Part shown: positions 1-64,000 of the stretch, one piece after another
Layout: the number at the start of each line of letters is the position of its first letter
Position numbering within the stretch: position 1 is the first letter of the stretch
Assembly: GCA_958510825.1 (NCBI GenBank)
Contig: OY294048.1
Span: 16,199,589 to 16,263,588, forward strand
DNA: 64,000 nt
Reading direction: 5' to 3'
Source of the DNA: Brachypterus glaber
Taxonomy: Eukaryota; Arthropoda; Insecta; Coleoptera; Kateretidae
Notes under the pieces: model-generated
Told to the model about the DNA's origin: nothing
Databases searched by the model: none
Seen by the model: only the letters and a program-made list of their open reading frames with translations
Made by a program: the position numbers and the translations under genes

Positions 1-84
1 GACGTGTTACAAGACCTAGGGTTAAAATATTGCTCCGCACTGCCCCCCTGGCGCCGCCTTACCGAACAAAAAATAAAAAAATAT

Positions 85-175
85 GACAAATGATAGTTTT
101 TGTTTTGTGATATACATATTCCAAATTTAAAGTTTATATCTCATCCCGTTCAAAAGTTACGAGGGGTGTACCATT
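85..175. repeat. End fragment of the C-rich foldback family
   Basis: This piece resembles the right arm of the complete element at 42661-43379: a 'ccaaatttaaagt' block, then 'tatctca', then 'cgttcaaaagtta', then a G-rich end. Only one arm is visible and the rest may lie before the window. No reading frame of note overlaps it. Confidence 0.5.
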
Positions 176-627
176 TAAAAGAATAAATCTGTATATGTTT
201 TTCATTTGCATTTAAAGCATTAGGCAAGTTTCATAATGTGTAAGAAGAAATCAGCTAACCAAATCCACTAAATTTAGATCCAAAATATTATAGGTAAACA
301 CGAAAATGTTTTTTTTTATTTTTCTTTTTATTTTTCTTCTTCATCTTCTCTTCCTTTTCTTCTCATTGCAGCGATTTGACACCACAATAACCAATCACGC
401 AACTAAACGTACTCTCCGAACTAGTTAAGTTTAAAGTTTAGCACGTCATTAGTTATCTTTATTTTTCAACACAGTTAAAATGACAGTTCGTAGTTAACTG
501 TATTTTTAAATGTGTTTACTTACAACAAAATTAACAAACTAATATGAAAATATTGTGGAACAATAATAATTTCAACTGTTTTTAGGCACAATTTGGGCAT
601 TTAAATAACAATTTGTCGTTTCTTCGC
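176..627. other. Intergenic, nothing recognised
   Basis: AT-rich sequence with a pyrimidine run around 308-366. I see no gene, RNA or repeat with a partner elsewhere in the window. Confidence 0.5.
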
Positions 628-1105
628 ATAAAAAGCAGAACCAAGATTCAAAACTCTGATTTCTTCGTTACTTCCTTTTCTTGTTGTTTTTTGTTTTTGT
701 CATTTTTTTTGTTGTCAACTATGTACTTCGCATGGCAATATTAACAATCGCAAAAAATTAACTTTTCGCTTCTTTACTAAGTGAACAAAAAATATGAGCA
801 AGAAATTGCATGTTTGTGCCTACCTTATTACTTCCTTGCCCTGCAATAATTGATGCTACCCAGCTTACAACAGTCAGCACAATTTTTCAAGTTTTTAAGG
901 TAGAAGAGCACGATACACGAAGTGCGTTTTAGTGTATGCCATTACCAACTGGATAAAGATACATCATACTTACAGGAATCTTTTCGATATAACAGATATA
1001 CTGACAGTGCCAATTATGACACAGATGACGAACTAACGAGCTTAAGAGGGGGTGGCAATATTAGGAGCATGATCATAATTGTCTCACCTACCTTATATAA
1101 ATATT
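628..1105. repeat. Dispersed repeat, copy 1 (partner at 54281-54600)
   Basis: The two copies share 'aaccaagattc', 'gatttcttcgtt', 'cgcatggcaatatta', 'cttttcgcttcttta', 'ccttgccctgcaataat' and 'aagagggggtgg' in the same order and orientation. Copy 1 carries about 155 extra bases (roughly 860-1015) that copy 2 lacks, between 'ctgcaataat' and 'gacacaga'. No TIR or tail identifies the element class. The 73-codon frame over 922-1143 lies in the repeat and is unlikely to be a gene. Confidence 0.65.
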
Positions 1106-1940
1106 TATATTTTTCTCACACAATAGTTTCTATTGTGTTTTAATATGTTACAAAGCATACATTGTGTACAAACTGCTTTAATTAATCTGAAATACATATA
1201 CGCAGTTTTTGCATTTATCTTGTTTACCAGTGATAAAAAGTATACTTTTATGGCGACCGATACTGATTTGATGAAATATATTTGCTGATTTTTTAAAAGT
1301 AACCAGTAAAACTCGATTTAATAGTGATTTATTTTCAGAAAGAAATGGAACCATTGCAACATGATAATTTTTTTCTATTTTCTTTAGTGTTTGATGGAAA
1401 CTGTTTGTTTTTCATCCGAGTTTTAATCAAACGAAAACCCAAAAAAAGATGGGTAATTATTACATATTTATCTAGGTTTTATTATTGAAATTCCGTACTA
1501 ATCCAAAATTATTATAATATTAAACAGCCAAACACAGCGAAGTTCTTAAAACAAATTTATATTTCACGCTATTGTCCTAATCTCAAAAGTTATATAAAAG
1601 GCTCAATATTTGTATGATAAATACTTCGACTATCCTTGATTACAGTGACATATTTATTTTATCGAAATTGGTTAAAAGACTTTTAGCCAAAATACCTGAC
1701 CAGCTGTACCATAGTGAGTTGCGTCTAAAACGCGATGTTGTCAAATTGTGTTGGCAGATTTACCTTGGTTTTTTCATTTGCTTTGGTGGTGTCTATTAAT
1801 AGGAAGACGTTAACGTTGGTTCACGTTAGTTTTTTTGCAGGTTTAGTGTTTTTTTAATAATGGGGGAGCGTTGCCTCTCCATTTAAACAAAAACAAACCT
1901 TAAAAACCTAAAAATGGCAGTTTTTACGAATAACTACTCA
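1106..1940. other. Intergenic, nothing recognised
   Basis: AT-rich DNA. The segment 1805-1860 has 'gttaacgttggtt' followed by a T-rich stretch, and a similar arrangement occurs at 58700-58745, so a weak dispersed motif is possible. The 61-codon frame at 1614-1799 shows no recognisable domain. Confidence 0.4.
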
Positions 1941-2037
1941 TACACACTCTGCCGTTCTAAGCTGAAAGTTCCTATCTATGTATGTTAAACATAAATATAG
2001 ATATGACCTTTTAGCTTAGGACGGCAGCACTGTGTGT
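1941..2037. repeat. Hairpin repeat, copy 1 (partner at 38684-38760)
   Basis: The left arm 1949-1976 (ctgccgttctaagctgaaa, then cctatct) pairs with the right arm 2000-2026 (containing gacc, agcttaggacggcag). Outer bases extend the pairing to about 1941 and 2037. The loop of about 20 bases contains 'gttaaacat'. The copy at 38684 has the same arm design and loop. A tiny MITE is the simplest reading; a transcribed hairpin of pre-miRNA size is an alternative. Confidence 0.7.
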
Positions 2038-3329
2038 ACTAGTCTTTCCTCTTTTTTTCGTAAATAATTGGTCCTTTTAGGGAAATGAAATAATTATTTA
2101 GAATAATTCATTGAAAAGGAGAAAATTTGCTCAATCTGTCAACAACCCAAGTCATAATGCATTTTTTTTAACTTTAAAATACATAATAATAATAATGAGT
2201 TTAACCTTTTTAAAAAATAAATATTATTAATAATTTAATGTGTTCTGTCAATTCGCTCTGTCAAGGTTCGATTGCACTTCCGGTTGAAAAATCTTACTAG
2301 TCGGCAAAAATCTGTCATTGCCAAGCTAGTAGTCCTTATTTAATACGACTTATCAGTAGTACAGAGAGATACACGAAACAAAGTACGCGTTGCAACGCTT
2401 TGCACCAGTGCAATAAACAAAATCCAGCTACTGCTGTGAATCTGCAATGTTTGCACTTGAAACTAGCAAGTGTGTGTGTCTGGATAGATACATAGGTGAA
2501 CCAGACAGAATGTAGTATTTTCAAATATCTTAACTTTGTGTGACTGTTTTTCTTCCATTTTTTAACCTTCTTTCTAGGGTACTGAAACTTGATTTCTAAC
2601 TTCGGAGAAAATAAAAGTGCGACCCTCAAATTAAAGTTTTAGGTCAGTAAGAAAAAATTGACCCCGTACTATGTAGTAAAATTCATTTATGTTTTTTGAG
2701 CTACAAATAATATAACAAATATAACCTACTAATCTAAATTTTTAAATTCAAGTTAATTGCCTTGACAGGACCAGGTATTTTTAAGAATATTTTTTTTCCA
2801 GAAGAAATAATTTTCTCTAAGATATGAATAAAATCTTTTAACCTCTTTAGAGACGAATTTTTTGTTAAGATTAATTTAGTAGCAAAAGTTCAAAATGCAA
2901 AAACAAGTCAACAACTGAAGATGTACGAATCTTGGTCATTGGATGTCGCTTGTGATTGGAAACAAAGTAAATGGCAACAGGTATAGCCACTGAGCGTTAA
3001 TGAATTCGGTGAATTTAATTTTGAGGAATTTATTTTTAACTGTACACATATTATTATGTGCCTATGTCCCTGAAAAGGTTAAATTAATATCACTATCTTT
3101 AGTCGTACCACCTTCTATAGGTTATTTTTTGCTGAGCGCATACTACGCTGCCCACTTTTCGCTATCTGTGTGTTACCAGACACCTTCTGTGATCTTCTGA
3201 CCGGATGTGACACGCGGCCTACGCGTTTTACACCTTATATTTCAAGACCGGAATTTTATGCAACATAGCTTTATACTAAAATTAAATTTAACCCTAAAAT
3301 GCGCAAATTTTCTAAATGTTGTAACAATG
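2038..3329. other. Intergenic, nothing recognised
   Basis: AT-rich. Frames at 2336-2629 (minus) and 3000-3200 (plus) have no recognisable domain, no signal of splicing and no paralogue in the window. I do not call them genes. Confidence 0.4.
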
Positions 3330-3339
3330 AAGGTTTTTT

Positions 3340-3600
3340 TTAGCCGACTCCAGTAGCGCAAAGATTAGCGAGTTTGATTACGGATCCCGGGGTTGTGGGT
3401 TCGAGCCCCACATAGAGCATGGATGTATAGTGGTGTAAATAGTCGGTAGATGGAACTATGATGACTAACTGTAATGTGGGTATCAGGTGAAACTGTAAAC
3501 ACATTTCAGGGTGGATGCGAGTTCTGTTGAGGACCGTGCTTCGGAGGGCACGTAAAGATGGCGGTCCAGTCAATTAGGCCATAAAAACAGAAACAACAAC
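3340..3600 (+). mobile_element. Complete tRNA-derived SINE with 10-bp TSD
   Basis: A tRNA-like head begins at about 3343 with an A-box-like 'tagcgcaaagattagcg' and a B box 'ggttcgagccc' inside a perfect T-arm (gtggg, loop, cccac) near 3395-3412. A tRNA-unrelated body follows, with the motif 'ccgtgcttcggagggcacg' near 3534, and the tail is A-rich with 'caacaacaa'. The 10-mer 'aaggtttttt' occurs exactly at 3330-3339 and 3601-3610, which I read as the target-site duplication. RNA polymerase III would transcribe such an element from the internal boxes; a LINE would supply reverse transcriptase. The 77-codon minus-strand frame over it is a shadow. Confidence 0.88.
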
Positions 3601-3610
3601 AAGGTTTTTT

Positions 3611-3925
3611 AACCGCTGAATTATCATAAAAATATTTTAAAAAACTTTAAAAAAAATCTTATGTTGCGTACGTGATGGTTTGGATATGCTTCTTTTAAGA
3701 CGAAAATAACATTGTAACTTAATTTGCTTTAAATTGAATAAAAAAAGAAGGAAACAAGCCGTGAAGATATCTAATGCTACGCACAGTAAATGGTATATTG
3801 CATTTTACCAAATACTTAAAAAAACAATAACTTTCAAAAAAAAAATTATTTAAAAGATCTTTTCTTGAAAAACTAAAAATTTGAACAATTATATTGAAAA
3901 TAAACGTTTTTTTTTTATTTTTAAA
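3611..3925. other. Intergenic, nothing recognised
   Basis: A-rich DNA with no gene or repeat partner that I can see. Confidence 0.4.
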
Positions 3926-4120
3926 AAAAGTTCAACCCCCATAACTTTTTTGTTTTTTGGGGGATTACTTTCAAAATTGGTAGAATTGAACCTTACAATA
4001 GAAGTAATTTTTTCTTAAAAAGTTAAGTTAATCGGAATTTTCTTTCAGCTTTTTTCGATTTTTTTAAAGGTGCAACCCTCATAACTTTTTTGTTTTTGGG
4101 GGATTACTTTAAAAAACAGT
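3926..4120. repeat. Two-copy direct repeat
   Basis: The phrase 'cataacttttttgttttt' followed by 'gggggattactt' occurs at about 3937-3970 and again at about 4078-4110, each preceded by a short 'caaccc' context. The spacing is about 140 bases. It looks like a diverged tandem dimer of a dispersed repeat. Confidence 0.6.
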
Positions 4121-4443
4121 ATAAGTAGTTTAAAGAAATGTATACTTATAAAATATAGTTTAAAGAAATTGCAAACTGAAAGGTCTTATTTCATTAGTTT
4201 TATTATTTTGAAATTATACAAATAATCTCGTATTGGAACATTTTTATTAAGGAATTTTAAGCACAAAACGCATACTTTAGTTAAGAGCTAAATTTAACCA
4301 ATTAGATTGCCCTATTTTTAACACTAGACTACATTTAAATTTACAATGAAAGCCTTTATTTCCCAGAGCTTAGCGCTTAACGACGTTGTATGCCTTATAT
4401 TTTAAATTTAACTAGCACTGAAGCCTATTTTTTCAACACGAGA

Positions 4444-4488
4444 GCTGATATTTATAAGGCTGATATTTATAAAGCTGATATTTATTAA
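4444..4488. repeat. 15-bp tandem repeat, three units
   Basis: Three units of 'gctgatatttataag' with one or two changes start at 4444, 4459 and 4474. Confidence 0.85.
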
Positions 4489-4677
4489 GGCCGTGTAGTT
4501 GTTAGTAATAAATGCGCCTTCGCCATTTTTTTTAATGAATGTCACAGCACCCTCTAAAAAAAATTAGGTTTTCTTATCACAACACCTACGTTTTTAATGT
4601 ACATGCCAAGTTTTAGACAGCCTGGTATTTTGGAAGTATTTAATAAACGTCTGGAAAGACAGGCGGACAAACAGATG

Positions 4678-4789
4678 GACACCTTATCGATTTTATTATA
4701 TATAATAAAATCGATGAGGTGTCTGTCAATATATAGAACTTTCTTTTATTCTAACATAACTTTCTTTTATTCTAACATAACTTTCTTGT
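4678..4789. repeat. 23-bp palindrome followed by 21-bp tandem repeat
   Basis: The left arm 4678-4700 and the right arm 4701-4723 are inverted complements with one mismatch and no spacer (gacacc, atcgattttattata). After 14 bases, 'aactttcttttattctaaca' starts at 4737 and repeats at 4758, with a third partial unit at 4779. The A-C-G-rich 'gacaggcggacaaacag' just before the palindrome suggests the end of a transposable element. Confidence 0.8.
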
Positions 4790-5093
4790 AAACTTAAGCT
4801 TATAAGGGCGATCAAAAGTAAATATAATACCTAACTGACGTCTGAAAAGAAGGTAAGCACTAAAACAGATCCCATATAGAAATTTGTTTTTAAAATAATT
4901 CTTGATAAACATAACAAATTCTAAAAATATGTAAATTTAATTTAGTTCCTCGTGTTTTGCATGTACTTCTGGTCTCTTCCTTAAAACCTCGTGACTTATG
5001 TGAATTGTTATCACATACACTTGTTTACTCTAAGCGTACTTGTAAGTCTCGTTATGGAAATGTCCTGCCGTATTAAGACAGGAAATATTGTTT

Positions 5094-5215
5094 TTAAACG
5101 GTGGCAACTTGGAATAATAATTTGGCAAGCCTGGTTCACAGACCCTTCAAGTACGCAATTAAATTTTAATTATTAATAACAGGACTTTTTAAAATTTTAT
5201 TCTTAAAGTTTGGTT
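5094..5215. repeat. Direct repeat flanking the RT and SINE, left copy
   Basis: This block begins 'aatattgtttttaaacgg' and contains 'ggcaagcctggttcacag' and 'cttcaagtacgcaattaaa'. It is repeated with a handful of differences at 5784-5910. The two copies enclose a reverse transcriptase fragment and a SINE. Bases just beyond its end (about 5210-5265) also resemble the hairpin repeat at 44457-44545. Confidence 0.85.
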
Positions 5216-5290
5216 ATTTAATCATTAACACTAAACTAATTTAAGAATTTAATTGATGAAATGAAATGTGTCAAATAATTTTGACTTTTG

Positions 5291-5511
5291 ATTGAAAATA
5301 TACCGAAAGAATCCCTTCCACTAGAAATTAAATTATCAGGGAATACCAAATTCTTGGGCACAATTTTTTATTCCAATTTAAACTGGGATGACCATATTCA
5401 AAGTGTTTGTGGTAAATTAAATAGGGCTTATTATGCTATTCGTCAGATGAAATGTTATTTGGGCGGAGATTCAATACTTACTGTTTACTATGCCCTAGCA
5501 TACTCGCATAT
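5291..5511 (+). pseudogene. Non-LTR retrotransposon RT fragment (thumb region)
   Basis: About 70 codons are open and read like the region just after the palm of CR1/Jockey-type reverse transcriptases: a 'KFLGTIF' strand, 'NWDDHI', then 'KLNRAYYAIRQMK', then 'LTVYYALAYSHI'. Catalytic residues lie upstream in such proteins and are missing here. The similarity stops at about 5511, where a T-rich run and then the SINE begin. It is a 5'- and 3'-truncated relic. The clade cannot be fixed from this length. Confidence 0.8.
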
Positions 5512-5540
5512 ATTTTTATGTTTTTTTTTTATGTTTGTTT

Positions 5541-5783
5541 TTAACCTCGTACTATTCTACTTAATTAAGCATCCCCTAAGTCCAGGACTTGTGTGGGCTA
5601 GTAGTAGAGGGAACCACCGGCTTTAATTGACTTTCGAACCAATATATCTAGGGAGTACGCCTTCGCCAAATTTCAATTATTAATTAACTGAAAAAGGCAA
5701 TCGGCGCCAGTGAGGTTTGAACTCACGATCATAGCTCAGTGTCAACGCTATATCGATGCCTTAGACCGCTGAGCTAATCTCCC
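5541..5783 (-). mobile_element. SINE family B, copy a (tRNA head type 1)
   Basis: On the minus strand the head starts GGGAGATTAGCTCAGCGG (A box), has a long variable region and a perfect T-arm (GTGAG, TTCAAAC, CTCAC), and ends GGCGCC. The body has 'cagttaattaataattg', 'tttggcgaaggcg' and 'ggttcgaaagtcaatta', and ends 'gaatagtacgaggttaa'. Body and 3' end match the copies at 17647-17874 and 37627-37878, but the head is different. Its 5' end abuts the right copy of the 125-bp direct repeat at 5784. Confidence 0.85.
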
Positions 5784-5910
5784 AATATTGTTTTTAAACG
5801 GTGGCAACTTGGAACAATAATTTGGCAAGCCTGGTTCACAGACCCTTCAAGTACGCAATTAAATTTTAATTATTAATAACAGGATATTTTTAAATTGTAT
5901 TCTTAAAGTT
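5784..5910. repeat. Direct repeat flanking the RT and SINE, right copy
   Basis: Partner of 5094-5215, starting at the base after the SINE head. The differences are few, for example ggaataat against ggaacaat and an altered T-run near the end. Either a local duplication or an unusually long target-site duplication could produce this arrangement. Confidence 0.85.
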
Positions 5911-6104
5911 GGTCATTGGTAAAACTCTTAGTGATCCAACCATTACTCAAGATGGGCCTTAAAAAATTTAAATCAAAAATCAAGCACCACCTTTTTTTAA
6001 TGATGGATCTTATAGTACAGAACCTACTAAGTAAAGCACGGTCAAAATTAAAAAAATTCTTAGAGAATTTTTTGAGAAAATCGATTTTCAATTGTTTTTA
6101 TATT

Positions 6105-6699
6105 TTTTGAACCATTTGTTTTTATATTTTTTGATATATCGACTTTAAATTTGGAACACTTAATTAAATAAGACAACATAAACTATCCTTTGGCTATATT
6201 CAATAATAGTTTTTAAAATATGGTCAGGGGGAAAGGGGGTATTTTTTAGAATTCTCTATTCCGCCATATTTTTTTATTTTATTTAAGTCATTTTTCAATT
6301 TTTTATACTAAAATATATGATTTTTTAAGATTTTTGATGTAAAATTTTATTTATATCATATAAAAATTAGTTTAAAAGTATACTTGGCTTATTTCCATCA
6401 TCATGAAATAAACCATTTTTCAATTTTTTTTAATTTTTTTTGAAGAAATTTTGACGAAAATTCCCATTCCCAACCCTATTTTAAACCCCCAAAAAAGGTA
6501 TCGAAAAATTAAAAAAATATGTGGCCAAATAGAGAATTTTAAAGGCTTTAAAATTATGTATTACACGACCCTGCCCACATTTTAAAGGCTAAAAATATCA
6601 AATGTATCCAGAAAGATAGCTATAGTTTAACGTCTAATTTAAGAGTTATACATTTAAAGTCGATATCTCAACTCGTTCAAAAGTTGATGGAACGCACAG
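6105..6699. mobile_element. C-rich foldback MITE, degraded copy
   Basis: The left arm has 'atatcgactttaaatttgg' at about 6136 and 'aattctctatt' at 6250. The right arm mirrors these with 'aatagagaatttt' (6530), 'acacgaccctgcccac' (6563) and 'aaagtcgatatctcaactcg' (6655), and ends 'cgcacag' before TA at 6700. The layout matches the complete copy at 42661-43379. The frames at 5903-6110 lie at its left edge and are not genes. Confidence 0.75.
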
Positions 6700-6701
6700 T
6701 A

Positions 6702-8130
6702 TATCTCATTTAGAGCACGTTCGAGTGGTGACTTTTTTATTGAGCATCTATAGGTACTTTGTTAACAGAGTACAGTTTTGTTTAAATAATTTAAATATGG
6801 CCATATGTTTTACAGGTATTAAACCCTTTTATCTAATGTTTATCAAAAGTTTTTTTTTAAGCGTTAAAATTGTTGAATAGTGGTTCACTTAAGTAAACAG
6901 TATTAACTTCTTAAACCTTAAGTCGTTTTTGGATTTTAGACCATAACCTTCTTGTTTTACAAACACCTTTGTTATTTTTACAGTCGTTGAAAATCCAAAC
7001 GATGCGTAAAATTTTTAGGATCAAAGGTGGAAAATATTGTAAATATTAGACAAACTTTGCGACTGTGTGCAGTTATTGCTTAGCATTTAATAGTATACCT
7101 AAGTATTTGTTAATAGTATATTTCGTACGACCTAGATGATATAGTCGACGCCACAAATATAAGAGATTTTTTTTAGCACCGAACATTTTTTTCTGGCGCT
7201 TATCATTATCTGACCCTACTCGTCCAGACACAACATCTACTACCCCTAGTAAGTCCTCTTCGAACTTAATATAATAAAATTAAACTACGCCCTTATCCCA
7301 CATTCATCTATTTCAAATGTAAGTATTCTACTATATCTATGGCGTTAGTATAATTAGTGCTGATTTTCCATCATCCTCATCGCTAGTTTATTGGGGTATT
7401 TAAGAGACATTTAACTTAATAGGAATTAGTTTGAATGGAGAATAATGGGGGAGTGAGTCTTAGCTCACTGATGCTGGAGTTGCATCTGTCATTAATTGGA
7501 GAACAAAGAGTGAGGTAGGGGAGGAGAAAAGGGAGAAAAGGGTGAAGGAGGGGAAAGGGAAATTATTTTCCACCGGTTGCTATGACAGCGGTTGGAAAGT
7601 GACGCAAACATGTTTCAGTGCATTTCGAGTGCTTTATTTACTCGAATCCTTCTCATAATAAATTAAGCACTCTTGTGCAATAAAAACTAGTACTAAGTTT
7701 TACATAACAAGAGTTGTATATGAGCAATTACGCATGCCACACTATGCTGCCCAGGCCCTGTTTTGGTGTCCAAAAAGGAAAAAACGAATTTCATAAATAA
7801 AACATAAAACCGTCTAAAAAACAATAACTAGACTATTCTGCGTTATAAAATTGCACTGATTTTGTTTTTAGTTAATTAGGATCTAAACGCCAGTCGATTT
7901 TCTATACCGATGTAAAATTTAATTTTAAAGCATATACTGATGCGTGTATAGCAAAATAGTATTTTTTCTTAACATACGTTGGTTCACTAAGATTTAGTAA
8001 TATCATTGTACAAGCATAGCTTTAATGAATAAACATAATATTTAAGGTAAAATTAATTTTTAAGTCTTACTTTTATATTAAAGCCTAAGGCAATTTTTTT
8101 TAATGACAAGCGCAAATACAATTTACGAAT
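6702..8130. other. Intergenic with a polypurine tract
   Basis: I see no gene. The one notable stretch is 7498-7562, almost entirely A and G on the plus strand and able in principle to form triplex DNA. The rest is AT-rich with no repeat partner that I noticed. Confidence 0.45.
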
Positions 8131-8133
8131 AGT

Positions 8134-8440
8134 TGGGCGCGCACTGACGCGCATTTCTAATTTTTATATTACAATGTTCGTACAGTAGTCTAAATAGTGT
8201 ATGAATATTAGATAGCCAAACATATTCAAAATTAAGTTATGAGAATTTTTGTAGGAAAAAATACAAAATTTTGATATTTTATATAATAAAATTTGAAAAT
8301 AATTGCCTACGCATTAGTGCGCATTTAAATTGTATATACTAAAATATTCTAATATACACAGTTCTTAAAATGTGTAAATATTAGATAGCTAAAATAAAAC
8401 AAAAAAAAGTTATAAACATTTTATTCCAGGTAGGTTTGAA
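8134..8440. repeat. Diverged tandem dimer, unit about 170 bp
   Basis: Unit 1 has 'actgacgcgcattt', 'tgaatattagatagc' and 'aagttatgagaattt'. Unit 2 has 'attagtgcgcattt', 'taaatattagatagct' and 'agttataaacatttt' in the same order about 170 bases later. It looks like a two-unit satellite remnant. Confidence 0.7.
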
Positions 8441-8639
8441 ATTTTATTTTTAAAAATAAATAAGTTTATTCAATTGTTTATATTGGAAATACTTCTAAAT
8501 AAACATATATAAACAACAAATTATTTAAACGTGGTTTCTGAAATACCTCTGGGCAAAAACACAGTCCTTTAAAAAGGGCACCCTAAATTTAAATGTTGTC
8601 CAAGAACAATAAATTTATTCAGGGCGTACGAATTGGAGG

Positions 8640-8954
8640 TTAATTATTTTAAATTTTAAATTTTACACTTTGTGCCCAAAGCCCTTCAATGTTAAAACTC
8701 AGTTTTGACTCAAAAATAGTTATTTATGTATAGTAAACCATTTAAGATTTAATTCACAAATAAAAAAATTTTAAACACTTTTTTTCTGTTTGGACACATA
8801 GTGCGCCATCTTTTTAATTAAAAAAAATATTTACCCTTGCCCCCTGCCTTGTTTGTGCCATCTAAACATATCAAATATATACCAAAAAAATATTTGGGTT
8901 ATATTATTCCATAAGTTCAAAAGAAAAGGGGGGGTAGACTTTTGACACGCACGG
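8640..8954. repeat. C-rich foldback family, right-half fragment
   Basis: The segment ends 'aagttcaaaagaaaagggg', 'gacttttgacacgcacgg' before TA at 8955, matching the right terminus of 42661-43379. The left boundary is uncertain because the left arm is not convincing. Confidence 0.5.
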
Positions 8955-8956
8955 TA

Positions 8957-10193
8957 TAGATTTAGTTGAAACCTTTCTCGCTACCATAAATTGAATCTCC
9001 TAAATTGGCGAAATGCTATGTGTACAGCTATTGTACATCTCCTTTATAAAAAAAACTCTCCCAGCCAAGCTGGATACAATTTCAACTGCCAAAGAGAAGT
9101 AAGAAACATTTTATAACTTTGCGTACGATAGTGTTACTTGAAACATCTTGTACTAAATTAATTTTAAATGAATAAATTAATTAAACGAATTAAATTAATA
9201 AATGAATTAAATAAAAGTAATACTTTTTATTAAACTTTTCTTCTGTAATTTACGAATTTTGCCACACGCAACAATACTTTCAAAACGTGTCTAGAAAACT
9301 ATTAGGGGTAAAATCGGCAAAATCCTGTTAATCTCTCGAGCAAACAAAATCAGCATGCCAAACCACAAAAACGAACATTTTTACTATGTGTTTGTTTTTC
9401 GTGAGTTTTCGGCACATTTTTGGATCTGCAGATGTGCCCTTTGTGCTTAAAATTGTGTAAACACGCGGGGACCTTGTTAGCAAACGTCAAACCATATGAC
9501 AAGCTTTAATAAGGGATCAAACACCTCAAAAAACACGAGTTGAAAAACCAGTCAATTGATTTTAATTTAACTGCAACTTGGACGATTATTGCATCAAAAA
9601 TATTTGAGATTACAATTCTATGTGTGACTAAGGATATTTCTAACAATTGTTAGTACGTTTGAGCAAAAGTGATGGTGATTCTCATGCAATTATTATATTT
9701 GTGATGTAATAAATTTTAACTGAGATTATGAATTTTTACAATAGAATCATATAAGAATAGGTTTTATTTTTAATTGTATTAATAGTAATATTTGATATTT
9801 AGACAATTCAGATTTCTACAAATATTTATTTCGACACTGAACAAATATGAATTAAATAATAATACTAATACTATGACTAGAAATAGTAGAAAAAAATGGT
9901 ATGAAATGCAGAAATATTTTTCGTACAACCTGGTGTACACGAAATAAAGAAAAATGCATGTTCACTATATGTTCTCGTTAGGATAATTTTCTATCCCACG
10001 AGTACATACTGCATATTTGAATGAAATGACAACTATGCACACTCATCTATACAAACGATTACATATAGCTTTCATTTTGACAAAAGTCATTTGACGTTTA
10101 TAAATGTCAAAATTAAACACGGGTAATTGTTTAAAATATACATTTTTAAAGAGTCTGGACTGTAGATCCAACTAAAATGTTGTTGGCAATTTG
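8957..10193. other. Intergenic, nothing recognised
   Basis: AT-rich, including an A/T-only stretch around 9164-9225. No gene, RNA or paired repeat seen. Confidence 0.4.
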
Positions 10194-10280
10194 TTTGCGA
10201 CAAGTCCTTAGTGCACTCGAATAATTTTTTGACTTCATCAAAAAAACTTCATCCTCGTGCACTAAGGACTAAAGTCGCAT
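10194..10280. repeat. Hairpin repeat (foldback)
   Basis: Left arm 10194-10216 (tttgcgac, agtccttagtgcac) pairs with right arm 10257-10280 (gtgcactaaggact, gtcgca). The central 14 bases pair perfectly. It lies directly before the element at 10299 and may be part of the same insertion. Confidence 0.75.
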
Positions 10281-10298
10281 ACTCGTTACGAAAACTAC

Positions 10299-10820
10299 TA
10301 TTTTATATTTTGCGACTCTTATAAGCTCATAATCACACGCATTTTGCGTGTTCTTATAGGCCCATAAGAGGTCTGTACTTTTTGTTCTTTTGAGTTGGCA
10401 ACAGACCTGGCCTATCGCTTCACGTTTTCCGTGCAAATGTCAATGTCGATTTAAAGTTGAATTTTCTACAAAATTTTGTGTTTAGGTTATTTTTACCATG
10501 TTAAAGTTGTGGCTTGGTTAATTGCAGTAAAAAAGAGAAGAGATGACTATAAAATATATCAAAATATCATTTGTTCTTAGAATTTTAAACATGGTGTAAG
10601 CCGTAATGCCAATCCAAAATAAAAATCCCTAAATCAGTCATCAATTTAAATGTAAGTTTTTTTTTAATTTTAGAGCAAAATAGAAAAAATTGTATAAAGC
10701 ACTCGTTTCATAACACGTTTTTAGCCCACTAGTACTTCAGAAGACTCGCCGCAAGCGGCTCGATTTCTAAACTTGTAGCCTTGCGCTAAAAACGTATGTT
10801 ATGAAACTAGTACTTTAATA
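10299..10820 (+). mobile_element. Dispersed non-autonomous element, copy A (full length)
   Basis: The copy begins near 'tgcgactcttataagctcat'. It contains the small hairpin 'acacgcattttgcgtgt' at about 10336, the phrases 'ttttgagttggcaaca', 'ttccgtgcaaatgt' and 'gcagtaaaaaagagaagag', and ends in a 120-base hairpin at about 10695-10817. That hairpin has arms 'gtttcataacacgttttta' and 'aaaaacgtatgttatgaaac' and ends 'tagtactttaata'. Other copies are at 25881 (nearly whole), 62138 (3' hairpin only) and 63651 (5' part only). Confidence 0.85.
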
Positions 10821-11591
10821 TACTATTATTTACCTAAAACAAAAACCACTTTATATCCGACATACACCAAATAAAATAGTAGGCGCTAAAGTCACTTTAA
10901 GAGCGTTAAAACAGTTTTTTTACTGTACTACTTCTCGATGGTGGCTAAGGACGCCTGCCACTCACTGGCAGATCTGGCACGGAAAGAGCTATATATGGAC
11001 GCAAATGCGTGTAATAAAACCTTTTGGTTTCTACGTAAGATAAGATATACGATTGTGCCCCGTGTACGAATGGTGCCAAACTCCCCCTACCATTATTGGC
11101 TTAAAATTAACGAAATCCTTTTTTTTTTAGTATGGAGGAACGGAAACCCCTATCTATCTATCAGAGTATTATCTTAAAAATAACAAAAAAGTTATTGACT
11201 ATATTTTGACCTCTAGTTGTAGAGGCGGAAATATTAAACCAAAGTACCTATATCCCATTAAACATCTGTAAACGTTGTTAAGGACACTTGGATCCTTAAA
11301 AACAAAAGTAAACAAATCGGCTCTCTTTTGTTCTGAGTTATGATCAAACACACTCTAGATATTATTCTTTATTTAACAACCACTTACAGACAACTTGCAT
11401 TTGTTGATGTAAATACAAACAAGCCGGGAAGATATGTAATGCTTGGGGTTCCACTAGAATCGACAAAAAAAAACGAGACAAGAGTGTAATATAAAAAATT
11501 AAGACGAGACTAGTCACGTAGTCGATAGTCGAGACTCAAGACTCATGATTAAGGGTCTGGACTTTTCAACTTCTCACTTTTTTTACTTTTA
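10821..11591. other. Intergenic, nothing recognised
   Basis: The 79-codon frame at 10938-11177 has no domain I recognise and no second copy. The segment 11480-11570 has several 'gactag' and 'gtcgag' words that recur loosely at 11880-11950. Confidence 0.4.
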
Positions 11592-11755
11592 AGGGGCTGT
11601 CCAACAACTATTTCACAAATTTTTTGCTATTTTTAGAGCCTCTTTCCCCCTTCATTGTCATAATTTCGTCACATGTAATTGGAATATTTTATATGGGATA
11701 TCACTTTCACCCTATGTCCCCCTAGGTCCCTGACATAATTGTTCAGCAACCCCTA
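11592..11755. mobile_element. Short TIR MITE
   Basis: The left end 'aggggctgtccaacaact' and the right end 'gttcagcaacccct' form imperfect terminal inverted repeats of about 20 bases around a 165-base element. 'GGGGCTGTCC' termini recur in insect MITEs; the superfamily is not certain from this copy. Confidence 0.65.
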
Positions 11756-12517
11756 ATATACCTACTACTTAAAAGTCTGACGTAAGTTCTCTACACACAA
11801 GCTATGGAGCTGTTTCGACGCATGATGCTAAGGTAAACCAAGCCGTCAGAGTGGAAAATTAAGAATCTTGCAAAACAAGACAAGAGGGGTTAATCGTCGA
11901 GACTGTCGCTAGTCTAGAGAATAAGTTAGTCATCGAAAAACGATCAAGACGAAATAAACCTATTTCTTATCTCGAAAAACGTAACTAGATAAAAGATAAG
12001 AAAAGTTTCGTTACTACACTATAAATATTAAAAAAACTCAATATTTCAAGCTAAACTGATACATCAAGATGACTTTATCTGGAACCCAAATTTTGGACAC
12101 TTTATTTTGGTTTTTAAATGCAACGTTTTTGAAAAAGAATATTGTTTTACTCCACCCTATACATACTCTTTAGGCGCGCACCTACTTTTTAATGAAATAC
12201 ATATAATGTGGCTCCCACTACAAACTTTTTCGTTTAAAATTGGAGGATGTTCGCGAATTCGATTGTTATTTAAAAGAAATTAAGTTCAAAAGTTTTGAAT
12301 GTTTAAGATTGCTGGATCCAGTAAAAAAAATTAAAATTAAAAAGTCCTATTTTTAGTATTTTTTTTTATTTAACAGCACCGGGTAAACATATTTTGTTTT
12401 GTATAAAATTTTGAGTGAAGTCTAATCGGTCCCATGGCACCCAGGGGGCCCAAAAACACGCAAGTCCGAAAATGTCACTTTTTTGGCTGGCACTCTAGTG
12501 TACATACAAACATAATA
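11756..12517. other. Intergenic, nothing recognised
   Basis: AT-rich with no gene seen. The 62-codon frame at 12434-12622 runs into the next foldback and is not credible. Confidence 0.4.
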
Positions 12518-13352
12518 TGCAGTAGTATGCGTATTTCCAGTTGTAGTCCAGTCTTTAGGTCAATAAAAGAGGCTTTCCCTCGAAATAATTCAGGGAGTTT
12601 TGATTTTCGGTTTATTGAATAGGGTTAATGGCCGCAAATAAAAAAACAATTTTGAGACGTTAAACTCGATTTGGAACTGTCATTTTTTTAACGTGTTTTT
12701 CACAAAAAACGGATTTTTAAAATATCTCTTAAACGTTACACTATACGTTTTTAGATTTTTAATGTTTTTTTTTTCGAAAAACCAAAATTGTTCTTTATCG
12801 TCGGTTAGGCATGTCCCTTAGAACATTTTGGGTGAAAATTAAAAAAATCTATCTGGCACTTTCTTTTTAATTCAAGTAAAATTATTTTGTTTTTTAATAA
12901 TTCACAAGTTTGTGCCCCATTATCTCGAGTAAACCGATTTTCTATAGAATCGCCATTGTATTAAGCATAAAAAAAACCTTCCAAACCAAAGAGAGTCAAA
13001 GAAAAATCTAAAACCCTACAGTGTAACGTTTAAAGCGATGCCGTGAATTAGCTATTAGTCGTACAAAAAAATATATATACGCAAAAAATGTTGGATATTT
13101 GGTCCTCTTAATTTTCATATCAAAAGTTTTTTGTCCTAGGATGCACCGATCTTGAGATATTTTAAAAAGTCTGTTTTTTGTGAAAAATAAGTATACAGTT
13201 CCAAATCGAGTCCAATGTCGCAAAATTATATATTTGCGGCCTTAAACCCTACCCAATAAACCAAAAATCTAAACTCCCTGAATTATTTCCAGGTAAAGCC
13301 TCTTTTATTAACTTGAAGACTGGACTATAACAGAAAATACGCCGGGTACTGA
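12518..13352. mobile_element. Foldback MITE of about 830 bp
   Basis: Left arm words 'tagtccagtctt', 'aaaagaggcttt', 'aataattcagggagttt', 'ggtttattg' and 'ggccgcaaat' return inverted as 'atttgcggcc', 'caataaacc', 'aaactccctgaattatt', 'aaagcctctttt' and 'aagactggacta' at 13231-13341. Further in, 'tcgatttggaact' (12666) mirrors 'agttccaaatcga' (13198). The 71-codon minus frame at 13008-13223 is a by-product of the arm. Confidence 0.88.
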
Positions 13353-13890
13353 TAATATGTTATCAGTATATCTTATATTTATTGGTCACCATAATTTTAT
13401 TTTAAATATAAAATATTTAGTGTAAAATTATTGTAAATATATACATTATTTAAAATAAAATGCGTTATATTTATTTATAGCTATATGAATATCAAAAATG
13501 CAATAATTAGCACATTATTTTTACGCGTGCAAAATTTAAATAGTAAAATTGTCATGGATTTTAAATTGGCAACACTCATATCAACCGTTTTTAATTGATA
13601 GCTACATTAAGCTGGTTTGAAAAAAAAACTTTTCAATTTGTAATAAATATCAAAATGATTTAAAACATAAATAATATGTAACAATAATTGTGTCGATAGA
13701 ACAACAAAATTTTTGAGTAGATTAAAAAAATACAAACAGTAAAATTTTGAAGCATTGCAATTTTCAAATTTGGAGAATGAGTTACTAAATTACAAGGGGT
13801 AGGGTCAACAGGTTAATCTTCCAGCAGGCACGTCTGAAAACCTCCAGGAGGCGCACCTGCAAAAGTTAAGTAAAAGGTCGGTGTATTATA

Positions 13891-14672
13891 TTTTTTTATG
13901 ACCTATAATTTTCATTTAGGTGCAACTAGAAAATTTTGAAAATATGACAGTGATCAAACTTCCCTAAGGGTCCTAATTGGGCCCCGAAAATTCGTAAATT
14001 ACCAATAAATCGTAAAAAATCTTTGAAAATAATCTGTAATTTTTGTATAAGTGAAACATTTAAAGGGCTTGAAATCTTATTTGTTTCGTTTTATGCATAC
14101 AAAATTATGTGAAAAATTTCAAAATGATCAAAAGATTTTAACCCGTGCCGAAAATCGGCCAAAATTGCCCCTAAGACTTACATTTACGTCAAACGGTAAG
14201 AAAATATTTTAAAAATGTATCAGATCGGTATGAATTTATTTGTATTTGATGCATTCTAATATTTGTTTATAATATTAAAATAACTTTACTAAAACGAAAG
14301 GAGCTAAGCGCCAAATAAGAGCTTCTAAATAAGCCACTTTGAGGAACCCTTATTTGGCGCTTAGCTCGTTTTTTTTAGTAAAATCATTTTAACATTAGAG
14401 TAATTATTAAAATACATTATATAAAAATAAATTCAGTCCGATCTGGTACATTTTTAAAAAGTTTGTTTACCGTTTAACTCATATTTATGGTATAAATTCG
14501 TAAATTTTAGTGTTAGAGGCAGCTTTGGCGGATTTTCGGCAAGCCTTAGAATCTTTTGATCATTTGGACACATCATTTTGTAAGCTCAAAAGAAAAAAGA
14601 AAATAAGATTTAAAGGCCTTTTACTTATACAAAAATTACAGAAAATTTTCAATGATTTTTTACGAGTTACTA
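13891..14672. mobile_element. Long palindromic element, copy A
   Basis: The centre is a perfect 19-bp stem, 14301-14319 and 14349-14367 (gagctaagcgccaaataag). Outside it the arms continue: 'cagatcggtatgaattt' mirrors 'aaattcagtccgatctg', 'atcaaaagatt' mirrors 'aatcttttgatc' at 14550, and 'aatttttgtataagt' mirrors 'acttatacaaaaatt' at 14624. The left 110 bases have no mirror but are shared with copy B at 46955. The locus 'aaatgtatcagatcgg' (about 14214-14230) is the empty site for the insertion seen in copy B. Confidence 0.88.
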
Positions 14673-14760
14673 CTCGAAGGTTAACCGATATCCTGATTTA
14701 GCTAAAATTTTGGATTTTAATATTTGTTAAAAAATATTACTAAACTATACGTTACCAATA

Positions 14761-15280
14761 CAAATTTCATGAATCAAAAAAATAAAAGTTTTGGTTAAAT
14801 TTTGGCACTTTTTATTCGTCCTTCATAGTACACTTTACGTTTCTACATATATTATGACTTTCTCAAAAGCTAAAATACAATGGGATAATTTATTACTTAA
14901 GTTATATAGAAAATACAAAAAAAAAATTGTTTAAAAAATTAGTGAACCTAACCTCAAAAACTTACCAGCTAATTTGTGAACATTCTATATATTTTAAATG
15001 TAACTGTTTATAATTTTAATTGCCTAATGAGTTCCATGGTATGTTCGGAATATATAGAATGTTCACAAATTAGCTGGTAAGTTTTTGAGGTTAGGTTCAC
15101 TAATTTTTAAAAATTTTTTTTTTTTGTATTGTTTATATAACTTAAGTAATAAATTATCCCGTTGTATTTTAGCTTTTGAGAAAGTCATAATATATGATGA
15201 AACGTAAAGTGTACTGAGAAGTGACGAATAAAAAGTGCCAAAATTAACCCAAAACTTGTTTTTTTGATTCATGAAATTTG
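14761..15280. mobile_element. Foldback with 235-bp arms
   Basis: The left arm 14761-14994 and the right arm 15050-15280 are inverted complements at more than 90 percent by eye, with a loop of about 55 bases. Shared blocks include 'caaatttcatgaatcaaaaa', 'ggcactttttattcgtc', 'tgactttctcaaaagct', 'gtgaacctaacctcaaaaac' and 'agaatgttcacaaattagc'. The 78-codon minus frame is the arm read through. Confidence 0.92.
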
Positions 15281-15309
15281 TTAAAAAAAGTTTTTTCAAA
15301 CCAGCTTAA

Positions 15310-15923
15310 ATACATGCTGCATTCGCTTATGCAATTATTATAAAATGTTTTCGCACGGCCGACAATACATCATGTGTACAACGTCCTATCAGCATATTTA
15401 TGTTCGCATTGAAATACAAATAAATCATGAAAAAATTATATTCTCGTTAAATAACGCTACTGTTCTGCTTGCATACAGATTTTATTTATTTATATTTTAT
15501 TTATAAACGTCATAAATATAATAAAAAGTAATTAAATATTTTTATTAACAAAACAATGCTTTCTCCTTTAACTTTATACAAAATATAAGTTCTGGGAGAG
15601 AATGAATCCAATTATTTTATTAGATTGCATCTAAAAGCGCTACTTTTGTACAAAAAACCTGTACAAAAAAAATATTTTTCTTCAAGCGTACTAAAATGTT
15701 CATATTTTATAACTGAACACTAGTTAGAAGTGATCTAATTTTTTACAGTAAAAAAATGAGTTCATTGTTGTACGCCGTAAAAAAAGTTAGTTAGCAAAAC
15801 CACCACTGGCGGTAGCACTCTTTGACTTTGATGACAGCCAAACTTCAAACTTGTTTGTTTATTATGTAAACAGGTGATTGACTCGAGATTCTGTGCAAAA
15901 ACCTTGTGTGAAATTGATTAAAA
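15310..15923. other. Upstream flank of the recombinase-like relic
   Basis: AT-rich with no gene. The last 80 bases before 15924 are less AT-rich and could be the old promoter or 5' leader of the relic exon, but no TATA box or Inr is clear. Confidence 0.35.
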
Positions 15924-16052
15924 ATGATTGAAGAAGAATATATGGTTTATACACCTACAAATCTCTCCGAAATTGCAAATGCTACATTAGACAAGTTACC
16001 ATCGAAATCGCGAAAAGTGTACGATTTAGCCTACGAAAAAAATTTAAAATGA
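15924..16052 (+). pseudogene. Relic exon like the N-terminus of a Crypton-type tyrosine recombinase
   Basis: The ATG at 15924 (context aaaaATGa) opens 42 codons, then TGA at 16050. The product has an acidic start (MIEEEY), then 'TLDKLPSKSRKVYDLAYEKN'. The pattern L-P-x-K-S-[R/K]-x-x-Y-x-x-A-Y is what I know from the SAM-like N-terminal domain of Crypton recombinases and of the host KIAA1958/ZMYM-type proteins derived from them. In those proteins a W usually follows 'F/LxK', and here the codon after 'NLK' is TGA, one base from TGG. Reading continues in frame for 18 more codons (AKEGLSLFRKG) to TAA. No catalytic domain follows. I infer a dead copy. Confidence 0.55.
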
Positions 16053-16618
16053 GCCAAGGAAGGTTTAAGTTTATTTCGAAAGGGTTTTATTGGCCTATTC
16101 TAATAAAAAAAACATACTTTATTACTGAATAAATTAAATTCAAAAATTAACATTTAAAAAATATATAAATATGTAAATTCTACAGACTAGTAAAAAAAAG
16201 CTTCACTTTTCCTCTTAGTAAAACAATAAACTATTTTCGGCCTAGGCCGCAAAAGTAAAATAGCCGACGTTGATTGATCGATTGATATTAAAACTGTTGA
16301 TATTCGAATTCTAACCTCAATTTTTTTATCAAAAATGTAAATGTTTTTATTAATATTACAATCGAATAAAAAATAGTGTATGATAAATGGACGAAAACTG
16401 TTTTTAGGGCCATTACGGTTGCCAAACTCGCTTTCCGAGCTCGGATTATAATCGCCTTAAAAACATAATTTTTTGTACTTGTATCATAAACTAAGTAGTA
16501 TCTACTACTTTTAAAAAACATTTCTTTAAGCACAAAAAGAAATCAAATAAAATTTTTTTAGTATAATAAAATCAACCTACAGGCTCAAAGAAATCATATT
16601 TTGGGAAGTATATCGAGG
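16053..16618. other. Intergenic
   Basis: No gene seen. 'cggcctaggccg' at about 16239 is a perfect 12-bp palindrome. The 81-codon minus frame at 16288-16533 has no recognisable domain. Confidence 0.4.
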
Positions 16619-16741
16619 GAAAACTTTACTCACTGGCACCTGGCCCGAACGTTTGCAATGCAAGGTCACCCATACAATACGCACAATATTTTACCTCTTC
16701 TCTTCCCCCCTCGGCTCACAGGTGCCAGTTAGTAAAATTTT
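16619..16741. repeat. Foldback hairpin with 22-bp arms
   Basis: Left arm 16620-16642 (aaactttactcactggcacc, tg) mirrors right arm 16719-16740 (caggtgccagttagtaaaat). The interior is relatively C-rich. It is probably a small MITE; I see no clear target duplication. Confidence 0.75.
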
Positions 16742-16799
16742 AACAGTACCTCCTATCCACTTATACTGATCAGTAACTGCCATGCCAAAGAGAACTGAG

Positions 16800-17346
16800 A
16801 AACTGAGAAATAAAGCATTCTTCACTAAAACACCTAAATTTAATATTAAAGTAGTAATGGCCTTTTAAAAAGTAACGTTTTTGCTGGCACAAAATGTTAC
16901 CTCCTCTTAATTGGATTTTTTTTTGAAAACGGTTGCTTCCACAGTGTTACACTATATGACATTTTTTTTTTATATTTTTACCCAAGAAACCTATATTTTT
17001 TACAAAAAATCCAAAAAAAGTACACATAAAAAAGTCTGGAGCAAAAATGTGTTAAGCCTCACATATTTTGTCCGTCTAGGCACGCCTCTGGATAAATTAA
17101 AAAAAATAAATTAACATTAACTTATATAATAATAATAGAATAATACTAGTATACATGAAAAAGCTCGTCACTCTAGCCTTAAGGGTACCAGAGTTATTAA
17201 TTAAAAACCTTATTTTTATTACAATTTTAAAGGGCGGTAGCTCCCTTATTGCTTATTTCCGGACCAACTTTTATAGGAGATTTTTTTATATTTTTGGATG
17301 TAGAGTCACCTCTTAAATTTTGGCATGCCAGTTATTGATCACCCTG
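16800..17346 (-). mobile_element. CAGGGTGATC foldback, truncated copy
   Basis: The sequence is the reverse complement of most of the complete element at 27561-28293. Matching blocks are 'aaaacacctaaatttaata', 'gtaacgttttt', 'ggttgcttccacagtgtta', 'ttgtccgtctaggcacgcc' and 'ttccggaccaac'. It ends 'gatcaccctg' at 17346 followed by TA. The far arm is missing beyond about 16800. The 67-codon frame at 16911 is inside it and is not a gene. Confidence 0.82.
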
Positions 17347-17646
17347 TATATCTATAGAATGCGAAGCATAACATATCTTTATGGCTCGTTTGTGCTTTGT
17401 TTGGTTGAGCGAACTTTTATATTTCAGTATATTTATAAGGTATTTGCTACTGTAGTTTTATTTGATTTTATTATAAAGAAATAAATAATAAAATCTAAGG
17501 TAGAAAGCATTCTAAACGCATAGTACAACCAGCGATTACAATTGTGCCCAACCTCGAACAATGGCCGTAAATCATAGTAACAAAGTCTGTGTGACACATC
17601 ATTGTGATACAGAAAAATTAAATATTTTTACATTTTTTACATTTTG

Positions 17647-17874
17647 TTTAACCTCGTACTATTCTACTTAATTAAGCATACCTTGACTTGTGTGGGCTTT
17701 AATTGACTTTCGAACCAATTTATAGGCAGTGTCGGCTTCACTTACGCCTTCGCCAAATTTCAATTATTAATTAACTGAAAATGCAAATCGGCGCCGGTGA
17801 GAATCGAACTCACGCTATTTTGGGTAGCAAACTCGTCAAGTACGACGCGGTAGTCCACTACACCAATCCTCCCA
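17647..17874 (-). mobile_element. SINE family B, copy b (tRNA head type 2)
   Basis: On the minus strand the head reads GGGAGGATTGGTGTAGTGG, then a long variable part, then T-arm GTGAG-TTCGATT-CTCAC and GGCGCC. The body ('cagttaattaataattg', 'tttggcgaaggcg') and 3' end ('agtagaatagtacgaggtt') equal copies a and c. A block of about 30 bases before the 3' end is deleted. The A box resembles those of tRNAs starting TGGTGTAGTGG and differs from copies a and c. Confidence 0.87.
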
Positions 17875-18289
17875 TAAATATAGTTAGCCCTTACTATTTA
17901 TTTTCAATAGTTTCTATACGTTTGCTACTAGTTTATATATTTAGAAAATTATGAAGTTTTTAATTGTGATTAAAGACTTTAAAGTAATGGTTTTAAATAA
18001 ATAAATATATTTTTTTATTACATTTAAAGAAACAAGAAAATTTAGAGTTTATCGGACTTAAATTTTTTGCCAACGGCTTTTTTATTTTCTTTATCAGGTT
18101 TTATAATATCATTCTATCTCAAGTTAAAATTCTTAACCTCACCTTTCGCCTATTTTATTACCATCCTTATGTATATGGAACAGGTTTTTTTGGAACCTTA
18201 TTTTGTTTACTTGAACTTTTTGCTCAAAATATAGAAGTTTGTCATATGCTGTAAATGCGCGTGTACAGTACTCAGTCACATGCGCCCCC
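17875..18289. other. Intergenic, nothing recognised
   Basis: AT-rich, no gene or partner repeat seen. Confidence 0.4.
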
Positions 18290-19000
18290 CTGGCTTTTCA
18301 GATATATATTATTTTGTTTCGTTTTTAACAATTTTGTGGTTTGGTCCTTGAGATTAAAAAAAAAAATGCCTGCGGCGCTGGAAATGGTTACGGAAAGCAA
18401 ATCAATAATAAACTTGTATTTAAAATATTTAAAAAATAAGTATAATTTGCTTTGAAAATTCTAAGGTGTTTGGAAAATGATTTATAAAAGTATTCGCCTG
18501 CGGAATAACATGATTACCGAGTCGACTCCGAGTGCCTGCCATAAAATTTAATTAAAAGGTTTTTTTAAAAGGATTTTTTTTATTCTGAGGTGTTTAGAAA
18601 ACGCGTGTCATTAAGAAGAAGTCTAAAAATTTTCACCTGCGGCGCTAAACTGGTGATAGAACAATTTTAATTAATAAATTATATTCAATAATTTCCATAC
18701 CTCTATCTTAAAAATGCGAAACCTGAATATATATTTCTAAAAATTTTGGCAGCGGCGCTAAAGATGATGTGTTATTTTTTTAGAGGTTTCCTCTGGCTAC
18801 TTCAAGTTTTATAAATAATGTTGTTTAATTGTTGGCGTTAGGCGTTGAAAAAAAAATCGCCTGCGCAGCTTAGCTTGATTACCAATAGTCTGATAATTTA
18901 ATATTAATTATTAGATTTTATAAAATAATTGCATATGAAAGTCTGAAAAATACCATACTTTGGGTTTTCTAAAAAAAATGCCTGAGGCGCTAAATATTGT
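18290..19000. repeat. Diverged minisatellite, core GCCTGCGGCGCTAAA
   Basis: Cores stand at 18368, 18496, 18635, 18749, 18859 and 18980, so periods are 110-139 bases. Each core follows an A-rich run after 'tct' or similar, and several units have 'gaggtgttt' upstream. The units are strongly diverged. The first unit and its left flank recur inverted at 30318-30432 as a single copy. Internal minisatellites occur in Helitron-like non-autonomous elements, but I see no diagnostic Helitron end here. The 66-codon frame at 18255 is incidental. Confidence 0.75.
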
Positions 19001-20220
19001 ACTAAACATAGTAAAGCCACTTAATATTTTTAATATTAAACCCGGAAAAAAGACTGGCCCATTTTGGGAATTTAAAGAAAAGTTTTTGTTGATAAAGTTG
19101 TAAAGTGCACCTCCCCCCCCCCTATCAAAAATCCTGCGTGAGCCCCTGCTCAGTCATGTATAAGTAAGTGGATGAGCAATTCATGTTAGATTTCTACAAA
19201 AAACAAGTGTCAGAATAGTAAACATGCGAAAACATGGCCTGGTTATTATGGCATTTAATCTATTTAGGGCAGAATCCATATCGACACATTAATGGTATTC
19301 TAGCCTAACAGTGTAGGTGTGAACTTATAGAAACACATTATTATAATCTAATCAATCTTTAAAGTCAACAACGTGTGCTACCGGACACTGTATCCCATTT
19401 TATTTATTGTTGAACTGCATTTCGAAACACAGAACTTAAATTAATATTTGACAGTTAATAATGACTTCGATGTGTTTTCAGATGATACCGATCAATGCAT
19501 TACAATAGCACGACAGAACTAGAGTTCTAAGAGTAAAGCAGTTCCTCCATAACTGAACAAAAAAGAAAGAAAACCATGACTTAACTTATCATTCAAGGAG
19601 TAAATGGTAATTGTTAATGTCTTACGGTGGGCAAGAATACACTTTTTGTTCAACTTCTTGCCAACACTGATTTTTTTATAAACTTGCTCTATATAGGTAA
19701 TGGTTAGATAATAACCTTAAACTAGTGAGATTTATTTTAATTAAGTACCTATTACATATTTAAAACAAGAAAAAATAAATATTAAATTAGTGGATTAATT
19801 CGAAAAAAAAAATTGATTTTGCTAATGGTGATACCTTCAAAACTTTTCACTTAATATCCCATTTACTTGTTTACTTTTTTAATCGTTGAATATCTTTACG
19901 TGCCTTTAGGAGAATAAAAATTTCAAAAATGTGCCAAAACTGGGTATAATTAAACTTTTCAGTTGGTTTCAACCAACTCACGATACTTTCATATCTTGCC
20001 CTCGGGTTTTAGAAACACGTAAATGTAATTTAAAAAAAAACGATTAAAACACCGGACAGCAGCGGTAAAAAAATAAGCAAAAATTCTAAAAATTTCATAT
20101 TCGCAAACTATTTTACCCAGTGCTGTCCGATATGTTGACTGAATAAAAAAATATATACATGTTTCTAAAACCCCAGCGTAATTAAACTGGAAAAAATGTA
20201 TCTTATAGAAAGGACGAGTT
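19001..20220. other. Intergenic, nothing recognised
   Basis: A C-run at about 19110-19122 precedes 'tcctgcgtgagcccctg'. No gene found. The 83-codon minus frame at 19989-20240 has no recognisable domain. Confidence 0.4.
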
Positions 20221-20355
20221 AGAAGAAGGGATAAAATCATAGATCACGCTCTAAGACATGAGAGTTTACTTAGATATTCTGGAGAGAGAACTGGGAACAA
20301 AAACATAGGCCCACCAAGAATGGAATACTGCATTCACACAAATACCAAAAGATAA
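20221..20355 (+). pseudogene. Non-LTR retrotransposon C-terminal tail fragment
   Basis: Frame 20221-20355 encodes 44 residues then TAA: 'RRRDKIIDHALRHESLLR', a short variable stretch, 'GPPRMEYCI'. Insect endonuclease-reverse transcriptases of the RTE-like group commonly end with a 'LRHD.LL..ilEGr..GkrgrGRPR..y' tail, which this mirrors with the EGR and GRPR parts decayed. No palm domain is present. Confidence 0.65.
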
Positions 20356-21793
20356 GAACCAACCAGTGTTGTAACTGATAAATTAATTATGATGACGATG
20401 AACTTAAATGATGTTTTCCCTGGTCACCAACGACACAGATGTAAAATCGGTGAAGAAATTTTTACATTACAACTATTCGATGAATAAACTTTTCGTTTTG
20501 TGTCAGCTGAACCAGTAAAAATGGAAGCTAATTTATCACACTAGTCGGATACAGAGATAAAAATACGATAGTTTAATAGTGTGATATCGTTTTACGTTTG
20601 GAATAAAAGGTTTTATTTCAATAGTAAATGATCTCATATAATTTTACGATTTTGTGTTGATAAGATCAAAATATGACAATGGAGACCCCTTTTATTTGAT
20701 TTACAAATGTTTCTAAATAGTCAGTTGGCGTCTTTTTAATGTTTTGGATATACAAAAAGTCTGCATGTTTAATTGGGATTGCATAAATATGAAGCACTTA
20801 AACGTTTTTCACTCTTCAAGAATTGCCTTGTATGCATCATCATACATACACACAATTTAATATATTTCTTTAATTAATAATTAGTTTCCAGAAATTATTA
20901 TAAATATTATTTATATTATTTTTAGTATTTTCAATACCACTTGTTATCTTTCTTTCAAAACTCAGTACAAGACATTTTGTTATGTAAACTTGTACCTGAT
21001 TTAAGTTTTAACAGTTGGTCTATACTAAGTAATATACGTATTCAACTTCAATCAAGCAAATCATTTGTTTTAAGTACTCAACGCGTTGTCAGATATCCCA
21101 ACTTTTAAACCACTTTATTTGAATATTAGGTACTTGCTTTTAGTAATTATTGCACTGGGTGTAATCATACACGAATATTAATATTTTGACAAAAATGTTG
21201 TTTTCTATTTTTGAAATATTATCTGGTTGACCATATACAATTAATTACAATTAAATAGTTCATTTTCTATAACACTGCTCTACAAAAGAAGTTTTTTTTT
21301 TGTATTTTCCTATATTTAATGGATGATGATTTCGGAACCTTCTTTCATTTTTTTCGATAGCTTGTTTAGCTCCATTCGGAGACTTATAGGATAAAAATAC
21401 TTATAAATATTTTAAAAAGAATTGAAGCTCAAAAAGAAGTTTAAATTTGTAATCTAGTGTAAATTAACATATTATATTTTGAAAAATTACTCCCAAAAAT
21501 ACACCTATGTATTTTTTTAATTAAATCATTTTACCATTATTAAAATGGACTAAAATAAATTTAGCCCATTATAAGCCCTGCTTATTCTTTTAACGTCAAA
21601 AACTTGTGCACTTACAAAACTTGAAAAACTCCCTTCCAAGCTTGTATGTGACATTTTTAACTGCCATTTTTAAATATAAGCAGTGAAGACATGGATTGCT
21701 TCGCATTAAACAGTACACTTTTGTCAGCGCAGATTTAAAATCACTTGTGCTTTAAAGTAATAACAATAATTATAATTATAAATATAAATAGTA
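20356..21793. other. Intergenic, nothing recognised
   Basis: AT-rich. A short inverted pair 'atcacact' and 'agtgtgat' occurs at about 20537-20585. No gene seen. Confidence 0.4.
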
Positions 21794-22010
21794 AGGGAAA
21801 TGTACCAAAATTCATACACTTCATACTTCGGTTCTCGCGTTATTCAAGGCTGTAGATATTTCATATTTTGGCTACCCTCACTAACACACCCCCTATTAGG
21901 GGGGGTAGGCAAAATATGAAATCTATATAATCTATAATAAAGCGAGAACCGGGGTATGAAGTGTTTGAATTTTGGTACAATTTGCGTTACGTAATACTTG
22001 AACGTTCCCT
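21794..22010. mobile_element. TIR MITE with AGGGAACGTTC end
   Basis: Left arm blocks 'gtaccaaaattcatacactt', 'ggttctcgc' and 'atttcatattttg' return inverted on the right as 'caaaatatgaaat', 'gcgagaacc' and 'gaattttggtac'. The right end reads 'cgttacgtaatacttgaacg' then 'ttccct'. The left copy lacks about 26 of these terminal bases after 'aggga'. A related end stands at 42172. Confidence 0.8.
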
Positions 22011-22020
22011 AATATATTCA

Positions 22021-22100
22021 TATTTATTTATATTTATTTATATTTATTTATATTTATTTATATTTATATATATTTATTCATATTTATTTATATTTATAAA
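22021..22100. repeat. TATTTATTTA decamer repeat
   Basis: About eight units of the 10-mer with minor changes. Confidence 0.9.
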
Positions 22101-22349
22101 TAGTAATATATTCATATATAATTAATAATTAGTTTTAGGTACGAAATTTTGTTGTAAAAGAGAAATACTGAAAAACAAAATATTACAGCGATTCTTACTA
22201 GAATTTTCTACAGTAAAAAATTCCCGATATAACTGTAATATGATTGGACAGAAATAAACACGTGGTCAGAAGTATTGTTAAATGATTGGTTAATAAAAAC
22301 GTTAAAAAATAATCTGTGATAATTGATAAAACTGCTGTGATAGAAATTA

Positions 22350-23590
22350 CACTTCGTGCAAAAATTAAGGGAACAGAAAAAAATTCTAAATTTTTCGGTG
22401 ATTTTTGACGAGCTGTATCTCAGTGAAAAATGGAGACTTTTTAAAAAAAGCATTTTGTAGCTCTAAGATTCTATTTTTCCGATTTTTTGGCCAAAAAATT
22501 TTCTGAGCGACGGTTCCAACGCAATTCGAAGAAATAGCGCAAAAAAAAGTTTTCAAAATTTTCACTAAATTTTTTCTTGCTCCACCGGCTCGGAATTTTT
22601 TTTTTATTAAGCGATCATATGGACCAGATAGCCTGTTTATTCAGCTTTAATTTGGCGATTTTTTCCTCACGGAGATATCTGATTTTTAATGAAAAAGGAT
22701 CCTTTTGTCCTTAATTAAAAAATAATAAAAAATTTTAAAAAATAAATTTTTTTTTTTGAAAATTTTTTATTTTTTTTTATTTGAAATTTAGCGAGTTAGA
22801 GGTGCAGGATTGTCAAAAAAGTCGTGAAAAAACAATTTTTCCATTTTAAACAGATTTCACATTGTTTGCGAACAAAATTTTTGCTTCTTTATTTTTTTTT
22901 TATTTTGATCGATCGGTCCAGAAAAACCGTTTAATGGATCGATTTATTATTTTACATGGCTATTGGGGGTATGATGAGGTAAAAAATGTGTTGACAACAT
23001 TAGCGGTTCCTTAAAAATTAGCAAAGATATGGTTGATTAACCAAAGCAAGGGAAAAAGGGACTTTTTTCGATACTTTTGAAGTGAATGTGAAGGATATAA
23101 TTTTTTTTTCAAACCATGGCATAATCTTGTAGAAAATTTATTTCAGTTTTCAAAACTGCCCATCAATTTTCTGTACGACCATTGATTGCTGAGATATCCT
23201 TAATTAAGGACAAAAGGATCCTTTTTCATTAAAAATTGGATATCTCCGTGAGGAATTGGCGTAGAGAAAATCGCCAAAGGTCAAATTAAAGCTGAATAAA
23301 CAGGCTATCTGGTCCATATAATGGCTTAAAAAAAAATTCCGAGCCCGTGGAGCAAGAAAAAATTTACTGAAAATTTTGGAAATTTTCTTTTCGCGCTATT
23401 TCTTCGAATTTCGTTGGAACCGTGGTTCAGAAAATTTTTTGGCCAAAAAATCGGAAAACTAGAATCTTAGAGCTACAAAATGCTTTTTTTTAAAAAGTCT
23501 CTAAGACCATTTTTCACTGAGATACAGCTAGTCAAAAATCACCGAAAAATTTAGAATTTTTTTCTGCTCCCTTAATTTTTGCGCGAAGTG
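22350..23590. mobile_element. Foldback element of 1241 bp with TA duplication
   Basis: The ends are 'cacttcgtgcaaaaattaag' and the inverse of 'cacttcgcgcaaaaattaag'. TA flanks both sides (22348-22349, 23591-23592), the Tc1/mariner target. Arms of about 370-390 bases match closely: 'tctaaatttttcggtgattt', 'agctctaagattcta', 'ttttggccaaaaaattttct', 'cctgtttattcagcttta' and 'aaaaaggatccttttgtcct' all return inverted. The 490-base centre has no transposase. The 81-codon minus frame at 22208-22453 is a by-product. Confidence 0.92.
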
Positions 23591-23592
23591 TA

Positions 23593-24307
23593 TAATTTCT
23601 TTTTTTCACCACCAGCCTAAAATCACATCTTTATTACTGTTCCTTTTATTGGTAGAAATATTATTTCTCTACCTATGACGTCAGAGGTTCTAAAAATAAT
23701 GAAATGGCACCATGGTTAAAAATGAATTTTTATTCAGCTATTTTGGCATCTAACGTTTCACTTAATTATAAATTCACATTGCTATTTACAAGTGTCTTTA
23801 GGCACCAAATTTATTTATTGCATGATAAATTAAAAAATATTAACTAAATTAGTACCTATAAAACATGTTTTACAAAAAACACTTCGAAAGGTGAAAATCA
23901 TTGGTCCATCATATTCAACCATAGATTATACAACCCATATATTACCGTACGGATCATAGATTACTAGAGGTACAACCCCCATATATTGATTTTTGAGGCA
24001 ATAGATTCTCCCTCACAGTTTTCGCCTGTCCCCTTATTTCTGGGGGAGTACCAGAATCATCACTTAGCATTTCACTTTTCATTTTTATATATTTTATTAC
24101 ACTTAACACGGAAACACTTTCTAACTTAATAATTTTAGCAGATCACCAGAAAATTTCTGCCAGAAATGTCAAGTTATTCATTTGTTTTTTTAATGGCAGC
24201 GAACGGCCAGCATGATATTTTAAATTTATAAGCTTTTTCATTAAATTTTAGTAAAATAAATAAATAAATAGCTAATTAATTGTACTGGTAGTGAAATAAA
24301 TACTATA
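23593..24307. other. Intergenic with a CRE-like word
   Basis: A small hairpin 'ggtagaaat...' and '...ctacc' at about 23651-23673 is followed by TGACGTCA at about 23676, the ATF/CREB core. I see no gene next to it, so function is doubtful. Confidence 0.35.
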
Positions 24308-24424
24308 TTTCCCACGTGAGTGAAGATTTAACATTTTAGACCGCGTCTTGCGGGCTTCGCTCTAGCGCGCTCATCCCGCAATTTGACGCAGGTCAAAAAT
24401 GTTAAACTTCTCTCACTTGGTAAA
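24308..24424. repeat. Foldback hairpin of about 115 bp
   Basis: 'cacgtgagtgaagatttaac' mirrors 'gttaaacttctctcacttgg', and the inner 'ttgcggg' pairs with 'cccgcaa'. The loop is GC-richer ('ctctagcgcgctcat'). No target duplication is obvious. Confidence 0.8.
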
Positions 24425-24812
24425 TAATATACTATATATAAATTTTTCCTTTTGAGTTGAGAAGAGTATAATAATTACCAAAACACTTATGCAAAATCAC
24501 ACCATTAGTCCCGGTCATACCCGTTTTTAAGAACGTCATAAAACGCATATAAATCAACTCTAGATTTTGGTTGTACGAGTCGGAATTTTTCATGGCCCTC
24601 CTTTTTCTAATTTGTTTGGTCGCCCACTTTTTCTACACTCTGAAACCTAATCTGAGAAAAAACGGGTTAATTTTCGACGGTTTTCGTTAATAATTCAAAA
24701 CACAGCCAACTACAGATTCTTACAGGGCTGTACACATTCTATTAAGGGTTTTTTTTTTCACAAAGGCAATACTTATACAAATTCTAAGCATATGTGCATA
24801 TTTTGTCAGTCA
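24425..24812. other. Intergenic, nothing recognised
   Basis: No gene or paired repeat noticed. Confidence 0.35.
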
Positions 24813-25074
24813 TAGAAAAAACGGATTCCTTGAACCAAGGACACGTGTCTTTGGATATGTTCAAAGCCATATTCTCTTGTTTCAAGGCTGGCATTTTCTT
24901 GAACCAAAGTCAATGTCCTTGAATAAAGAGCGCGGATTTTTATTCCAAAATCCGTGCTCTTCATTCAAGGACATTGACTTTGGTTCAAGAAAATGCCAGC
25001 CTTGAAACAAGAGAATATGGCTTTGAACATATACAAAGACACGTGTCGTTGGTTCAAGGAATCCGTTTTTTCTA
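24813..25074. repeat. Near-perfect 262-bp palindrome
   Basis: Arms of about 128 bases (24813-24940 and 24947-25074) differ at only four positions by my reading, with a loop of about six bases. Each arm is itself built of short palindromic words ('ccttgaaccaagg', 'cttgtttcaag', 'cttgaaccaaag') spaced 15-47 bases apart. A 70-codon minus frame (24882-25094) stays open across the arm but has no recognisable domain. A very recent foldback insertion is the simplest reading; if transcribed it would give a long dsRNA hairpin. Confidence 0.92.
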
Positions 25075-25502
25075 GCCATGATGCAGCAAAACAAAATTTA
25101 ATACAGCTGTAGTGTTTTTAATTATAATCTCCCCAAAAAAAAAGGTTATAGAGGGTTTTAAAAAAATCAAAAATTTCAGAAGAAAAAGTCAGATTAACGT
25201 AATTAAAAAAAATATATTTTAAAAATCAATCTTTTTGATTAAAAACAAATGTTATACGGACATACTTGATAACATTATATAGGTACTAAATTTTGCTTAG
25301 TGTATATAGTGTATCTATAGTGTACCTATAGTGTATCCTGTTCCTGAGAAGGATGTTTTGTTTTTTATGTCAACTTTTTTATTTATTTTGAGTTTTAGTT
25401 AAATCATTTTAACTTACGTAAAATATTTGGTAAAATGAATTATAGTATGGACTGTGAATTTCTATAAAATATTATTTTCTTTTTACAGTAATAACCAAAA
25501 TA
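25075..25502. other. Intergenic with a small tandem motif
   Basis: 'tatagtgtacc' type units repeat about three times at 25300-25335. No gene seen. Confidence 0.45.
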
Positions 25503-25790
25503 TTATTTTAATAACTTTACTTTTCTTTTAATTATTTTGTTACGGTCCTGTTGAAAGGAAAACTCCGAATATAATTTCTGAGGCGTACCCTTAGCTAACC
25601 TCGTATATATTTCACAGTGTATTCTGGACTGGTCACTTTGGTAGTTATCAACATGCATGATGTCATTAACAGCTATATCATTTTTCAATGTTAGAATATT
25701 ATCTCCAAGACTACCATTTTGTGCCTGTTCTACGCCTACTGTTACAGAAAAACATAACCACAAGCAGAAAAATGTAATGACTTTTTTTTA
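25503..25790 (-). pseudogene. Secreted-like small reading frame, start codon not visible
   Basis: Reading on the minus strand from about 25788, the open frame begins 'KVITFFCLWLCFSVTVGVEQ', a basic residue plus a hydrophobic stretch with a plausible signal-peptidase site, followed by a hydrophilic part ('NGSLGDNILTLKND', 'HVDNYQSDQSRIHCEIYT') and a lysine-rich end, stop near 25503. There is no in-frame ATG: TAA stands two codons before the K. The family is unknown to me. A decayed copy at 29040-29250 shares 'gtagaacag', 'caaaatggtagtc' and 'catgttgataac'. It may be an internal exon of a real gene, but without a start or splice evidence I treat it as a remnant. Confidence 0.4.
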
Positions 25791-25880
25791 CTACTAGCGT
25801 TAGAAGTTACCATTAGTGGCTAGATTTTAATCTGAGTAATTAATTTTCTTTACCTAGCAAAATAATATTTTTTTTTCTAT

Positions 25881-26312
25881 TTTGCTACTTTTTTAAGCTC
25901 ATAATCACACGCATTTTGCGTGTTCTTATATGCCTATAAGACGTTTGTACTTTTTTTCTTTTGGGTTGGCAACAAGACAAAACACTATCGCTTGATGTCT
26001 TCCGTGCAAATGTGAACATTGCTTTTAGGTTTAGTTTTCTACAAAATTGTGTTTTAAGTTAGTTTTTACGTGTTAAAATTATGACTTGGTTACTTGCAGT
26101 GAAAAAGAGAAGAACTGAGGATAAAAGACATTAAAATATAGTTTGTTCTTTAAATTTTAAACATTACCGAAATTGTAATGCCAACCCAAAACAAAAATCC
26201 CTAGGTCATCAATTTAAATGTATTTTTTTTTATTTTAAAGCACTAGTACACTAAACTTGTACTCGTGTGCTAAAAACGGGTGTTATGAAACTAGTACTTT
26301 AATATAATATTA
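25881..26312 (+). mobile_element. Dispersed non-autonomous element, copy B
   Basis: Matches copy A (10299-10820) from 'taagctcataatcacacg' through 'gggttggcaaca', 'ttccgtgcaaatgt' and 'gcagtgaaaaagagaagaa' to 'gttatgaaactagtacttta'. The left arm of the terminal hairpin is deleted ('aaagcactagtac' joins the right half directly). Confidence 0.85.
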
Positions 26313-26750
26313 TCACCTAGCAGTTAATGAAATTAAATCTGCTCATTTCTCACTTTAAATGTTGCTATTTTTCCAAGTACCTAATCGCCCAATTTTCACT
26401 AGTCGAACCAAAGAAAATATCTTTTAACAACTTTTTACCTATTAAATATAATTATTACTAATTATTTTAATCAATAATTAGCTAAATATTATGATAGAAG
26501 CTAAGAAGGGCCAGCATTTTTTACTTCACTTTAAAGTATTTATTAAAGGTTGCTTGATAGGCTGCTTGATTTTTATGAAAATTTTAAGGAGCAGCATTCG
26601 TGTTAAATTTTTACTTTATTATCTGAATGAAGGTAGTTAAAAAGAGCCAGTGAAAAAAAGCTATGGCAGTAAAACTGTTATAGCCCCGTACTCTTATGTA
26701 CGTTTGGGTAGTAATGTATCAGTCAGTCAGTCAGTAAAAAAATAGTTATT
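26313..26750. other. Intergenic, nothing recognised
   Basis: 'gttgcttgataggctgcttg' at about 26549 is a short tandem pair and CAGT repeats at about 26720-26734. No gene seen. Confidence 0.4.
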
Positions 26751-26858
26751 TATGGTACTAGTGGGTAAAGTAAGATATTGCCCATGAGAAAACTAACCTG
26801 CGAGCCAAGCAAGTTAATTTTCGAGGGGGCAATATCGATTTACCCATGAGTGCCATAC
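26751..26858. mobile_element. Palindromic MITE of about 108 bp
   Basis: 'tatggtactagtgggtaaag' mirrors 'tttacccatgagtgccata', and inner 'gatattgccc' pairs with 'gggcaatatc'. The arms are about 45 bases with a small loop. Confidence 0.82.
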
Positions 26859-27309
26859 AAGGTTTTATCCAATAAATAGCTTAGTAATTCATATTTTTAT
26901 TAAAAATTTTAATGACATTTATTAAGAAAATAATTTGACAAGTGACAGTTTAGTGGGCAAAATAAATAATTATCCACTCAATAAAGTAAAAGCCACGCGG
27001 AGGTTATTATTGAGTTTATCTATTTAAAATAAAGCTGGTAATTGTCTTATTATCTGTATGTATTGGATAAATAATATTTTTCGTTGGGTTCAAAACAAAA
27101 GGTCAGACTTTATTCGCATAAGGAATATAGTCGTTAGAATTATGTAGACTTATGCGTCATCTATTGCTAGATGTAGACAACTACTCATACCTCTCCTAGT
27201 CTGGAGACTTTGAATGGTAGCAAGTTGAAGACTTGTAAAGATAAAGATAAAGTTAAAATCCCCCGTGGATCTAGAAAACTAAATATAGGGTCGTCAGAGT
27301 TGTATATAC
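26859..27309. other. Intergenic, nothing recognised
   Basis: No gene or paired repeat noticed. Confidence 0.35.
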
Positions 27310-28622
27310 TTAGGCTTTTTCTAAAAGAAATTCTTTTAGTTTAACTTTAAAACTAATATCTGAGTTTATGTTACTAATTTTTTTAGGTAGCTTATTAAAT
27401 ATTTTTACAGTCATGTAATAAGGACTTTTTTCAAAAAATGTGGTGGTGTGTTTCGGAAAAAAAAACATGTTGTCGTGTCTCATTACTAAACCAGTGTTTA
27501 AATCAGAATTTTTTATAAAGAGATGACTATTCATAAGTCCAAAAATACAAATATTATATACAGGGTGATCCATAACTGGCTCGCCAAAATTTAAGAGGTG
27601 ATTCTAGATCCAAAAATATAAAAAAAGTTCCTATAAAGGTTGGTCCGGAAATGAGCCCTAAGGGATCTAGGGCCCTTTAAAATTGTAATAAAAATAAGGT
27701 TTTTAATTAATAACTCGGGTACCGTTTAAGCTAGAGCGGCGAGCTTTTGCATGTATACTAGTATTAATAAGGGCAATAAGTTTATGTTAATTTATTTTTT
27801 TAATTTATCCAGAGGCGTGCCCAGACGGACAAAATATATGAGGCTTAAAACATTTTTGCCCCAAACTTTTCTATGTGTATGTTTTTTGGATTTGTTGTAA
27901 AAAATATAGATTTCTAGAGTAAAAATACATATAAAATATCATATAGTGTAACACTGTAGGAGCAACCGTTATCAAAAAAAAAAATGCAATTAAGAGGAAG
28001 TAACATTTTGTGCCACCAAAAACGTTACTTTTAAAAGGCTATTACTCCTTTAATATTAAATTTAGGTGTTTTGGTGTATAATACTTTTTTGCTCAGTTTT
28101 AAATGAAGAATCACCCTGCAGCATTAAAATTTTATTGGTGCTTTTTTTTGTTCCCCATTCAATACGTCATCTTCGAAGGGCCGTAGCTCCCTTAGGGCTC
28201 ATTTCCGGACCAACCTTTATAGAAACTTTTTTTCATATTTTTGGATGTAAAATCACCTCTTAAATTTCAATACGCGAGTTCTGGAACAGGCTGTATATAG
28301 AGAGAATAGATAGTTAGAATTTTTAATTTTATGAAATGTGGTTTACAATGGTCTCTATATTTAATACTGGATATGGTTCAAACTATCTTTTTTTGTAAAA
28401 TAAATAACCTTTCAATAAAAGTGGATGCGCCCCATATATTAATATTATATTCGAGTCTACTCCGTATATAAGCATTATAGTATAGTAATAACATGTTTTG
28501 GTTAACTAGACTTTTAAGATTCCAAATTACAAAGTGTGCACTCCTAATTTTAGCAGCAATATCACTTATATGCGTTTCCCAGCCTAAATGTGCATCAACT
28601 TTTTGTGTCTCAAGCACTAACG
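27310..28622 (-). pseudogene. Non-LTR RT C-terminus split by a foldback insertion
   Basis: On the minus strand the first part (28622 to 28294) reads 'LGWETHISDIAAKIRSAHF', then 'NMLLLYYNAYIRSRLEY' and 'NINIWGAST', typical of the thumb of Jockey/CR1-like reverse transcriptases. A TGA at about 28377 replaces an expected arginine, and the frame continues 'TISSIKYRDHCKPHF', 'LKILTIYSLYI'. The foldback at 27561-28293 then intervenes. The second part (27560 to 27310) continues 'YNICIFGLMN', 'KSPYYMTVKIFNKLPKKI' and ends 'FKVKLKEFLLEKA'. Removing the foldback and one TA rejoins the frame. The catalytic palm is absent, and upstream the fragment stops at the ribozyme-bearing repeat. Confidence 0.87.
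27561..28293. mobile_element. CAGGGTGATC foldback MITE, complete, 733 bp
   Basis: Left end 'cagggtgatccataactggc' and right end, inverted, 'caggctgttccagaactcgc'. TA duplication at 27559-27560 and 28294-28295. Arms of about 120 bases share 'atttaagaggtga', 'atccaaaaatat' and 'ggttggtccggaaatgagcc'. Two truncated copies lie at 16800-17346 and 57130-57522. No transposase is encoded; the 65-codon frame at 28066 is incidental. It is younger than the reverse transcriptase relic that it splits. Confidence 0.93.
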
Positions 28623-28632
28623 TGTGATTAGT

Positions 28633-28871
28633 CGTAGAAGTAGTAAGGGCAGAAATTTTTAATTTTAAACAAAATTATAAAAATAAAATTTAAATATAAT
28701 TTCTTAATCAGCGTGCAGAGTTGACTCTTGATACTGAAGAGGGCCAGCAGCCCGAAACTGTCAGTCTACCAATATCACTGTACGATGATCAGAAAATACA
28801 TTGATGGAATAATAAATTAATATTTTTATAATTTTGTTTAAAATTAAAAATTTCTGTCCTTATTAATTCTA
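28633..28871. repeat. Inverted repeats enclosing hammerhead 1
   Basis: 28633-28685 ('cgtagaag', 'taagggcagaaattttta', 'attttaaacaaaattataaa') is mirrored at 28821-28871 ('tttataattttgtttaaaat', 'taaaaatttctgtcctta', 'ttctacg'). Arms are about 52 bases. Hammerhead 1 lies between them; hammerhead 2 lies just outside the right arm. Confidence 0.85.
28728..28772 (+). ncRNA. Type I hammerhead ribozyme motif, copy 1 (core intact)
   Basis: All core bases of the hammerhead fold are present in order. CUGAAGA is at 28734-28740. Stem II is GGGC/GCCC (28741-28744 with 28750-28753) with a CAGCA loop. GAAA is at 28754-28757. Stem III is A-U, C-G, U-A closed by GUC (28757-28765). The cleavage site is UC at 28765-28766, predicted between 28766 and 28767. 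Stem I pairs UUGAUA (28728-28733) with UACCAA (28767-28772), one mismatch. Beyond an internal loop, CGUGCAG (28712-28718) pairs with CUGUACG (28778-28784), giving the extended stem I with internal loop seen in natural fast-cleaving type I hammerheads. Such short-stem-III hammerheads are known from Penelope-like elements and retrozymes, where they process transcripts. Activity is inferred, not shown. Confidence 0.82.
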
Positions 28872-28912
28872 CGTGTAAAAACGTTTTCTTAATCAGCGTG
28901 CAGAATTGACTC

Positions 28913-28957
28913 TTGGTACTGAAGGTGGCCAGCAGCCCGAAACTGTAAGTCTACCAA
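28913..28957 (+). ncRNA. Type I hammerhead ribozyme motif, copy 2 (core decayed)
   Basis: Stem I is perfect here (UUGGUA 28913-28918 with UACCAA 28952-28957). GAAA is at 28939-28942, stem III closes with GUA, and UC sits at 28950-28951. The core strand reads CUGAAGG at 28919-28925, so the invariant last A is G, and the first stem II base is U opposite C38. Both changes should reduce or abolish cleavage. The copies complement each other: copy 1 keeps the core, copy 2 keeps stem I. Confidence 0.78.
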
Positions 28958-29039
28958 TATCACTCCGTACGATGATTAGAAAATAGATTGATGGAATAAT
29001 AAATTAAATTATTCATTTGGAGTATATCAAAAGCATCGT

Positions 29040-29250
29040 TCGTTTGAGCAAAAGGTCTTTTTTTGAGAAGTGTATTCTGTTAGTTATCAACATGATTGAT
29101 CTCATTTATTGCAATACTATTTCTAATATGTCTGTCTAATAAGGTGTAAAATACCTTTGTATATAAGGTCCCAGAACGACTAATAAATAAATATTTTCTC
29201 CATGACTACCATTTTGCGTTCTGTTCTACGACTTCCATGTTTTCATACAA
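29040..29250 (-). pseudogene. Decayed paralogue of the 25.5-kb secreted-like frame
   Basis: On the minus strand 'gtagaacag', 'caaaatggtagtc', 'ggagaaaatatt', then after an insertion 'agatcaatcatgttgataac' and 'agaatacact' align in order with 25503-25750. A one-base insertion after 'gtagaacag' and a TAA after the 'HVDN' codons break the frame. The insertion at 29132-29191 resembles a LINE tail. Confidence 0.6.
29132..29191 (+). mobile_element. Very short non-LTR 3' end fragment
   Basis: About 60 bases absent from the paralogous sequence at 25.6 kb: 'cctttgtatataaggtccc', then 'actaataaataaata', the kind of TAAA-repeat tail left by 5'-truncated LINE insertions. Confidence 0.45.
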
Positions 29251-29259
29251 AATTTTAAA

Positions 29260-30317
29260 TATTTATACTATTATCTACCAATAAAATTGTATTGGTCGTC
29301 ATAAATGCTCATTAGGACTTTTTCTGGTACTCCATACTAGATATTAATTCGAAAATACTAAAAATTGTTGAGTAAATGAATAAACATATCCAGAAAATTT
29401 CACAATGATATCTTTTTTCTTTCTATATAAAAAATATGTTTAAAAAAAGATTATTTTTAAAATTTCTAAGGTAGAAAGACCCCTTAAATATGAATTCCAA
29501 AATTTAACATTGATTTCGTAATGGAAATTTTCTTTTGAGTAAAATTACAATTGTATTCCAGTAAATAATACAAAATATATTAGCTATTGAAATAAGCAAT
29601 AAATAAATTGAAACAGTACATTCGGTGTTAATTTTTTAGTGGTCAGTTATATATGGGCATGTTGCTGTGTTCTGCAGCAAGACACCTCGCTATATATAAT
29701 AAACATAAATACCAGCATGCAAATGGTCCATTGGGTAACATTTTTATCAAAGACAATGAATCAGCATATAGAACATTAACAAGTAGGCTTTGGATATAAT
29801 AGAGCAAGTCTTCATAAACGGTACCAGGTATCCAGATCATGTAGAAATCGGGTGCTAAAATGTTAAGCAATTATAAACATTGAAGAAATGAAAAACTATT
29901 TAGCGAACAAAACATTCAGTAGTTTGTTGATACCAAGCTTAATATATGCTACGGGTTAACATAGGTACTGCCAATTTATTTGATAATGATTCTTAGTGCC
30001 AGAATTGAAGGGGCATTTAAAGAATCTGTGTACTAGTTGATAATAACTTAAATACTTTAAGGTCTATCCTAGTAGCAGTAAAAGCAATTTCAAATAGTTT
30101 TTTTAGTTTATTTTAAAGCTACTTATCTACAGAAAAGATAATTATTTTGTTTTTGGAAGATAGTGCAGGAATACCAGTAGTTGTTGTCGGTTTACTATCC
30201 GTTTGAAAAAAATATGTTAATTTTTCAGCACCATTTTAAGAATACATCCCTTTTTGAAATCAATAATTTTTTGCCTATTTAGAATGACATCGAATATAAT
30301 TTATTAATTAATTTGCC
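29260..30317. other. Intergenic, nothing recognised
   Basis: No gene seen. The 75-codon minus frame at 29643-29870 has no recognisable domain. Confidence 0.4.
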
Positions 30318-30432
30318 TTTCGTAACCATTTCCAGCGCCGCAGGCAATTTTAGAAATCCTAAGGACCAAACACTTTAAAATTGTTAAAAACAAAAGAAAA
30401 TCATATACATATATCTGAAAAGGCAGGAGGGC
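30318..30432 (-). repeat. Single inverted copy of the GCGGCGC-array unit
   Basis: Reverse complement of about 18292-18401: 'ttttcagatat', 'gtttttaacaattt', 'tttggtcctt' and 'gcctgcggcgctggaaatgg' (inverted here as ccatttccagcgccgcaggc) in the same order. It shows that the array's first unit and flank are a dispersed element. Confidence 0.8.
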
Positions 30433-30463
30433 GACGGCCTGCCCCCTCCCTCCACTTTGGTTC

Positions 30464-32018
30464 GTTGTATTTTTAACACTGAATGTTAATTGTTAATACA
30501 TATTTTTTATTTATATCGCCACCATTGGTATTTAATAATTTACTTGTAATATTAAATAATACAATGTGTGTATTGTATACAAAATGTTGTCATACTAACA
30601 TAGAGACCGTGCTGGTACATTTGGATCCCCACGCAACATGTGTCTATTAATACTGTAACATTTGGTAAATTATATCACAGTTATAGTTTGGTATATTTTA
30701 AGTTGTAGTTGTTGTGTTATTGATCTAGTTTAAAGTATGTTACAGTATTTAGTAAAATAAAAATCGGTAAATAATACCAAAATTTTGATTAGTAATAATA
30801 CAGAGAAAAGTAAAAAAAGGATAGATTATTTTGTAATTGTGTGTGGTTGCAATCTAGATATTATTACTAATAATTATTTTGGTATTATTTACAGATTGTT
30901 AATTTTTCTGAATACTGTTATATACTTTATACTAGATCCGTAATACAACTTAACAAAAAATCAAAGTATACCATACTATAAGTGTGATATGCTTTACCAA
31001 ATGTTACAGTAATTTTTACTATAACATGCTAGTATTAATAAACAAATGTACCAGCACGGTCTCTATGTTAGTATTACAACATTTTGTATACAATACACAC
31101 TTTGTAGTATTTAATATCACAAGTAAGGTATTAAAGAATTAAAGAAATACTTAAACAAAAATATATTAAAAACAGTTTACAAGGCCTTGGTTGAGTCTAT
31201 ACTGCAGTATGGTATTATTGCATGGGGCGGTTTGTACGATGATGCTGCAAAATCACTTAATGTTACCCAAAACACAATTTTAAAAATAATTTATAATAAA
31301 AATAAAATATATTCAACTAAGGATTTATACAATGAAGCGGAATTATTTAATGTTAGACTCTTATATGCAAAAAAATCTATAATCTTTATCCAAAATGAGA
31401 ACATACTTTTTAAACACATAAACCATTCCTATATGACAAGAAATAAAGCCAAAAATAATTTAACAACACAAAAATGTAAAAAAACCCACACACAAAAGTT
31501 TGTCGACTATCTTGGTCCAAAATTGCACAATTTACTTCCTGAAAATTTAAAGTCAATAGATAAAATTCACCTCTTTAAAAAAAAATTAAATACATTTATT
31601 TTTGAAAACAAAGAAATTATTATTAAACTATTTTGAACTAAAATATAAAAATGCCTCTTGCGTAGTCCTCGTTTAAAACCTAATGTTTTAGTTACTTTTA
31701 AATAATTATTAAAATCCTAATTACAATTAATATATTATTTCATACCTATATGTTTTTTTTAAGCTTTCTTTGCTAAAATAAGTTCGAGACACTATACAAG
31801 CTGTTCAACAGCTCAGTGTGCCTCATCTTGCGGATTATTACTATTATTTTATTATTGTTATTAGTTAGGTTATTCTATATTATATATATTGTAAACTAAT
31901 TTTTTTTATAAATAAATAAAATAAATAAATAAATATATACTTAAAAAAATACCAATGGGGGCGATATAAATAACAAATATGTATTTACAAATAAAATTTA
32001 GTATTAAAATTACAATGA
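30464..32018. mobile_element. Foldback element interrupted by a LINE fragment
   Basis: Left arm 30464-30805 and right arm 30865-31135 plus 31949-32018 are inverted: 'tatttatatcgcc' mirrors 'ggcgatataaata', 'gtattgtatacaaaatgttg' mirrors 'attttgtatacaatacac', and 'agagaccgtgctggtacatt' mirrors 'aatgtaccagcacggtct'. The right arm is opened at 31136-31948 by a non-LTR 3' end. A third arm copy begins at 63850 and runs off the window. Confidence 0.88.
31136..31948 (+). mobile_element. 5'-truncated non-LTR retrotransposon with RT C-terminus
   Basis: An open frame runs from about 31148 to the TGA at 31636. It starts 'LKTVYKALVESILQYGIIAW', continues 'QNTILKIIYNK', 'YSTKDLYNEAELFNVRLLY' and ends 'LPENLKSIDKIHLFKKKLN', 'TFIFENKEIII'. 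This is the thumb and C-terminal segment of a CR1/Jockey-like reverse transcriptase; the palm with the catalytic aspartates is missing. A 3' UTR of about 280 bases ends in AAATA/AAAT repeats at 31910-31935. The frame has no stops, so insertion is comparatively young. It sits inside the right arm of the foldback at 30464. Confidence 0.87.
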
Positions 32019-32469
32019 CATTTTATGACGTCCAAAAGTAGAAAAAATTCATTGAGCTTTACTTATAAGTACTCAAGTTTCAATCAACCTGTACCCTTAA
32101 CATGGACTTGTTCAAAGCTAAATATTCAGGATAAAAAACGGACATGGCTATAGAATTCAACACAATAGTGTCAACTGATTTATGATATAATTTGTATTGT
32201 AGTTAAAATGTTTTTATAAATTTTATTATCTATTCACTAATAGCACGACGATAAATAATAGTAAAATCTATATTTTATAAAATAATCACGTTTTCATATT
32301 CCACGACCAACTGTCATACGCCATTAACAATAAAGAAACACAGGAAAGGAACAGTATGAATTGTGCACTGGTAAAACGATTCAAGTTATTAAAATTATTG
32401 CTGCCAACAAAAGAAAGGTTTCCCTATATTGAAAATACACTGCCCAGTAAAAGAGCTTTCCCATTTTTT
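32019..32469. other. Intergenic, nothing recognised
   Basis: AT-rich with no gene or paired repeat noticed. Confidence 0.35.
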
Positions 32470-33000
32470 ACCCCCGCCAGTTAAGTGGATTTTTTATTAT
32501 CAGATTCACTTTCAGCAACCATAAAAACCTTAATATACTAATTTTCACGAAAACCTCCCTCTGCCCCTTTAGTGGTAAAGTTAGATTTATTTTATAATCA
32601 GAATCACTTTTAACAACCTCAAAAACCCCAATATAACAATTTTCACGAAAACTACCTCCACTCCTCAAAAATTTTATTATCAGATTCACTTTCAGAAACC
32701 TCAAAAACCCCAATACACCAGTTTTCACGAAAACTACCCCCACCCCTCAGGGGGTGAAATTAGAAAAAAAGTATAATCAGATTCATATTCGACCAACCCA
32801 AAAACCCCTATATACCAATTTTGAAGAATATATTAATAATATTGAAAAATATTTACTCCCTCACACCCTCGGTGATGGAATTAGAAAAGTTTTTTTATCA
32901 GATCCAATTTCAGCAACCTTGAAAACCCATATATAGCAATTTTTCAAATTTTTCAAAAAAAATGTATTTATCCCCATTTGCCTCCTTGCCGCACCCCAAT
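32470..33000. repeat. Minisatellite with five units of 80-120 bp
   Basis: The word 'atcagattcactttcag' or a close variant stands at about 32499, 32597, 32679, 32776 and 32897. Most units go on to 'caacctcaaaaacccc', 'aatata' and 'ttttcacgaaaac', then a C-rich part with 'ggtg' and 'aaattaga'. The array ends near 33000, followed by 'gccaaatttcaagtctctag', itself loosely repeated at about 40170-40200. Frames in both strands here are by-products. Confidence 0.82.
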
Positions 33001-33966
33001 GTTTACCAAAAACAATCCCTAGCGAGAACTTTTGGTAATATACCTGTATGCCAAATTTCAAGTCTCTAGCTTAAAGCGTTCTTAAGTTATCGTGCCCACA
33101 AGATTTCCCGGACAATCAAATTGATTTATATCGACATAAAACGTCATAAAACCCAAAAATACACAAAAAAAAAATTGAAAATTTTTGGACGAATACAAGG
33201 CTTTCCGAAATTTTGAAAATTATCAAAATGGGAAAGCAAAAATATAAAACGACAAATCTTACCAAAGTTGCTTTCAAATATTTATCAAAGTCTTAGAATC
33301 CAAGAAAACAAACCACAAATACCAAGGTAAACTTAAATTTATTTATCAAGGCTGATGCGTCATGACGTCATCCATGTTCGAAAGTTTTAGCAAAACTGCA
33401 CCTAGGTTATTTATTTTTCTGCAAAGTACTGGTATTTTTTATTATTTACTTAATTTTAATCAATTTAATAATTTTAAATAACCATAATTTTATCTTTATT
33501 TTAACAAAATAACATTTATTTTAAATAATTATATTTTTGTAATGGTCGTAGGAAAATTCTATGTATGGTATTTTTCCAATATTCTTTTACGGTACAGTTA
33601 ATGAAAATAGATCGATAGACTATTTAACATTTTAAACTAGTTAAGTAATTAAAAATATTTGTGCATTATGTATAGTCTATTGGAAATGGAAAGAACTAAA
33701 ACTGGATAGTTCTTTCCGTGTTAGTTTTAGCTTAATTGTAAAAATTGCTATGTTTCCTATTTATAGCTAAATTGTATTGCAATTACACAATACAAAATGC
33801 CGAAGTGGAATATAAAGAAAATAAAATACTTATGTGTCTAATTGAACCAAGAATTTATTGATGTATTGCTTTAAGAATATTAAAAAGCCATTTCCGAATT
33901 TAAGTTTTTTTTTTTTAGCTACTCTCTATGAAAACTAAGTTTATAGTAAGCCACCTTATTAATATT
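33001..33966. other. Intergenic with a 10-bp perfect hairpin
   Basis: TGACGTCA occurs at about 33363 within 'gcgtcatgacgtcatcc'. 'ggaaagaact' and 'agttctttcc' (33687-33716) form a perfect stem with a 10-base loop. No gene seen. Confidence 0.45.
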
Positions 33967-34258
33967 AACTTCCACATAACTTCCACCTTAAAGAAGTTGT
34001 TTTTTACAAGGTTAATCAAATAATATAACTTGGTTTCTGTTTTTGCTTGTTGTTTTTATTAAATTTCAGAATTCTAAACACATTAAATAGTTTATGGACT
34101 GTAACTTTATTTTCCTTATTCTCAATAAAAAACTTTAAGTACAAACAACACATCATAATCTTAAAGAGTCCGCATCGTAGTGTCTTCAAATTTCTTCTAT
34201 TGGTCTATCCCAATAATCGGGGAAGTTTGGTTGGAAATAGAGTACAAACACACATTTA
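33967..34258. repeat. Local duplication A, copy 1
   Basis: Nearly identical to 34456-34745, offset 489 bases, starting 'aacttccacataacttcc' and including 'ccgcatcgtagtgtcttc'. The word 'tttcagaattctaaac' inside resembles a splice acceptor, but no exon is supported. The matching frames in both copies are not recognisable. Confidence 0.92.
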
Positions 34259-34297
34259 AAGAGTCTGCATCGTAGTGTCTTCAAATTTTTTCTATTC

Positions 34298-34450
34298 TAC
34301 TTTGAATGGTAAGCCCCTTATAAAACAGTGAGAACTGCAATAGATCGAAACTTTAACCTTATTGTGATATCTGGACTTCGTTTTTGATATTGGAAATGTT
34401 TTATAGCTGAAAACCCATGCATTTTTGTCACAATTGTCACGATTTTTGTT
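34298..34450. repeat. Local duplication B, copy 1
   Basis: Matches 34999-35150, offset about 701, from 'tactttgaatggtaagcccc' to 'cacgatttttgtt'. It contains a single seed unit of the 54-bp minisatellite that is expanded only after copy 2. Confidence 0.92.
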
Positions 34451-34455
34451 AAGAC

Positions 34456-34745
34456 AACTTCCACATAACTTCCACCTTAAAGAAGTTGTTTTTTACAAGG
34501 TTAATCAAATAATATAACTTGGTTTCTGTTTGTGCTTGTTGTTTTTATTAAATTTCAGAATTCTAAACACATTAAATAGTTTATGGACTGTAACTTTATT
34601 TTCCTTATTCTCAATAAAAAACTTTAAGTACAAACAACACATCATAATCTTAAAGAGTCCGCATCGTAGTGTCTTCAAATTTTTTCTATTGGTCTATCCC
34701 AATAATCGGGGGAGTTTGGTTGGAAATGGAGTGCCTACTGACACG
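34456..34745. repeat. Local duplication A, copy 2
   Basis: Partner of 33967-34258 with only a few substitutions. It directly follows copy 1 of block B. Confidence 0.92.
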
Positions 34746-34998
34746 GCACCTATTAATAGCAGAAGCATAATTGTCCAGTTATACAAAAAAAAATCATTTT
34801 AACACATAACACTTGTGTAATATTATTAAATGAATTTGCATTATTTACATTTAAAAATCTATCCATTTTCATTTTATGTAAAATCATAAATGTTTGGATT
34901 TTGTAAAGTTAAGTTGGCCAATTGGTAGCAGTCGTTCCTTCCAACAGTAAATCTTAGGTAAGATCATCTTTAAAGAAAACGTTAGTTCAATATCACCT

Positions 34999-35150
34999 TA
35001 CTTTGAATGGTAAGCCCCTTATAAAACAGTGAGAACTGCAATAGATCGAAACTTTAACCTCATTGTGATATCTGGACTTCGTTTTTGATATTGGAAATGT
35101 CTTATGGCTGAAAACCCATGAATTTTGGTCACAATTGTCACGATTTTTGT
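34999..35150. repeat. Local duplication B, copy 2
   Basis: Partner of 34298-34450. It runs without a break into the 54-bp array at 35128. Confidence 0.92.
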
Positions 35151-35508
35151 TGGGATTTTTCTCACGATTTCTCACGGTTTTGTCACAATTGTTACGTTTT
35201 TTTGTGGAATTTTTCTCACGCTTTCTCACGATTTTGTCCTAATTGGCACGATTTTTGCTGGGATTTTCCTCACGCTTTCTCACGAGTTTGTCACAATTGT
35301 CACAATTTTTGTTGGAATTTTCCTCACGATTTCTCACGATTTTGTCACAATTGTCACGATTTTTGTTGGGATTTTCCTCAAGATTTCTCACGATTTTGTC
35401 ACGATTTTTGTCACAATTGTCACCAATCCTGTTGGGATTTTCCTCACGATTTCTCACGATTTTGTCACAATTTTTGTCATGATTTTTGTTGGGATTTTTC
35501 TCACGTAG
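35128..35508. repeat. 54-bp minisatellite, about seven units
   Basis: Units of 'gtcacaattgtcacgatt', 'tttgttgggattt', 'tcctcacgatttctcacgat' start near 35129, 35183, 35236, 35290, 35344, 35398 and 35464; the sixth is 66 bases long. Because 54 is divisible by three, three plus-strand frames and one minus frame stay open. One plus frame gives an 18-residue Cys/His/Trp/Phe-rich repeat (FCHNCHDFCWDFPHDFSR). Simultaneous openness of several frames argues that this is repeat arithmetic rather than coding. Confidence 0.9.
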
Positions 35509-36178
35509 GCCATAGGCCACATGCCATAGGCGTTACCATTATGTAAGAATAAAAATTTCTTGTTAATATGGCAATCATCAATAAATTTTCCATAAGACAT
35601 TTTCAATGTCTACCGTTTTTCCAATATAGTATAAAACTAGCTGATTTTTTTTACTTCTTTTGAAAGATGCCATATTTTAATTCGCTTCTACCTGTCTATC
35701 CAAAAAATGACACTCTACTAGGTAGTCTTCTTTCTTTTTTTTTGTTTTCTTTTTTAGTTAAAATGATTTGCTAAAATTTATATAATACCAAAATCAAACA
35801 CTGAATATTTAATCAACTTAGCACCCTATGTGACCATACAATATGTATTACGTCCACAGAACAATATTCAGCGTGCATAAATACCCTGTATAATGGTTGT
35901 AAGCAAACAGTAAGACTATAAAATAGTGAGAACTGCAAACAAGACTTCCCTTTTCGATTCGAAACATGAGCGTAAGTCTGATTTACTGCCCGGCTGTGGG
36001 GATGTTTGAATTCAAAATCTGACGTTTGTTTAAATCTTAAATGATTGATCGAGTTAGTAGGGATTAAAGGCGATGTTCTTTTATTTACATTGTAAGCGAA
36101 ATGACCTGAGAACATCATATACAGAAGAAAGGAGTTTCCAATATAGAAAAAATGTGGAGCAAATTTGTGTTGTTAAAA
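35509..36178. other. Intergenic, nothing recognised
   Basis: The 101-codon minus frame at 35813-36118 contains no domain I recognise and no paralogue here. No other signal. Confidence 0.35.
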
Positions 36179-37170
36179 CAAAACAAAAGTTGTCCTATTT
36201 AGTGTCCTTGGATTTGGTTTGATGTTTTATGTCTTCTTATCTAAGAAGACGCACAACGTGAAACCAAAATTCACATATCCTACATTAAGTGATGATTTTA
36301 GTAAGGACTTTTTAAATAAATGTCTTTATTAACCAATACATTACTTGGTATGAGGCGAAGTTCAAATGAGTCGAACATGTAATCGTATACGATTTACATG
36401 TGCCACCCCAAGCTGTTCCACTGGCTGCGCTAAAGCTTAACTGAGGCCACCACACGGAAAAAAAAATTACAGCTAGGAGCGCTATAACACACATACCAAG
36501 CAAGTTATAATCGCTTATTATATAAATACAAGGCTTTCTCTTACAATTATGGCAGTCAGTGTAAAAATTTATATGAAATACTTGTTTAGTGAATAATAAA
36601 ATATAACAAATAGTATGGCATTTATAGCTTAAATAGATTTAATTATTGTCCGTGCTAATAATTTTTATAATATAATAAAATTTCTGTAAATTTATAATAG
36701 TGCCTGTAATAAATATAATCGTGTCTGTAATATATATAATCGTTTCCAATTTATTTTTAACATTATTAGTTATTGTGTCCCTTATAATCTATAGCTTAAA
36801 TCACTATAATTTGCCACTGTTACCAAATATCTTATAATGTATAGCGCAGAGCCCACTAATTTCTTTCCGTGCAGTGTCCCCACTTTTCATTTATTAGAGG
36901 CTACTATAAATATTTTTTTTATAAAAACGGGAGGGTCTCCACAAAACAACAGTTGTCCTATTTAGTGTCCTTGAACTTGGTTTGATGTTTTATGTCTTCT
37001 TATCTAAGAAGACGCACAACGTAAAATCAAAATTCACGTACCCTACATTAAATAAAGATTTTAGCAAGGACTTATGCCACTGGGAGCGCTAAAGCCTAAC
37101 TGAGGCCACCAGTGCCCCCACTTTTCATTTATTAGAGGCTACTATAAATATTTTTTTATAAAAACGTGAA
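36179..37170. repeat. Tandem segmental duplication with an internal deletion
   Basis: 36179-36324 matches 36945-37075 ('gttgtcctatttagtgtcct', 'gatgttttatgtcttctta', 'aagaagacgcacaacgt'). 36417-36455 matches 37077-37113 ('gctaaagc', 'taactgaggccacca'). 36884-36937 matches 37117-37170 ('catttattagaggctacta'). The second copy lacks two intervals of the first. Both copies hold the 8-bp hairpin tcttctta-tc-taagaaga. The 63-codon frame at 36312-36503 lies inside copy 1 and is not recognisable. Confidence 0.88.
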
Positions 37171-37250
37171 GGTAGCCAAAGAGTCCAGAAAATGCTCTAA
37201 AAATTAAATAGTTAAAACCTCAAAACGGTTTAAAACATTTTTTCAAGAAA

Positions 37251-37560
37251 TTAGGTGTGTTCAGTAGGGCAGCGAAACTTATCTAAAACCATTAGGGAGT
37301 CCAACTGTCAAAGTAAACTGTCAAATTTTACCTGTTTGCTGAGTTTCGCTGGCAGCAAAAATAAGCGATGGAATATACCGCTGAGATATAACCTAAAAAA
37401 ATACTCACAAGCTTGTTGTTAGGTACTTTAGCTGAAATTGACTAAAATGAAAAAGTACGACGTGTTATATTTCTCTGGCAGATAATAAATCATTCAAGGT
37501 TCACCCAAACTTAGTTATCGTTTTGCTGACTTTCGATGAGCTTCATTCAACTCACCTACT
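37251..37560. mobile_element. Possible TIR element
   Basis: 'aggtgtgttcagtagggcag' near 37253 and, inverted, 'cagtaggtgagttgaatgaa' ending near 37560 look like imperfect terminal repeats. Inside, 'cagcgaaac' (37270) pairs with 'gtttcgctg' (37344). Pairing is too weak to be sure. Confidence 0.35.
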
Positions 37561-37626
37561 GGGTGCGGTAGAACTGTCCATTTTTCTTTTAAAATGAGTA
37601 TTAAAATATTATTATTATTATTATTA

Positions 37627-37878
37627 TGGGAGGCATAGCGTAGTGGCTAGGGCGTATGCATAGCAAGTCTACTATCGTGAATTCGATTCTCACTGGCGCC
37701 GATTTGCCTTTTTCAGTTAATTAATAATTGAAATTTGGCGAAAGCGATAAGTGAAACGGACACTCCCTAGAAACTGGTTCGAAAGTCAATATAAGCCGGT
37801 AGTTCCCTCTACTACTAGCCCACACAAGTCCCTGGACTTAGGGGATGCTTAATTAAGTAGAATAGTACGAGGTTAAAC
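37627..37878 (+). mobile_element. SINE family B, copy c (tRNA head type 3)
   Basis: The head starts GGGAGGCATAGCGTAGTGG, has a middle shorter than copies a and b, a T-arm GTGAA-TTCGATT-CTCAC with one mismatch, and GGCGCC. The body ('cagttaattaataattg', 'tttggcgaaagcg', 'ggttcgaaagtcaata') and the long 3' part ('agttccctctactactagcc', 'cttaggggatgc', 'tacgaggttaaa') match copy a closely. It sits directly after an (ATT)n run at 37604-37627. Confidence 0.88.
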
Positions 37879-38011
37879 AAACATGTATTATACTAACATA
37901 TATTGTAATGTATATATACTAGCAAGAATTATGAATAAGCATGTATTCTAGTATAGTAAAACTATCTATAAAATTAAATTAAAGCATTAATAAAAGCATA
38001 ATATAAAACTA

Positions 38012-38533
38012 AGAATAAAACAAGCAGTTAGGACATATAATGCTTCGTATTCCATTGTATACTCTTCATAGTGAATAGTAACTTGCGTTTTCTCTCAATA
38101 TTCTTCCCAAAATACAGAGTATAAACAAAAAAAAGTGAGCTGACTATACATAGACATATTTTAGTCANNNNNNNNNNNNNNNNNNNNNNNNNNNNNNNNN
38201 NNNNNNNNNNNNNNNNNNNNNNNNNNNNNNNNNNNNNNNNNNNNNNNNNNNNNNNNNNNNNNNNNNNNNNNNNNNNNNNNNNNNNNNNNNNNNNNNNNNN
38301 NNNNNNNNNNNNNNNNNNNNNNNNNNNNNNNNNNNNNNNNNNNNNNNNNNNNNNNNNNNNNNNNNNNTTATAGCTAGGAGAATAAAACAAGCAGTTAGGA
38401 CATATAATGCTTCGTATTCCATTGTATACTCTTCATAGTGAATAGTAACTTGCGTTTTCTCTCAATATTCTTCCCAAAATACAGAGTGTAACAAAAAAAA
38501 GTGAGCTGACTATACATAGACATATTTTAGTCA
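38012..38533. repeat. Duplicated 155-bp flanks of the assembly gap
   Basis: 38012-38167 and 38379-38533 are almost identical (one substitution and one indel noticed, in 'gagtataaacaaa' against 'gagtgtaacaaa'). They lie on either side of the N run. Equal flanks at a gap are usual where an assembler failed to merge overlapping ends or haplotypes. Confidence 0.9.
38168..38367. other. Assembly gap, 200 Ns
   Basis: Exactly 200 N characters, a conventional placeholder length. Reading frames reported across it are meaningless. Confidence 0.99.
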
Positions 38534-38683
38534 CCGAAACAATCAAAAAGGTTCATAGGTATACACATATTGTCTAAAATGTTTTATCTTTAAGTTATGG
38601 GAACTTTAAGTTTCTAGTTGAGATACTACTTGAACACACTCTTGGTAAAGTAACACATCTTTATCAAGTAGGCCAAGATTATT

Positions 38684-38760
38684 CTGCAGCGCTAAGCTGA
38701 AAGGTCCTATCTACATAGGTTTAACATACACAGATAGGACCTTTCAGCTTAGAAAGGCAG
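38684..38760. repeat. Hairpin repeat, copy 2 (partner at 1941-2037)
   Basis: Left arm 38684-38711 (ctgcag, gctaagctgaaaggtcctat, ct) mirrors right arm 38732-38760 (agataggacctttcagctta, gaaaggcag). The loop is about 20 bases with 'gtttaacat'. The inner stem 'taagctgaaaggtcctatct' is a perfect 20 bp. Arm and loop design equal the first copy. Confidence 0.85.
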
Positions 38761-39563
38761 TATTGGGGTGTCATGTTGACAGTTAAATATATGACTTGCC
38801 TTAAAATGCTGTATTTTGAAATAAAAAACAAATAAAAATTATAACAAATAAGCTTGTGAACTTAAGGGGTCACCATGATTCCGGCCGTTTGGATCGACTA
38901 AAAAAAAAAAAACAAAACAAAACGGGATTTATTCAGTATTGAAGTTGCTATTAGCCCGAACCTGAAGAATTTTTTTTTTCCAAAAATTAACAAAATGGAG
39001 GACGTTTTTTAAAAAAAATTCAAAAATTTTCAAAAAAAAACTTTCGCCATTTTGTTGGGGTTTTTTTAGTTACTTGGAGCCTATTTCTACCAAATTTTAT
39101 TAACAGTGACAAATCTACTGTTGTATTTTTTGTCTTAATAAAAATTTCATTTCAAAATAACAATTATGTTTTACTATACCCAGTGGGACATATATAATCC
39201 TACTAAGATGCCTACTGGGTCATATATGTTCCACTTTTTTTTCTATGTAAAATATTTGTTTTATACAACAAAAAACTACTTTGTGATCGCCAGTGACCAG
39301 TTATAACTCAAAAAAGTTGTATCAACAAAAATAAAAAATGGGTCTCAAAGGGTTAAGGCAGAACTTTACTTAAACTCCGACTTTGTCAAAACTTTACCTA
39401 AAGACTAAGTTTAAATTTTATTCAAATTCTGATTTCAGTTAGAATGTTGCGAAAATTATTAACTTCATGACAACATTAGAATTGTAAAGAATTAAGTACT
39501 TTAAATATTAGTAATTTTCTGTCGAAATTTACTATTAAAATATAGTCTTCCACCCAAAAAAAA

Positions 39564-39566
<3 letters not shown>
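38761..39566. other. Intergenic with a short inverted motif
   Basis: 'agtgggacatatata' (39182) and 'tcatatatgttccact' (39222) are inverted around 'cctactaagatgcc', a compact hairpin. A-rich runs at 38898-38923. No gene seen. Confidence 0.45.

Positions 39567-39625
<59 letters not shown>
39567..39625. repeat. (AT)n microsatellite
   Basis: About 29 perfect dinucleotide units. The 102-codon minus frame crossing it is spurious (it translates to a YI repeat). Confidence 0.97.
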
Positions 39626-39627
<2 letters not shown>

Positions 39628-40416
39628 CTAGTTGTACCTGTAGTGTTTCGAAGAGCTGGTATAATAATTCTTTATTTTGCATGAAATTCATTGTGAGAAA
39701 CACGCAAATATCTGATAAAGTAATTAAAAGTTCCAACGTGTTAACTAGACAGTGTCCACACCTAAATAAATGTAAAAGATACACTTACACGTTACTAAAA
39801 ACATTACGTAACGTAATTACGTTGACAGTTTTTATTCCCCATCGTATTATTCATTTTACAAGCCGACGTGAAAACACAAAGCCGTGCACGGCCGTGTATG
39901 AACAAATTAAGGGAAGTGTCAAGAAAAATAATTAGGAAAAATTGGTTAAAATTCATTAACAATCTAGAGTTCCTAAATTATTTAACTTTAACTTATTGTA
40001 GGCCAAAAACTTGTGGAATGCACAAAAAAACTCTAAGAGAAAACAGAGAAAAACGGAAATTATAGTATAGTCTTATTAATGGTGCAGGCCTCTCAAAACA
40101 AAGCTGCACTACGATATTTCAAAACACACAGACATAAATTTTGGACCTAAGATTTTCAACCTGGCAAAAAACTTTTATCAAAATTTTAAGTCTCTATGTG
40201 AAACCGTTCTTAAAATATCCTATTGTCAAGTTGTTTTGCAAGCGACCTGCAACATTAATACGACTTTATTTACAACAACAACAATAACATATTTATTATT
40301 ATTAATAGACCTCGGGAGTTAGCGAGCTGTTCATAAGTGCATGAACGTAGCATTAAATTATTACTGTTTAGAAGTGACCGCAAGCGGCTGTAGGACAGCT
40401 GTCCCTTCTCCGCCCG
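39626..40416. other. Intergenic, nothing recognised
   Basis: Three overlapping frames of 60-84 codons here show no domain. 'acaacaacaacaataaca' at about 40274 is a simple repeat like a retroposon tail. The flank 40170-40220 loosely resembles the sequence after the array at 33060. Confidence 0.35.
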
Positions 40417-40420
40417 CCAG

Positions 40421-41204
40421 TGTACCTATATGGAATTTTCCAAGGCATTTGAGAGACTTGATCACAGAATACTCATACAAATATTGGATAAAATGGGGTT
40501 TTCGCTTCCTCTATTATTTTTAATGATTTCCTATTTATTGGACAGAAGGCAATATGTTGAGTACAATGGGGTCAAGTCTTTAATTTACTTAGTACTTACT
40601 TTATCGGGAGTCCGCAGGGCTCAAATATGGGCCCACTATTTTTATTATTTTTATTAATAATTTAATTACTATTAACTATAACATTAATAACCATCTTCTA
40701 AATAGACCTGACACTATTAAAGATCTGGGTGTAATATTTGATAAAAAGTTATCCTTCATTAATCATATAAATAATATTGTATCACGCGCCTATAAAGCTC
40801 TGGGGTTTATTATCAGAAGTTCCAGAAACTTCCATAATTTAAATACTATCAACTTATTATATATGTCTTATGTGCGATCCAAGCTTGAGTACTGTTCTAT
40901 AGTATGGTACCCAAATTACAATGTTCAAATAAAAATGATTGAAAATATTCAGAGACGCTATCTAAAGTACTTGCATTTTAGAAGGCATGGTGTGTATCCT
41001 CCCATAGATATTTCTCATGAAGTTATGCGAAGAGAGAATTCATTATTATCATTGACCCAAAGGCGAAAACAAGCATCTATACTATTACTGTATAAAATAA
41101 TAAATAACAAGGTTGACTGCCAGGAATTACTACACTTGTTGAGGTTTAATATTCCCAGAAACGGTTCTAGAGATGCTCCAGTCTGGACATTTTCAGTACT
41201 AGTT
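40421..41204 (+). pseudogene. Non-LTR RT with active-site block deleted
   Basis: The first frame gives 'YMEFSKAFERLDHRILIQIL', 'DKMGFSLPLL', 'YLLDRRQYVEYNGV', the palm start with the first catalytic Asp position changed to Glu. A one-base shift near 40612 leads to a 'SGVPQGSNMGPLF'-type motif in another frame. The text then jumps to 'DLGVIFDKKLSFINHINNIV' without the YADD box, so roughly the middle of the palm is deleted. It continues 'SYVRSKLEYCSIVWYP', 'MIENIQRRYLKYLHF', 'SLLSLTQRRKQASILLLYKI' to the stop near 41207. This architecture is that of Jockey-like elements. Confidence 0.88.
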
Positions 41205-41224
41205 TAAGAAAAAAATAATAAAAT

Positions 41225-41525
41225 TGGCGAATATCGGGATTATTTTCCTGGATAGGATGGACTTATTCAAAATATGTTTTTCTTAACTTTGATTAAAAAC
41301 TGTATTGATATATCTTTTTGAGGTGGCTAAAACCGAATGTAATGTAGAAAATTAAAAATGCAATATTGTCAAAAATTAAAAAAGCAACAGCACTGAATTT
41401 TTAACATTTTGACATTAAATTTGGTTTTAGCGGCCTCGAAAATCCCTCGATACAAGTTTTTTAAGAACAAACACAAAAAAAAGTTTTTTGGTCTCGGCAA
41501 ATTTTTCCGATACTTACCCATTAAA
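41225..41525. mobile_element. Foldback element of about 300 bp
   Basis: 'gaggtggctaaaaccgaat' (about 41323) mirrors 'ttggttttagcggcctc' (about 41420). The arms extend outward with 'gttttt' and 'ttctta' words. It lies directly after the reverse transcriptase relic. Confidence 0.65.
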
Positions 41526-42171
41526 AAAAAATGTTGACGTATTCAGACACGAGGAGTAAAAATACGTAAGAAATTTAATACACTTCCTGAAAATCTATAT
41601 CTATATATTTTATATCTAAAAAAAATATTATTTTTTAATTTATTAGTAATATAATAGTGTTTTTTTTATCTTTTTTATTTCAATAATATTTGTTTTATTA
41701 TCCAGTTTCAGCATCCATGTAATTTGGTTCCTGTTTTAGAACGTTTTGTCCTTGTCCATGTTAATATAATTTTGAATAACGATTAATAATAATTAAAACT
41801 GCAATTAAATTATGAAAATTTCAATAAATATTTATGAACAATTGTTTTAAAACATTCAGTTTAAATTTATTTCGAATAAGCCTATTCATTAGATGGATTC
41901 GCATGAATGTAAATAATACGCTGTTATTGTACATGAGCAATATTTATTATTAATTATGTTTTAAAATTTGATTTAACATTCAAAATGCTAATTAATTTAT
42001 TAATTTTCAATTTATACTATAAGGAATAGGGTATTTCACAAAAGAAAAAATTTTGAACCCCCCGCCGTGTGAAAAATTTAAAAACAAAATTCTGTGCCAA
42101 ATTTCAGACAAAAAATAAAGTTTACTTAAAAATTAAAAAAAAATAAAACTTAAAATATATCGCTTAAGGGA
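41526..42171. other. Intergenic, nothing recognised
   Basis: Very AT-rich, no gene or partner seen. Confidence 0.35.
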
Positions 42172-42486
42172 ACGTTCGAGTATTATGTAACGCAAATTTT
42201 GATCATTTTGGACCCCCACCCCACCTGTAACGCTATTTGCCTATACCATTAACATGGATGTAACACTCCAAAATGACCCCCACCCCACAAAAAAAAAACT
42301 ATGTGCCAGAGACTAGACCAACTCATTTTTTTATTTTCGGATACGCTGAAATCGAATCTGAGATCAGAATTGCTCTACACTAAAAACATCTGAATTTAAG
42401 GAATTTTCACACCCTTTTTTTAAGGGTAAAAAATTGCGATCTGATGAGGTCAGAAAATATAAAAATGCATTGGTCTAGTCTCTAGA
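42172..42486. mobile_element. MITE fragments: AGGGAACGTTC end and a 14-bp inverted pair
   Basis: 42174-42203 ('agggaacgttcgagtattat', 'gtaacgcaaatt') matches the inverted right end of the element at 21794-22010. Further on, 'agagactagaccaa' (about 42308) and 'ttggtctagtctct' (about 42470) form a perfect 14-bp inverted pair around 150 bases. These may be two abutting elements. Confidence 0.6.
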
Positions 42487-42660
42487 TATTATTTTTTTTG
42501 TGTGGATGTGTACTTGCAAAACATCTTATATTCCAAGCACCTTAAAACTCGAAATTGTCATCTTGACATTTTTTACAAAAAATGTTTATTTTACAAAGAC
42601 ATTAATTGGCACACAGGAAAAACGTCAAACAAAATAAGAAATTTAGAATTGTTTATTATA

Positions 42661-43379
42661 CAGAGCGGTGCAAAAGTCACCCCCCCCCCTCTTAACTTTT
42701 GAACCAGTTGAGATATCGACTTCAAATTTGGAACTTTTAAATAAGAAAACTTAAACTAACTTTTAGCATATATTTAATACTTTCAGCTCTTAAAATGTGG
42801 GCAGGGGGGCAAGGGGGCACATTTTTTTAAATGGAAAAGGGGGTCGTGTAATACACCATTTTAAAGCTTATGAAATTCTCCATTTAACTCCATATTTTAA
42901 ATTAAAAAAAAAAAATTGGGTTTAAAATCGGGTTGAAAATGGGTATTAATGTCAAAATTCCTCTAAAAAAAAACAAATAATTTTTTAAAAATGCCTAATT
43001 TAATCATAAAAAAATATTAATTATACTTTTAAACTAATTTTAGTTGACATAAATAAAAATTTATAAAAAAAAACTTAAAAAATCGAATGTTTTAGCACAG
43101 AAAATTGAAAAATCAAAACCTTAAAAAACATTTTTAAAAAATTTAAAAATGTTAGTTTAAATAGAGAATTTTATAAGCTTTAAAATGATGTATCACACGA
43201 CCCCACTTTCTATTTAAAAAAATGTCCCCCCATTCCCCCCTGCCCACATTTTAAGAGCTGAAAATATAAAATATATGCTAAAAGATAGTTTAAGTTGTCT
43301 TATTTAGGAGTTCTAAATTTGAAGTCGATATCTCAACTCGTTCAAAAGTTAAAAGGGGGGTGACTTTTGGACCGCACTG
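42661..43379. mobile_element. C-rich foldback MITE, complete, 719 bp
   Basis: Ends: 'cagagcggtgcaaaagtcac' plus a C-run at left, and at right the inverse, 'cagtgcggtccaaaagtcac'. TA stands at 42659-42660 and 43380-43381. Arms of about 240 bases share 'gagatatcgacttcaaattt', 'cttttagcatatattt', 'aaaatgtgggcagggggg' and 'gggtcgtgtaatac'. Partial copies lie at 85-175, 6105-6699 and 8640-8954. The 66-codon frame at 42502 runs into it and is not a gene. Confidence 0.93.
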
Positions 43380-43381
43380 TA

Positions 43382-44456
43382 TGTAGGTACTGACTTGATT
43401 TTTACAATAAAATAAATTTTACGTTTTAATTTCACTTTTATAAATCTTATTGATGTTTATTTTTTTGGATCGTGCAAAAACCATAATAAGCATCACGACC
43501 ATTAAGTACTTTACCGGTTTCGAATAGTATTGGTGATTTCGACTTAGTCTCAATCTCCAAAATAATCCTCAACCGGTAAAATGCACTTACTGCCCTTAAT
43601 ACTTAAATAACTATAATATAATGACACTAAGCATCATATCACTTTTTAGAGTATAATCTATAAAGAATAGAGTTGTACTGATGGCATTTTTAGATACCTA
43701 CTCTGTATATATTTCATATCAAATTATAATAAACAATGTTACTTACCATGTAATAGCATCCTTTTTAAACCGGGATTGCTAAATACATGTATGTAAATCA
43801 TCGCTTAATAAAGAATTAACAAGTTGTTAAATACGTCAATTAAAAGCTTTATTTTTATTTACTCGTGTGTAAGATATTTTTTATGGTTTATCGTCAGAAA
43901 CAATTCTTTATTAATCGTAAGTCTCAATCGGTATTTTTTATGAATGTGTATATTCACTTAGCACTTTGTTTTGTTGTTACACTGCAATTTGTATACTGAT
44001 AAATATCTTTTATTTGCAATTGTATATGTGATACATACATTACATGTATTAATAAAGTTTGGGCTCTCGGATTTGGGGCTTAAACTGAATGTCCGAAATG
44101 TACTGAGACGCCAAAGCCGTAGTTAGTCGGAGTTGGGAGAAATCACAAATTGCATAATATCTAGACCTAAAATCTACGCCGTGACTGTGGCAGAGGGTTA
44201 ATTAAATTATTAAATGCAGCATATTTTTTAACAGTGTAAATATCGTGTGTTTTATAAATATAAAATGTAATTTAGATTGAAGATATAAATCCTATTCTTG
44301 TAGCCGCACATAATGAGTATAATTAATTTATTAAAATATTGTTCTATATTCTCATGATGTTTAAACAAACTACAACATACTTAAGTTACCTAAGCAGGGT
44401 ATTTTAGCATAATAGATAATTTTTCACATAACAAAATTGATTTGAGATAATTAAGG
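43382..44456. other. Intergenic with a dispersed word
   Basis: 'ttaccggttt' and 'aaccggtaaa' (43511 and 43572) are inverted. 'gtgatacatacattacatgt' plus 'attaataaagt' at about 44030-44060 recurs at 52548-52571 and may be the 3' end of an element with an AATAAA signal. No gene seen. Confidence 0.45.
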
Positions 44457-44545
44457 TTGGTAACTCAATAGTTAACACTAAACATGTCCTGTCATTGGTT
44501 AAATTCTTAGTTAGTTTAGTGTTAATTGTTGGGTAAACCAGCCTT
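44457..44545. repeat. Palindromic repeat of about 90 bp
   Basis: 'aactcaatagttaacacta' with 'aac' mirrors 'gtttagtgttaattgttggg'. The right arm also resembles 5209-5265 in inverse. It is probably a small MITE. Confidence 0.65.
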
Positions 44546-44585
44546 TAGTCCTATCGAGGGTCACTCTTCATTTGCGGAACGAAAT

Positions 44586-44700
44586 ATCGCCTTGTTTTCG
44601 CCTTTTAAATTAATCAATATCGTCCATATCGCCTCGAGATCTCCCGATATCGCCTCGAGTTCGCCCCCGATATCGCCTCATATCGCCTCTTGAAAGGGAC
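44586..44700. repeat. ATATCGCC short tandem repeat
   Basis: 'atatcgcc' or a variant occurs about six times with 'tcgag' linkers ('gatatcgcctcgagttcgcc'). It is an imperfect microsatellite-like patch with a higher GC than its surroundings. Confidence 0.75.
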
Positions 44701-44838
44701 GAAAACCGCCCTTGTGACTTGCCCCTCTTCTATGTTTTAAAAAATAGTTGAATTTGTTTTTCTAGCAGAATTGGAATTTTTCACTTGCACTCATAATTTG
44801 TTACTGTATTAAATACCGAAAGATTGTTTATAAGTATG

Positions 44839-46380
44839 TGGAACCACGCTGTTCTAGAAGAACTTTTAAATGACATGACAACTTCCATTTTTTTTCTTTG
44901 TGGAATTTGTTATATGAGCTCTAATTAAAAAAAAAAATACCAAAATTTTAAAAATCGTTAGAGCCGTTTTTGAAAAAAATGTGTTTTTTAGAAAATATCT
45001 CTGATATTTCACGCTAACATACTCGGTTTGCCGTCGATATCTCGGATTTTGACTAAACTTGGCATAGTGGTACCACTATGGTACCTGAGCACTCCATCTA
45101 AATTTTTTTCAAAACGGTCCATCCGTTCACGATACCGGGTGTCCCACCAACCAGATTCTTGACAAGTTATATCTCCGTTATTTGAAAAGCTAAATTTTTT
45201 GTAAAATATAGCTTTAAATGGGAGCCAAAAAAGATTTTATTGACTTATTCAATCCCCCCCACCCTCCATTGCTTACTCACTCCCTTGGAACCACCCTAAC
45301 CTCTGATTTTCAAATAACACCTCCCACCCCCATTTTTATCTAAGAATATGAAATTACATTTCATTTTGAATTAAACCATGTATTATAAATAGTATCTTAT
45401 TCTTTTAAGGGGCTTCCAATAAAAATTATTATTTAGTAATAATAATGTCCCACCAGGTTTTAGACGGGCTATATCTCCGTTATTTAAAAATTTAAAAAAG
45501 TTAAAAAAAATAAAATAAAATTGGAGTCAAAGTAGAATTTACTGACATATGCAAAACTACCCCTTATTAACCCACCCTCTTGGAACCACCTCCAACTAGT
45601 TTTTTAAATAGCACTTCCCTATTTTACTAAAGAATATCAAAGCACATTTCATTTTAAATTTTACCAGAACATTTTCCAAAAACTTACGTTAAATTGTACC
45701 CAAAAGAAAATTTATTATTATATTTAAAACCAACTTATAACAATCCAATCTCCTGGAACTACCCGCAATTTTGTTTTAAATACCACCCTTCTATTAATAA
45801 ATAATAATTGTTATTTAGAGCCCCTTAAAATCTAAGATACCACTAATAATAAATGGTTGAATTCAGAATAAAGTGCAGTTTCATAGTCTTTAATAAGAAT
45901 TAGGGGGTGCAATTTGAAAAACAGAAGTTGGGGGTAGTTTTAAGGGAGTGGGTAAGCACGGGGCGGTTTTGAATAAGTCAGTAAAATATTATTTGGCTTT
46001 GATTTAATGCTATTTTTTGCAAATTTTAATACCTTTTCAAATAACAAAGATAAGCTATTTCAAGAACTTGGTGGGACACCCAGTATAGTGAACGAATGGA
46101 CCGTTTTGAAAAAAATTTGGATGGAGTGCTTAGGTATCATAGCGGTTTCACTATGCCAAGTTTGGTCAAAATCCGAGACATCGAAGGCAAACCGAGTATG
46201 TTAGCGTGAAATATCAGAGATATTTTCAAAAAAAAACATTTTTTTCAAAAACGGCTCTAACGATTTTTAAAATTTTGGTCTTATTTTTTTAATTAGAGCT
46301 CATAAAACAAATTCCAAAAAGAAAAAAAAATGGAAGTTGTCATGTCATTTAAAAGTTCTTCTAGAACACCGTGGAACCCC
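44839..46380. mobile_element. Giant foldback, about 1.54 kb, with arms near 590 bp
   Basis: Outer blocks 'ctgttctagaagaacttt', 'atgacatgacaacttcca', 'aatcgttagagccgttttt', 'ctctgatatttcacgctaac' and 'cgggtgtcccaccaa' all return inverted up to 46370. The unmirrored centre (about 45434-45790) holds one or two further direct copies of an arm segment ('gtcccaccaggtttt', 'gctatatctccgttatt', 'cttggaaccacc'). The 65-codon frame at 46007 is arm sequence. No target duplication is clear. Confidence 0.9.
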
Positions 46381-46523
46381 AAGCAATTTTAATTATTGGA
46401 TACAGTAAAATAGAACGTTCTTCTGATAATGCTTGGTTTCAACATTCAATATCATTCAGGATTTAAAACGCTAACCAATTTTCAGAGTTATAAAAAATAA
46501 ACGAAGCGATGCCTGTACATATA

Positions 46524-46946
46524 CAGGGTGTTCCGTGAGGAAAAGAAAATATTTTAAGGATGTGTTTTAGAGGTCAAAATAAGAAAAAAAGTTCCATAAA
46601 CATATGTCCAAAAACGACTCTTAAGGGAGCTACGCCCCTTCAAAAGGGGTTCCAAAATTTCGATTTTTAATAATAACTTAGTAACCCTTTGTATTATAGC
46701 ATCGAGCTTTAGTATGTGATCTATGCTTTATAAGGCCTATCAACCAATGGTGAACGCATGTAGTTACTTCAACCAGGGGCGTCCGTAACGGTTCCTAAGT
46801 TATTAATTAAAAATCGAATTTTTGGAACCCCTTTGAAGGGCCGTAGCTCCCTTACGAGTCGTTTTTGGACATATGTTTATGGACCTTTTTTTCTTATTTT
46901 GACCTCTAGAATACATCCTTAAAATATTTCCCCTTTCTATGATACC
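46524..46946. mobile_element. CAGGGTGTTCC foldback MITE
   Basis: Starts 'cagggtgttccgtgagg' after TA. Arms of about 165 bases share 'aaaatattttaaggatgt', 'agaggtcaaaataaga', 'aacatatgtccaaaaacgac' and 'aagggagctac' in inverse. The 'gggccgtagctccctta' part of the right arm links it to the CAGGGTGATC family at 27561. The right terminus is degraded. Confidence 0.87.
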
Positions 46947-46954
46947 TTACATTT

Positions 46955-48240
46955 TTTTACTATCTTAAAATTTTCATTTAGGTGTAACTAGAAAATTCTG
47001 AAAATATGAAAGTGATCAAACTCCTCAAAGGTTGCTAATGGGGACCCTAAAATTCGTAAAATTACCATAAATCGTAAAAATTCGTTGAAACTTGTCTGTA
47101 ATTTTTGTATAAGTGAAAATTTTAAAAAGCTTGAAATTTTATTTTTTTCCTTTTAAGTATACAAAATTATGTGCCAAATTTTAAAATGATTAAAAGATTC
47201 CAACCCTTGCCGAAAATCCTCCAAAGCTGCCCTTAAAACACTAAAATTTACTAATTTCAATCATAAATGTGAGTTAAAGGGTAAACAAACATTTTAAAAG
47301 AAATGTAGAGGAAAGTCGCCTAATTTCGGATACCATTTACAATGTATTCAATATTTAATACTCGGTATTACTTTTTGATATTTTTTTTATATAACCAGAT
47401 ACAACTTATTATAGCGAACCATGATTTATTATAAAAGCAATTTTATTACAGTTTATTTTTTTCCAAAAAACACGGTTAAAAAAAATCAGCGCATTTTTGT
47501 GCATTTGAAAAAGGGCTCCTAATTTTGGACATATCCGAAAAAATTTTTTCAAGAGTAGATCTGGATCCCATTGCATTAGGCAACTTTCTGCTTTTTAGAT
47601 TAGAAATTTGTAGAATGTTTACGTTTTCAAATTGCTTAATTATGAATAGTGGATCAACTTAACTAACATCATAACTTACCCAAGACAGAATCACGATTAT
47701 TTATAAAATAAACAAGCATAATAATGCAACTGAGCACAAAACTGCCATTTGCAATATAAACGATTTGTGCTGCCATTTAAAGGGGAGAAGCTCTACCCTT
47801 ATCATATTACAGGACGGATTTAGTTTGACTTTTGGCTTCACATAAAAGTAGGTTTCTGTTTACCTTTGCAGACAGTATCTTAAATACACCACTATCCGAA
47901 ATTTGGAAACCATCCGAAATTAGGCGCATTTCCTCTATCAGATCGGACTGAATTAATTTTTATTAATTGCATTCTAATATTGATTCATAATATAATATTA
48001 AAATGATTTTACTAAACAAAAATAGGTAAGCGCCAAATAAGAGCTCCCAAATAAGCCACAATGACTAGCCCTTATTTGGCGCTTAGCTCATTTTGTTTTA
48101 GTTAAATCATTTTATACTATGAATAATTATTAGAATGAATTATGTAAATAAAAAGAAATTCAGTCCGATTTGATACATTTTTAAAATGTCTTTACCGTTT
48201 CACTCACATTTATGATAGAAATTCGTAAATTTTAGTGAAT
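46955..48240. mobile_element. Long palindromic element, copy B, split by a nested MITE
   Basis: Aligns with copy A (13891-14520) from 'ttttcatttaggtg' through 'aatttttgtataagtgaaa', the 'aagcgccaaataagagct' stem and 'aattcgtaaattttagtg'. A 628-bp MITE interrupts it at 47308-47935. The distal right arm present in copy A is missing after about 48238. Confidence 0.9.
47308..47935. mobile_element. GAGGAAAGTCGCC MITE, nested copy with TA duplication
   Basis: TIRs: 'gaggaaagtcgcctaatttc' at left, and at right, inverted, 'gaggaaatgcgcctaatttc'. TA flanks at 47306-47307 and 47936-47937. Copy A of the host element reads 'aaatgtatcagatcgg' at the equivalent place, an empty site with a single TA. A second copy is at 55966-56513. 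No transposase frame. Confidence 0.96.
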
Positions 48241-48325
48241 ATATAATCTACGAACTACGAACACGTTCACGTTGAATTTGCTGAGAGTGTTTTGCTCCTA
48301 CCTCCCTCTTTCGTCCTAGCTTTCT

Positions 48326-48362
48326 TGGTTATAGACTGACACACGGTGTCAGTCTATAACCA
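48326..48362. repeat. Perfect 17-bp hairpin
   Basis: 'tggttatagactgacac' at 48326-48342 and its exact complement at 48346-48362, three-base loop. It lies between two foldback elements. Confidence 0.9.
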
Positions 48363-48375
48363 TATTATATTTTCT

Positions 48376-49539
48376 TATATCCGCAACTATACCATATGCA
48401 AGGTGTTTTTTGCAAATTTTAACTTTTTTTCTGACCCCTGATTTTTTTTTTTCATAAATTGTTACACACCATAAGAGCAATTTAGGCAAATATAAAAAAA
48501 ATCTTTCGGATCGATGTTTTTTTTTACGTTTTTTCTAATTTATTATAATATATACATATTACACTCGGACTTCAATATATATTTTAGATATAATAATAAA
48601 ATTATAATTTATCATCATTACATTACAAAAATGCTTAACTCCAACGCTAAAGTGAAAAAAGTGGGTGTTAAAAAAATATCGGTCTGTTTGTACTGACTAT
48701 AAACCTTGTAACTTTTAAAAGAAAAGTCCGATTAAAAAATGTACAATTCAATGTACAATTCAGAACCTTCGTAGTTTTTCTGATGTCAAATATGGTTAAC
48801 ATTGGGATAAAGTGGGGGACAAAGGGGCAAAATTAATATTTTATGCTACAACTCGCTAATTATTAATCGTAGGATAAAAATTCTTGCCCAGATAGTTTTT
48901 TTTTATTTTTCTACTAAAATTTTAATTAATTTTGTTGTAGGATAAGAACTGTTATCTTACGATCAATAATAGGCCAGTTATCGCCAAAAATATTGGTTTT
49001 TGACCCCTTTTCCCCTTTGATGCTCTTCAATGTTAACCATGTTTGACGTCAGGTAAACTACAAATGTTCTGAATCGTACATTGAAGGATTTTTTTTAAAT
49101 CGGCTCATTCGTTTAAAAGTTACAAGGTTTATAGTCAGAGGACAGACAGACTGATATTTTTTTAACACCCACTTTTTTCACATTTTCTCGATGTTTAATG
49201 GCATATGCAAATTTTTTTTTTGATGTTTCGGTCGACTTCTCCCCTAAAACAATAGAAAAAAATATATGCCATCTGGCGTTGGAGATAAGCATTTTTGTAA
49301 TGCAGTGATCATAAATAATAACTTTATTATTATATCTAAAATATATATTGAAGTTCGAGTACGTAATATGTACATATTTTAATAAATTAGAAAAAACGTA
49401 AAAAAAAACGATCGATCCAAACGATTTTTTTTATATTTGCCTAAATTACTTCTTATGGGGTGATTAAAAAATTTATGAAAAAAGTCAGGGGTCGGAAAAA
49501 AAAAGTTAAAATTTGCAAAAAACCACTGTGACGGATATA
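48376..49539. mobile_element. Foldback element of about 1.16 kb
   Basis: Left 'tatatccgcaacta', 'tttgcaaattttaac', 'aattgttacacaccataaga' and 'cggatcgat' mirror right words ending 'gttaaaatttgcaaa', 'gtgacggatata'. Deeper pairs include 'acaaaaatgcttaactccaa' and 'ttggagataagcatttttgt', also 'cttgtaacttttaaa' and 'tttaaaagttacaag'. The right arm carries about 100 extra bases near 49180-49270. The next element starts six bases after its end. Confidence 0.9.
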
Positions 49540-49545
49540 GAAATA

Positions 49546-50218
49546 GGGGTGACCGGGGCTAATTGTCGCACTTTTCATTCAAAATCAGTTTTTTTCCTTT
49601 ATTTTTGTATTTTTTTTTAATTGACCTAATGGTAATTTTAGCTCCATGTTTCAGTAACATTATTTAAAGAAAAAACATGGAAAAATTTATAGGGTATTAG
49701 AGTAATGTTTTTTTTTGTGAAGTCTTGAAAATTGCAACAACGTGCCCCATCACGGGGCACGTTGTCGAGGCACTTTTTGCCAAAAAGGAAATGTTATACC
49801 ATGAACATATCTCCAGATCATGCGACAACTAGCCCCAAACCAAATGCGACAACTAGCCAATTTTACGTTATGTATCAAGTACTGTCTAATTAACGAATAA
49901 ACACTTCTAAATGACAATATCAACAAATAATATACACCTTAAACTATTATTATACATAAAATTCTCTTATCTTAATGCTTTAAATCAGTAACAATAAGAA
50001 AAAATATTTACCACAAAAAAATTACTGGGCTCTTTAATTTTTACATTTTTTGGTTTAACTGGATGTTCTTTTAATTTATTGCATTTAAGTTTACAAATGA
50101 TAAATGGCACTATTGTAACGCAGCGGTTAATCTTGGTTTGGCGCAGAAAAATATTTTACTTTTTAAGATATAAGCACTTCGACAACTTACCCCTGCGACA
50201 ACTATCCCCGGTCACCCC
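49546..50218. mobile_element. GGGGTGACCGGGG MITE with TA duplication
   Basis: TIRs 'ggggtgaccggggctaattg' and, inverted at right, 'ggggtgaccggggatagttg', each followed by 'tcgca'. TA at 49544-49545 and 50219-50220. Internal words 'gcgacaactagcc' repeat. A perfect 12-bp stem 'acaacgtgcccc' with a five-base loop stands at 49738-49766. No transposase; the 60-codon frame at 50079 is incidental. Confidence 0.93.
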
Positions 50219-51026
50219 TATATTTAAACTATACGCAAGGCCCAACAGATCTATACCTTAAAAGCAGTATTCAATTCTAATTCGTATTCAGGATAGGGAA
50301 AATGTGCGTATCACAGTAAAACAATATCGGATAAGGGTACGAAAAAGGCATTAAATCCGTCTCTGTAAACGACTAAACGTCGTTATGAATTATTCAAAAA
50401 TTGTAGGTCGTATTTGGAAGATGCTGGACGATCATGATATAACAATTAGACAATAGATGGCAGCTTTTTTTACACTCTTTCCAGCTCTATGTAGAACAGT
50501 ATTATCCTAATTCAAAGTAAAAAGTAGACTACAGAATTTAAGCCAGAAAATCATTGGTGCCAAAAACAAAAATGTCGACTAAAAAATATTTTACCAAAAG
50601 GGTTTTTTACAAAAAACTAAAAAATAAAAAAATGTTTTAGCATTACTAAAAGACAAATTTGTACTGCTTGTTATATTAGTTAAATAAAACTTATTTTAAA
50701 TCCAATTAACAAAACATCAATGAATGTTTAAATATCGTTTTGGAAAACGGAAATACAGAAACAAGGAACCTTAAACACGATATGACCGAGGATGTGTTAC
50801 GAAGAGAAGACAGGTTTATTAATATAATGTTAAGAAATAAAATATAGGGTGGCCGGGAAATTTAAAAACATATACAGGGTGGCCCATAAATTTTCTCAAA
50901 AACTAGGGATAATCAGGTATATAATCTATAAAATCTATAATCTATAAAAAGTAGCCAAAAATAAAATCCATCCATTAAACCTCCCCCTGAACTTTACCCT
51001 AATTTTATTTTTTTAAATAGCACCCC
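50219..51026. other. Intergenic with a foldback-arm remnant
   Basis: 50872-51020 has 'cagggtggcccataaatttt' and a C-rich 'ttaaatagcacccctgt' end reminiscent of the CAGGGTG-type arms elsewhere. 50270-50450 is somewhat coding-like in composition but frame-broken, and I recognise nothing. Confidence 0.4.
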
Positions 51027-52120
51027 TGTATTTTTAACCGACTTCCGACTTAATTTGACGTGTGACTTTGTTTTTTATGTTTGTTCCCGCATAACTTGGG
51101 AACGAATAAACGGAATTTGATGAAACTTTTTGCAACTTAAAGAGGGCATTCCTGAGGTAGTCCCGTTTCAATTTTAAGCTCGTATAATACCGGGTAAGCA
51201 GGATAATTAGGATAAATCTAAACATTTTAACGCAATTTCACTTAAAACCGGCTTAATTTGGTTCTACTACCAACCAAATTTTTAGAGAAATATCGGACAA
51301 CTTGGATCCGGATAACTTGATTAAAAGATCACTCAAATATTACGGCACACTGAAAATCTTTTAAATGCCGCTAAGCTTGATTCTCTGGACTTTTTAATAT
51401 AAAAATACCAAGAAAAAATGATAAAGTTTGTGATTTTACCATAAGACGTTATTTGATTATTACTTTAAACTTAAAGTTTAACAAAATTTTATTTAGTATA
51501 AAAAATAAAATAAGGTTGGTTGGACTCTTGGCCGCAGAAATAAAAATATTTCTTTTATTTTTTAGAAATTTATCTTTAAGATGATGACTTGGCAAAAGTG
51601 GAAGTGAAAAAAAAGTACGCCATTTTGTAGCCCTTACAATAGCGCACCAAAAAGTTAGATGCGTGCAAGGGACTTGGCCATTTGAAAAAATTGAGTTATG
51701 AAGGAAAAACCGTTTTGAAAAATTAAAAGTAGGTACAAGAAAATTACAAAATATTTTTTAATTAAAATTTGTATTTTTCCCAGATTTAATAAACAAATTA
51801 GATTTTATTTATAAAAAAATAAATCTTGTATGTTAATAAAAAAAAATAAAAAAAGTACTAAAAAAATAAAAAGTTATTAAATTATTTTTTTTATGGAAAT
51901 TTGTTTTCTGGATCCCAAAATGCAAATATATACAAGGGGTCTTTAAAAAAATAATAATTTAACTTAGTTTTCGGCGAAACCGGAAGTGCAAAAAAATATT
52001 TTTTTACGCCATTTTATAGCCCTTGTTAAGAAATATAAGCTACAAAAAAATGCCTTGATCGGTCTGAAAACAATCCTATTTTAGGGGATGTACATGGACT
52101 GAAACTCACCCGGTATAACC
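51027..52120. repeat. Region of internal direct repeats
   Basis: 'ggaagtg', an A-run and 'acgccattttgtagccctta' at about 51600-51645 recur as 'ggaagtgc', an A-run and 'acgccattttatagcccttg' at about 51983-52025. 'accgggt' at 51190 and 'acccggt' at 52108 might be the inverted ends of one element. The 63-codon minus frame at 51034 is not recognisable. Confidence 0.5.
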
Positions 52121-52471
52121 ACTTAAAAAACTTATATACGAAGAAAATATTTAATTTTTAGTTCACCCTATTCAAGTATATAAAACATTTTATTTACATT
52201 GTCTATAGAATGCTAATTAATAAAAAAAAACACTGTTAGATAAATACATAATTATAATGTGGGACGAATTAAAATTATAATATAATATACTTTATGAATA
52301 TATAACTGTTTTTCCTTTTAACATTGTATTTTACTTGTAAAAAATTATAATAAACACCTTATTTGCATTATTTTTTATTTCTAAACGGATACGCTACACC
52401 GAGAAAAAAATTTTATTCATCACAATTAAAAAGTATAACAAAAATTTTGTTACAAAATAACAAGTTTATGT
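52121..52471. other. Intergenic, nothing recognised
   Basis: Very AT-rich, no gene seen. Confidence 0.35.
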
Positions 52472-52590
52472 TCTGTTTTTTCAAGCAAGATAGTAAATTA
52501 AAAATCGCCCAGTAAATATTTTTATTCGCAACTGTATATGTAATACATACATTGCATGTATTAATAAAGTCTAGGACGTAAGTGATTTCT
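52472..52590. repeat. TCTGTTTTTTC arm plus dispersed 3' word
   Basis: 52472-52527 equals the left arm of the element at 53439 ('tctgttttttcaagcaa', 'agtaaattaaaaatcgc'). It is followed by 'gtaatacatacattgcatgt', 'attaataaagt', which also stands at 44030-44060. Confidence 0.7.
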
Positions 52591-53438
52591 TGTCCCACTG
52601 TTTTCGCGCCTGGACCTGACCTGTAATGAAAAATAGAGACCAGTAATTATTACTGGTCTGCATTATAAATCATTAATTTCCGCTAGATGGCGCCACCGAT
52701 AAAAATATAAAAATGGCTGAACTGCTGTTGTCATGATAAACACGAATAATATTCCTGTTTATATTAAAATCTAATACATTTTGCTTAAAAAACCTAAATG
52801 TACAGTTTTATTCAATGTTTTTTACTTTTGATACTGAATAGGATAATAATTGTTATAAACGGTGCCTTGTGAGCTATCAATAAATGTTTTTTGTAGTTGT
52901 TTTTTTGGGTTAAGCGTATGTGAATCTTTAGTCTTATATGATTGTGATTTCTTGTGAAATGCAGGAAAAATTGTTTGTGGTAAATATGAAAAGAACTAAA
53001 AAACAAAGTATTATAGCGATACCCCCAAGCAACAAAGCCGTTACTCATATATTGTCATTTTTCACGACAGCTAAATTTCTAAATTTTATTATTTTTTGTT
53101 ATTTAAGGGTGGGTAAATGATTGAAGTGGAAAAGTAAGCCATGCGATACTTCATTTGAAAGCTTATAAAATTCTCTATTTAACTTTATAAGTATTAATTG
53201 TTTATTTATTGTTTGTTTCTGATAATATTCAAGTTTAAAAATTTTTACTTTAGTGTTTTTAGGTAAACTTTTGGTTAAAATGGCCTGTGGAGAAATCTGA
53301 GTGGTACCACCATGTGTGTCTTTTTTCAAGGCGTTTACCTATGAGTATAACTCAAAATGGGTCTAACTTGAGTTACGTCCTTGTTGCTTGAGAGTGTCAA
53401 TAGTATTATTTTCTTCATTTGAATTCAAACATCTATTA
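52591..53438. other. Intergenic, nothing recognised
   Basis: 'gaaagcttataaaattctct' at 53158 resembles the arm of the C-rich foldback family (42870) but stands alone. Frames of 60-78 codons here overlap on both strands and are not recognisable. Confidence 0.4.
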
Positions 53439-53641
53439 TCTGTTTTTTCAAGCAATATAGTAAATTAAAAATCGCACAGTAAATATTTTTACAACAGGTT
53501 TGAATAGTATATGTTTGTGTATAGAATATAGTTGTTTTATAAAATAAACTACCCAGTATATTCGAAAATCCAATATTCGAATCTGTTTTGAAAATATTCA
53601 CTGTGCGATTTTTAATTTACTATCTTGCTTGAAAAAACAGA
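53439..53641. mobile_element. TCTGTTTTTTC foldback, complete copy
   Basis: 'tctgttttttcaagcaa', 'agtaaattaaaaatcgcaca' and 'gtaaatattttt' at left return inverted as 'aaaatattcactgtgcgatt', 'tttaatttactatcttgctt' and 'gaaaaaacaga'. About 200 bp in all. Confidence 0.88.
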
Positions 53642-53713
53642 CCACAGGTTTCAAAAAAATTAAAATTTTATCTTTAAATAAAATTAATTTAAATTGCGAA
53701 TAAAATAGTATAC

Positions 53714-53792
53714 AGGTCTCCCGGAAAATGGTACTTTTCCTCTACCTATAAATGGTCTCGGAAAAGTACTATTTTCCGATTCGACCTGTAAT
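53714..53792. repeat. Hairpin repeat of about 79 bp
   Basis: 'acaggtc', 'ggaaaatggtacttttcc' at left pairs with 'ggaaaagtactattttcc', 'gacctgt' at right around a 20-base loop. It lies between two direct copies of the neighbouring foldback half. Confidence 0.85.
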
Positions 53793-53805
53793 CTAATATT
53801 ACAAC

Positions 53806-53954
53806 TGGTTTCAATAGTATACGTTTGTGTATAGAATATAGTTATGTTTTATAAAATAAACTACGCAGTATATTCGCACGTCCAATATTCGAATCTGTTT
53901 TGAAAATATTCACTGTGCGATTTTTAATTTAGTATATTGTTTGAAGAAACAGAC
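53806..53954. repeat. TCTGTTTTTTC foldback, right-half copy
   Basis: Direct repeat of 53494-53642 at about 312-base offset ('gtttgtgtatagaatatagt', 'tccaatattcgaatctgttt', 'gaaaatattcactgtgcgat'). The left arm is absent. Confidence 0.88.
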
Positions 53955-54081
53955 CATAGTATATTTGCGGTAAATCAATTATTATTAATATATAATATAT
54001 TCCATTTTTCCAAATACTTATTAAACGCACGTTAAATTTAATTTAAAAGCAAAATAAATAAGTTAAAAAAAAATTAAAAAA

Positions 54082-54164
54082 GAAGTAACCCAGGATTCGA
54101 ACTCGAGTCTCTTGGTGGCAGAAACCCCTTACCGGATCCTATTACTAGCTGGGCAATCGGCTTC
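54082..54164 (-). tRNA. tRNA-like sequence, probably a pseudogene
   Basis: On the minus strand: A-box-like TTGCCCAGCTAGTAATAGG, B box GAGTTCGAATCC, ends GAAG and CTTC that pair, and a T-run directly after the 3' end that would stop RNA polymerase III. The T-stem pairs poorly (TCGAG against CCTGG) and the acceptor stem has only four clear pairs. The middle is longer than usual and I cannot assign an anticodon. A tRNA pseudogene or a SINE head is more likely than a working tRNA. Confidence 0.4.
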
Positions 54165-54280
54165 TTCTATATTTTATTATTTGTTGTAAATATTTTTTTT
54201 CGTCCAGTTGCACCCCTATAAATTTTTTGTTTTTGATTATAATGTGGGCGAGACAATTATTTTATTTATTTCTGCATTCG

Positions 54281-54600
54281 AATAAAAAGCAAAACCAAGA
54301 TTCGGAACTCTCTGATTTCTTCGTTTGGTTGTTTGTTACTTTCTTTTCTTATTGTTTTATGTTTTTGTGATTTTGTTGTTACCAACTACTACGCATGGCA
54401 ATATTAGGACAATAATCTCAAAAAATCACCTTTTCGCTTCTTTATTAAGTGGAAGACAATATGCATGTTTGGGCATACCTTATTACGTCCTTGCCCTGCA
54501 ATAATCTATGACACAGAAGATAAACTAACACGTTTAAGAGGGGGTGGTAATATTAGGAACATGACAATAATTTGCTCAACCATCTCATATATACCCTATT
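54281..54600. repeat. Dispersed repeat, copy 2 (partner at 628-1105)
   Basis: Same order of shared words as copy 1 and same orientation, without the roughly 155-base segment. The 62-codon frame at 54465 is within it. Confidence 0.65.
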
Positions 54601-55815
54601 TTATTTCATTATTAGTAACTAAAAAATTTACTAGGTTTAGTTTTGCTTTGTAAGTAGATCTTCTGATGGAAAACTGCATTTTGCGTAAATTTGAAGTATC
54701 TTATAAATATGTCTTGAAAAACTAGGTTTTATTTTTATTTCATATCATTCAGATAGAATATAAACTTTTGCATTTATTTTATAATTATTGATAAAAATAT
54801 GATAAAATGTATGTTCTGAGGTTTTGCCCAAATGAAACGAAGAAAAGAGGCAAAAATTTTACAAGAGTATTTTAAAGCATGATTGGAAAATACCTTAGAA
54901 GTCTCTATATGCTGTTAAATATCCACCAGCGTTTATTATCACTTATTTGTCACTTATTTATTATACACTTATTTACTGTATCACTTATTTATATTACTTC
55001 GTTTGCTTATAATAAAATTATAAAATTTATGGCGAAATTAAAAAAAAAAAAAAAAAATACGAAATTTAATTTCTGACAGTGACAAGAGAAAAATTATTGT
55101 CAAAAACTTCAAAATTGATACCATGATTGTAACCTTAGTCAAAACAACTAATATTAACACCAATCATAAAAATGAAATATACTAAATAGTTACTAATAAT
55201 GAAATGAAATATAGTATATATTTTTTCTACGACTGCTTTAGAATGTAAGCAAATACACACACTTTTCAAACACAGAATGAATCCATTCTGGCTCTAGATA
55301 TGGTATGAATATTCAGTATCAAGTGTTAGAATGAGCACATGTATTGCCATCTCTTGTTTACAAAAGTAAAGAAAACTGTAGCAAAATTAGTAAAAATATA
55401 TATGTTTTACCATGAAATATTGAATAATTTAATGCAATTTAAAGTTTTGCGTTAAAATTACATAAAGTTTATTAGCTTTTCTTAATATTTGACCAGTTTT
55501 TAATCAATTTAGTTCAAAAAATTAAAACTGCTCCATCTATTGTTAAATATTTAAACCTGATATGTCACAACAATCTGACATAACCTTCAATTTTTGCATT
55601 ATAATTTGTAAATATGTGCTAAAATTAAATAAAAATCTTTTTTAAGTACTGATTTGATAAAATTATTAAATAACATTAATTGCTTTATTTAAAAATATGT
55701 GTTTTGTTGCATTTACAATGTCGTCACAAAAAACATTGTTTTTAATCCTGTCCGCAGTTTAAAGCCATACAGTGTTTCATATTTGCAGTCGAAGAAAAAG
55801 TATAGTCTACAACAC
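54601..55815. other. Intergenic, nothing recognised
   Basis: AT-rich, with an A-run at 55039-55056. No gene or paired repeat noticed. Confidence 0.4.
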
Positions 55816-55919
55816 ATATGGAATATTCCGCGCTCGCGGGACCGTCATACTCGCCTGCCGGTTCGTATGACAAACTTTCCGCTCGCGCGAAATATTGTCT
55901 ATTCCATACTAGTTATAGA
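55816..55919. repeat. Foldback hairpin of about 104 bp with GC-rich arms
   Basis: 'tatggaatattccgcgctcg' mirrors 'attgtctattccata' and 'cgctcgcgcgaa'; inner 'gtcatac' pairs with 'gtatgac'. A similar 'cgcttgcgcgc' word lies at 56540, beyond the neighbouring MITE. Confidence 0.72.
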
Positions 55920-55965
55920 ATATACTATTTTTAAATTGGTAAGATTTATGCTTATAATAAAAGTA

Positions 55966-56513
55966 TAGGGAAGTCGCCTAATTTCGGATACCATTTACAA
56001 TTTATCCAATATTTAATAGGCGCTATTACTTTTTGATATATTTTTTTATATAATAACATACAACTTCTTATAACCAACCATGATTTATTATGAAAAAAAA
56101 AATTAATTTTAAAATTAAAAAAAACAAGGTTAAAAATGCTAAATGTTTGTGCATTTGAAAAAGGGTTCCTGATTTCGGAAATATCCGACTTTTAGATCTG
56201 GGACCCATTGCTTATGTTTTTTGTTATTCCATGACATTTTTTTTCGGTAAATAAGAAGAAATTTAATCTCGAATTTAATCATTAAGCAATTTTTTACGAA
56301 TACTATATGAGCCATAATTTTGCCATTTGCAATTTAAACGATTTGTGGTGCCATTTCACGGGGATAAGCTCTACCGTTACCATAGTACAGGACGGATTTA
56401 GTTTGACTTTTGGCTTCACAATAAAGTAAGTTTCTGTTTACCTCTGCAGATAGTATCTTAAATATACTACTATCCGAAATTAGGAAAACATCCGAAATTA
56501 AGCGTCTTTCTAA
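55966..56513. mobile_element. GAGGAAAGTCGCC MITE, second copy
   Basis: 548 bp, aligned with 47308-47935 throughout ('gtcgcctaatttcggatacc', 'tttgtgcatttgaaaaaggg', 'gtacaggacggatttagttt', 'tttggcttcaca', 'tatccgaaattagg'). TA at 55964-55965 and 56514-56515. Both TIRs have some terminal changes. Confidence 0.93.
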
Positions 56514-56515
56514 TA

Positions 56516-57129
56516 CATTTTACTGAAAATTTTACGCCGATCCGCTTGCGCGCTGTGACGAGTATAAAAACAAAGAAGCTTCTTATAAAAGATAATCATA
56601 ATTATATTTAAATATATGCATACATTCTTTAGTTAGGTAGTTATTTCATATTATTTATTTTAATTATTTTTATATAATTAAAATAAAACAGTATCTTATC
56701 GGTATTAATTGATATGCTAATTTTATGTAAAATTAGTTAATTATTATCTAATGGATGAGTTTTACTTTAAAAACTTGCTGGACTATCGTCGCTGGTGGTT
56801 TGTTGCTTTAATACCGGGGTATGCCACTGGCCCAATTTTAGATTTTTAGGGAAGGGCTTAAAGAGGTTCAGATGCGCCTTTGCCAAAAATTCAAAACCCC
56901 CACCACGATTGTCCCTGCCAAGTTGGAGCTTCTTTACAGATTTTAAGGGATTTTTATTCTTTTTTTTACAAACCAATTTTTTTTCTTGAGATCGATTTGG
57001 AATCTTTCAATGATTATTTTATCAAAAATGAAAAAAATCTATGGAGCGCATGTGCATGCAACTCCGGTCTTTTCCCGTCCCGAAAAGGTTAGTTATTATT
57101 TTTCTATTCTATACATGGTGTTTGCAGTC
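56516..57129. other. Intergenic, nothing recognised
   Basis: 56780-57090 is less AT-rich and carries overlapping open frames on both strands (64-70 codons), none recognisable. They share the same DNA, so at most one could be real. Confidence 0.35.
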
Positions 57130-57522
57130 TTGTGGTATATCTACCCAGAGTCATCCCTAGATTAAAAAATGTATTATTTTTGCCTCAAACTTTTTTATTG
57201 TATTTTTATTTGGATTTTCAGTAAAAAATAAAGATTTATTGGGTAAAAAATACCTAAAAAATGTCCTAAAACGTAAAACTGTGGGAGCAACCCTTTTCAA
57301 AAAAAAATAAATTAAGAGAAAGTAAAATTTTGTGCCACCAAAAATGTTACTTTTTTTTTACTTTAACTTAAATATTAAATTTAGATGTTTTGGTGAAGAA
57401 TATTTTTTTGCTTAGTTTTAAATGAAGAATCGACCTGCAGCATTCAAATTTTATTGGTGCTTCTTTTGTTCCCCATCTTTAAAGGGCCGTAGCTCCCTTA
57501 CTGCTTATTTCCGGACATATGT
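57130..57522 (+). mobile_element. CAGGGTGATC foldback, truncated copy
   Basis: Follows 27561-28293 from the middle: 'ttttgcctcaaactttt', 'actgtgggagcaaccc', 'tttgtgccaccaaaaatgtt', 'gttttaaatgaagaatc', 'gggccgtagctccctta', 'ttccggac'. Both outer ends are missing. Confidence 0.85.
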
Positions 57523-58790
57523 TGCTTTGTTAGTTTTTCATGTCTTGTAATCTCCTTTAATATACGCCATATTATTAGTCTTAAAGACTGCAAGCACCAT
57601 GTATACATAAAACCTAGTTTTACGTTCATCTAATCAAAATTTTGCCATTGGCCATTTTTGAGCTTAAAAGTTCATAGACAGGATCCTAGGAGTATCCTAT
57701 AAAATCCTTGCGGCAGGTTTGCCTATTTAAACAAAATAAATAAATTTAAATAAATATTGCGATATATTGTCTATATAGGCAGAGAGCGTAAAATTTATGT
57801 TTTTATTATTGTTCCGAACGATCACGATTCTACGTAAATGGATATTATGGGAATATGGGATATAAAATCAATCGATTTAAACCTATTACATAACCCATTT
57901 TAGTTGTTAAATTTAACTACGCATTCAAACATTATATATTTAAGCACCAATAAATTTAAAGCTTTTTTTGTTTTGGAAAAAAAAATAATAAGTCTAATAT
58001 TACCACACTCAAGGTTTGCTATGAAAATGTGTTTTTTTTTAGGAACAACGATGTTTTTTAATTTTTTTTTATTGTTTTCACCCACTTACCCCACCTCGAT
58101 TTTTACAAAAAAAATAATCCTAAATTTTGTCGAAACTTTAATCAGGAACGTGCAAAATAGGTGAAGTTTTCATATATGTGCACCAAACATTTTTCCTGTA
58201 CTTTCTTTTTATTTATGTAACAAAATATATTTTTAACTGTAATCATATTAATATATATATACCAATTATTAATAATAATTTATTAGTAATAAAATATTAT
58301 TATCTATATAAATTCAGTCATGAACTAACTGTTTCTTAATGCATGTCATAATAGGAAAAGTATAAATAATATCTAATTGTTTATTGGAGGAAATTTGACA
58401 GAAACATTTTTCAATCGTGCTAGACTGATAGATTATTACCCATAATTAACAATTTATCTGTGACCAGCTTACATTGTTTTAACTGTATTTCTATAAACAT
58501 ATCTATCATTTTTTCATTTGTTAACTTTTACTAACTATCTGTGTGTATTTTGCGAGTGACGCGTCATGACGTAGCCTTGAGTGATAAGATATGACATCTT
58601 TTTATCCAGAAAATGTACAAGCGCCTAAATGCAGATCTCTGTGCAATAGTGTGTTTTGGTTTTTTCTCGGTTTGGGCTTTTTTTTAATGAGGGGGCCTTG
58701 GGTTACGTTAACGTTGGTTTGGCGTCTGTTTGGTGTTTTTTTTTTTTGTAAAAAAATGTTTTTTATTTAAAATAACATATTGAAAAACGG
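57523..58790. other. Intergenic, nothing recognised
   Basis: Overlapping frames at 57900-58164 on both strands are low-complexity. 58559-58572 has 'gcgtcatgacgtagc'. 58690-58745 resembles 1805-1860. No gene identified. Confidence 0.4.
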
Positions 58791-58791
58791 T

Positions 58792-58816
58792 CAGCGCATG
58801 CGCGTGCGCATGCGCA
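58792..58816. promoter_or_regulatory. NRF1/erect-wing-like site in alternating purine-pyrimidine tract
   Basis: A 22-base strictly alternating stretch made of two linked units, 'gcgcatgcgc' and 'tgcgcatgcgca'. The second is an exact match to the NRF1 palindrome known in animals (erect wing in flies). Such tracts can also adopt Z-DNA. No gene is evident nearby, so a live promoter is only a possibility. Confidence 0.45.
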
Positions 58817-59140
58817 GTTTGTCAAAACGTTGCATAAAGAGCTGCACATAGGCGCTCCTGAAAATGTTACTTAACCTTAAATAATTGTAAAAGGCTGCTG
58901 GTAGCATCTCAATGTAGGCAAACAATCTCTTTGCCAAGCCAACTTAAAATGTTTTATTTTGATGTAGTCTTGGACACAATCAATTGTTCTTATTGCGATG
59001 ACAACTCCGGTGCAACATATCTCTAGGTTATAGTATACTGGGTTTAGTGTCCTCTAGTTTAAGTGGTTGCAGTAGTTCTAAAAAAGTTATAAAACTAAAT
59101 ATAAAAAAATATAAATGTACAACTTTACTGATTCTTAAAA
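58817..59140. other. Intergenic, nothing recognised
   Basis: No gene or paired repeat noticed between the NRF1-like site and the foldback. Confidence 0.35.
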
Positions 59141-59409
59141 AAAGTGGACATAATATCGCACCCGTTATGAAAGAGTGTCATAACACAAAATTTTGAAAAA
59201 GATGTTTAGTGTATTATTACTGCTCCTATTGAGATCTACCAATCTCTATAACTGGAATATTACATCTAACTAGTATAGTTATATTATATGTAATATACCA
59301 GTTATACAGATGGGTAGATCTCAATAAGAGCAGTAATAATACACTAAACACCTTTTTCAAAATTTTGCATTATGATACTGTTCCATAACGGGTACGATAT
59401 GTCCACTTT
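59141..59409. mobile_element. Foldback MITE of about 270 bp
   Basis: 'aaagtggacataatatcg', 'acaaaattttgaaaaagatg', 'tttagtgtattattactgct' and 'ttgagatctacc' return inverted to 'gtccacttt' at 59409. Arms of about 125 bases, short loop. Confidence 0.9.
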
Positions 59410-59459
59410 CATCAAAAGGTATTAAATGTCCTTTGATAAGTTGCTCCTTAATTTAATAA

Positions 59460-59500
59460 TTAGGTTCTGCGCCTTCGCCAAAATTTTAGATAATTATAAA
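59460..59500 (-). mobile_element. Scrap of SINE family B body
   Basis: 'gcgccttcgccaaaatttta' resembles the inverted body word of copies a-c. No head or tail. What follows (59521-59560) resembles the gap-flank sequence at 38040. Confidence 0.4.
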
Positions 59501-59674
59501 TAAAAATAAACCGTGAAAATATGTTATTCTTCGCATTCCATAGTATACTCTTCACAGTACAACTTGTAAATTTAGAAAACTCGTAACTTAAAAAAATAAT
59601 TTTCTGTTCCTTGTACTAATCAACTCTGTACATGTTAACTGGTAACTTATACAAACTTCAATTTCTCGAATATA

Positions 59675-60572
59675 CCGTCAACCGGGGTGAAACCGATAAG
59701 CAGGGGTGAAACCAATCATCACGTGTATTTTGGCTAATGTTTTTAGTACTGGTAGTATACAGCAGTCAGCACGCGGCGAAAGTCGACAAGTTACTGCAGG
59801 AAATATCAGTCTTTATGAGAACGGGCACGAAGAAGGTTTATTTTGTCTGTCTTTCGAGATGCCTAGGTTGTTTTAGAGGTGCAAAAAAAGTAGTTTTTGG
59901 AAACTTGTGTAAACGTAGGGTTGTGCAGAGTTACAGAAAAGAGCTGAGCGAATGTGTTGAATAAATTTGAATTTAACTATTATCTGGCCCTAGTAGTAAA
60001 AAGGTTTTAGTTTTTTTATCAACATTTTTTATTTACATTTTTATAAAAAGTGGGAAAATGGTGTGGTGAAATCGATTACTAACTAATTGGTCTAAATAAA
60101 GCTTTCTTCTTCATTAAAGTTTTTTTTGTGAGTTTTTTTTTGCAGGAAATCCAAGTACTTTTAGTAAGTGCTTTACACTAACCCCCTCACCCCCTTCCAA
60201 ACCTTTTAAGGAATATTTTTTAAGTTCAAGATAATATTTACCTTTTTGATACTAGTTTTTTTCTTTATTTAAAAACGAAAAAGTTTTTTTAAAACAAGGA
60301 TAAATGATCGGTTTCACCCTTGAAGTTGCTTGGGTCAAATATACGTGAAATAACAGAGGTGATAGGTTTCACCCCCATAGTATGGGGCGAAACCGATCAA
60401 CTTGAAACAAAATATATAAAAAAAACTACTGTGGTTATTTTGACAGTGTTGACAGTTATATATGCTCGAAACATCAAGCTTTAACATATATTTTTTATGG
60501 ATTTTTATTTTTGTAAGAAAACCTAAAAAAACAAAAAACAGAAAATTTTGACCGGTTTCGCCCACGTTGACT
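59675..60572. mobile_element. CCGTCAACCGGGGTGAAACC element, about 0.9 kb
   Basis: Left end 'ccgtcaaccggggtgaaacc' after TA (59673-59674). Right end, inverted, 'agtcaacgtgggcgaaaccg' before TA (60573-60574). Sub-terminal 'gggtgaaacc' words recur at 59702 and, inverted, at 60367. The 75-codon frame (59737-59964) and the minus frame at 60335 resemble no transposase. Confidence 0.78.
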
Positions 60573-60574
60573 TA

Positions 60575-61203
60575 GAAACTAATTGGAATAGTTAATTGAA
60601 TTTATCATTTCGCTAAGTATAGAACCAAAATTTGATTTTTTTGAGATAATATGTTTTAAAATTTACCTGTCCAGTATACAAGTAGTATATTGCGTTACCT
60701 ATCTCTCTCTCTTTCTCCCTTGCATTTACCAAAAATGTAAATAATTTGAGCTGGAACTTTATTTTTTATACTGTATATTTTTTTTGTTTATGAAGGGATT
60801 TTGTTTTTAATTGTTAGAATATTTCCATGAAAGTAATGTATTTGACAATTTTGAATTTGATTTGAATTTTCTGATTTTTTATAAATAAACGTGACGTTCC
60901 CTAAAACTTTTTTGTTTATACATGGATTTTGTTTTTCTGAATAAATAAAAATATTTCTACCAGAGAATATTTTTTGAAAATTAACTGAACTTTTGGTTCA
61001 TTTTTTTAAATTGTTTTAAAAGTTCTGCGCCCTACAATTTCTTTTTCGTGAAAAATTGTATGTGGGAGTGATTGGGGTCGCTGCAACTGAACCTGGTAAT
61101 AAAAATTTCTAACCTTCGGGGGCAGGAGCAACAATTTTTAATTGTTTAAAATATTTTTTTGGACAAATCATGAGCAGGTCACACCGTGCACTTACTAGGT
61201 TCT
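60575..61203. other. Intergenic, nothing recognised
   Basis: AT-rich with a CT microsatellite patch at about 60701-60719. No gene seen. Confidence 0.4.
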
Positions 61204-62067
61204 ACACTGTAAAAAAATCTAAATCTATGTAAATTTAAATAATTTTACATTATCGTCGTAATTTTGTGTAATTTTAAATTATGCTAGAGGGTTTTAAAAA
61301 ATTTTACCAGTCTTTAACAATATTTTACAATAAATTAAATTTATTTGCAAACTTACACAAACTTATGAATTAAACATAACTAAGTGTAGTAAAATTACTT
61401 AGTAAAATAAGGTAGGTAGTTTTAAGCTATTAATTTACATTAATTTTTAACCTTATAGTTTACAATAAAATTTCATTGCAAATGTATAGAGAATGGATCA
61501 TATACAGTTATTGTTTACGAATGAACGAATATTGTGTTAGAATTAACATGAAATTTATCTTTAGTTGTCGTTACAAAACTATGACAGTATAAACAAACGT
61601 CCGACAAATGTTTATACGAATGTACGGTTAATTTTCCATTTCCGGAAATGGCCAATGATAAACAATAGTCTCTGTCGATTTTAATTATTTACACTCGTTA
61701 AATATTAGCGTCGAAACTGTTTTAGTTAATAATCACACCAGGGTATGTATTCTCAAACTCGAGAGAACCCATTCCCGGGAGATAGGTGTTGTGGGTTGCA
61801 TATTAGTTTTCTCGAAACGCAAAACTACTTATTCTTGAACTTCACTTCGCACGTAAATCGAGGAACTTTACTTCTACTACTCGGGAGAAGCGAGCATTCA
61901 CGGAAATGTTGACATATAAGTTAGTCGCGCACATTCGAACATAACCCTATTTTCGCTTTGGTTTTGTGTTGTTAATTTGAATACCGTTTTATTTTATAAT
62001 AGTTAATAGAAGAAGCTTTTTTGTGTTTAGAAATTATTATGCATATTATAATAATAATAATATAACC

Positions 62068-62151
62068 ATGGACGATTTGGAAATTGTGGGGGCTGTTGCC
62101 CTTTTTGGAGATCTGCAATATGCGGAAGTACAAATGGGGATTTTAGAGTAA
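62068..62151 (+). CDS. Short ORF, possible first exon cut by a MITE
   Basis: ATG at 62068 in good context (aaccATGG) encodes 27 residues: 'MDDLEIVGAVALFGDLQY', then 'AEVQMGILE', then TAA at 62149. The acidic-hydrophobic start looks protein-like, and the upstream 300 bases are unusually GC-rich for the window. The last few codons already belong to the repeat that begins at about 62138, so the exon may once have continued. I do not recognise the family; a DNA transposon protein or a host gene are both possible. Confidence 0.3.
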   Translation: MDDLEIVGAVALFGDLQYAEVQMGILE

Positions 62152-62295
62152 AATAGAAAAAAATCGTATAAAGCACTCGTTTCATAACACGTTTTTAGCG
62201 CCCCAGTACTTTAAAAAACTAGCCGCAAGCAGCTCGTTTGGGCTTGTACTCGTGCCCTAAAAACGTATGTTATGAAACTAGTACTTTAATACACT
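62138..62295 (+). mobile_element. Dispersed element, 3' hairpin module only (copy C)
   Basis: Matches 10665-10820 ('ttttagag', 'aaaatagaaaaa', 'gtataaagcactcgtttcat', 'aacacgtttttagc', 'gttatgaaactagtacttta'). The 5' 350 bases of the long copies are absent, so the hairpin can occur alone. Confidence 0.85.
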
Positions 62296-62719
62296 AATAT
62301 TTGTTTAATAAATAAAACCTATAAATCAGTTTTGTATCATTTCTTTTCACCATTTTGTTTTTTTTTTGAACAAAAATATAGTTTTGCCATTTAGCCCCAT
62401 ATTCCAGAATAAAACCTTGAAAAACGGTTATCTTCTTTCTTTAAAAATATTTTTGACCTATTGTGGTTAACCGAGAGAAAATGCGACAAGCAATTTTTTT
62501 CGGTGTAAGTTATACACAGTTCTACAAAGTTTTACATTTAATTTATTAAAAACAAAAAACAAACAAATCATATTCTACAAAAAATGCAAAACACTACAAA
62601 AAAAAAATAAAAAAATATATTAAAAATAAAAAAATGTCCAAACGCAAAAAAAATTAGAAAAAGTTTTTATTATGCTAGCAGTATTAAGAAAGCTATCATT
62701 AACTAGTTTTTTCGCCCTG

Positions 62720-62965
62720 CACTGATAAAACAGTTTATTTGTGTCAACTAAATATTTGGTTGGATATGGCCAATTAAATTATTTGTTTGTGACAAATAAA
62801 TTTTATTTCTGTCAAATAAACTATTTTGTTCCGATTAATAAATCACTGTGAAAAAAAAATATATTTGTATACATGAACTAAATATTTATTTGACTCAAAT
62901 AAGTTTTGTTACTCACAACCAAATAATTTAATTTGCCATATCCAAATAAATCCTTTTTATCTGTG
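62720..62965. mobile_element. CACTGATAAAA foldback MITE
   Basis: 'cactgataaaacag', 'ggatatggccaattaaatta' and 'tttgtgacaaataaa' mirror right words 'aaccaaataatttaatttgc', 'catatcc' and 'tttttatctgtg'. About 245 bp. Confidence 0.85.
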
Positions 62966-63650
62966 TATAAGTCTTTAGTTCAAAGGTTACCCTTTAAACA
63001 TTCTTGAACAAAAAGTTTTGTTTTGTTGGTAGCGGTATTTTTAATTATGAAAGAGTTAGTATCGGATTGGGCAGGTAAGTTAGTGAGAAAAATCTATGTC
63101 TGGGGGTCATCACTATTTTGTAGTACAAAAAATTTTACTCAATTTGGGGGCTTCCACGTTACTAATCTCACCAGCAGAGGGCTGGCAAGTCGGACCATGA
63201 AAACAGTAATTTCGATATCAAACTTCAATGAAATCTAATAATATTAATAATAATAATATAAAATATAAATATTATTCCACTTGTGTGTCAGATGGAAAAA
63301 CAAATAAACAGCAAGTGGACAAATTACGTCACATCCTACATTTATATCAGATATGTTTCCAAGTAAAACAAACCGTAAACGCGCTCCAGCCCCAAAACAA
63401 ACAAATCATATTGCGATCAATATGCGACAAAAAGTCTCGATATATTTTCAATAAAACTTCATCATCCGTAGATCAAAATATCCAAGACGAATTTAGTTAC
63501 AAGGTGTCCAGAAAGATTTTTTTCTGGGAGGAAATCAATCTTAAAGGTTTTAGAATAAGTAAACTTTTAATAGTATATTACGTACTGAGGTGGAAAATGT
63601 TTCATTTCCTGAGGGGAAGTTAGCTGACCAAGGGGCGTATACTATTTGTT
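62966..63650. other. Unassigned open frames
   Basis: A 131-codon frame (63228-63623) and a 71-codon frame (63023-63238) are open. Neither shows a domain I know. The longer one starts in an AAT-rich run and has no clear codon bias; I leave it uncalled. Confidence 0.35.
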
Positions 63651-63850
63651 CTATTTTGTGACTATTATAAGCTCATAATCACACGCATTTTGCCTGTTCT
63701 ATAGGCCTATTATAATAATAGGTTATTACTTTTTTTCTTTTGGGTTGGCTACAGGATTCTCTCTACAATTGATTGGCAACTTCCGCGCAAATGTGAATAT
63801 CGTTTAGTTTTCTAGGAAATTGTGTTTTAAGTTAATTTTTACGTGCAAAT
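63651..63850 (+). mobile_element. Dispersed element, 5' part only (copy D)
   Basis: Matches 10305-10490 ('ataagctcataatcacacgc', 'attttgc', 'gggttggc', 'cgcgcaaatgtgaat', 'gtgttttaagtta'). It stops where the next repeat starts. Confidence 0.82.
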
Positions 63851-64000
63851 TTCGTTGTATTTTTGATATTGAATGTTATTTTTTAATATTTTTTTTTTAT
63901 TTATATCGCCACCATTTGTATTTAATACTTTACTTGTGATATTAAATACTGCAAAATGTTTATTGTATACAAAATATTGCCATACTAACATATAGACCGT
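63850..64000 (+). mobile_element. Foldback arm running off the window end
   Basis: Matches the left arm of 30464-32018 ('cgttgtattttt', 'tatttatatcgccaccat', 'attgtatacaaaat', 'catactaacata', 'gaccgt'). The rest presumably lies beyond 64000. Confidence 0.85.

Follow-up and report, generated by a model that had tools for sequence, protein, structure and literature searches.

The locus described here raises the question of what two short ribozyme-like motifs, lying side by side in the genome of the beetle Brachypterus glaber, belong to. The window (the whole stretch of 64,000 nucleotides of contig OY294048.1 that was analysed) had been reported in an earlier note to carry a pair of type I hammerhead motifs at 28728–28957, and the pair is present there, base for base. 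The block of copy 1 (28700–28820, plus strand) comprises an extended stem I, the core and stems II and III, and is recognised by its fold, by 92.7% identity to copy 2 over 123 columns and by full-length family matches at 94–98%. Its catalytic core through C17 occupies 28734–28766 of the plus strand. CTGAAGA, starting at 28734, is followed by the 4-bp stem II (GGGC/GCCC, loop CAGCA) with GAA after it, and by a stem III of just 3 bp (ACU/AGU) closed by the 3-nt loop GUC. Every invariant base of a type I hammerhead (CUGANGA...GAAA...UH) is found in copy 1, as had been claimed, and cleavage is predicted after C17, between 28766 and 28767, in agreement with the position proposed before. Three helices with an open stem I are predicted for copy 1 as well as for the family blocks described below. 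The extended stem I noted previously is present too; as a correction to the earlier description, the 6-bp stem itself (TTGATA/TACCAA) contains one A.C mismatch. In copy 2 (block 28885–29007 with the core at 28919–28951, both on the plus strand) the 6-bp stem I is perfect. Its core departs from the hammerhead consensus at A9, which is replaced by G; this mutation had been recognised, but not a second defect, the U.C first pair of stem II.

The core pattern with up to two mismatches matches twice in the window versus 0.01 matches expected by chance. The full descriptor (core, stems II and III and at least 5/6 pairs of stem I) matches once, and its three matches in 1000 single-strand shuffles correspond to 0.006 per window, an expectation that by itself is insufficient to decide the matter in a genome-wide scan. 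The folds are moderately better than those of shuffled sequences (z = −2.43 for copy 1, −1.84 for copy 2 and −1.58 for the 185-nt unit). It is the repeat family that decides the hammerhead identity of the pair: the core together with stems II and III is kept in 90 of the 102 near-complete blocks found in the genome, the two window copies being counted among the 102.

Two tests of the ribozyme put forward in the earlier note turned out negative. No Rfam match at the gathering level is obtained in the window or on an intact family copy (L018), and RF00163 is absent from the matches at E ≤ 10 for both window copies and for L018. With permissive filters the best Rfam match of copy 1 is RF03152 (RAGATH-1 hammerhead) at 16.8 bits, aligned in register. 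L018 matches the same model at 21.3 bits (E = 0.1), again with the core in register and far under the gathering cut-off of 56.3, and no hammerhead model matches copy 2 alone. Compensatory changes in the stems were seen at 0 of 35 pairs among 67 distinct genomic copies. Both tests are weak here, because the copies are ~98% identical, which is too little divergence for the compensatory-change count to say much, and because the best Rfam match is still a hammerhead model in register.

Folding energies give a more complicated picture of the motif. In the energy model the hammerhead fold of a single copy (−33.8 kcal/mol) is 6.3 kcal/mol worse than a misfold (−40.1 kcal/mol) that contains a CUGA/UCAG helix. 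For two strands the dimeric hammerhead (−80.1 kcal/mol) ties with two misfolded monomers (−80.2 kcal/mol), a consequence of the near self-complementarity of ACUGUCAGU; with the two strands free to fold, the optimum is −84.3 kcal/mol. One whole 354-nt unit (L029) folds with z = −5.6, none of 100 shuffles being as good. The hammerheads of Penelope-like elements (PLEs) reportedly also cleave as dimers, this being named in a paper title. Dimer cleavage is reported for newt hammerheads as well (PMC6155905). By these model energies, cleavage of the beetle hammerhead as a tandem dimer appears plausible.

The DNA search of the 648-Mb genome (842 contigs) revealed a family of at least 42 matches including window copy 1, 40 of the 519 first-look candidates having been scored. 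The 41 matches besides window copy 1 are covered by 32 fetched regions (the L-numbered loci), which together with the window contain the 102 near-complete hammerhead blocks, partial blocks being excluded, and 54 complete units. The unit is exactly 354 bp long in 35 of these 54 (range 341–355), and the median pairwise identity of units is 98.3%. A perfect TTGGTA/TACCAA stem I is found in 67 of the 90 intact blocks, while 19 have the mismatch of window copy 1. Minor alleles are less frequent in the core columns than in the remainder (0.21 vs 0.63 per column, significance not computed). GC content is 36% in one unit, and three units of one array (L029) contain no ORF longer than 59 aa; a Penelope-like ORF (reverse transcriptase (RT), GIY-YIG) is absent from these units, so the family is not classed as a PLE. 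Arrays reach about 9 units within one fetched stretch. The median difference between units of one arm is 0.8% versus 2.5% between loci, and this relation holds in 10 of 12 loci, the exceptions being L027 and L043. In part of one array (L020, 2254–4866) units of 354 bp alternate with units of 346 bp, the shorter form having an 8-nt deletion in stem II; such an alternation is expected from a dimeric template, or from amplification at a later time.

Searches outside the beetle did not extend the family. The 19-base family pattern has no match in viral contigs, the 25-base pattern none in GTDB genomes, and the plasmid search gave no match. A phage search returned 46 records, of which the 20 listed are matches of 28–29 nt with E of 0.1–0.4. 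A hammerhead pattern occurring in 5 viral contigs was dismissed as chance, since none of them folds unconstrained into a full hammerhead.

The classification as a small non-autonomous, non-coding hammerhead retroelement is strongly supported for the family, which probably cuts its own RNA. It fits the non-LTR retrozymes of animals, and its novelty lies in the mode of insertion.

As many as 25 of the 32 loci are arranged head-to-head (minus-strand units followed by plus-strand units), 7 are unidirectional and none is tail-to-tail. Outer ends were classed, within bounds set by the analysts, as A (unit 105–140, short) or B (unit 150–180, long); A lies ~50 nt and B ~97 nt past the predicted cleavage site, which follows unit position 67. 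Wherever both outer ends of a head-to-head locus could be classed (19 loci), A and B occur once each. This rule was counted on the same 32 loci in which it was found, so that the PLE loci described below are its only independent check, and L040 is a weak member of the 19, its ends falling inside the AT-rich tail (the segment between A and B). In the remaining six head-to-head loci a B end is accompanied by an unclassified end (three loci) or by a cut-off end (two), and an A end by an unclassified one (one locus). Far pieces of L023, L031 and L042 were left out before the ends were counted; L031 would have an A end, at unit 120, if its piece were kept. Also not counted, being treated as cut, were the right ends of L029 and L046, the latter reading unit 120 with a 12-letter shared stretch there. 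One arm is shorter than 40 nt in four head-to-head loci (L040, 17 nt; L024, 24 nt; L039, 28 nt; L021, 34 nt).

Target duplications, taken as exact shared flanks of at least 9 letters, are seen in 17 of 30 testable loci compared with 19 of 870 mismatched flank pairs; the other 13 loci have no shared flank stretch of 9 letters. The shared stretches are 9–16 letters long with 83% A+T, a few of the letters in them perhaps matching the element by chance, and they exceed the 4 bp given for retrozyme duplications. The duplications fix the ends narrowly: in these 17 loci A falls at unit 115–122 (16 ends, +48 to +55 from cleavage) and B at unit 161–167 (16 ends, +94 to +100), and all 15 head-to-head loci with a duplication have one A and one B end. 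An AT-rich inverted repeat is situated between A and B and is weak when folded alone (−1.0 kcal/mol).

The inner ends behave differently from these two fixed outer ends. The 57 inner (5') ends show an even distribution along the unit (KS p = 0.43), and only two are found 8 nt or less from the cleavage site compared with 2.7 expected. No stop of reverse transcription is thus evident at a 5' end made by the hammerhead, in keeping with templates that are circular or uncut. At the joins the two arms overlap by 0–6 nt in 19 of 25 cases and are separated by 1–14 nt of filler in 6 of 25. Between the arms of a single locus, 12 of 114 informative sites are different (15 loci, arms under 60 nt excluded), versus 22% between loci. 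This similarity favours related templates for the two arms, a single RNA per insertion not being proven by it.

The structure of the family explains the window locus, which is 92–96% identical to a family unit and, within a young family, represents an old copy that has suffered deletion. The tail region of copy 1 with the equivalents of the A (unit 115–122) and B (unit 161–167) ends, mapped by alignment, lies at 28812–28864 on the plus strand and includes the same weak inverted repeat. The rest of unit 1 (28821–28884, plus strand) is shortened, ~165 bp of the 354-bp unit being missing near 28877. The spacing of 185 bases given previously is therefore correct as a distance but is not the period of the family. 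The block of copy 2 ends on the right at unit 123, in the short (A) class. On the left, the inverted head-to-head arm is preserved on the minus strand in two parts: the inner one (28597–28692) corresponds to unit ~215 to 116 and the outer one (27105–27236) to unit 346 to 215. No hammerhead is found in this inverted arm, and its outer end at unit 346 is neither A nor B and looks decayed or lost. The two parts are separated by a later insertion of 1.36 kb (27237–28596), read by eye, which is not retrozyme. It resembles a minus-strand LINE truncated at its 5' end, with an (ATCTTT)n tail and RT-like fragments; two stretches tried within it gave no Pfam match at E ≤ 1. A MITE-like element with long terminal inverted repeats (27555–28299) is nested in this insertion. 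The reading of 28290–28640 (minus strand) as a single LINE RT frame was rejected, as part of it is the inverted retrozyme arm. The locus has thus been reduced by deletion, and its inverted arm was interrupted when another element inserted later. The proposal of a small non-autonomous retroelement, predicted to be self-cleaving, is strongly supported with regard to the hammerhead family, but the pair alone is not the complete element.

Two other repeats are visible around the locus. The segments 25639–25737 and 29078–29233 are diverged copies of one sequence (78% over a 45-nt piece and 86% over a 44-nt piece); inspected by eye, this sequence is possibly a former minus-strand coding region. A long near-perfect palindrome at 24830–25075, also found by eye, is probably a foldback element.

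Penelope-like elements are present in the same genome. The search for GIY-YIG gave at least 31 matches with 150 of 419 candidates scored, and several of those at the loci inspected belong to reading frames of PLE type in which RT motifs can be made out by eye. One family, PLE-A, contains a 716-aa ORF (L068) with RVT_1 and GIY-YIG domains according to Pfam, and the best-ranked named relative of its protein, at rank 4 after three unnamed ones, comes from the beetle Coccinella septempunctata. Another family, PLE-B, was identified from its GIY-YIG match and by visual inspection instead of Pfam. Cut sites in both were taken from a hammerhead-like motif, which in PLE-A departs from the canonical core while having the ACU/AGU-C stem III motif in common with the retrozyme. 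Measured from these sites, PLE-A copies end at +51 to +61 (6 ends) or +86 (4 ends), two further copies continuing into an ORF, and PLE-B copies at +65 to +73 (6 ends) or +96 to +98 (7 ends), with one deleted copy at +45; the values +86 and +98 are the lengths of the references used, and the true ends may be a few bases further. One short and one long end are combined in five of six head-to-head PLE loci (L050, L055, L061, L067 and L069), which have shared flanks of 12–18 letters (counted without a mismatched control). In the sixth, L059, both outer ends are short and no shared stretch exceeds 6 letters, so that there is no clear duplication. The inverted repeat between the ends is more stable in PLE-B than in the retrozyme (−3.9 vs −1.0 kcal/mol). 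No PLE with the tail sequence of the retrozyme was found among the families reached by the GIY-YIG search. Further PLEs (L058, L070, L049 and L071) have minimal hammerhead-like motifs running into GAAACGTT; these families, C (L049 and L071) and D (L058 and L070), were excluded from the end classing. Matches to the retrozyme unit within the 24 loci of this search (L048–L071) are short (17–44 nt) and nearly all fall in its AT-rich part. A 44-nt stretch in L051 (300–400), on the strand opposite to the GIY-YIG frame, is 84% like the 3' half of the hammerhead and is possibly an older relative of the retrozyme family.

Two fixed ends, target duplications and similar ends of PLEs in the same genome point to Penelope-like machinery, and the shape of the insertions suggests an enzyme borrowed from Penelope. 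The link between Penelope and retrozymes, which the earlier note had drawn by analogy, is here supported by the structure of the insertions. Most probably, the window locus is the degraded remnant of a non-coding retrozyme with a 354-bp tandem unit that was moved by Penelope-like machinery. We infer that the arrays, whose unit and intact motifs are directly observed, would be transcribed and that the hammerheads, probably best as tandem dimers, would cut the RNA into units; circles or uncut multimers would then serve as the template, in line with the scattered 5' joins. A Penelope-like protein (RT and GIY-YIG) would cut both strands of an AT-rich target ~13 bp apart, giving the duplications seen. 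Each of the two target ends would act as a primer for cDNA synthesis on the retrozyme RNA, starting ~50 nt beyond the cleavage site in one case and ~97 nt in the other; these positions are those of the two end classes that occur once each per insertion and have their like in the layout of the PLEs. The two cDNAs would finally be joined head-to-head through end joining.

A more specific version can be offered only tentatively. One docking site on the RNA, the tail beside the hammerhead, might feed both active sites of a Penelope-like RT dimer, so that in each insertion the near edge of the tail would be the priming site of one cDNA and the far edge that of the other, the two coming from different target strands, and retrozymes would spread by copying the hammerhead-tail module. 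This reading is held slightly less readily than at first, because the inverted repeat of the tail folds weakly alone. If it is true, the rule of one A and one B end is the signature of concerted two-ended integration, common to autonomous PLEs and their parasites.

The closest alternative in content keeps the same movement and changes the origin: the family would be a shrunken non-autonomous PLE, that is, pLTRs without an ORF, instead of a retrozyme of separate origin. The order of hammerhead and tail, the ends and the duplications all resemble those of PLEs in the same genome, the ACU/AGU-C motif of stem III is common to PLE-A and the retrozyme, and a 2024 review proposes that retrozymes are reduced PLEs (PMC11722881). 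We nevertheless regard it as unlikely: apart from the hammerhead-half match in L051, the resemblance of the unit to the PLE loci is confined to short and mostly AT-rich stretches, and the minimal PLE motifs contrast with the retrozyme hammerhead, whose 3-bp stem III is looped and whose stem I is long.

Other ways of moving or multiplying the unit agree with the data much less well. Twin priming is a known LINE product with a 5' inversion, in which just one outer end is the fixed 3' end of the RNA. A LINE mobilising the family, with inverted arms made by twin priming, would find its agent in the LINE-like frames read by eye in the window (no Pfam match), but both outer ends of the retrozyme lie at one of two fixed sites, unlike the products of twin priming, and the junctions, examined by eye, have neither poly(A) nor a LINE-like 3' end; this explanation is very improbable. 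Even less credit is given to an ordinary satellite spread by unequal crossing-over or circular DNA with the hammerhead as a passenger. Tandem arrays of up to about 9 units, the alternation of 346- and 354-bp units in L020 and the greater likeness of units within one arm in 10 of 12 loci are what local amplification would give likewise. It does not account for dispersed insertions with duplications and two precise ends, nor for intact cores in 90 of 102 blocks with core columns less variable than the rest.

As mobilisers of retrozymes, LINEs or PLEs are named as no more than candidates in a 2020 paper, PLEs on the basis of common hammerheads, tandem copies and coexistence (PMC7229834), and according to a 2024 review LINEs or PLEs are still the candidates (PMC11722881). 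The PLE-like insertion ends turn this guess into a question that is directly testable with purified PLE protein. The rule of one A and one B end bears in addition on PLE integration itself, as the asymmetric tail, a feature of PLEs known for a long time, would then be connected with two priming events, one on each target strand. Our literature search found no paper joining retrozymes, head-to-head insertions and Penelope, though earlier reports may exist elsewhere.

Animal non-LTR retrozymes, insects included, are described as tandem units of 150–450 bp with a type I hammerhead, low GC, no LTR, duplications longer than 4 bp and highly self-paired RNA (Cervera & de la Pena 2020, PMC7229834). 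The present family is alike in unit size, GC below 50%, one hammerhead per unit, duplications above 4 bp and the absence of coding sequence. The main text of that paper is silent on two fixed ends, head-to-head arrays and a tail; the words "tail", "inverted" and "head-to-head" do not occur in it. Another insect tandem repeat with a hammerhead per unit is the pDo500 family of Dolichopoda cave crickets (PMC2837043), with repeats of ~500 bp termed a satellite.

The insertions themselves find their nearest counterpart in PLEs. Those of Adineta are reported to have head-to-head inverted pLTRs, a 31-bp tail on one of them and duplications of 8–10 bp (PMC3846280), and the PLE protein of Anolis (PAc) cuts and extends both target strands (PMC11167929). 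The PAc tail is the sequence between two RT start sites; the start site shows no strand difference, and hammerhead cleavage is not needed (PMC11167929). Head-to-head repeats, duplications and a hammerhead upstream of the tail are common to these elements and the retrozyme, and an optional tail of 30–40 bp on one side is found in Adineta Pen and Anolis PAc as in the retrozyme, whose insertions have the one-sided tail and head-to-head ends of a PLE. By arithmetic, the distance from the PAc hammerhead cut (+26) to the RT start (+111 to +118) is 85–92 nt, compared with 94–100 nt in the retrozyme. Unlike PLEs, the retrozyme has no ORF, is organised in arrays of a 354-bp unit and carries a looped 3-bp stem III in place of the minimal one.
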